From positions 1 through 33,036 of the forward strand of contig JAGXAL010000009.1 of the NCBI GenBank assembly GCA_018971605.1: a stretch of DNA of 33,036 bases, in the 5' to 3' direction. The notes under the pieces were generated by a model. The model did not search any database and had not been told where the DNA came from. It saw only the letters and a list, made by a program, of their open reading frames with translations. Below, piece after piece: positions 1-33,036 of the stretch (positions are counted from its first letter, which is position 1; each line of letters opens with the position of its first letter). Both the position numbers and the translations under genes were made by a program. This stretch comes from Natronospirales bacterium (GTDB taxonomy: Bacteria; Pseudomonadota; Gammaproteobacteria; Natronospirales; REEB76).

Positions 1-728
1 TGCTGCGCGGCGCTCGGCGGCGTGCCGAGCGTCAGGCGCAAGCCGTGATCGGCGTCGCGGTTCAGCAACTGTTCCAGACTGCCTTGCGCCAACAGACAGC
101 CATCGTCGAGCACGCCGATTTCATCGCACAGGCTTTCCACTTCTTCCATGTAGTGCGAGGTGTAAATCACCGTGGTGCCGCGTGCATTGATCTCGCGGAT
201 GGTGTCGAGGATGAAACGCCGCGATTGCGGGTCGATGCCCACGGTGGGTTCATCCAGCAACAGCAAGCGCGGACGGTTCAGGAGTCCGATGGCGAGATTC
301 AGCCGGCGCTTGAGACCGCCCGACAAGTGGCCGGCGCGCACCGACACAAAAGAGGCGAGGCCGGCGGCATTCAGTGCGGTGTCCAAGCGCTCGCGCAAAT
401 CGGCGGCCCGCAGCCCGAGTACGCTGCCGAAAAACCGCAGATTCTCCATGACCGTCAGGCGTGGGTAAAACGCGTACTCCTGCGGCACCAGCGCACTGAA
501 GTTCTGGATCGCGCCTGCCTGCGCGGGCAGGGCCTGGCCGTGGATGCGGATCTGTCCCCGCTGCAGGGGCAGCAGCCCGGTGAGCAGCGAAATCAGCGTG
601 GTCTTGCCCGAGCCGTTCGGACCCAGCAGCCCGAAGAGGCTGCCCGGCCGGATCTGCAGGGACAAGCCGTGGAGGGCGTCGCGTGCGGCCCCGGGGTAAC
701 TGAAACTCACGGCTTCGATCTGGATCAC
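1..728 (-). CDS. ABC transporter ATP-binding protein (3' end outside window)
   Basis: Minus-strand reading frame from a GTG at 728 running off the left edge (242 codons visible). It contains a Walker A GPNGSGKT, a signature-like LSGGLKRRLNLAIG, a Walker B LLLLDEPTVGIDPQ and the switch His in TSHYMEE, so it is a complete nucleotide-binding domain of the multidrug/polysaccharide (CcmA/NodI-like) class that energises export by a partner permease. The start is fixed by an in-frame TAA three codons upstream, with a purine-rich AAGGG just before the GTG. The partner permease would lie outside the window. It is on the same strand as the aryl polyene operon but 167 bp beyond it, so a role in pigment export is possible but not shown. 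Confidence 0.88.
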   Translation of the reverse strand, partial: MIQIEAVSFSYPGAARDALHGLSLQIRPGSLFGLLGPNGSGKTTLISLLTGLLPLQRGQIRIHGQALPAQAGAIQNFSALVPQEYAFYPRLTVMENLRFFGSVLGLRAADLRERLDTALNAAGLASFVSVRAGHLSGGLKRRLNLAIGLLNRPRLLLLDEPTVGIDPQSRRFILDTIREINARGTTVIYTSHYMEEVESLCDEIGVLDDGCLLAQGSLEQLLNRDADHGLRLTLGTPPSAAQ

Positions 729-895
729 GCGCCCTTACCCCTCGTGGTTGCGGTTCGCCGATATTCTTGAGCGCAGCATTATCACGGAAGCGCATCGCAC
801 CGGCCGGGGTGCGTTGGCAAGCGTCCCGCGTTGCACCAACAGCCGTCGCGAATGGCTAAGCCAGGCCTTGTGCAGCTACGGTCGGCGCACAGTGA

Positions 896-2242
896 TTACG
901 CCGGATCCACCGGTGTGGTGCCGCCGGTGAATTCCGTCTTGGCCTGCGCCAGGCGGTAGCGGTGCTCGCTGTGCCAGCGGCGGAAGTTGCGCAGCACGGT
1001 GCCGAAATAGATGAGCCGGAAGAATTGCAGCCGCCACCACACCTTGCGCGAGTCGAACAAGTCGCCCGCCAGCATCGAAATCACGCCCTGTTCAACCTGC
1101 CAGACGTTGCGCGGATGCTGGAAGATGTGCTGCATTGGCGGTGAGTTGAAGCGGTAAATGAAAAACGCGAACCGCTGCATGCCGGTACGCAGGCGTTTTT
1201 CCAGCCGGCGTTGCAGTGCGACCTCGCTGGCCGGCTCGCGCAGGGCCGCGTCGATCAACTTCGCGCTTTGTTCCGCGCCGCTCATGGCCAGATACACGCC
1301 CGAGGAAAACACCGGATCGAGAAACGCGAAGGCGTCGCCCACCAGCATCCAGCCGGGACCGCCGATGCTGCTGGCGTCATAGGAGTAATTGCCGGTGACG
1401 CGCACCTGGTCGCCGATGAGCGTGGCCTTCTCGAGCCGCGCCCAGAGCGCCGGATGCAGTTTGAGCGTGGCGAAGAAAAAATCGTGGGGGCTGGTGCGGC
1501 GGCTTTTCAGGTAATCCGGCCGGCAGACCGCGCCCACGCTCATTACGCCATCCGGCAGCGGAATCATCCACATCCAGCCGTGTGCGAAATTGTAGATGCT
1601 GATATTGCCGCGGTCCTCGCCACCACGATAGGTTGCGTCGCGGAAGTGTCCGAAGATGGCCGCGCTCTGGTGCCGCGGGTTCTTGCGCCGCAGCTGCTTG
1701 CGGCTGGCAAGGAAGGCGTCGCGCCCGCTGGCATCCACGACGTAACGCGCCCGCAGCGTGTAGCTGCCTGCAGCGTCGCTGCGTACCTCGACGCTGGAGT
1801 CGCGCGGCCCGTACTGCTGCACGGCGATCACTTCGGCGCCTTCGCGGGCGTCCACGCCCTGGGTACGCGCGTGTTCGAACAGCATGCGGTCGAAGTCCTG
1901 GCGCCAGACCTGGAAGGCATGCGGCGGACTGTTGCCGAGCGCGCGTGCAAACGCGTAGGTGTTGTAGCCGCGCTTGTTGTCGGCTTCAAAATCCGCGCCG
2001 GGTTTGTAAACGCCAAGCGCGCGTACCTGGTCGAGCACACCGAGGCGCTCCAGCACCGGCAGGTTCATCGGCAACAGCGATTCGCCGATGTGGAAACGCG
2101 GATGGTGGTCTTTCTCGAGTTGCATGACCGACCAGCCCCGGCGCGCCAGCAGCGCCGCCACGGTGCTGCCACCGGGACCGCCGCCGATCACCAGCACATC
2201 GCACTGATTCGCGGGCGAAGTCTTGGTGTCTGAGTCGTTCAT
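896..2242 (-). CDS. Flavin-dependent halogenase-like FAD oxidoreductase
   Basis: A 448-residue soluble flavoprotein. The N-terminal FAD-binding GGGPGG is at residues 20-25, followed by HIGESLLP at 51-58. Lys80 in GVYKPGADF sits where tryptophan and phenol halogenases keep their catalytic lysine, and a WMWMIP sequence (223-228) fits the halogenase WxWxIP signature. Family knowledge: these enzymes use FADH2, O2 and halide to make hypohalous acid that is relayed to the lysine; xanthomonadins are brominated aryl polyenes. It is the last gene of the aryl polyene block, 100 bp after apeQ, and starts at an ATG preceded by GTGGGG. Halogenation of the aryl head group is inferred. A non-halogenating hydroxylase or reductase of the same fold remains possible. 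Confidence 0.8.
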   Translation of the reverse strand: MNDSDTKTSPANQCDVLVIGGGPGGSTVAALLARRGWSVMQLEKDHHPRFHIGESLLPMNLPVLERLGVLDQVRALGVYKPGADFEADNKRGYNTYAFARALGNSPPHAFQVWRQDFDRMLFEHARTQGVDAREGAEVIAVQQYGPRDSSVEVRSDAAGSYTLRARYVVDASGRDAFLASRKQLRRKNPRHQSAAIFGHFRDATYRGGEDRGNISIYNFAHGWMWMIPLPDGVMSVGAVCRPDYLKSRRTSPHDFFFATLKLHPALWARLEKATLIGDQVRVTGNYSYDASSIGGPGWMLVGDAFAFLDPVFSSGVYLAMSGAEQSAKLIDAALREPASEVALQRRLEKRLRTGMQRFAFFIYRFNSPPMQHIFQHPRNVWQVEQGVISMLAGDLFDSRKVWWRLQFFRLIYFGTVLRNFRRWHSEHRYRLAQAKTEFTGGTTPVDPA

Positions 2243-2287
2243 GCCCCACTACCTTAGATGTTGGACATTACCCCAATCCGGCGTTGG

Positions 2288-2307
2288 CCATTCTACCCAT
2301 GGAATGG
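2288..2307. other. Short inverted repeat between apeQ and the halogenase-like gene
   Basis: CCATTC and GAATGG form a 6-bp perfect inverted repeat with an 8-base loop in the only sizeable gap (100 bp) of the distal operon. It has no T-tract on the minus strand, so it is not a convincing terminator. It could be an mRNA hairpin, an operator or chance. Confidence 0.2.
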
Positions 2308-2342
2308 TCAAAATGAGCTGGCTGACAGGTGGCGTTTGCCGG

Positions 2343-3074
2343 TCACAGCATGCCGCCGTTGACCGCAATCAGCTGGCGGGTGATGTAGGCGGCCGCATCC
2401 GAGAACAGGAACGCCACCAGCGCGGCAACTTCCCGCGGCTGACCCAGGCGACCGAGCGGAATCTGCTTGAGGATTTCCGCGACCGGTGCGCCGTGCAGCA
2501 TGTCGGTTTCGATCAGGCCGGGCGCCACGCAGTTCACGGTAATCCCGCGGCTTGCCAGTTCCACCGCCAGCGCCTTGCTGGCGCCGATCAGGCCGGCCTT
2601 GGCGGCGCTGTAATTGGTTTGGCCGCGGTTGCCCATGAGTCCGGCCACCGAGGCGATGCTGACGATGCGACCGCCGTTGCGCATACGCACCAGCGGCAAT
2701 ACCAGCGGCTGCAGCACGTTGTAGAAGCTGTCCAGATTGGCGGCCAGCACCCGGTCCCAGTCTTCGCCCGGCATGGCGGCGAAAGTGTTGTCGGCGGTGA
2801 TGCCGGCGTTGCAGACCACGCCCCAATAGGCGCCGTGCTTTTCCACTTCCGCTTGCAGCACACGCCGCGTGATCTCGCGCTCGCTGACATCAAAGCTTAC
2901 GCACTGCGCGGTGCCGCCGGCGGCAACGATCGCCTGCGCCAGCTGCTCGGCCTTGGCTTTGTTCCTGTGGTAGTGCAAGCTCAACTGGAATCCGTCGGCC
3001 GCCAGCGCCTGGGCAATGGCGCCGCCGATGCCGCCGCTGGCGCCCGTGACCAGCACGCACTTGCTTGTGTTCAT
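2343..3074 (-). CDS. apeQ: 3-oxoacyl-ACP reductase of aryl polyene synthesis
   Basis: 243 residues, the normal length for FabG-type short-chain dehydrogenases. The NADPH-binding TGASGGIGGAI lies near residue 10, NAGI in the middle, and the catalytic SIAS serine with YSAAK (Tyr-x-x-x-Lys) in the second half. It reduces the beta-ketoacyl-ACP made at each polyene extension step in the cytoplasm. The ATG at 3074 overlaps the apeP stop as ATGA, so translation is probably coupled; the longer upstream reading frame only shadows apeP. Assignment to apeQ rather than housekeeping fabG rests on its position directly after apeO-apeP. Confidence 0.92.
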   Translation of the reverse strand: MNTSKCVLVTGASGGIGGAIAQALAADGFQLSLHYHRNKAKAEQLAQAIVAAGGTAQCVSFDVSEREITRRVLQAEVEKHGAYWGVVCNAGITADNTFAAMPGEDWDRVLAANLDSFYNVLQPLVLPLVRMRNGGRIVSIASVAGLMGNRGQTNYSAAKAGLIGASKALAVELASRGITVNCVAPGLIETDMLHGAPVAEILKQIPLGRLGQPREVAALVAFLFSDAAAYITRQLIAVNGGML

Positions 3075-3514
3075 GGTGCCAAGGCCTCGCTGGTTTCGAT
3101 GATGATGAGTGTGGCGTTCGCCAGTATCCGGCCATTGCTGGTAATGCTGCAACGGCAGGCGCCCACGCCCTGGCTGTCGCCGAATTCGCGCTCCGCCAGG
3201 ATTTCGAGTTGCATGTCCTCGGTGAAATAGTCCGTATGCATTTCGTAGCGGCGCGTGCCGAGCAACATACCCCTATGCGGCGCGGAACCGGAACGCCGGC
3301 TCTGCAGACCGGCATGCGCCGCCGCGGCTTGTGCCATGAACTCGATCCCCACCCATGCGGGCACGCCGTGGCCGGCGATGAAAAACGGATGCGCGCGGCG
3401 GATACGCGCGCTCGCCAAGATACTATTTTCAGAATGTGCCAGCACGGCATCCAGCATCACCGCGCGCCCGCGATGCGGCAGCAGCTCGGCGATCGGCGGG
3501 AACTTGTTGTCCAT
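3071..3514 (-). CDS. apeP: Hotdog 3-hydroxyacyl-ACP dehydratase
   Basis: 147 residues with a FabA/FabZ-like hotdog core: LLPHRGRAVMLD near residues 11-22 and HPFFIAGHGVPAWVGIEFMAQ at 42-62, the region carrying the active-site His and helix. In characterised aryl polyene systems ApeP pairs with the second hotdog protein ApeI to dehydrate the hydroxyacyl-ACP into the conjugated double bond. The start ATG shares one base with the apeO stop (TGATG), and the gene ends in an ATGA overlap with apeQ. Upstream in-frame sequence overlaps apeO and is not part of the domain. Confidence 0.9.
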   Translation of the reverse strand: MDNKFPPIAELLPHRGRAVMLDAVLAHSENSILASARIRRAHPFFIAGHGVPAWVGIEFMAQAAAAHAGLQSRRSGSAPHRGMLLGTRRYEMHTDYFTEDMQLEILAEREFGDSQGVGACRCSITSNGRILANATLIIIETSEALAP

Positions 3515-4692
3515 CAGGCGCGCCCCAGCAGCATGCAGATGTTGTTGCCGCCGAAGGCAAACGAGTTGCTGGCCGCGATCCGGCAATACTTTGGCGGGTC
3601 GCCGGTGCGACACAGGCTAAGTGGCGCGAGTGCCGGGTCGCGGGCACCGTCCCACACCTGCGGCGGCAGCGCCGCCGCCGCCGGCTCCGTGAGCAGCAGC
3701 CAGCAAAACGCGATTTCGGTGGCGCCGGCCGCGCCCAGCATGTGACCCACCAACGGTTTGGTGGAAGAGCAGGGGACTTGCGTGCCGAACACGCGCGCCA
3801 CCGCATGGCTTTCCACAAGATCGTTCTGCAGTGTGGCGGTGCCGTGCAAGTTGAGGTAATCGACGTCATGCGCGCTCACGCCGGCGTCCGCGAGCGCTGC
3901 GCGCATGGCGAGTTCCGCGCCGCGGCCTTCGGGATCGGGCGCGGAGATGTGGTAGGCATCGGAGGATTCGCCGGCGCCGAGCAGGCACACCGGCCCGGGC
4001 TCGCGGCTCATGAGGAACACCGCGGCGCCCTCGCCGATGTTGATGCCGTCGCGGTTCTTGCTGAACGGGTTGCACAGTCCGCGGGCCACGGACTCCAGCG
4101 CCGCGAATCCGTTGAGCGTCAGGCGGCAGAGCGAATCCACGCCGCCGGTGATGACCGCGTCGCACACACCGCTGTGCAGCAGGCGGCGCGCCGAGGCTAG
4201 CGCCTTGGCGCTCGAGGTGCAGGCGGTCGAGACCGTCCACGCCGGGCCGCGCACACCGAGTGCCTGCCGCAGGTATTCGCTCGGGCTGCTGATTTCCTGC
4301 TGACGGTAATCGTAGCCCGCGGGAAAAGCGCCGTGTTGCTGGTGGAAGGCGAACGCTTGTTCACCCTCGGAGATGCCGGAGGTGCCGGTACCGAGCACGA
4401 TGCCGATGCGCAAGGCGCCGTAGCGGGAAATCGCCGCGGCCAGCGATGCACGGATTTGTTCGATGGCGGCCTGCAGCAATTGATTGTTGCGCGACGCATA
4501 AGCGGCCCACTGCGCCGCAATCGGCGGCAAGTCCGCATGCACCGCGCCCACGTGCACGCTGCGGCCCGGAATCAAGTCGCTGCGCCGCTGCATGCCACCG
4601 GTGGCGCCCTGGCACAGTCCGCGACGCACACTGGCCTTGTCGTTGCCGAGAGCATTGAGGATGCCGAGCGCGTGCAAATACACGCGGGTCAC
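3514..4692 (-). CDS. apeO: Beta-ketoacyl-ACP synthase (elongating ketosynthase)
   Basis: 392-residue thiolase-fold ketosynthase with an intact triad: Cys158 in STACTSSA, His283 in HGTAT and His317 in VGHMLGAAG, so it should be catalytically competent. Gene order places it as ApeO, the KS that in characterised systems works with the chain-length-factor-like ApeC to extend the aryl starter with malonyl units. It starts at a GTG that overlaps the apeN stop (GTGA) and its stop touches apeP (TGATG). The similarity to FabF is general, so the pathway assignment comes from the cluster. Confidence 0.92.
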   Translation of the reverse strand: MTRVYLHALGILNALGNDKASVRRGLCQGATGGMQRRSDLIPGRSVHVGAVHADLPPIAAQWAAYASRNNQLLQAAIEQIRASLAAAISRYGALRIGIVLGTGTSGISEGEQAFAFHQQHGAFPAGYDYRQQEISSPSEYLRQALGVRGPAWTVSTACTSSAKALASARRLLHSGVCDAVITGGVDSLCRLTLNGFAALESVARGLCNPFSKNRDGINIGEGAAVFLMSREPGPVCLLGAGESSDAYHISAPDPEGRGAELAMRAALADAGVSAHDVDYLNLHGTATLQNDLVESHAVARVFGTQVPCSSTKPLVGHMLGAAGATEIAFCWLLLTEPAAAALPPQVWDGARDPALAPLSLCRTGDPPKYCRIAASNSFAFGGNNICMLLGRA

Positions 4693-5267
4693 GGCGCCGG
4701 CCCTGCGGCCGCGAGCGGCGCGAGTTGCAGCGCGAGTTGGGCGCTTGGAATCACGATATTTATATCGGCGGTGCTCAGCCTGCTGCCGGAGATCTCGATG
4801 CGCGCCACCAACCGTCCATGGCTTGTGAGTTCGCGCACTTGCCGCTGGCCCTCGGTGCTAACACTCAAGCTCAGATTGCGCAGTTGCGGCGGCAATTCTG
4901 CGGCCGGTGCCAGCGTGAGTTCCAGCATGGCGAGCAGCAGTTCCGGCCGCAGCTTGCCGCCCGCGCTGTGACTGGTGAGCTGCCGGCCGTCGTAGTCCAG
5001 CGTGAACAGCTCGGTGCCGAAGAGGCTCAAGCCCGCGAGCCGCAGGTGCCGATCGTCAATCTGCAGGCGGCCAATGAAGGACTGCGATTCGCCCGCGTGG
5101 GTGACCGTGACCAGATGGGTGGCGCTCACGGCCGGCAAGGCCGCAGGCGGCAGCGCACAGAACACGCCATCCGGCCCGAGCCGCGTGCAGCCCGGCGCCG
5201 GCGGCAGGCTCGCGCATCCCGCCAGCAGGCCGAGCGTTGCCAAGATTAAAGTGACGCCGGATTTCAT
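4689..5267 (-). CDS. apeN: DUF3261-type outer membrane lipoprotein
   Basis: 192 residues. It has a lipoprotein signal peptide (n-region MKSG, hydrophobic core, lipobox LLAGC with the acylated Cys at 18) and a mature domain resembling the DUF3261 lipoproteins that accompany aryl polyene exporters. It is probably anchored to the outer membrane, where it could help receive or place the polyene lipid, much as LolB does for lipoproteins; that role is inferred. The ATG at 5267 forms an ATGA overlap with the end of apeM, and the stop overlaps the apeO GTG. The much longer upstream reading frame is a shadow of apeM. Confidence 0.85.
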   Translation of the reverse strand: MKSGVTLILATLGLLAGCASLPPAPGCTRLGPDGVFCALPPAALPAVSATHLVTVTHAGESQSFIGRLQIDDRHLRLAGLSLFGTELFTLDYDGRQLTSHSAGGKLRPELLLAMLELTLAPAAELPPQLRNLSLSVSTEGQRQVRELTSHGRLVARIEISGSRLSTADINIVIPSAQLALQLAPLAAAGPAP

Positions 5268-7582
5268 GTGCGTTGCCGAGACACAGGCGGCAAGGATAAC
5301 GGGGCGCTCAAGTAGCTGGCCAGTATGCCGATGAGCGTGGCCAGACCAAAGGCGTGCAGCGCGGGAATGCGGCTCACCGCGAGCAGTCCGAAGGAAAACA
5401 GCATGGTGATGGCGGAAAGCGTCACCGCCAGTGCCGGCGAGCGTTGTCGCGCGCCGCCTTCGCGCAGGAACACGCTGTAATCGCGCCCCAGACCGAGAAT
5501 CAGGATCAGGGCCACTACCACGAAAATGTTCAGCGGCTCGCCCAGCCAGCCGAGCGCCCCCAGGGTGACGGCCAGCGCCAAGAGCGGCGAAAACAGCATG
5601 CGCAGCGCTTCCCGTCGTCCGTAGCGCCACAGCAGCAGTGCGCATATCAAAAAATATCCGATGATCACCAGCCAGGTGGCGCGCATCCGGATGCGGTGGA
5701 AGGTGTCGGCAATGCGCGCCAGCGGCTGCACGAACTCAGTGCCGGGGGTCGCCGCCGCAGTCTGCTCCAGTGAGGTCGGGTCGAGCGCTTCCTGGCTCGT
5801 GACCGTGGCCAGTAGCGTCACGCTGCCGGGCGTCGAAATCACCAGCCATCGCAAGTCGGGTGCCGCGTCGAAAACCTGTGCGGCATCCAGCGGTTGCTGC
5901 GAGCTGCGGCGCCATTGTGATTCAAGGCGTTGCGTCAGTGCCGCGGGCAGGCCGAGTTGCCGGAATGCCGTCTGCAGTGCGGCCGGTGCTGCCAGCACGC
6001 TCTGCCAGGCGGCGAGGCTCGCCTGCTGCTCGGCTTGCGACGGCAGAAAGCGCGACAGGCCGAGCTCTGTGGCCGATGGCCACTGTGCGCCGAGTTTTGC
6101 GAACAGCGCCTGCTCGCGTTCCAGCGCCTGCTGCAGATTCGCGCCGGCAATCAGGAAGAATCCCGGCGGCGGTGTCTGGCCAAGCGTGCTGCGCAGCTGG
6201 GCATCGGCCTGCAGCAGCTTGGCCGGCAGATGCTGCAGTTCGCGCACGTCGTCGCTGGTCTGCAGGCGCAGCCAGCCGGGAATCGCGAGCAGCAAGGCGA
6301 GCGCCGGCAGCAGATAACGCCAGCGTGTAGCGCGGCAGCCGACGGCGATGAATTGCTGCGGCCAGCGCACCGCCGCGTGTGCGGCCACCCGCGGGTTGCG
6401 CCGGAGCCCCAGGGGGAAAATCAGCGCCACTGTGAGCCCGGCTTCCAGCAAGCCGGCCACGGAAAATACCGCGATCTGGGTGAGCACGGGAAAACCCGCG
6501 AGCAGCAGGAAGGCGAATGCAATCACGCCGGTTAACAATCCGAGGAGCAAGCCCGGCCGTACCCGGCGCCATACTGCCGGCGGCGCACTCTCCCCGAACC
6601 AGTATTCGGCGAAATACAAAAATGCGTAGTCGATGGCGATGCCGAGCAGCGTGGTGCCGAACACCAGCGTGAGAATCTGGATGGAGCCGAAACACAGGAT
6701 CACGGCGGCGCTCGCGGCCAGCACGCTGGCCACGAGCTGCAGTGCCGCGAGCAGGTGCGGCGCGAAACTGCGGAACACGTAAGCGATGAGCAGCATGATG
6801 AGCACGGTGGAAGCCACGCTCAGCCACAGCGCTTCGCTTTGCGCTTCCCGGCGCGCGGCATCCGCAAACAGCGGCGCGCCCGTCGCCTGAAAGCGGCAAC
6901 TTCTGCAGGTTTGGTGCGCGGCCTCGCGGGCTGCGTTCACGGCGCCTACCGCCAGCGCCGCCCCTTGTTGCGAGAAGCCGGAACCGCCCACGTCCACGCG
7001 CAACAGAAAATCCCGCTGCCCGTGGCGCAGCGCTGTGAACAAAGGTCCGTCGGGCAGAAATCCAGGATAAGGTTGCGGCAGCTGGCCGAGAAATCCCGAG
7101 AGATAGCCGCCGGGATCTTGGTCGAAGCTGCTGATCAGGCTCGCGGGGCTGGCCAGCGACACGGCCACATCCGTGGCCAATGCCCGGGCGCCGCCGCGCG
7201 ACAGGCGCGCCGCCTGGGCCGGGTCCAGCATCGCGAAGTGGTGCGCCTGATAGACCGCGAGCAATCGCTGCACGCTCTGACCGGTATTTTCCGTATGCAT
7301 GCCGCTGTGCAACAGCGCTGTCCAGGCAGCGAAGGCCGCCTCGCGGGTGGCCTTTGTGTCCGCGCCGCTTACCAGGACCAGCAGTTCATTTACGAAGGCA
7401 TCACGGCTGCGCTGGTTGGCGATGCGTAAAGCGCCGGAATCCTGCTGTGCGGGTAGTGCCGCGAGGATGTCGGTATTGATCGGCTGCTGCAGGTCGAGCC
7501 GCAGCCAGGCGCAGGCGCAGAGCACGCCCAGCGACGCGAGCCAGAGTGCGCAGCGCGCGGCGGCGGCCAGGCGCGTATTCAC
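5264..7582 (-). CDS. apeM: MMPL/RND-type polyene lipid exporter
   Basis: 772 residues with the two-module MMPL layout: an N-terminal membrane segment (about 6-26), a large periplasmic loop to about 250, a membrane block containing GIAIDYAFLYFAE (Asp318), a second loop, and a second block containing LGLGRDYSVFL. Paired Asp-Tyr motifs of this kind are the proton-relay sites of MMPL transporters. Its position between the LolA-like and DUF3261 genes matches the aryl polyene export unit in the inner membrane. The start is a GTG forming a GTGA overlap with the apeL stop. A longer frame upstream to 8116 exists but lies antiphase inside apeL. Confidence 0.9.
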   Translation of the reverse strand: MNTRLAAAARCALWLASLGVLCACAWLRLDLQQPINTDILAALPAQQDSGALRIANQRSRDAFVNELLVLVSGADTKATREAAFAAWTALLHSGMHTENTGQSVQRLLAVYQAHHFAMLDPAQAARLSRGGARALATDVAVSLASPASLISSFDQDPGGYLSGFLGQLPQPYPGFLPDGPLFTALRHGQRDFLLRVDVGGSGFSQQGAALAVGAVNAAREAAHQTCRSCRFQATGAPLFADAARREAQSEALWLSVASTVLIMLLIAYVFRSFAPHLLAALQLVASVLAASAAVILCFGSIQILTLVFGTTLLGIAIDYAFLYFAEYWFGESAPPAVWRRVRPGLLLGLLTGVIAFAFLLLAGFPVLTQIAVFSVAGLLEAGLTVALIFPLGLRRNPRVAAHAAVRWPQQFIAVGCRATRWRYLLPALALLLAIPGWLRLQTSDDVRELQHLPAKLLQADAQLRSTLGQTPPPGFFLIAGANLQQALEREQALFAKLGAQWPSATELGLSRFLPSQAEQQASLAAWQSVLAAPAALQTAFRQLGLPAALTQRLESQWRRSSQQPLDAAQVFDAAPDLRWLVISTPGSVTLLATVTSQEALDPTSLEQTAAATPGTEFVQPLARIADTFHRIRMRATWLVIIGYFLICALLLWRYGRREALRMLFSPLLALAVTLGALGWLGEPLNIFVVVALILILGLGRDYSVFLREGGARQRSPALAVTLSAITMLFSFGLLAVSRIPALHAFGLATLIGILASYLSAPLSLPPVSRQRT

Positions 7583-8148
7583 GGGTTCGCAGGCGGCGGT
7601 GGGATCGGCGTGAAACGCAGTTGCATGCCGCCGCCGGAAGTTTCGCGGATGTCGATCTGCCGTGGGTGGCCGGGGGCGGTTTCCGTAACCTGGATCTGCG
7701 TGATCGCCTGGCTGAGCGCCCCGGGTTTGGGCGTGAGCGTGATGCGTCGGCCCTGGGCGAGCGGCGCAATCTTCAGTTCGAAATAGCGCTGCAACTGCGT
7801 CACGTTGCCCGAGACTGCGCCCATGAAAATCTGTTCCACGGCCGCGAGCCACGGCGCCTGCCCGGGATCGAGCCGGCGCACGCGGCCATCGGGCAGTTGC
7901 TCCTGCGCCTCGCTGCCGTGCATTTCGAAGACGTAATGGTAGGGCGCGGTGATTTCCCAGCGGAAACTGCGCGCCGGATCCACGCTCAGCACGCCGTGAC
8001 TGATGAGCGGCGTGGCGAATCCGGGCAGCGTGCGGGTTTCGACGAAACCGAGCCTGAGTGCCGGAGGCGTCGCTGGCGTCGCAGCCACGGCGATGCCGCA
8101 GGCAGCAAACGCGCACAGCAGCGCGAGGAGCCGCGCCGCCAAGCTCAC
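7579..8148 (-). CDS. apeL: LolA-like periplasmic carrier
   Basis: 189 residues beginning at GTG 8148, which forms a GTGA overlap with the thioesterase stop. An N-terminal signal peptide (MSLAARLLALLCAFAACG, cleavage likely after AVAA) is followed by a LolA/LolB-like beta domain with repeated amphipathic strands. A proline-rich tail (PIPPPPANP) ends the protein. The family shuttles acylated cargo across the periplasm, and in aryl polyene clusters the paralogue is thought to carry the polyene lipid from ApeM towards ApeN. The substrate is inferred from context. Confidence 0.86.
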   Translation of the reverse strand: MSLAARLLALLCAFAACGIAVAATPATPPALRLGFVETRTLPGFATPLISHGVLSVDPARSFRWEITAPYHYVFEMHGSEAQEQLPDGRVRRLDPGQAPWLAAVEQIFMGAVSGNVTQLQRYFELKIAPLAQGRRITLTPKPGALSQAITQIQVTETAPGHPRQIDIRETSGGGMQLRFTPIPPPPANP

Positions 8149-8564
8149 AGGAATTCCTTGAGGCGCTCGCGCAGCACCGCGGGACTCACCAACTGCAGCT
8201 CGCCGCTGCGCGCATCCACCGCGCACTGGATGGTGTAACCGTTGCTCAGGCGCTGGCCGCTGGCGGCGTCGGTCACGCGATAGCCGATCTTCAGGCGGTT
8301 CTCCCATTCCAGCAGCGCGGCCTGTACCCGAATGCGCTGCGCATAGCGCAGCGGTTTCGGGAAGCGCGCGTGCAGTTCGATGATCGGCCATAAATACTGC
8401 GAGGCCAGCATTTGCGGATAGTCGTAATCGATGCGGCGCAGCAGCGCGGCGCGCGCGCTTTCGAAATAGCGGAAATAATTGCCGTGCCAGACCACCTGCA
8501 TGGCGTCGATATCCTGGAACGGCACTTCGAGTTCGACTTCGGCCGTGACCAATGCCTCGCGCAC
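8145..8564 (-). CDS. apeK: 4HBT-type acyl thioesterase
   Basis: 139 residues with the 4-hydroxybenzoyl-CoA thioesterase/YbgC hotdog signature FQDIDAMQVVWHGNY (residues 16-30), including Asp20 and His27. It hydrolyses acyl-CoA or acyl-ACP thioesters. In aryl polyene synthesis it may edit stalled chains or release product. It starts at a GTG six bases after the ammonia-lyase stop and overlaps apeL by GTGA. A general housekeeping thioesterase is unlikely given the embedding. Confidence 0.86.
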   Translation of the reverse strand: MREALVTAEVELEVPFQDIDAMQVVWHGNYFRYFESARAALLRRIDYDYPQMLASQYLWPIIELHARFPKPLRYAQRIRVQAALLEWENRLKIGYRVTDAASGQRLSNGYTIQCAVDARSGELQLVSPAVLRERLKEFL

Positions 8565-8570
8565 CGCCGG

Positions 8571-10127
8571 CTACTCGTACAAGGTCCAGCGGCGCGCGCT
8601 GATGGCGGCGCACAGCTGCCGCAGTTCCGCATCCAGCGGTCGGTCTTCTTCCACGTAGGCGCACACGCCCAACACCTCGTCGAGCATCGCCAGCATCGCG
8701 GCGGGCATGTGCCGCGGCGGGCGGTTGCCGCGGCGCCGGCGGATTTCCATGGCCTGGGCCGCAGCCGCGAGGCAGGCGGCCGCCACCTGCTCGACCAGCG
8801 TGAGCACGCGCAGCGCATCGCGCGCCGCGATGGTGCCCATGCTGACCTTGTCCTGGTTGTGGCATTCGGTGGAGCGCGAGAACACGCTGGCCGGCATGGT
8901 GAGTTTCAGCGCCTCCGCGGTCCAGGCGGAGACCGCGATCTGCACCGCCTTGAAACCGTGATTGAGGCTGGCGCGCGCTTCGCTGGCACCCGAGAGGTTG
9001 CTCGGCAAGCCGTTGTTGAAGCGCGTGTCCACCAGCAGCGCCAGCTGGCGGTCGAGCAGATCCGCGATGTTGGCCACCGCGTTCTTGAGGCTGTCGGCCA
9101 CGAAGGCGATGTGGCCGCCGTAAAAGTGTCCGCCGTGATAAATCTCGCCGCTCTCCGGGTCCACGATGGGGTTGTCATTGGCGCTGTTCAATTCGTTCTC
9201 GATGTCACGCTGCATCCAGCCGAGCGCGTCGGCGAGCACGCCGATCACGTGCGGCGCGCAACGGATGGAATAGCGATCCTGGATGCGCAGCGGATTTTCC
9301 TGGTTGGTGGCGCCCATGTCCGCGAAGATCCGGGCGGCAACCTGCTGCTGGCCGCTGTGCGGCTTGACTGCGAACAATCCCGACGCGAAATGCTTGGGAT
9401 TGCTGCCGAGCGCGATGGCCACCATGGCGGTGATGCGCGTGGCGAGGCGCATGAGGTACTCGGCGCGTTCCCAGCCGAGACAGGCGAGCGCGGTCATGAC
9501 CGCGGTGCCGTTCATGAGCGCCAGGCCTTCTTTGGGCATGAGCGTGATGGGCGTGAGGCCGGCGGCACGCAAGGCCTCGGCGGCCGGGCCGAGCTTGCCC
9601 TGATGGAGCACTTCGCGCTCGCCCATCATGGCCGCGGCCACGTAGGACAGCGGCGTGAGGTCGCCGCTCGCGCCCACCGAACCTTCTTCGGGAATCCGCG
9701 GCGCGACGCGCTGCTGAATCATGGTCTCGAGCTGCGTCAGCACCTCGAGGCGCACGCCCGAAAAACCCATAGCCAGCGAGTTTAGACGCGTGACCAGAAT
9801 GGCAATGCTGGTGGGCTCGTCAAAATAAGCGCCCAGGCCGCAGCCGTGGTAGCGCACCAGATGCACCGGCAGTTGCTGCAGCACCTCCGGCGGTACGGTC
9901 ACGGTGCAGGAATCGCCGTAACCCGTGGTCACGCCATAAACCGGCGTGCCCGCGGCGATGCAATCGGTGAGCACCTCGGCGCCGCGGCGGATGCGCTGCC
10001 GGAAAGCCGTGCTGGAATCGAGGGTGAGCGGCGTGCCGCGCGCCACCGCGCAAACTTCGTGCAGGCCGAGACGCCGGCCGCCGAGGATCACCGCGGCTTC
10101 AAACGGGGAGCTTGCCAGGTCGCGCAT
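8571..10127 (-). CDS. Aromatic amino acid ammonia-lyase (HAL/TAL/PAL family, MIO enzyme)
   Basis: 518 residues. The MIO cofactor triad Ala153-Ser154-Gly155 is in GSVGASGDLTPLSY, and the catalytic Tyr64 is in YGVTTGYG. The substrate-selectivity position reads Tyr93-His94 (VRYHGCG), unlike the Phe-Leu of plant PAL and not identical to the Ser-His of HutH. No hut genes are nearby; the gene lies between apeJ and apeK with a 29-bp overlap with apeJ. It is therefore likely to make an aryl acrylate (4-coumarate or a relative) as the polyene starter rather than urocanate. The ATG at 10127 was chosen because the upstream frame lacks family similarity. Confidence 0.88.
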   Translation of the reverse strand: MRDLASSPFEAAVILGGRRLGLHEVCAVARGTPLTLDSSTAFRQRIRRGAEVLTDCIAAGTPVYGVTTGYGDSCTVTVPPEVLQQLPVHLVRYHGCGLGAYFDEPTSIAILVTRLNSLAMGFSGVRLEVLTQLETMIQQRVAPRIPEEGSVGASGDLTPLSYVAAAMMGEREVLHQGKLGPAAEALRAAGLTPITLMPKEGLALMNGTAVMTALACLGWERAEYLMRLATRITAMVAIALGSNPKHFASGLFAVKPHSGQQQVAARIFADMGATNQENPLRIQDRYSIRCAPHVIGVLADALGWMQRDIENELNSANDNPIVDPESGEIYHGGHFYGGHIAFVADSLKNAVANIADLLDRQLALLVDTRFNNGLPSNLSGASEARASLNHGFKAVQIAVSAWTAEALKLTMPASVFSRSTECHNQDKVSMGTIAARDALRVLTLVEQVAAACLAAAAQAMEIRRRRGNRPPRHMPAAMLAMLDEVLGVCAYVEEDRPLDAELRQLCAAISARRWTLYE

Positions 10128-11811
10128 GTACGTTTTTATGGTTGCGGTTGCCGGGGACTGAGGCCGGCGGCGAAGCGCCGTCCGCCCAGAAATCGTAAAA
10201 GTTGTACCACTGTAGCGGAAAACGCCCGGCATAGTCAGCGAGGCGCGCGGCATAGCGGCCGGCCCAGACCTGCACCGCCGCCTCGCGCCCGTCGCGCGGC
10301 AGGCGGATGCGCTCCGCGAAGGGCTCCAGGAATATCCGGTAAGCCGAGCCCTGGCGCAGGCAAAACAGCAGGTACACGGGGCACTCGAGCACGTGCGCCA
10401 GCACGTAGGGACCCATGGCAAAGCGCGCGGGCCGGCCGAGGAAGGGCACGCGCACCACCGGGCTGTCGGGCGCCAGCGACGTGCGGTCGCCGACGGTCAC
10501 CACCACTTCGCCGGCAGCGATCTTTTCTCGCAACAGCAGCGCCGTGTCCGGGCCGATGCGGTCCACCTCGAGCAGGCGCATCCGGTAAGCGTCGCTGGTG
10601 TCGGTCAAGGCTTGGTCCAGTTTGCGGGCATTGCCGGAATACACCAGGGCGTTGACGTGCAGCCCGGCCATGCGCGTGCCGAGGGCGCGCGCCAGTTCGA
10701 GGTTGCCGAGATGCGCGCTCAGCAGCAGCGCGCCGCGGCCTGCGGACAGGGCCGCCGCCAACTGCGGCTGCCCGGAGAAATCCACTTGCACGCGCAGGGG
10801 ATCCTGCCAGGCGGCCACCTTGTCGAGGATGCACACGGCGAAATTCAGAAAATGCCGGAAGCTCCGCACCGGCGATGCCGCGGCGCCGGCAGCCGTGAGG
10901 AATTCACGCGAGGCGCGGCGCGCGCGCGCATGCGTGGCCAGGAAATACGCGGTCACTGGATACAACACCGCGAGCGTGAGCCGCCGGCCAAGTACGCGAT
11001 CGAGGTTGCCGAGGAAGCGCAAGCCGCCGAGGCTGCCGCGTTCGCCGATGCGCGCCCAGTGACGCGCGCGGCGACGTGCACGGTTGCGCCGCAGCAGGCC
11101 GGGTGCACGCGGCAGCATGCCGAGAAACAGGCGCAGGTGCAGCCAGGCCATGCGCAGGTTGTCGCGCAGCATGCGGAAATGCGACAGTCCGTCCGCGGGG
11201 TAACGCACGCGCGTCGGCAGGAACAGGCTTTCGGTGCCGGCCCAGTACAAGCGCGTCATGATGTCGGTGTCGAAATCCATGCGTGCGCCGATGCGCACCT
11301 GTGCGGCGAGTGCGAGGCTGGGTGCCACCGGGTAAACCCGGAAGCCACACATGGAATCGCGCAAAGTAAATGACAAACTGTGCAGCCACACCAGTGCATG
11401 GGTGAGATAACGGCCGTAGTAGCGCACCCGGGGCACGCTCGCATCGTAACGCGGCAGTCCCGAGATCAGCTGCTGCGGATTTTGCCGTGCCAGCGCCAGC
11501 AGCGCCGGGATGTCGGCGAGATTGTGCTGGCCGTCGGCATCCACGTGCAAAGCGTGCGTGAAGCCGCGTTCGCCGGCGCGCACCATGCCGGTCATGGCAG
11601 CCACGCCCTTGCCGCGATTGCGCGCCAGCGTCAGGCATTCGACTTGCGGATTCCTGGCGGCGAGGTCCGCGAGTACCTGCTTGGTCTTGGCATCGCTGCC
11701 GTCGTCCACCAGAATCACAGGCAGGCGGTTGGCGAGCAGCGCCACGACGATCGCCTCGAGACTGGTGTGATGATTGAACACCGGGATGACGGCGCAGGCT
11801 TTGAAACTCAT
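10099..11811 (-). CDS. apeJ: Glycosyltransferase family 2 / LpxL-like acyltransferase fusion
   Basis: 570 residues in two domains. Residues 1 to about 235 are a GT2 glycosyltransferase: VIPVFNHHTSL at the start, LVDDGSD at 34-40, and a DAD metal-binding motif at 91-93. Residues from about 300 to 545 form a lysophospholipid/lipid A acyltransferase (LABLAT) domain with the HxxxxE motif His367-Glu372 in SAHLGNLELA. The fusion is typical of aryl polyene clusters and is thought to build the sugar or lipid carrier that receives the polyene. The ATG overlaps the apeI stop (ATGA). The last about 10 residues are encoded inside the ammonia-lyase start. Confidence 0.9.
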   Translation of the reverse strand: MSFKACAVIPVFNHHTSLEAIVVALLANRLPVILVDDGSDAKTKQVLADLAARNPQVECLTLARNRGKGVAAMTGMVRAGERGFTHALHVDADGQHNLADIPALLALARQNPQQLISGLPRYDASVPRVRYYGRYLTHALVWLHSLSFTLRDSMCGFRVYPVAPSLALAAQVRIGARMDFDTDIMTRLYWAGTESLFLPTRVRYPADGLSHFRMLRDNLRMAWLHLRLFLGMLPRAPGLLRRNRARRRARHWARIGERGSLGGLRFLGNLDRVLGRRLTLAVLYPVTAYFLATHARARRASREFLTAAGAAASPVRSFRHFLNFAVCILDKVAAWQDPLRVQVDFSGQPQLAAALSAGRGALLLSAHLGNLELARALGTRMAGLHVNALVYSGNARKLDQALTDTSDAYRMRLLEVDRIGPDTALLLREKIAAGEVVVTVGDRTSLAPDSPVVRVPFLGRPARFAMGPYVLAHVLECPVYLLFCLRQGSAYRIFLEPFAERIRLPRDGREAAVQVWAGRYAARLADYAGRFPLQWYNFYDFWADGASPPASVPGNRNHKNVHARPGKLPV

Positions 11812-12158
11812 TTGCTATTGGTGAAATTCAGTATGCCGCTGGAGTAGCTGTGCTGGGCGTCGCAGTATTCGTAGCGCAGCTGGATGCTGTCCGCGGCGCG
11901 ACTCAAGCGCAAGGTCAGGCGCGCGCCCGGCAGGATGGGGCGCTTGAATTTCACCTGTTCGAGAACCAGCGGCGTGGAGGGGCAGTCCTGCAGCGCCACG
12001 GCGTAGTGTACGGCCCAGCCAATCTGCACCACGCCCGGCAGGATGGCATGCCCGGGAAAATGGCCCTCGAACCAGGGGTTGTCTTTGGCCACCAGGATCT
12101 CGAGTTCGCGCCGGCCGGAACCCGTGTGTTCGGCGAGAACCGTGGGCAGGCCGTTCAT
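11808..12158 (-). CDS. apeI: Hotdog 3-hydroxyacyl-ACP dehydratase, small subunit
   Basis: 116 residues with the FabZ-like motif WFEGHFPGHAILPGVVQ, which holds the active-site His. It is the partner of ApeP in the dehydration step of polyene elongation in characterised systems. It sits in ATGA overlaps at both ends (apeH upstream, apeJ downstream). The length fits a single hotdog unit; a longer frame upstream is antiphase within apeH. Confidence 0.9.
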   Translation of the reverse strand: MNGLPTVLAEHTGSGRRELEILVAKDNPWFEGHFPGHAILPGVVQIGWAVHYAVALQDCPSTPLVLEQVKFKRPILPGARLTLRLSRAADSIQLRYEYCDAQHSYSSGILNFTNSK

Positions 12159-13519
12159 GCGCGTGAGGCGAACAGCTGCTGCAAACGGGATTGCTCGATC
12201 TTGCCCATGTCGTTGTCGGGTAGCGTCTCCGGGAAACGCCACTTGCGCGGCAACAGCACGGGTTCGTAACTGCGGCGCAACCAGTGGCGCAACTCGCGGC
12301 TGGTGGGAATCTTGCCCTGCGCATGCAAGTGCGCGCGCCCTGTCGCATTCAACACCACCACCGCGCCGATGCTGCGCCGTCGCCCCTCGACCAGCAGCAG
12401 GCGGGCGTTTTCCACCCAAGCGTGCGCCAGCAGACGTGTGCGCATTTCACTCAGCGACACGCGCTTGTCCTCGAGTTTCACCACGTCGTCCGCGCGGCCC
12501 AGCAACACCAAGCGGCCGTCCGTGTGCCAGCGCGCGAGGTCGCCCGTGGGCATCCAGTCGGACTGCCAGGTGAATCCGGATTTGACCCACAGACGGGGGC
12601 CGGCGGATTCCTCGCGCAACTCGGCCTGCATGCCCGGCAGCAGCTGCCAGTAGGGACGCTCGGCGGCGCCCGACCAGGCGCGCCAGGCGATGCCGCCGGT
12701 TTCGGTGCTGCCGTAAATCTCGATAGGCGCATGCCCCCAGTCGCGTTGCAGGCGCTCGGCGCAGTGGTCGGGAAGCGGCGCGCCCGAGCTGAATACCGCC
12801 GCGATCTGCGCCGCGGGCGGCAGCTCCGACAAATCCGCGATGCGGCTCAGGAACGCCGGGCTGCTGACGATCACGCAGCGCTGCTCAGCCGCCCAGTGGC
12901 GCAAGTCCGCCGCTTGCAGGCAGGTGAGGGTGACGAAGCTGCGCCCGGCCAGCAGCGGCCACATGACGCGCACCAGCGTACCGTACAGGTGATAGTGCGG
13001 CACCGTACCGCACACCAGCGCATCGCCGAGCTGCCCCCCCCATTGCTGTTCGAGGGTGGCGACTTCGCGGCGCAGTTGTCCGAAAGTCTTGGGCACGCAT
13101 TTCGGCATCCCGGAGGAGCCGGAAGTGTAGGACTCGATGAGGGCGCCATCGTCCGGCAGGCTGGGCGTGCTGTCGCTCGCCGGCGGAATCCCGGTTACGG
13201 ACAGCGTGGCGAATTCGGCGAAGTCCACCGGCCGGTCGGTAAGCACCGCGTCTATGTGCGCGCCGCTCGCGATGATGCTGCCGGCTTGCGGCGCCTGCGG
13301 CACCACGCACACGCGTCCGGCATGCGCCAGCGCCAGCAGCCCGGCCGCGAACCAGCTGCTGTCGTCGCACACCAGCGCCATGCGGCGCGCCGGCTGCGCG
13401 GCGAGTGCCCGGCGCAAGCCGTGCACGCGCTGCCAGAATGCGGTTTGCTCCAGCACAGTGTGATTGCCGAGCGCCACGGGCCGCGCCACTGTGCTGCGAG
13501 ACAAATGCCGCGAGTGCAT
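12155..13519 (-). CDS. apeH: AMP-dependent aryl/acyl ligase
   Basis: 454 residues of the ANL adenylation superfamily: phosphate-binding YTSGSSGMPK in the N domain, YGSTETGG in the middle, TGDLARW before the hinge, and a C-terminal NDMGKIEQ containing the catalytic lysine. It is somewhat shorter than typical acyl-CoA synthetases, like other cluster ligases. It probably activates the aryl acid starter and loads it on an ACP. The ATG lies nine bases after the apeE stop with no clear Shine-Dalgarno, consistent with coupling. Confidence 0.9.
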   Translation of the reverse strand: MHSRHLSRSTVARPVALGNHTVLEQTAFWQRVHGLRRALAAQPARRMALVCDDSSWFAAGLLALAHAGRVCVVPQAPQAGSIIASGAHIDAVLTDRPVDFAEFATLSVTGIPPASDSTPSLPDDGALIESYTSGSSGMPKCVPKTFGQLRREVATLEQQWGGQLGDALVCGTVPHYHLYGTLVRVMWPLLAGRSFVTLTCLQAADLRHWAAEQRCVIVSSPAFLSRIADLSELPPAAQIAAVFSSGAPLPDHCAERLQRDWGHAPIEIYGSTETGGIAWRAWSGAAERPYWQLLPGMQAELREESAGPRLWVKSGFTWQSDWMPTGDLARWHTDGRLVLLGRADDVVKLEDKRVSLSEMRTRLLAHAWVENARLLLVEGRRRSIGAVVVLNATGRAHLHAQGKIPTSRELRHWLRRSYEPVLLPRKWRFPETLPDNDMGKIEQSRLQQLFASRA

Positions 13520-13528
13520 GCGCGCGAC

Positions 13529-13789
13529 TCAGGTGCTGTGCTGCGCTTCGATGAATTTCGCCAGATTCTCCACCGAGTGAAAATGCTGGCGAGTGTCCGC
13601 GGAACTGGCGTCCAGCTTGACGTGATATTTCTTCTGGATGGCGACGCCGAGCTCCAGGGCGTCGATGGAGTCGAGGCCCAGGCCTTCGCCGAACAGCGGC
13701 GCGCGCGCGTCAATGTCCGCCGGGGTCACGTCCTCAAGATCGAGCGAGGTGATGATGAGCTGCTTCAGTTCTTCGATCAGCTTGTTCAT
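13529..13789 (-). CDS. apeE: Acyl carrier protein (ApeE type)
   Basis: 86 residues, acidic, with the phosphopantetheine attachment site Ser41 in GLGLDSIDALEL. The pattern around the site (APLFGEGLGLDSIDALELG) resembles the ApeE carrier of aryl polyene systems, which takes the aryl starter. Its 5' end overlaps the 3' end of apeD by 56 bp, an unusually long overlap. An AGGA lies about ten bases before the ATG. The partner carrier ApeF is on the other arm at 23288. Confidence 0.9.
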   Translation of the reverse strand: MNKLIEELKQLIITSLDLEDVTPADIDARAPLFGEGLGLDSIDALELGVAIQKKYHVKLDASSADTRQHFHSVENLAKFIEAQHST

Positions 13790-14561
13790 GGGTTGCCAGT
13801 TCCTGTTTGAAGAAATTCTCCAGGTTGCGGTTCAGGCGCCGTGCCGCCACGCCGTGCGGCAGGCCCGCCTGCACGCCGAGCGCCTCCAGCGCCTGCGGCG
13901 GGTGAAACTTTACCAGCAAGCGCCATGGGCGTTGCGGCACCTGGTGCCAGCGTGTGCTTTTCAACAGCGCCGGCGGGTCGCAAACCATCAGCACCGGCAG
14001 CACCTGGCAGCCGCTGCGCACCGCCACCTGCGCGGCACCGCGCCGGAAGTGCCAGGCTTGCCCGGGTTCGGTGCGCGTACCTTCGGGAAACAGCACCAGG
14101 GTGCGCCCGCTGCGCAAAGCACTGACGCAATCTTCGACCAGCCGCGCCGGGTCCGCATTGCTGATGTAGCCGGCGGCGGTGACGAAGCGCCGGTACAGGG
14201 GATTGCGCAGCATCGCGCTTTTCACCACGCAGTCCGCCTGCGGCAGCAGCATCAAGAGCGCCGCCACGTCCAGGTACATCGGGTGCGTGGCGATCAGCAG
14301 TTTGCCGCCGGCCTGCTCCAGCCGTTCCCCGCCTTGTACTTCCACGCGCCCCAGTCCTAGAGCGGCAATGCTGCCCAGAAGCATCCGGAACGAAACGCTG
14401 ATGACGCGGCGCACGCGCTGTTGGCGCGCGGCGGGACTGCCCGGCCAGTGTTGCACCAGCGGCAGCAGGGTGAAACTCGCGAGCAGGCTCAGGCTGCCAT
14501 ACACGGCGAAGCACAAGCCGGTGCCGAGCGCGCGCCGCCAATAATCGAGCTTAGCCAGCAC
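13734..14561 (-). CDS. apeD: 1-acyl-glycerol-3-phosphate-type acyltransferase
   Basis: 275 residues. A hydrophobic N-terminal segment (about 15-37) precedes the PlsC motifs: HxxxxD at His93-Asp98 (THPMYLD) and FPEGTR around Glu160. It is a membrane-associated lysophospholipid acyltransferase expected to esterify the polyene or fatty acyl chain to its lipid carrier. The GTG at 14561 is preferred because AAGGAG lies five bases upstream; a longer ATG frame to 14609 is less likely. It overlaps apeC by 11 bp and apeE by 56 bp. Confidence 0.86.
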   Translation of the reverse strand: MLAKLDYWRRALGTGLCFAVYGSLSLLASFTLLPLVQHWPGSPAARQQRVRRVISVSFRMLLGSIAALGLGRVEVQGGERLEQAGGKLLIATHPMYLDVAALLMLLPQADCVVKSAMLRNPLYRRFVTAAGYISNADPARLVEDCVSALRSGRTLVLFPEGTRTEPGQAWHFRRGAAQVAVRSGCQVLPVLMVCDPPALLKSTRWHQVPQRPWRLLVKFHPPQALEALGVQAGLPHGVAARRLNRNLENFFKQELATHEQADRRTEAAHHHLARS

Positions 14562-15297
14562 CCGGACTCCTTTGCAGGCGCCAGCGCTGCTCGACGCCAA
14601 GGTCGGCATTGGCCCGGTGTTCGATCAGGAATCGCAGCAAGGCTTTGACCGGCGCTTCAGATGCCGCACTGGCGGCTGGCAGCAAGCGGTACACATCGCT
14701 TGCGGGCGCCACCGGTTCGAGCAACATCGCGATGGAAAACGCTGCGCAGTTGCCGGCGTTTCCCGGGGCATGGGTGTAAGGCTCCGGCAGACTCTCGTCG
14801 GCATAGCAAAACAGCACGTGCGCGGCGCCCGTGTTCACCTGACAGGCGGCTTCCAGCAGTCCCATGCCCAGCGTATCCGCGCCCGCGGCTACGGCGGTGG
14901 CCGCGCTGCGATCACCGCGCGCCATCGAATACAAGCCGGCGGTGCCGTTGTGCACCGAGACGCTGAACAAGGTGGGCGACAAAGGCTGCTGGCGGGCGAG
15001 TGCCGCGAGCAGTTCCACGGTGCGCGGCAGGGAGCCGTGGCGGCTGGCAAACACGAACTGCGCGGCCGCCACGCCATCCAGGCAAGACCAAGCGGTATGC
15101 AGCGCCATGCGTCCCAGCGGATCCAGGCGGCGGCGCAGCATCGCCGGCAACTGGCTGACGTCGGGCTGCACAGGGCTTGCCGCTGCCGGGGCGCCTGCCA
15201 GCCAGGCTTCCCAGTCGCTGCCGGTTTCCACGCCCGGCGCCCAAGCCCGCCAGCGGCGGATGCCGAAACCTCCAATTTGATCCCCAGTTTGCTGCAT
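14551..15297 (-). CDS. apeC: Ketosynthase-like chain length factor
   Basis: 248 residues, about two-thirds the length of a full ketosynthase, matching the short beta-ketoacyl synthase-like (Ketoacyl-synt_2) proteins of aryl polyene clusters. The region equivalent to the nucleophile reads SVSVHNGTAG with no cysteine, so it should be non-catalytic and act as the chain-length partner of ApeO. The ATG at 15297 fits the domain start (FGIRRWRAWAPG). The frame is open back to a GTG at 15420 that directly abuts the mipA stop; its roughly 41 extra residues are basic and unlike the domain. Confidence 0.82.
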   Translation of the reverse strand: MQQTGDQIGGFGIRRWRAWAPGVETGSDWEAWLAGAPAAASPVQPDVSQLPAMLRRRLDPLGRMALHTAWSCLDGVAAAQFVFASRHGSLPRTVELLAALARQQPLSPTLFSVSVHNGTAGLYSMARGDRSAATAVAAGADTLGMGLLEAACQVNTGAAHVLFCYADESLPEPYTHAPGNAGNCAAFSIAMLLEPVAPASDVYRLLPAASAASEAPVKALLRFLIEHRANADLGVEQRWRLQRSPGAG

Positions 15298-15420
15298 GCC
15301 TTGAGAAGTCCGTCGGCCGCCCTGTTGTAGGAATCCGAGCATACGGCTGCGGGGCATTTTAAGCTGCGGTTTTTGCCGTGGGAAGCCGAGCGTACAGGGC
15401 TTGCGGCCGGGCCGCGGCAC

Positions 15421-16254
15421 TCAATACTCGAAGGTGCGAAACACCCAGGCGACCATGAAACCGAAGGCGTTCTGGTGGCGCTGCACGACCAGCGGGCTGG
15501 CGTTGAAGCTCGCGCCGCCCAGGTTGATGTAGCGGTAAAAGGCGCCGTACACCATGTCTCCCTGACGCCAGCCAAAGCCCAGTGATACCCGATAACCTCC
15601 GCGGCCGCTGCCGGCAAAGTAGGCCGGGCGCGTGAGTGTCGCGTATTGCGGCGCCACGCCGTAGAGATAGTTGAAGTAGTCGCTGCTGGCGTACAAGGCC
15701 GAGAGCGTGACATCGGCGTGAAAGTCACGCTCACCGCTGCGCCACTCGCGCGAGAGCTCGACCCAGGGCTCCACCACCCAGCCGCGATGATGCAGCTTCC
15801 AGCCGTCGGTGCTGATGGCGGCACGCAGCGGCAATCCGACCTCGAGTTTCAGGCCGTTATCCGTGGCGAGCGGCGTGCGGTACTTGAGCACCGGCCCGGC
15901 TTCGCCGATCCAGCCGAGGTTCGGCATGCCGCTGCGCGGCGCGTCGCGCGAGGAATTCACCGGCAGCGATGCGCTGAAGTCCACGTCCACCGCCCAGTGC
16001 TCCGCGCGCAGCAATTTTCCCGTGACGCCTTCGCGGTCGGCGTCCAGACGCGGAGTGTGCACGGTGATGAAAGGTATCGGCAGCAGGAAATTCCAGTAGC
16101 GCGCGGCGCCGGGGTAATCCGCGAAGTGCGCGCCGGCGATGCCGATGCCCAGCTCCACGCGGCTGATCGGGTTCGCGGCGGGCGGCGGATTGTCGGCCTG
16201 TGCGTACGGCATGAGCCCGACGGCGGTGACCGCAATCAGCATGCCGATGCGCAT
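15421..16254 (-). CDS. MipA/OmpV family outer membrane protein
   Basis: 277 residues. Signal peptide with probable cleavage after AQA (residue 20), then a beta-barrel pattern of alternating polar and aromatic residues, with a final FRTFEY that fits an outer membrane C-terminal signature. MipA/OmpV proteins are scaffolds or porins of the outer membrane. It is the first gene of the minus-strand operon: its stop lies beside the potential GTG of the apeC frame, and a GGAG precedes its ATG by about nine bases. A role in surface display of the polyene is speculation. Its first about 42 codons are duplicated at 21318-21445. Confidence 0.82.
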   Translation of the reverse strand: MRIGMLIAVTAVGLMPYAQADNPPPAANPISRVELGIGIAGAHFADYPGAARYWNFLLPIPFITVHTPRLDADREGVTGKLLRAEHWAVDVDFSASLPVNSSRDAPRSGMPNLGWIGEAGPVLKYRTPLATDNGLKLEVGLPLRAAISTDGWKLHHRGWVVEPWVELSREWRSGERDFHADVTLSALYASSDYFNYLYGVAPQYATLTRPAYFAGSGRGGYRVSLGFGWRQGDMVYGAFYRYINLGGASFNASPLVVQRHQNAFGFMVAWVFRTFEY

Positions 16255-16398
16255 CTGCGCTCACTCCAGGTTGACGAGCGTGCTATTGTTCTTGGCAGTG
16301 TCCTGCCGGTCAAGCAAAGCGCGTGGCCACCCCGGTTCACATACTGCTTGAGGGTGTTGTCGCGGCTCGCCATGCGCAGCGTGAGCGCGAGCTGCTGC
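16128..16398. repeat. Direct repeat, copy 1 (mipA 5' end + promoter + PPTase 5' end)
   Basis: This segment closely matches 21318-21587 in the same orientation. It spans the first about 42 codons of mipA (intact here), the 68-bp divergent intergenic region and the first about 25 codons of the phosphopantetheinyl transferase gene (broken here). Differences are scattered substitutions and a few short indels. Homology ends within codon-aligned sequence at GAGCTGCTGC, after which unrelated DNA begins. The two copies bracket a 4.9-kb insert. Confidence 0.92.
16285..16313 (-). promoter_or_regulatory. Candidate sigma70 promoter of the mipA-ape operon
   Basis: On the minus strand TTGACC (16313-16308) is followed by a 17-base spacer and AACAAT (16290-16285). 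A transcript would begin near 16278, about 24 bases before the mipA ATG, which suits the GGAG ribosome site. The spacer contains GGCAG-N4-CTGCC, a small inverted repeat. Both hexamers and the spacing are conserved in the second repeat copy at 21474-21502. Confidence 0.5.
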
Positions 16399-16484
16399 CG
16401 GCATTAATGTCGCCGCGGGACTGTGATTGCTGTCGAGAATCAGCGCTCCCTGGGCGAGAGGGAAAATCGGGATTCCGTGATTGA
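16323..16484 (+). pseudogene. 5' fragment of the phosphopantetheinyl transferase gene
   Basis: From GTG 16323 about 25 codons match the true gene at 21512 (MAT-VHILLE then VAARHAQREREL), with Thr4 changed to Pro and Asp-Phe changed to Gly-Val. At 16398 the homology stops and the frame continues through unrelated sequence to TGA at 16482-16484. The catalytic GVDIE and WxxKEA motifs are absent. It is a relic of the insertion event. Confidence 0.85.
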
Positions 16485-16576
16485 TCCAGGGTTCGTGCTA
16501 TCTATACGTAATCTGTGGAGCTTTTTGTGGGTTGTAGCGAGTAGTGCCCAAGCAGGTTTTTATCTTGACCGATGAA

Positions 16577-19039
16577 TCACTTCGGCTTTTTGCGGATTTC
16601 ACGCTTCCGGAATAACACGATAAATACCAGAGTCAGTAGAACCGTGCCCCCGATCGCGCCACCGCCGCTGCGAGAATTACCCGCGGGTACACTTGGGCTG
16701 GGACAAGGCAGTGAACCAGGCGCGGCAGCTGCAATCTTGGTGACGAAAGCGTTATCTGCAGTGCCGTAGGTCGTGGCCGTTTTGTTCTCTGCCTGGAGAG
16801 CGCAATGCATGGGAAAATCCGCGGAGCCCGTCGTTCCAACGACATAGACGTTGCCATAGTTATCCAGAGCAACCGCGTTGGCCGAGTCGTCGAAAGGAAT
16901 GGGAGTATGGTTTGAAGTTGGACCCCATGAACCGCTCCCGCCAAGATAGGTCGAAAACACCAGTGCACTGCCTGCCGCATTGAATTCGGTAACGAAGCCA
17001 TCGGTGGCTCCCGTGCCCGGGAAGGCGAGGGCCGCTTTGTTGGTGGCTTGAAGAGGGGCCAAAGTTGGAAAATCAGTTGACGCGGTGTTTCCCACAACCC
17101 AAGCATTACCAGCGCTGCCCACTGCGATGCCAAACGCTTGGCTAAAAGCGTCTCCGGCTCCCAAATAGGTCGAATACGCTAACGCATTCCCCGAGGCATT
17201 AAATTTGGTTACGAACGCGTCTGTGCTTCCTAGAAGTTGACTCTGGAATGGATTCACCACCGGGAAATCCGCTGATGAGGTAAAACCCGCGACGTAGGCA
17301 TCGCCACTCTGGTCAACCGCAATGGCCCGCGGCGTTGTGTCGCTGCTGCCGCCCAAGTACGTGGAATAAGCCAATACCGTTCCAGCAGGACCGAATTTGG
17401 TGACAAAACCAGTCTCGGTAGTGCTATTAACCGAAGCTGAATTAGTAGCTTGATAGGGGTTAACCAATGGGAAATCGGTCGAGTTCGTGGTGCCTGTGAC
17501 ATACGCATCCCCATAATCATCAACGGCGACCGCGTTGGCGGTCTGAGCCGCACTACCTCCCAAGTACGTGGAGTACACGAGCGAGTTACCGGTAGCGCTG
17601 AACTCTGTCACGAACGCATCCAGGCGACCTCGAAAGATACCCTGGAACGGGTTGATCGTGGGGAAATCCGCTGAGTTCGTGTCGCCGACGACGTAGGCGT
17701 GTTCAGAGCCATCCACGGCAATACCCACGCTGCCATTGAGAGTATTGCTGCCGCCGAGATAAGTCGAATAGATCAGAGCGTCACCCGCAGAATTCAATTT
17801 GGTTACGAACGTTTGCTCCGGAGGGGCGGAGGGACTACCTGTAGATTTGTTGTTTGGCTGGAACGCATTGACGGTAGGGAAATCTCGCGCGAAAGTCGAG
17901 CCGGTGACATACGCATCCCCCGCGCTATCCACCGCAATTCCGTGAGCGTCCTCACCACCGTTCGTGCCGCCGAGGTAAGTGGAGTACACGAGCGCACTGC
18001 CGCTCGCATTGAATTTACTGATAAAGATGTTGTTACCTTTATTCGTGGCTTGAAAAGGATTGCTAGTCGGGAAATTGGTGGAACCGGCATTCCCGGTTAC
18101 ATAAGCGTTACCGAAGTCATCCACGGCCACGGCGGTCGCAAAATCATTGCCATTACCGCCAAGGTAGGTGGAATACGCGAACGTCGGGTCAATCACGAGG
18201 GAATGGGCATGGTTGTAAGCCCCCAAGGCAAAAGAGACTCGCTCACCATCGAGCACGTAATGCCCGGCGACTGCATGATGCTTGCCGGCTGTCGTGATTT
18301 GATAGATCAGAGGCTTCAACGCGTGCAGAGTACGGTTGTTGGCTTTGATTGCCAGATCTCCTTTTGGATCCAAGGAAATACGCTTGGCACCAGTGATCTT
18401 GAATTGAATTTGCCGCGGATTGGTATCCGGGGCCACCACCAAATCATATTCAAGCTGATTCGGATTGCCGTAGACGATCCAGTCAATACCGGGGTAGATA
18501 TTCCGATAGCGAACCGCGGCATAGTTGGGAATTCGAGTGTGCCAATGCTTCGGATTGTCCCCGATGAAGTAGTTACTGATACTCCCGAGACGCTCTTCAG
18601 GCCGCAACAGCGGATCATTTTTTGCCCGGATCGGACGCATAGAAACCAGCGTCGGTCTGGCGTCAGCGTGGCGGGCACACGACTGTATTGGAGATGCGGC
18701 AGGCAATGGCCGGCACGCACCCGGCTGCTCCAATTTCAGAATCAAACCCCGCTCGGTCACCCCAATCATGTAGCCGTTGGCCCGAGCCAAATATTTAATT
18801 CGTGATGCCGTCTGGCCCACATTTGGCTCGAAACGAATCGGCCGTCTATCTACAGCCGCAACCAGACGATCCGGTGGCGAAACGCTGCTCCCGGGTACAG
18901 TGAGAATACGCACCGGCCTACCTTGCGCTGACGCGCCCCGCACGGCGGTGGTTGCGAGCGCTGCCACCGCGACGCCCGCAACCGCAATCACTGCCGTCCT
19001 AAGAGCGGTCCCACACTTAGGATTTGAAACAATTTTCAT
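16577..19039 (-). CDS. SBBP-repeat beta-propeller surface protein with GlyGly-CTERM-like tail
   Basis: 820 residues. A signal peptide (about 1-38) is followed by a domain starting RFEPNVGQTASRIKYLARA, typical of the N-terminal domain that precedes SBBP repeats. From about residue 290 there are seven copies of [YF]STYLG, roughly 60-80 residues apart, each followed by a variable stretch and then AVAVDDxGxAYVTG-type strands and NPFQ: a beta-propeller array. The C-terminus has SGGGAIGG, one hydrophobic segment and the basic RKREIRKK, like GlyGly-CTERM/rhombosortase sorting tails. It is predicted to be exported and surface-anchored or released. Base composition is visibly less GC-rich than the flanks. 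Function is unknown. Confidence 0.85.
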   Translation of the reverse strand: MKIVSNPKCGTALRTAVIAVAGVAVAALATTAVRGASAQGRPVRILTVPGSSVSPPDRLVAAVDRRPIRFEPNVGQTASRIKYLARANGYMIGVTERGLILKLEQPGACRPLPAASPIQSCARHADARPTLVSMRPIRAKNDPLLRPEERLGSISNYFIGDNPKHWHTRIPNYAAVRYRNIYPGIDWIVYGNPNQLEYDLVVAPDTNPRQIQFKITGAKRISLDPKGDLAIKANNRTLHALKPLIYQITTAGKHHAVAGHYVLDGERVSFALGAYNHAHSLVIDPTFAYSTYLGGNGNDFATAVAVDDFGNAYVTGNAGSTNFPTSNPFQATNKGNNIFISKFNASGSALVYSTYLGGTNGGEDAHGIAVDSAGDAYVTGSTFARDFPTVNAFQPNNKSTGSPSAPPEQTFVTKLNSAGDALIYSTYLGGSNTLNGSVGIAVDGSEHAYVVGDTNSADFPTINPFQGIFRGRLDAFVTEFSATGNSLVYSTYLGGSAAQTANAVAVDDYGDAYVTGTTNSTDFPLVNPYQATNSASVNSTTETGFVTKFGPAGTVLAYSTYLGGSSDTTPRAIAVDQSGDAYVAGFTSSADFPVVNPFQSQLLGSTDAFVTKFNASGNALAYSTYLGAGDAFSQAFGIAVGSAGNAWVVGNTASTDFPTLAPLQATNKAALAFPGTGATDGFVTEFNAAGSALVFSTYLGGSGSWGPTSNHTPIPFDDSANAVALDNYGNVYVVGTTGSADFPMHCALQAENKTATTYGTADNAFVTKIAAAAPGSLPCPSPSVPAGNSRSGGGAIGGTVLLTLVFIVLFRKREIRKKPK

Positions 19040-19124
19040 GGTTTCTCGGATGTATCGGTGTAACGCCGCTACGTCACTTCGATTATTGATTCGGTGACCT
19101 AACTACCGCGTGTCATGCAAGGGC

Positions 19125-20894
19125 CTACCTGATGGCACAGTTAGCCGCCTGGAAGGAGGACGTGTCATAACCGCTCCAGATACTGCCGTTGGTGGCCCTC
19201 ACCCGGATACCGACATCCGCAAGACCCGGAGCCTTTATCTGCTGATAAGTGTGTGGCCCCTCATAAGCTTCGGTCCAGCCCCCTGTCCCGATTTCATCAT
19301 CGAACTCGTAATCTCTGGGAACGGAATCGGGACCTCCGGGCCCTGGAGCCCAAGTAATTGAATAGGTATCAATGCCGTGAAGACATGAAATGTATCCGGC
19401 TTGGAGATCAACGGGCGTGTAGACCTGCGGGGAGGGGATATTGTCTGCCAGCTCGCCGATAATCAGGCTGCCCCAGCCGGTAGGATAGTCCCAGCCGGAC
19501 AACGCACTTTCGCCGTTGTTGTTGCCGGAGGTGATGTCATGAAAGTCTGTGACGTAGTTTGAAGCCGCCGCCGAGTAAATCATGGGTGCAGCGAAGCCAA
19601 GGTCTAGGCCTCGGAGTTGCAGGATGCGAGCCCAGGTACCCACAAAGATTGGAGAGGCTAAACTAGTGCCGCCAACCAATTGGTTCGGCTGGCCGTCAAT
19701 GACTATCTCTGCGCCTGACAGCGGGTCGGCGTCAAAGGCAATATCGGCTACACCGCGGAGGTAAGTGTTGGCGTTCGGGCCGACACCGTTTTGCCACGTC
19801 GGCTGCACCACCTCGGTGCTTGGGCTGCCGCCGGTCGAGCCATATTGGCTATTCCACACTGTCTCGCCCGCCCAAGCCGTACTGCCTGAGGTGTACAAGC
19901 TAGTGCCGCCTACTGCGACTACCCAACGTGAACTCGCAGGGTACGACGGTGTAAGTGTGCTGTTGGCGCATTCGTCAGCGCCGGAGTCGCCGGACGCTAC
20001 CGAGAATGTCTGTCCTTGCGCTGCCGCTTCGTCAAATATAGTGGAATCTGCGTATAGCGCTCCATCGTTGTACGCCGTGGTTTCACATTCACCGAGCGAT
20101 ACATTGATGACTTTGACCGCATCGTCAGATGCTACCGTGTTGAAGTCCGGCGTGAGGTCGGAGTCGGCTAACGACGCCGCATCGTAGAGCACCAAGCTCT
20201 GTACGCCACCCATGGCGGCAATGGTTTGACTGTCTAAGTCCCATTCGTCTGTATTGGAGGTGTTGCTGCTGCCGGGCCCGACTACAGTGACATTTACCGA
20301 TGGCAAGCCGTTGACGCTAGTGAAATACTGCAGGTCGGTCTCCACTTGCGCCATGCTGCCCGCGGTAATGATACCGACTGGTACGCTGGACGCCGACGCC
20401 AAGCCATTTGCACCATAAATTGTTGGAAATTCAGTCGGATTATGACCAACTTCTGAGCCGCTGGTCAGCGGGCTAAATAACCCGCTCGTACTTGGATTAT
20501 GGGCATGCACGATGAGACTATGCATTTCATAGACGGTCTGTAGACCGAGCACTGCATTCACTGAGCTTTGCAAAGAGGCCGGAATATAAATATCGCTTGA
20601 GTTGGCGAATGCGTGCCGACCGTGTGGGGTCAGTACCTGCACAAATCTGGTGTGGAAGGCACTGGCGACAACACCGGCGTTCGCATCGCCAGAGACCAGC
20701 AGGTGATTCGGCGAAATCGTGATATTTATAAATCCTGCGCTGCGCATAAAGGCCGCCACTTCCTGTGCTTGAGCAAGTGTAGGCGCATAATCCGCAGTGA
20801 ATTGCGTGGGGGTTAAAATCGCATGCTGGGGATTGGCCAGGAATGTATCGAGCTTGGATTGGTCGGGTAATTTAAGCGCTATTACCACATTCAT
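19125..20894 (-). CDS. S53 sedolisin (pro-kumamolisin) serine-carboxyl protease, lacking its own signal peptide
   Basis: 589 residues. Residues 1 to about 130 are a pro-kumamolisin activation domain (VVIALKLPDQSKLDTFL, then LTPTQFTADYAPT). The catalytic domain has Glu217 and Asp221 in EWDLDS, the oxyanion Asp303 in SGDSGADE and Ser411 in GGTSLASP, so the S53 triad is complete. A late DITSGNNNG segment suits the Ca2+ site. A C-terminal tail of about 110 residues resembles a fibronectin-III-like domain. No signal peptide follows the ATG at 20894; one is encoded in a different frame just upstream (20891-21082), overlapping by ATGA. These proteases act outside the cell at acidic pH, so the split matters. 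Confidence 0.87.
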   Translation of the reverse strand: MNVVIALKLPDQSKLDTFLANPQHAILTPTQFTADYAPTLAQAQEVAAFMRSAGFINITISPNHLLVSGDANAGVVASAFHTRFVQVLTPHGRHAFANSSDIYIPASLQSSVNAVLGLQTVYEMHSLIVHAHNPSTSGLFSPLTSGSEVGHNPTEFPTIYGANGLASASSVPVGIITAGSMAQVETDLQYFTSVNGLPSVNVTVVGPGSSNTSNTDEWDLDSQTIAAMGGVQSLVLYDAASLADSDLTPDFNTVASDDAVKVINVSLGECETTAYNDGALYADSTIFDEAAAQGQTFSVASGDSGADECANSTLTPSYPASSRWVVAVGGTSLYTSGSTAWAGETVWNSQYGSTGGSPSTEVVQPTWQNGVGPNANTYLRGVADIAFDADPLSGAEIVIDGQPNQLVGGTSLASPIFVGTWARILQLRGLDLGFAAPMIYSAAASNYVTDFHDITSGNNNGESALSGWDYPTGWGSLIIGELADNIPSPQVYTPVDLQAGYISCLHGIDTYSITWAPGPGGPDSVPRDYEFDDEIGTGGWTEAYEGPHTYQQIKAPGLADVGIRVRATNGSIWSGYDTSSFQAANCAIR

Positions 20895-21082
20895 CGGTTC
20901 GTTTGTGCCAACGCACCCATCACGGTTTCACCCGTTCGCAATTTGACGTTGTGCTGGATCACTGTGAACGTGGATTGAACCGGGGTCGTCATGCCACTGG
21001 TTTGTGCCAGTGCGCTACCGGAGTCAAAACACAACAGAGCTAGAGCGAGGAGCGAGAAGGAACCTGGCAAACTCTTGAACAT
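20891..21082 (-). CDS. Signal peptide ORF preceding the S53 protease (probable frameshifted 5' end)
   Basis: 63 residues from ATG 21082, with a strong GGAGG eight bases upstream. It encodes a clear Sec signal peptide (MFKSLPGSFSLLALALLCF, cleavage near ALA-Q) and then HNVKLRTGETVMGALAQTNR, ending at TGA. The end overlaps the protease ATG (ATGA), which is in a different frame. Pro-kumamolisins normally have signal peptide and prodomain in one chain, so this looks like the displaced 5' end of that gene. Alternatives are translational coupling, programmed frameshifting or a sequence error. Confidence 0.75.
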   Translation of the reverse strand: MFKSLPGSFSLLALALLCFDSGSALAQTSGMTTPVQSTFTVIQHNVKLRTGETVMGALAQTNR

Positions 21083-21194
21083 GGCAGTACCCTCCAAGTT
21101 GTCATTTGGCCGACTTCTCAGGGGCTTTCTTCGGGCTGGATTGAGCGGATCGGAAAGCGACGGGATTGGGTCAAGGCTGCAATTACGCAACTCA

Positions 21195-21213
21195 AGTATA
21201 GTTCAAAATTTTG
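21195..21213 (-). promoter_or_regulatory. Possible -10 element and AT palindrome upstream of the S53 gene
   Basis: Minus-strand TATACT (21200-21195) lies about 110 bp before the signal-peptide ORF, next to a perfect 10-bp palindrome CAAAATTTTG (21204-21213). No good -35 hexamer is seen at 16-18 bases. It may be an activator-dependent promoter or chance in AT-rich DNA. Confidence 0.25.
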
Positions 21214-21292
21214 GCATTCTTGGCTGGATCGTTTACATAATTTTCATTGACAAGGCGCAACGAAGTGTCCGGGGGCAAACTCCTGGTGTTCA

Positions 21293-21445
21293 TCAACAGA
21301 AAGTCTGGGGGTCCATTTGCGCGCCGGCGATGCCGATGCCCAGTTCCAGGCGGCTGACCGGGTTCGCGGCGGGCGGCGGCGGATTGTCGGCCTGCGCGTA
21401 CGGCATGAGTCCGACGGCTGCCGCGATCAGCATGCAGATGCGCAA
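21293..21445 (-). pseudogene. 5' fragment of a second mipA allele
   Basis: Reads TTG CGC ATC TGC ATG CTG and continues MLIAAAVGLMPYAQADNPPP, matching the first about 42 residues of the intact mipA at 16254 with conservative changes and in-frame gains or losses of single residues (one extra Pro, one fewer residue in the signal peptide). At 21318 homology ends; the frame runs a few codons into the insert and stops at 21293. The usual first ATG is TTG here. Confidence 0.82.
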
Positions 21446-21587
21446 GCGCAGACTCCCCGTTGACGAGCGTGCTATTGTTCTTGGCAGTGCCTTGCCGGTC
21501 AAGCGAAGCGCGTGGCCACCACGGTTCACATACTGCTTGAGGATTTTGTCGCGGCTCGCCATGCGCAGCGTGAGCGCGAGCTGCTGC
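21318..21587. repeat. Direct repeat, copy 2 (mipA 5' end + promoter + PPTase 5' end)
   Basis: Second copy of the segment at 16128-16398, about 5.19 kb away, same orientation. Here the phosphopantetheinyl transferase is intact and mipA is truncated, the reverse of copy 1. Together the copies define the boundaries of the insert. Confidence 0.92.
21474..21502 (-). promoter_or_regulatory. Duplicated mipA-type promoter facing into the insert
   Basis: Minus-strand TTGACC (21502-21497), 17-base spacer, AACAAT (21479-21474): the same hexamers and spacing as at 16285-16313. It now points through the mipA fragment towards the S53 and SBBP genes, which are on the same strand. The inverted repeat in its spacer is partly eroded (GGCA-N6-TGCC). 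Confidence 0.45.
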
Positions 21588-22294
21588 TGCGCCTGCATGC
21601 GGCGGAACAGGCGCGCTACCGTGCGTTTGCGCATGTGCGACGCCGGCAGTTCTGGCTCGCGGGCCGCGACTTGTTGCTGGCGTTGCTCGCGGTGCAGTTG
21701 CCGCACGTGGACGCGGCCGCATTGCGCACCGATGCGCGCGGCGCGGTCCGCTATGACGGCGACGACGTGCACGTCAGCCTGAGTCATTCCGGGGATCTGT
21801 TGGCTGCGGCGCTCGCGACCTGCACGGTCGGCGTGGATATTGAATGGCCGCGGCCGCGCGCCTGTATCCAGCAGGCGCGGCGCTTGTTCACAGGCACTGA
21901 ATCCCGGTATTTGCAGACGCTCCAGCCGGCCGACCGTGAAACGGAGTTTTATGCCTTGTGGACGCTCAAGGAAGCGCTGGCCAAGGCCGCGGGCATCAGC
22001 ATGTGGGATGCGTTGCGCGACACGGAATTCGATCTGCCCGCGGGCCGCTGTCGGGTGCCCTTGTCGCCGCACACTTGGAGTTGCCTGCACGCCCGCAGCG
22101 TGCACGGCTGGCATTTGGCGATTGCCACGCAAGACGCCGCTCATCCGCTGCAGGTGGAATGCTGGCGCCGCACGGCTGCGGACGGATGGCTCGCCGAACG
22201 CCTGCACGAGCAGATGACATTGCGCAGCGCCGCGCCGTTGCGCGACACATTATTTATAGACAAGCGCGCCAACGCGGATAATCGGCATGCATGA
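21512..22294 (+). CDS. Sfp-type 4'-phosphopantetheinyl transferase
   Basis: 260 residues. The Mg2+/CoA-binding motif GVDIE lies at 107-111 and WTLKEALAK at 150-158, the two signatures of Sfp-type enzymes. It transfers phosphopantetheine from CoA to the carrier proteins; ApeE (13529) and ApeF (23288) are the obvious substrates. It starts at a GTG; the stop overlaps the deacetylase ATG by 8 bp. Originally divergent from mipA, it now lies 5 kb from it because of the insertion. The first about 25 codons are duplicated at 16323. Confidence 0.9.
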   Translation: MATTVHILLEDFVAARHAQRERELLLRLHAAEQARYRAFAHVRRRQFWLAGRDLLLALLAVQLPHVDAAALRTDARGAVRYDGDDVHVSLSHSGDLLAAALATCTVGVDIEWPRPRACIQQARRLFTGTESRYLQTLQPADRETEFYALWTLKEALAKAAGISMWDALRDTEFDLPAGRCRVPLSPHTWSCLHARSVHGWHLAIATQDAAHPLQVECWRRTAADGWLAERLHEQMTLRSAAPLRDTLFIDKRANADNRHA

Positions 22295-23177
22295 CGCGGC
22301 TACGCCCGGGGTGTCTGCCAAGCCGGTTTTGCGCTGGCGCTGGCTGCGCTGGAACCTGCATCATCTGCTGCTCGCTTATGTGGTGATCACGGCAACCGGC
22401 GTGCCGGCGTTCAGCTGGCCGTGGTGGGTGCTGGTCGTTCCGGGCGCGCTGCTGGCGGGGCTGGTGGCCGACGGCATGCTCAGGCCTTCGTCCAGTCTTT
22501 TTTATCCGACTGTCAGTCACGGCGCGCGCAACCTCGCCTGCGTGGCCCTCACTTTCGACGACGGACCGGACCCGGTGATCACGCCCCAGGTTCTGGATGC
22601 CTTGGCCGCGCACGGTGCGCGCGCCAGCTTTTTTGTAATTGGAAAGTCACTGGTGGCACAGCCGGAGCTGGCGCGGCGCATGCTGGCCGAGGGCCACGCG
22701 ATCGGCAATCACTCCTGGCAGCATTCACGCTGGCAGAATTTTCACCAGTTCCGCTGGCAACTGCGGGAGCTGGAGCGGAGCGAACAGGCGCTGGCCGCGC
22801 TGCCCGGCGCGCCGCAACCTGCGTTATACCGGCCGCCGGTCGGGCTCAAGCGTCCGGAGCTGGCGCGTGCCGGGTGGCAATGCGGGCTTACGCTGGTGGC
22901 CTGGTCACTGCACGGCCGCGATACCTTTGCGCGCGATCCGCAAAGCGTAGCGCGCCGTGTGCTCGCCAAAGTCCGTGCCGGCGACATCGTGCTGCTCCAC
23001 GACGGTCACGACCTCGGCGGGCGGCGGCGCGAACTCTGCGTGCCGGCACTGCGCCTGATACTGGAAGGCTTGCGGGCGCGCGGTTTGCGCTGCGTGACCG
23101 TGCCGGAATTGCTGCGCCTGTCGGGCGACTCGGTGTCACCCTCAGTCTGGGTCGGTAGCCGCAAACCCCGGGCGTAA
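22287..23177 (+). CDS. NodB-family polysaccharide deacetylase
   Basis: 296 residues. Two N-terminal hydrophobic segments (about 25-62) probably anchor it in the inner membrane. The NodB domain follows with the metal-site TFDDGPDP (Asp91, Asp92), HSWQHS (His142, His146), RPP (182-184) and LLHDGHD (His238). It removes acetyl groups from N-acetylated sugars. Position between the phosphopantetheinyl transferase and apeF, overlapping the former by 8 bp, suggests a sugar in the polyene-lipid carrier (perhaps the one added by ApeJ) as substrate; this is inference, and cell-wall or exopolysaccharide substrates are possible. Confidence 0.87.
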   Translation: MHDAATPGVSAKPVLRWRWLRWNLHHLLLAYVVITATGVPAFSWPWWVLVVPGALLAGLVADGMLRPSSSLFYPTVSHGARNLACVALTFDDGPDPVITPQVLDALAAHGARASFFVIGKSLVAQPELARRMLAEGHAIGNHSWQHSRWQNFHQFRWQLRELERSEQALAALPGAPQPALYRPPVGLKRPELARAGWQCGLTLVAWSLHGRDTFARDPQSVARRVLAKVRAGDIVLLHDGHDLGGRRRELCVPALRLILEGLRARGLRCVTVPELLRLSGDSVSPSVWVGSRKPRA

Positions 23178-23287
23178 AACTGGTGTTTGCGCGTCCGGCG
23201 AGAACCATTAACATAGCCGCCATTCATGAGCCGCACCGCAGGCGTTTTCGCGCCCTGCCGGGCTTTGGCCACAACCAGGGAACCCGC

Positions 23288-23548
23288 ATGGATTCACAGC
23301 AAGTTTTTCAAACCCTCAAGGGCACGCTGGTGGAGCAGTTCGAGCTGGACCCCGCCAAGATCATTCCCGCGGCGCGCCTGCAGGAAGATCTGGGCCTGGA
23401 CAGCATCGACGCGGTGGACATGATCATCAAGCTGCAGGAAATCACCGGCTGCAAGGTACGCCCCGAGGATTTCAAGGAAGTGCGCACGGTCGCGGACGTG
23501 CAGCGCGTCATCGAAAAGCTGCTGGCCATGCAGGCTTCGCCGGCTTGA
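23288..23548 (+). CDS. apeF: Acyl carrier protein (ApeF type)
   Basis: 86 residues with the attachment site Ser39 in DLGLDSIDAVDM. The pattern EDLGLDSIDAVD, followed by a KVRPEDFKEVRTVADV stretch, resembles the ApeF-type carrier that takes malonyl units and growing chains. AGGGA precedes the ATG at 23288. The in-frame upstream extension to 23183 lacks family likeness. It sits 40 bp before apeR. Confidence 0.9.
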   Translation: MDSQQVFQTLKGTLVEQFELDPAKIIPAARLQEDLGLDSIDAVDMIIKLQEITGCKVRPEDFKEVRTVADVQRVIEKLLAMQASPA

Positions 23549-23588
23549 AAATCGGGTCGGCGCGCATCAGGCGCGCGGGAGACAGACG

Positions 23589-24830
23589 ATGGCGCGGCGC
23601 GTAGTGGTGACCGGCATGGGCGGGCTGACCGCCCTCGGCCACGATTGGCTGACCATCGCCGGCAATCTGCGCGCCCGGCGCTCCGGCGTGCGCCACATGA
23701 GCGAGTGGGACAACTGCACCGAACTCAACACCCGCCTGGCGGCGCCGGTGGCATCCTACCAACTGCCCGCGCATTACAACCGCAAAGCCCTGCGCAGCAT
23801 GGGTCCGGTGGCGATCTTGTCAGTGCGCGCCAGCGAACTGGCGCTGGACGACGCCGGACTGCTGAACGATGCCTTGCTCAAGTCCGGACAGGCCGGCATT
23901 GCCTATGGCGCCTGCGCGGGCAGCGCCGAACCGGTCGTGGCCTTCGGCCGCATCGCTACCACCGGGCGCTTGCAGGGAGTGACCTCGAATACCTACGTGC
24001 AGATGATGAGTCACACCGGCGCGGTGAACATCAGCCTGTTCTTCGGCGTCACCGGACGCATCATTCCTTCGAGCAGTGCCTGCACGTCGGGCAGCCAGGC
24101 CATCGGCTTTGCCTGCGAGACCATCCGCGCCGGCAAGCAGACCCTGATGATCGCGGGCGGCGCCGAGGAACTGAGCATCGGTCCGACAGCGGTATTCGAT
24201 ACGCTGTTTGCCACCAGCACCCGCAACGCTGCGCCGCAAACCACGCCGCGGCCCTTCGACCGCGACCGCGACGGTTTGGTGGTTGGCGAGGGTGCCGCTA
24301 CGCTGATACTCGAGGACCTGGAGCACGCACGCGCACGCGGCGCGCGTATTTACGCCGAGGTCGTCGGTTTTGCCACCAACGCCGACGGCGCGCACGTCAC
24401 CCAGCCGCAGACGGACACCATGGCGCGGGTCATGCACTTGGCGCTGGAGGATGCCGGGCTCGAACCGGCGGCAATCGGTTACGTCAACGCGCACGCCGCC
24501 GGCACCACGCTTGGGGACAGGGCGGAGTCCTTCGCCACCCAGCAGGTGTTCGGTGCGCGCCTGCCGATCAGTTCGCTCAAAAGTTATTTCGGCCACACGC
24601 TGGGCGCCTGCGGCTCGCTCGAAGCCTGGCTGAGTATCGAGATGCTGCGTGCCAACTGGTTTGCACCCAACATCAATCTTGACAACGTGGACCCGACGTG
24701 CGCCGAACTGGATTACCTGACCGGCGAGGGGCGCAACCTGGCAACCGAATATATTATGAGTAACAACTTTGCTTTCGGCGGCATCAACACCAGCCTGATT
24801 TTCCGGCGCTGGCAAGGAGCCGCAGCATGA
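23589..24830 (+). CDS. apeR: Beta-ketoacyl-ACP synthase (second ketosynthase)
   Basis: 413 residues, full-length ketosynthase with Cys165 in SSACTSGSQ, His302 in NAHAAGTT and His336 in FGHTLGACG: a complete triad. A GGGAG lies about seven bases before the ATG. By cluster position it is ApeR, the second KS of aryl polyene systems, whose exact share of work with ApeO (initiation or particular elongation steps) is less settled. Its stop overlaps the start of the phospholipase D-like gene (ATGA). Confidence 0.9.
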   Translation: MARRVVVTGMGGLTALGHDWLTIAGNLRARRSGVRHMSEWDNCTELNTRLAAPVASYQLPAHYNRKALRSMGPVAILSVRASELALDDAGLLNDALLKSGQAGIAYGACAGSAEPVVAFGRIATTGRLQGVTSNTYVQMMSHTGAVNISLFFGVTGRIIPSSSACTSGSQAIGFACETIRAGKQTLMIAGGAEELSIGPTAVFDTLFATSTRNAAPQTTPRPFDRDRDGLVVGEGAATLILEDLEHARARGARIYAEVVGFATNADGAHVTQPQTDTMARVMHLALEDAGLEPAAIGYVNAHAAGTTLGDRAESFATQQVFGARLPISSLKSYFGHTLGACGSLEAWLSIEMLRANWFAPNINLDNVDPTCAELDYLTGEGRNLATEYIMSNNFAFGGINTSLIFRRWQGAAA

Positions 24831-25450
24831 GCGTGCCGCTTCACAGGCCGGCACTGGTTCTTCTGGCGGTGTTCCTCGGTATTGGCAGCTTGTCATCGGG
24901 GTGGGCGGGCCGTGCACAACGGCATTTCAGGCTGAGCGAGTCCTGTACACTTCAGCACCCGCCGCAAGCTGTGGTGTCGCTCGCCGGCGCACAGGCGATT
25001 GTGGATTTCTCGCCCGCTGGCAACGGCGAACAGGTGATTCTCAAGGCGATTGCCGCAGCACGTCACGGCATCCTGGTGCAGGCCTACAGCTTCAGCGACC
25101 GCCGCATTCAGAACGCGCTGGGCGCCGCCAAGGCACGCGGCGTGGCGGTCGAGGTGATCCTCGACAAGACCGATGTCGAAAGCTACGAACACCACCCGCC
25201 GGTGGCGGCGGTGATCGCGGCCAAAGGCATTCCGGTGTGGATTGACGGCGCGGTGCGCATCGCGCACAACAAGGTGATGATCATTGACGGCGGCGATCTG
25301 ATCACCGGCTCGTACAACTTCACCTATGCGGCGGCCTACGACAACGCCGAAAACCTGCTGTATATCCGCAACGCGCCGCAACTCGCGCAGGCGTACACGG
25401 CGAATTTCAACTGGCGGCAGGGCTGTTCGCGGCGGTACGCGGGCCCGTGA
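24827..25450 (+). CDS. Phospholipase D-like HKD protein, exported
   Basis: 207 residues. An N-terminal signal peptide (about 1-28, core LVLLAVFLGIG) is followed by one PLD domain with HxKxxxxD at His147-Lys149-Asp154, followed by GSYNFT: the Nuc/PLD endonuclease class, which works as a dimer of single-HKD chains. Substrates in the family include DNA and phospholipids. The ATGA overlap with apeR ties its expression to the polyene genes, which suggests a periplasmic phosphodiester or lipid-head-group reaction, but a secreted nuclease is equally compatible. Confidence 0.85.
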   Translation: MSVPLHRPALVLLAVFLGIGSLSSGWAGRAQRHFRLSESCTLQHPPQAVVSLAGAQAIVDFSPAGNGEQVILKAIAAARHGILVQAYSFSDRRIQNALGAAKARGVAVEVILDKTDVESYEHHPPVAAVIAAKGIPVWIDGAVRIAHNKVMIIDGGDLITGSYNFTYAAAYDNAENLLYIRNAPQLAQAYTANFNWRQGCSRRYAGP

Positions 25451-25460
25451 CCCGAGGCGT

Positions 25461-25973
25461 ATGGGCGCTGCCGACTTTCCCGGGATCTGGGGGCTCATCA
25501 GGAGCCGGGAAGCGGTAGTCAGCGAAGTCGGCATCTTCTGGGGACAGGTAACGCGCACGCGTCTCCCGGAGATTGCCGGCGTGGTCTTGAGCCTGCCGGC
25601 CACGCTGCATCTGGAAGGCGCACTCGACAACATCGCCTACGCGCAACTGCTCGTCGGCCCGGGATTGCAGGAGGCGTGGCAGCGCAGGCAGCTGATGCTC
25701 GCCTGGAGCCGCGGGCGCTCGCGTGCGCGGCGGGCACGCACCGCAGTCAGCAGTTTCGCCATCCCTGACTTGGCTTTGCATTGGCGCGGGGAGCGCGAGC
25801 CGCCGGCGGCGCAGCGGCTGGGTGCGGAATTTGCCAGCGTGCTTGCCGAGGAATTCCCGGATCCGGTGGCCGAAGTGCTGAGGATTTTCAATACCGACTT
25901 GGCCACCTTGAGCAGCCAGTTGGCTGAAGCCGACTACCAGCAGGCCGGGACCACGCTGCCGCGCGCACCTTAA
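25461..25973 (+). CDS. Unrecognised protein downstream of the PLD-like gene
   Basis: 170 residues from ATG 25461 with GAGG just upstream. I do not recognise the family. It is soluble-looking, with an Arg-rich stretch in the middle (SRGRSRARRARTAVSSF) and an amphipathic, acidic C-terminal third (EEFPDPVAEVLRIFNTDLATLSSQLAEAD) that suggests helices. It starts ten bases after the PLD stop on the same strand, so it may be the last gene of that operon. The opposite-strand frame here looks like low-complexity shadow. Confidence 0.55.
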   Translation: MGAADFPGIWGLIRSREAVVSEVGIFWGQVTRTRLPEIAGVVLSLPATLHLEGALDNIAYAQLLVGPGLQEAWQRRQLMLAWSRGRSRARRARTAVSSFAIPDLALHWRGEREPPAAQRLGAEFASVLAEEFPDPVAEVLRIFNTDLATLSSQLAEADYQQAGTTLPRAP

Positions 25974-26002
25974 GCGTGCCGTCGCGGGCTTACGGTTTTT
26001 TT
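25971..26002 (+). terminator. Possible intrinsic terminator after the plus-strand arm
   Basis: TAAGC (25971-25975) pairs with GCTTA (25988-25992), followed within a few bases by seven T (25996-26002). It lies exactly where the plus-strand operon meets the converging minus-strand gene; part of it is coding for that gene, and the stem is short. Confidence 0.35.
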
Positions 26003-26925
26003 GGGGGAAGGGTTTCCAGCAGCAGCGGTGCGCGGTTGGCGGCGGCGCACATCTGCGTGAGCGTCCAGGCGGCAACGTAAATGGATTGCGCTACGCTGTT
26101 GATGGTGAAGGCGTGGTACTTGAAGCCGCGCCGGTCCTTGTCGATGAGAAACTGGAATACCGCGGGCGCCGGCCGTCCCTGGTAGGTGACCACGCCGCTG
26201 ATGTTAACGAAGTCCCGGCCGTCTTTGTCCGCGCCCGCTTCCCAGCGCGGCGAGGCTAGGAACGCGTTGACTTCTTCCGCGACGGTGCGCTGCTTGCAGT
26301 TGTCGAGGTAGGAACTTTTCACCAACGGGACGTCGCCCGCATCCGGCATCCAGCGCGGATCGGCCACGAGCAACGCGGGATTTTGGCGGTGCTGCGCTGC
26401 CAATTGCGCGGCGCTGGGTTTGGCGTAGCCGGTGCCGATGATGATTGCGGCCAGCACCACGCCGGCAATCAGCAGCGCTTCGACCACGAGTGCACCGATC
26501 AGCCAGTTGCCGAGATGCCAGCGTCGCCGTGTACGCAGGTAGGCGGGAAAGCCTGCCGGCCAGACCAGCGCCACCAGCGCGAGCCAGCTGAACATGATCT
26601 GCAACGGGCTGCCGGATTCCCACGCGGCCGGCGACTGGAAGATTTCACTCGCGGCAAACGCGGCACACACCAACACCATCAGCACCAGCACCAGGATGAG
26701 TCCGCCGATGGAGTGCGTGGCAAGCGCGACGGCCAGCAGGGCCACTGCGGCGAGTACCGGCGTGGCCAGCAAGAAAATGCCGTAATCCGCGCCGGGAGTT
26801 TCCGATGCCAGCGGCTTGCGCGCGGGGCTCGCGAGCGCCGCGCCGCAGTGCGCGCAGCGATCCCCTCGCGGCGTACTGGCGCCGCAATGTGGACAGGTCG
26901 TCGGGTTGTCGCCGGGTGCCGTCAT
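25990..26925 (-). CDS. Zinc-ribbon membrane protein of unknown function
   Basis: 311 residues from ATG 26925 (a TTG one codon earlier is possible). An N-terminal zinc ribbon CPHC-x9-CAHC (Cys11, 14, 24, 27) is followed by about four membrane segments and a soluble C-terminal domain of about 130 residues (starting near KPSAAQLAAQ). That domain has a NISGVVTYQGRPAPAVFQF strand-like stretch of the kind seen in small periplasmic or cytosolic sensor folds. The start lies seven bases after the FecR-domain stop, with GAGG overlapping that stop, so the two are cotranscribed. I cannot assign a function. Confidence 0.75.
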   Translation of the reverse strand: MTAPGDNPTTCPHCGASTPRGDRCAHCGAALASPARKPLASETPGADYGIFLLATPVLAAVALLAVALATHSIGGLILVLVLMVLVCAAFAASEIFQSPAAWESGSPLQIMFSWLALVALVWPAGFPAYLRTRRRWHLGNWLIGALVVEALLIAGVVLAAIIIGTGYAKPSAAQLAAQHRQNPALLVADPRWMPDAGDVPLVKSSYLDNCKQRTVAEEVNAFLASPRWEAGADKDGRDFVNISGVVTYQGRPAPAVFQFLIDKDRRGFKYHAFTINSVAQSIYVAAWTLTQMCAAANRAPLLLETLPPKKP

Positions 26926-26931
26926 CAAACC

Positions 26932-28038
26932 TCAAGTTCCGAAGCGACCGTGATGGCGGCGCACGAAGGGATGTTTTTTCTTTTTGTGCGGCGGCGGTGC
27001 ATGACGCTGCGGATGCATTTGGCCTGCCATGGGCCGCTCGGCACCCGGCCGGTTACGGAATTCCTGACGCAGAGGATAGGTGTGCGGGCGCAGGCCCGGG
27101 TGCGGGCGCCGGAACTGTGGAGTATTTCGCCAGCGCTGCACGCGCCGTTCCTGGATGAGTCGCAAATTGTGCATCTCGCGGGCACGATAACGCTCTGGCA
27201 GGCGCATATGTTGCAAAGCTTGTGGTGGATACTGCAAGTGTCGGAGCTGCGTGCGCCGGTTCTCGATGAACCCGTAATTTCCCGCGTGCGTCAGGCTTTC
27301 GCCCGCCTGGTTCCTGACGGCGATCGTGCCGCTGCCGACACCGGTATACAGCCCCTGCTGGCCGGCGGCGCAGCTGCTCTCGCAATAACGCAGTTCGTAG
27401 CCGGTGCCGCGGATGCCGATGGTGGCTACCGGGGTCTCGACGGCGTAATCCTGGCGCTCAACGTGACCGATGAAACCGCTGATCGAGCTCAAGCCGCCTT
27501 TCAACAGCCGGAAAAATGCGCTTTCGTGTTCGGTCTGCGGTGCGGCAGCGGCAGGCGCTGGAGCCGAGGCGGCAGGCGGGGGAGGCGTGGTTGCCGGTGT
27601 GGGTGTGCCGCCGGGAATCGTTTGTGCGTAGGAAGCGGGTTGTGCGGCGGGCGCCAGCGCGTAGCCGTGAGCGGCCGGATTGTAATGATATTGCTGGATC
27701 TGGAACTGGGTGTCGGGGTGCAACAGCATGCGGCCGCCGTCTTCGAAGTCGAGGTCCGCGTAACTGTCATCGCCGGTGCTGATGGCGTCACCGGAGTAAA
27801 TCGCGTCGCCGTCGTGCAGTTGCCGCACGCTGCCGTCGCTGGCGGTGTCGGTCACGTTGCCGACGGCCAGCACCGCACTGCCTGCCGGTTCCGGTGTGAC
27901 TGCGGTGGTGGCGGTGGCCGGCAGGCTCGCCGCTGCCGGCGCTAAAGCCTGCGGCGCCGCACCCGCGCACCACAGGCTCGCCGCCAGCAGGGTGATGCCG
28001 GCGATCATCCATCGTCGGTGCCCGCGCAGCTGTATCAA
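26932..28038 (-). CDS. FecR-domain periplasmic protein
   Basis: 368 residues. The TTG at 28038 is chosen because GGGAG lies six bases upstream; an internal ATG at 28008 lacks a ribosome site. A basic n-region and hydrophobic core form a signal peptide (cleavage near AGA). The FecR domain spans about 50-270 (GNVTDTASDGSVRQLHDGD, LDFEDGGRMLLHPDT, TPVATIGIRGTGYELRYC) and is interrupted by a Pro/Ala-rich linker. The last about 100 residues are rich in Arg, His and Pro and end in a KKKK cluster. FecR domains usually act with ECF sigma factors, but none is visible here. Confidence 0.8.
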   Translation of the reverse strand: MIQLRGHRRWMIAGITLLAASLWCAGAAPQALAPAAASLPATATTAVTPEPAGSAVLAVGNVTDTASDGSVRQLHDGDAIYSGDAISTGDDSYADLDFEDGGRMLLHPDTQFQIQQYHYNPAAHGYALAPAAQPASYAQTIPGGTPTPATTPPPPAASAPAPAAAAPQTEHESAFFRLLKGGLSSISGFIGHVERQDYAVETPVATIGIRGTGYELRYCESSCAAGQQGLYTGVGSGTIAVRNQAGESLTHAGNYGFIENRRTQLRHLQYPPQALQHMRLPERYRAREMHNLRLIQERRVQRWRNTPQFRRPHPGLRPHTYPLRQEFRNRPGAERPMAGQMHPQRHAPPPHKKKKHPFVRRHHGRFGT

Positions 28039-28147
28039 GAGTCTCTCCCGTGAATGTGACGGCAGTGCGCAATACAGCGAAAGATTGTGCTGCTTTCAGC
28101 CTGCAATAACGCGCTAGCGGGCCCGGCGCTGACTGCGCGTCCGCCCG

Positions 28148-28639
28148 TTACTTGAGCTGATCCAGCACCTGCATTTCCGGCACCGCCAGAAAGGTGTCGG
28201 GATTGTCCGGATCGTTGCTCACCGGCAGCGTGCCGCACATGAGTTGCGACAGCGTGGTCTTGCCGTCGATGCCGGGTTGCGGGCTGCCGCCGAGATCGTA
28301 TTTCAGCACCTGGCCGCGTGCGTTCCACTCCTTGGGCAGGTCGCGCGCATTCGGGCGCACTTCCACGGTAACCTCGATCCAGCGATTCCAGCCCCAGGTC
28401 TCGGTATGGTAGTTGTAGGGGTTGCCGCCGTTCGATGCCTGGGTGGCGTGCCAGTTGATGAGGTCGTAACCGCGCTGATTCAGGCCGATGCAGGTCGTGG
28501 TGAGCTGTTTCACTGCCTGCTGGATGATGGGCTGGTTGTTGGTCGGTATGCCCTGCTCCATGGCCACGGTCTTGTCCGGAGTTTTGCCGCAGGCGCCAAG
28601 CAACAGGGTGGTGAGCACGACGAGGATGAACTTTTTCAT
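28148..28639 (-). CDS. Small lipoprotein of unknown function
   Basis: 163 residues from ATG 28639. The lipobox LLLGAC gives the acylated Cys17 after a short MKKF signal. The mature part is polar, with conserved-looking aromatic stretches (YNYHTETWGWNRWIEVTVEV) and cysteines at CIGLN and LMCGTL that could form a disulfide. Residue 2 after the acylated Cys is Lys, so the outer membrane is the likely destination. The family is not recognised. It is 66 bp upstream of the short spacer before DedA's stop. Confidence 0.72.
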   Translation of the reverse strand: MKKFILVVLTTLLLGACGKTPDKTVAMEQGIPTNNQPIIQQAVKQLTTTCIGLNQRGYDLINWHATQASNGGNPYNYHTETWGWNRWIEVTVEVRPNARDLPKEWNARGQVLKYDLGGSPQPGIDGKTTLSQLMCGTLPVSNDPDNPDTFLAVPEMQVLDQLK

Positions 28640-28705
28640 GGCTGCGATCCGCGTGCCGCTGACTTGCCAAAAGTATAGTCCAGGAAGCCTGTGCCGCATC
28701 CGGGC

Positions 28706-29326
28706 CTAGGGACCGCGCCGCCGCGCGTGGCGCAGCAGGTACCAGGTCAATACGCCGAGCAGCACCACCAGGGCCAGGATGAAGAACAGGCTGAGCTCAT
28801 CGAAGTAGCCGGCATAGCGGCGCAGGTGGCGCCCCAGGTAAAAAGTGCCCAGGCCCCAAACTCCGATCCACAACAGTGCGCCCGTGGCATTGAACAGCAG
28901 GAACCGCTGGAAGCGCATGGCGGCGATTCCGGCCACCAGGCCGTTCACCTGACGCAGCACCTCGAAGAAGCGCGCAAAGGTCACGAACCAGCCGCCGTAG
29001 CGGCTGAAGGTGTTTTCCATGTTCCGGATCTGGGAGTCGCCGATGCGTACATATTTGCCGAAACGCTGGATCAGCCGATGGCCGCCGAAATAGCCGATGC
29101 AGTAGCCCAGGCTGTCGCCGATGACCGCCGCTGCGAAGGCACAGAGCAGCACCAGCACGATGTTGAGCTTGCCGTGCGAGGCCAGCACCGCCGCCGCGAT
29201 CAGCAGCGTCTGGCCGGGCGCCGGCACGCCGAAACTCTCGACGAAGATGACCGCGAACAGGATCACGTAACCGTAGTGCGCCAGATACGGCTCGAGCCAG
29301 GTGAGTGAATCGTGCAGGAACCCCAT
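28706..29326 (-). CDS. DedA family membrane protein
   Basis: 206 residues, several membrane helices. The family signatures are present: FVESFGVPAPGQTLL near residue 28 with the acidic residue, and FARFFEVLRQVNGLVAGI in the second half with the key arginines. DedA proteins are putative proton-coupled lipid flippases, with undecaprenyl phosphate shown for some members. No strong ribosome site is seen. The same-strand lipoprotein follows after about 66 bp. Confidence 0.85.
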   Translation of the reverse strand: MGFLHDSLTWLEPYLAHYGYVILFAVIFVESFGVPAPGQTLLIAAAVLASHGKLNIVLVLLCAFAAAVIGDSLGYCIGYFGGHRLIQRFGKYVRIGDSQIRNMENTFSRYGGWFVTFARFFEVLRQVNGLVAGIAAMRFQRFLLFNATGALLWIGVWGLGTFYLGRHLRRYAGYFDELSLFFILALVVLLGVLTWYLLRHARRRGP

Positions 29327-29610
29327 GCGTCAATGCTTTGTGCGGGTAGCGTAGCCGCATGGTAGCAGATGCATCCCGCGCGCCGGTGTCCGGCAGCAGG
29401 CTCGAATCCCGGGTGCAGCCGGAGCCCGCCCGCGCCCGCAGTGGCAAGCCGGACATGGCGTAGCCGGTGCGAGTGGCGGATATTTGCCGATTAACGGTCT
29501 TGTCGCGGTTTTGTGTCGGGGTGCATGATGGTGCGGGTGCGTGTACATGCCCGAGTAGGATTGATTCGACGACAGTCGGCAATGGTCCGGATCACCACAG
29601 GGAGCCGGTT
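29327..29610. other. Intergenic region between divergent dedA and diguanylate cyclase genes
   Basis: 284 bp with no convincing gene. It should hold both divergent promoters. A GCTCGAATCCC string recalls a tRNA T-loop, but no T-stem or acceptor stem can be paired around it. I see no clear sigma70 hexamer pair. Confidence 0.5.
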
Positions 29611-30894
29611 TTGGGAAGCGGCGCGATAAACGATCGTTTGTTTTTGAATTTCGGTCTGCTCAGTCAATTGGCGGCCACCGTCCTGCTGGTGGTGCTGTTC
29701 CTGTTACTGCGGCGACATGCGGCGCGCCGCCCGTATTTCCGCGCCTGGTGCAGCGCCTGGATCGTCGTGGCGATCGGTTTGGCGGCTGTCACCCTGCGCT
29801 ACAACGTGCTCCCGACGTTTTTAGGTCAGGGCGACGGCACCGATTGGTGGGTCAAGTCCTGCTATTTCGCCTACCAGTTCGGCAAGCTGGCCTTCCTGGT
29901 GCTGCTGCTGCAGGGCACGCTGCTGTATCTCCGGGGCATGGCCCATCCGTCGTTCGGCCTGATTCGCTGGCTGTGGGCCGGGGTCGGCGCCATCACCCTG
30001 GTGTCCGTGGTTATGTCCTCCAGTTTGCTGCCGGTATTGTTCTGGCAGGGGCTGTGCAACCTCGTGGTCTTCATCCTGTGTGCGGTCGCCATGCTCACGT
30101 TGCCGGCGCCGCGACGCAGTCTGGGTACGCGCACCACCGGCAGCGTGCTGGCGGCCATGGCGGTGGTGTGGCTGGCCTATCTGCTGGGTTTGGTGAATAC
30201 CGTGGTGCCGGGAGCGCGAGCCGTAACCGGTTTCCGCATTCTGCTGAACGGGCCCAACAATTATCTGGACCTGATTCTGGGCATGTTGCTGGCCTTCGGC
30301 ATGGTGCTGGTGCTGTTCGAGGACGCGCATCGCGAGATTGACACGGCGCATCGGGAACTGCGTGTGGCCCATGAACAGTTACTGCGCGAGTCGTACCTGG
30401 ATGCGCTCACCAGCGCTTACAACCGGCGCGCGTTCAATGACGGCATCGGGCTGGAAGACGCCAAGGGCAGCTTCGGCGTGCTGGTGGCGCTGGACGTGGA
30501 CAATCTCAAGGACGTGAACGACGCGCATGGCCACAAACATGGCGATGCACTGCTGAAGCATTTGTTCGCGGTGCTGCGCGCCGGCCTGCGGCCCTCCGAC
30601 AAGCTGTATCGCATGGGCGGCGACGAATTCCTGGTGGTGATGCCACGTGCCGTGGTGGTCACCGCTGCCGCGCGCATCCGGGAAATCATCGCGAGCGCGC
30701 CGGCGCTGCGGCTGGCCGACAGCGGCGTGCTGCTGAATCTGCGCGCGAGCGTGGGCGCGGCGGAGTTCGCGAGCATCGAGGAGCTGGATGTGGCGCTGCA
30801 CTCCGCGGACCGTGCCATGTACGAGCACAAGCGCGCCAATCGCCAGCAGCATACGGCACCGCCCGCGGCCGCCAAACTGGTGAATGGCCGGTGA
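29611..30894 (+). CDS. Membrane-bound GGDEF diguanylate cyclase
   Basis: 427 residues. The TTG at 29611 is chosen because AGGGAG lies seven bases upstream; the frame is open further upstream but without a ribosome site or domain sequence. About six or seven N-terminal membrane helices (to about 255) form a sensor region. A short coiled-coil linker (HREIDTAHRELRVAHEQLL) follows, then the GGDEF domain with YRMGGDEFLVV intact. An RPSD, fitting the RxxD inhibitory site, lies five residues before GGDEF. It makes cyclic di-GMP from GTP under feedback control. The input signal is unknown. Confidence 0.88.
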   Translation: MGSGAINDRLFLNFGLLSQLAATVLLVVLFLLLRRHAARRPYFRAWCSAWIVVAIGLAAVTLRYNVLPTFLGQGDGTDWWVKSCYFAYQFGKLAFLVLLLQGTLLYLRGMAHPSFGLIRWLWAGVGAITLVSVVMSSSLLPVLFWQGLCNLVVFILCAVAMLTLPAPRRSLGTRTTGSVLAAMAVVWLAYLLGLVNTVVPGARAVTGFRILLNGPNNYLDLILGMLLAFGMVLVLFEDAHREIDTAHRELRVAHEQLLRESYLDALTSAYNRRAFNDGIGLEDAKGSFGVLVALDVDNLKDVNDAHGHKHGDALLKHLFAVLRAGLRPSDKLYRMGGDEFLVVMPRAVVVTAAARIREIIASAPALRLADSGVLLNLRASVGAAEFASIEELDVALHSADRAMYEHKRANRQQHTAPPAAAKLVNGR

Positions 30895-30924
30895 TGGGCG
30901 AGGGCCTGGCCGGCAAGCCGCGGT

Positions 30925-30950
30925 AATCCGGGGAAAATCCGTTAAATCCG
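30925..30950. repeat. Three AATCCG direct repeats before the oxidoreductase operon
   Basis: AATCCG occurs at 30925-30930, 30936-30941 and 30945-30950, about one helical turn apart (11 and 9 bases). A TTGACG (30970-30975) lies just downstream, though a good -10 at 16-18 bases is not evident. It could be a regulator-binding array for the following genes. Confidence 0.3.
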
Positions 30951-31059
30951 GTTTAAGCAGGTGCCATTTTTGACGGGCTGGTCTATGCTTTTAACCGCAG
31001 GACCCGCGGCGCAAGATTGGCCGCCGGCTTGTCAGGCATAGTGCGTTTCCGGAGTGCAA

Positions 31060-32865
31060 GTGAAACCGACCGACACCCGCAATCCCGACTACTTCCACCG
31101 GGTCGTGGATTGCCAGTGGGCTTGTCCCGCCCACACCAACGTTCCCGAATACATCCGTCTGATCGCCCAGGGGCGTTTCGCCGACGCCTACATGCTCAAC
31201 CGGGAATCCAACGTGTTTCCCGGCATCCTGGGACGCACCTGTGATCGGCCTTGCGAACCAGCTTGCCGGCGCGGACGCGTGGACGACAAACCGGTGGCCA
31301 TCTGCCGGCTGAAGCGCGTGGCGGCGGATTACAAGGGGGAGATTCTCGAGCGCCTGCCGCAAATCCCCAAACAGAAAAACGGCAAGCGTGTCGCCTGCGT
31401 GGGCGCAGGCTGCGCCTCGCTCACGGTGGCCAATGACCTGATGCCGCTCGGCTATGAAGTCGTGATGTTCGAGAAGCAGCACGAACCGGGCGGACTGATG
31501 CGCACCAACATTCCCGCCTTCCGCCTGCCGACCGAAGTGTTGACCGAAGAGGTCAACATGATCCTCGACATGGGCGTGGAGCTGCGCCTCAATACACCGA
31601 TTGACAGCATGCGCGCGCTGCTGGCTCAGGGTTTCGATGCGGTGTTCGTGGGCAGCGGCGCGCCGCGCGGCAAGAACCTGGAGATTCCCGGCCGCCACAC
31701 TGACGACGCGCACGTGCACATCGGCATCGACTGGCTGGAGTCCGTAGCCTTCGGCCATATTGCCGCGGTCGGCAAGCGCGTGCTGATCATCGGCGCCGGC
31801 AACACCGCCATGGATTGCTGCCGCACCTCGCTGCGCATCGGCGCCAACGACGTGAAAGTCATGGCCCGCAAGCCGCTTACCATGACCAAGGCCTCCGGCT
31901 GGGAACTCGAAGAGGCCGTGGAGGAGAGCGTCGAGATGATCGAATGTCATTCGCCGCTGGCTTTCGTGACGGAAAACCGCAAGCTCAAGGGCATGAACTT
32001 CGAAGTGCTGGAGTACCACGACGAAGGCGGCCGGCTCAAAGCGAAGAAAACCGGCGAAAAGTTTTTCCCGGCGGATGACATCATTCTCGCCATCGGCCAG
32101 GAAAACGCGTTTCCCTGGATCGAGAACGATCTCGGCATCGAACTCGACCAATGGCACGTGCCGGTGGTGGACAAGACCAGTATGCAGTCCACGCGCGCGG
32201 GCGTGTTCTTCGGCGGCGATGCGGCCTTCGGCCCCAAGAACATCATTTGGTCGGTGGAGCACGGTCATCAGGCGGCGATTTCGATACACAAGTATTGCCA
32301 GGGCGAGGACATTAGCGAGCGCCCGGCTTACGGCATGAATCTCGCGAGCACCAAGATGGGCATCCACGAGTGGAGTTACAGCAACAGCTACGATGCATCG
32401 GCGCGCCGTCTGGTGCCGCACGTGAGCCTCAAGGAGCGCTTCAAAAAGATCAACATCGAAGTGGAACTGGGATTCAATGCCGAACAGACCGAAGTGGAAG
32501 TCGAGCGCTGCCTGAACTGCGACATTCAGACGGTGTTCTTCGCGCCCTTGTGCATCGAGTGCGACGCCTGCATTGACGTGTGTCCGACGCACTGCCTCAC
32601 CATCACCGCGAACGGCGAAGAAGCCGAGCTGCGCCAGCGTCTCAAGGCGCCGGCCGAGAATCTGACGCAGCCGCTGTTCGTGTCCGCAGGGCTCAAGCAG
32701 ACCGGCCGGGTGATGGTCAAGGACGAAGACCAGTGCGTGCACTGTGGCTTGTGCGCCGAGCGCTGCCCCACGGCCGCCTGGGACATGCAGAAGTCCACGC
32801 TGCAGATACCGTATGCTGGGAGTTTGCCGCCGGCTTCCACGGCGCCGGCACGCAAGCGCGCCTGA
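31060..32865 (+). CDS. GltD-like FAD/NAD(P) oxidoreductase with C-terminal 2x[4Fe-4S] ferredoxin domain
   Basis: 601 residues from GTG 31060, with GGAG five bases upstream (a GTG two codons earlier is less well placed). Order: an N-terminal Cys-rich helical domain of glutamate-synthase small subunits (DCQWACPAHTNVPEYI, then GRTCDRPCEPACRRG); an FAD-binding segment VACVGAGCASL with Cys where Pro is usual; an NAD(P)-binding LIIGAGNTAMDCC; and two [4Fe-4S] motifs, CIECDACIDVCP and CVHCGLCAERCP. It probably passes electrons between ferredoxin clusters and NAD(P)H for the oxoacid oxidoreductase encoded next, whose ATG is one base after this stop. A role as glutamate synthase subunit is unlikely because no gltB is seen. 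Confidence 0.87.
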   Translation: MKPTDTRNPDYFHRVVDCQWACPAHTNVPEYIRLIAQGRFADAYMLNRESNVFPGILGRTCDRPCEPACRRGRVDDKPVAICRLKRVAADYKGEILERLPQIPKQKNGKRVACVGAGCASLTVANDLMPLGYEVVMFEKQHEPGGLMRTNIPAFRLPTEVLTEEVNMILDMGVELRLNTPIDSMRALLAQGFDAVFVGSGAPRGKNLEIPGRHTDDAHVHIGIDWLESVAFGHIAAVGKRVLIIGAGNTAMDCCRTSLRIGANDVKVMARKPLTMTKASGWELEEAVEESVEMIECHSPLAFVTENRKLKGMNFEVLEYHDEGGRLKAKKTGEKFFPADDIILAIGQENAFPWIENDLGIELDQWHVPVVDKTSMQSTRAGVFFGGDAAFGPKNIIWSVEHGHQAAISIHKYCQGEDISERPAYGMNLASTKMGIHEWSYSNSYDASARRLVPHVSLKERFKKINIEVELGFNAEQTEVEVERCLNCDIQTVFFAPLCIECDACIDVCPTHCLTITANGEEAELRQRLKAPAENLTQPLFVSAGLKQTGRVMVKDEDQCVHCGLCAERCPTAAWDMQKSTLQIPYAGSLPPASTAPARKRA

Positions 32866-32866
32866 C

Positions 32867-33036
32867 ATGGACGCACGCGTCAACGATTTCGTCATCAAGA
32901 TCGCCAACGTCAACGGCACCGGCTCGGCGAGCGCCAACGGCCTGTTGATGAAGGCGATTTTCCGCATGGGCATTCCGGTGGTGGGCAAGAATTTCTTTCC
33001 CTCCAACATCCAGGGGCTGCCCACCTGGTTCGAGAT
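32867..33036 (+). CDS. 2-oxoacid:ferredoxin oxidoreductase, KorA-like subunit (5' end only)
   Basis: 56 codons visible, cut by the window edge. The start MDARVNDFVIKIANVNGTG and the NFFPSNIQGLPTWFEI segment match the gamma domain at the N-terminus of 2-oxoglutarate:ferredoxin oxidoreductase alpha subunits. The complete enzyme would convert a 2-oxoacid plus CoA to acyl-CoA with reduction of ferredoxin, an anaerobic-type alternative to the dehydrogenase complexes. Directly linked to the GltD-like gene; a KorB partner would follow. Confidence 0.82.
   Translation, partial: MDARVNDFVIKIANVNGTGSASANGLLMKAIFRMGIPVVGKNFFPSNIQGLPTWFE

Follow-up and report, generated by a model that had tools for sequence, protein, structure and literature searches.

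The window, a stretch of 33,036 nucleotides from a Natronospirales bacterium (assembly GCA_018971605.1, contig JAGXAL010000009.1), contains an S53 peptidase gene that is laid out as two overlapping open reading frames (ORFs). Our preferred reading, to which we assign a probability of roughly 0.6, is that it represents a recently frameshifted gene for a one-chain secreted S53 peptidase in an acquired unit, which has lost its export and is most likely a young pseudogene. A one-nucleotide frameshift would have occurred at the border between the signal peptide and the prodomain of a single S53 (sedolisin/kumamolisin-type) prepro-peptidase gene. Ribosomes loading at the strong upstream site would then produce a 63-residue signal-peptide stub and halt at a TGA codon, and some of them may restart at the overlapping ATG and yield a zymogen that is complete but not exported and probably latent. 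On balance, the secreted protease would be lost, leaving an early pseudogene. The odd two-ORF layout is most likely the mark of a single-nucleotide break in an ordinary gene for a secreted protease rather than a new two-part protease, and a frameshifted S53 gene is as such an ordinary finding. It would show, in a small and clean case, how an exoenzyme gene that was acquired is lost via its export signal first, and it illustrates how a frameshift 5' of an apparently inherited ATGA can mimic a coupled gene pair.

Layout of the gene and domains of its product

The upstream ORF (21,082 to 20,891, reverse strand) encodes 63 amino acids and is preceded by the Shine-Dalgarno-like sequence GGAGGG (21,095 to 21,090), which is placed 7 nucleotides 5' of its ATG at 21,082. 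The encoded peptide starts with MFKSLPGSFSLLALALLCFDSGSALAQ and ends with GALAQTNR, and it comprises a Sec-type signal peptide, as judged by eye, and the start of the propeptide, both of which align with the N-terminus of the in-frame S53 protein of a congener from the same genus (G001). The stop codon of this ORF (TGA, 20,893 to 20,891) overlaps the ATG (20,894 to 20,892) of the second ORF, here called the body, and the two form the ATGA stop-start overlap (20,894 to 20,891) that is characteristic of translationally coupled pairs. The body (20,894 to 19,125, reverse strand) is read in frame -1 with respect to the signal peptide, and there is an overlap between the two open frames. The frame change, net one nucleotide, is located at about 20,908 to 20,901, where GALA in the upstream frame and TNEPM in the body frame together align without gaps to GPLP and TSQPM in G001. 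The first-pass annotation had described a strong ribosome site and a signal-peptide ORF running into a stop at 20,880 to 21,082, with the prodomain beginning in a different frame at the overlapping ATG, and both the description and the coordinates are correct.

Pfam, phmmer and Foldseek divide the 589 amino acids of the body into a prodomain (residues 2-120), a catalytic domain (approximately residues 145-486) and a C-terminal domain of about 100 residues. The Pro-kumamolisin activation domain (Pro-kuma_activ, PF09286, E=3e-15) matches the body from residue 2 and covers profile positions 16-142 of 143. The corresponding match in the in-frame relative from G001 begins at profile position 6; in the window, the first part of the profile sits in the other frame. 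The body is similar to the sedolisin 1nlu_A (phmmer, E=1.1e-78) and matches the structures 1ga1 and 1t1e in Foldseek. In the comparison with sedolisin (Pseudomonas serine-carboxyl proteinase, S53; 1nlu, 1ga1), the catalytic domain aligns over residues 145-486 in phmmer, Foldseek gives 48% identity over its aligned columns and the catalytic residues are kept, but the window protein differs in that its signal peptide is in another frame and in that it has the additional C-terminal domain. It likewise shares the fold of the prodomain and the catalytic domain, as well as the PF09286 prodomain, with pro-kumamolisin (1t1e), from which it differs in that the frame change separates it from the N-terminus of the prodomain and from the signal sequence.

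The residues that we take to be catalytic are Glu217 (20,246 to 20,244) and Asp221 (20,234 to 20,232), which align with EWDLD in 1nlu, Asp303 (19,988 to 19,986) in a GDSG motif, and the nucleophile Ser411 (19,664 to 19,662) in GGTSLASP. All four align with sedolisin 1nlu and are invariant in a 20-row alignment of the window body and 19 matches picked from 37 loci, in agreement with the earlier observation that the catalytic residues are intact. The body thus has the Glu/Asp/Asp/Ser set in a sedolisin sequence context. In the AlphaFold model, the prodomain is well predicted and its first strand is formed by residues 2-7 (block pLDDT 81-97 over residues 1-80), but the prediction is poor for the C-terminal domain and around some of the active site, and we therefore make no claim about the geometry of the catalytic residues.

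The C-terminal domain (19,125 to 19,440, residues ~487-589) is without a Pfam match. In G001, a PKD-domain protein ends in a related sequence with 33% identity to it (L055, 4,759 to 5,751), and by sequence similarity this domain of about 100 residues appears to be common to putative secreted proteins of the genus. In the S53 gene of G001, a stretch of about 30 residues before GFAAPML, inside the catalytic domain (L051, approximately 10,818 to 10,907), resembles by eye the start of the C-terminal domain in the window, and the same stretch seems to be missing from the C-terminal domain of the G001 protein itself. To the eye, this looks like a segment that has been displaced or a fault of the assembly.

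Comparison with other S53 genes

To learn how the N-terminal part of the gene is organised in relatives, we compared the body against 50 loci by tblastn. In 44 cases the match extended into residues 1-5 of the body. Three of these were set aside, namely L001 (the window itself), L010 (a second, truncated copy of the G001 entry) and one of the duplicate entries L011 and L012, so that 41 genes were retained; seven loci (L002, L005, L007, L008, L013, L048 and L050) were left out because their matches did not reach the N-terminus. All 41 genes contain a start codon, a hydrophobic segment and the prodomain in a single stop-free frame, as scored by at least 63 in-frame upstream residues, a start codon and a best nine-residue mean hydropathy of at least 1.5. 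The signal peptide, which is expected on the same chain in secreted bacterial S53 peptidases, is placed there in each of these genes but not in the window, and a two-ORF arrangement like that of the window was found in none of the 41. The most similar relative is the single-frame S53 gene of G001 (46% identity), which reads ...TLNIGDTITGPLPTSQPMHIVVALKL in one frame, where the corresponding residues of the window are divided between GALA (upstream frame) and TNEPMNVVIALKL (body frame), without gaps. The reading frame in the window is thus broken relative to its intact homologs. This alignment, which had been proposed as a check in the first-pass annotation, bears out its statement that sedolisins of this class are one chain: the two frames in the window jointly correspond to the one frame in the relatives.

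The column that corresponds to the ATG of the body contains Leu in 33, Met in 4 and Val in 4 of the 41 relatives, mostly after a Pro. This argues against an ATG that evolved for the purpose of initiation, and judging from the alignment the codon looks like an inherited internal one.

A functional split gene, in which the signal-peptide ORF serves as a translated leader and termination-reinitiation at the ATGA yields a cytoplasmic S53 zymogen, is very unlikely. The ATGA is the classic geometry for a coupled restart, which counts against the pseudogene reading, and such overlaps are treated as a recognised translational coupling geometry in PMC6728339 and PMC9841429. A restart on the overlapping ATG that gives a body product is possible. 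The product is predicted to hold the core of the prodomain without a signal peptide, and in the model it would keep the first prodomain strand. However, the arrangement is not conserved as two genes in any of the 41 relatives, the upstream ORF encodes a signal peptide, and no Shine-Dalgarno-like sequence was seen by eye 5' of the internal ATG at 20,894. Furthermore, the maturation of S53 zymogens is expected to require acid. No paper on split S53 genes was among those listed in literature searches. If the split-gene reading were true, a secreted sedolisin would have become a cytoplasmic sedolisin in a single step, and if the body is still made, it would offer a way to study how one step can turn a secreted protease into a cytoplasmic one.

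The least probable of the readings considered is a recoding event, either ribosomal -1 frameshifting or transcriptional slippage, that would give back the full prepro-protein. The body is in frame -1 relative to the signal peptide and the open frames overlap, and nothing more speaks for it. No slippery heptamer of the form X_XXY_YYZ is present in the upstream frame, no tandem codon pair that would re-pair well after a -1 slip was found near the TGA, and the longest homopolymer in the last 45 nucleotides of the upstream ORF is 3. The RNA around and 3' of the site (20,815 to 20,915) does not fold better than shuffled sequences (z = +1.07; of 200 shuffles, 177 are at least as favorable). A frameshift conserved in relatives, as expected for programmed -1 frameshifting, was not observed, and none of the relatives needs a shift. 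The bypass by ribosomal frameshifting that had been offered as one explanation is thus rejected by the heptamer, codon re-pairing, homopolymer and RNA-fold tests, and a programmed bypass is unlikely. Neither recoding nor the split gene has positive support beyond the geometry of the site.

A probably acquired two-gene unit

Directly 3' of the S53 gene is a gene for an 820-amino-acid protein with a DUF7948 domain and SBBP beta-propeller repeats according to Pfam (16,577 to 19,039, reverse strand). The same pair of genes is present in the same order in G001 (46% identity for the S53 protein and 57% for its partner), but there it is located in another genomic context (L051, 9,309 to 13,767) and the S53 gene is in one frame. 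The partner was found in 2 of 13 genomes, those of the window and G001, and in a comparison of loci L003-L056 it matched only loci of G001, with no match near the S53 loci of other genera.

The two genes are flanked on the left by a mipA-like gene (15,421 to 16,254, reverse strand, Pfam MipA) and on the right by a gene for a 4'-phosphopantetheinyl transferase (21,512 to 22,294, forward strand, Pfam ACPS), which are direct divergent neighbors in three congeners (G002, G003 and G004). The mipA/transferase junction is duplicated in the window. The left copy (16,127 to 16,398) and the right copy (21,318 to 21,587), which contains a 5' fragment of mipA, are 91% identical over a 275-column alignment on the forward strand, with 18 mismatches in 267 aligned bases. 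The GC content is about 0.55 in the insert of roughly 4.9 kb and about 0.66 in its flanks. The simplest reading is an acquired two-gene unit that was inserted with a long target duplication, and the S53 gene was probably acquired together with its beta-propeller partner.

The remains of an S53 gene are also found in another congener, G007 (contig C83; L054, 5,573 to 6,788), where a 3' remnant that corresponds to residues 410-581 is located directly after a gene for an IS200-like transposase (Y1_Tnp). A search of the whole genome with the S53 body identified no 5' part adjoining this remnant, which is followed by a gene for an FG-GAP repeat protein.

A survey of prokaryotic pseudogenes (PMC522871) describes these as enriched for putative failed horizontal transfers and puts their chance of appearing horizontally transferred at about twice that of genes. 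The window gene resembles the frameshifted, putatively acquired pseudogenes of that survey in that it is disabled and has an unusual base composition, but it differs in that it has only one disablement, where more than one per match was required there. The low GC content, the presence of the pair in the same genus, the loss of the 5' part beside a transposase in G007 and the survey were counted in favor of an acquired pseudogene.

A real break or a sequence error

The main rival of the pseudogene reading is a sequence or assembly error, in which case the gene would be alive, in one frame and encode a normal secreted S53 peptidase; we consider this possible but rather unlikely. The site is known from one sequence only, in a fragmented assembly of 195 contigs, and a single-nucleotide discrepancy within 8 bases has the look of an indel error. 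No second copy of the site was found in the 12 genomes searched for the family or by exact 30-mers in viral contigs, and plasmid records contained only relatives with less than 60% identity. The body is intact but for the shift, with no further stop and no second disablement, which fits an error as well as it fits a young mutation and suggests that the break is either recent or an assembly error. If the body has been unconstrained since the shift, the absence of stops puts an upper bound of about 0.055 substitutions per site (95%) on the time elapsed, in line with the proposal in the first-pass annotation that the frameshift is very recent or a sequence error.

Two controls argue against the error. 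We delimited 28 gene intervals in the window by our own choice of ORFs, 24 of which could be paired with an ORF in the congener stretches used for comparison and 4 of which could not. The S53 gene is itself among the 24, and in none of the other 23 was a frame break read as being inside the gene. A neighboring match in another frame was observed in two of them, in both cases at the extreme 5' end. In the interval 12,155 to 13,519, the long ORF of the relative extends into the region 5' of the gene, and in the interval 21,512 to 22,294 the other-frame match falls in the duplicated junction, so that both probably represent over-long ORFs in the relatives and not frameshifts. This control does not reveal breaks in ends with poor conservation, and the strong divergence of the signal peptide made it miss even the break in the S53 gene. 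The second control covered matches to ABC-ATPases in the whole genome, where none of 22 contained an internal stop or an apparent split by a frameshift. Among the short matches, two are placed in one open frame of 965 residues, one is below the family cut-off, and one, a PF00005 match in contig C74 of the window's genome, was considered as a frameshift and discarded, as it ends at the end of the contig (4,767 of 4,769). The clean outcome of the two controls suggests that errors are infrequent in this assembly, though a single one may have occurred, and the shortness of the homopolymers in the last 45 nucleotides of the upstream ORF also speaks against an error at the site.

A gene in G011 with a reported internal TGA was considered as a second broken S53 gene but was not counted, since its ORF is open over 603 amino acids and the TGA is presumably the terminal stop. 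The genome of the window contains a second, distant S53 gene (28% identity), which has an open frame of 666 residues with a hydrophobic N-terminus in frame.
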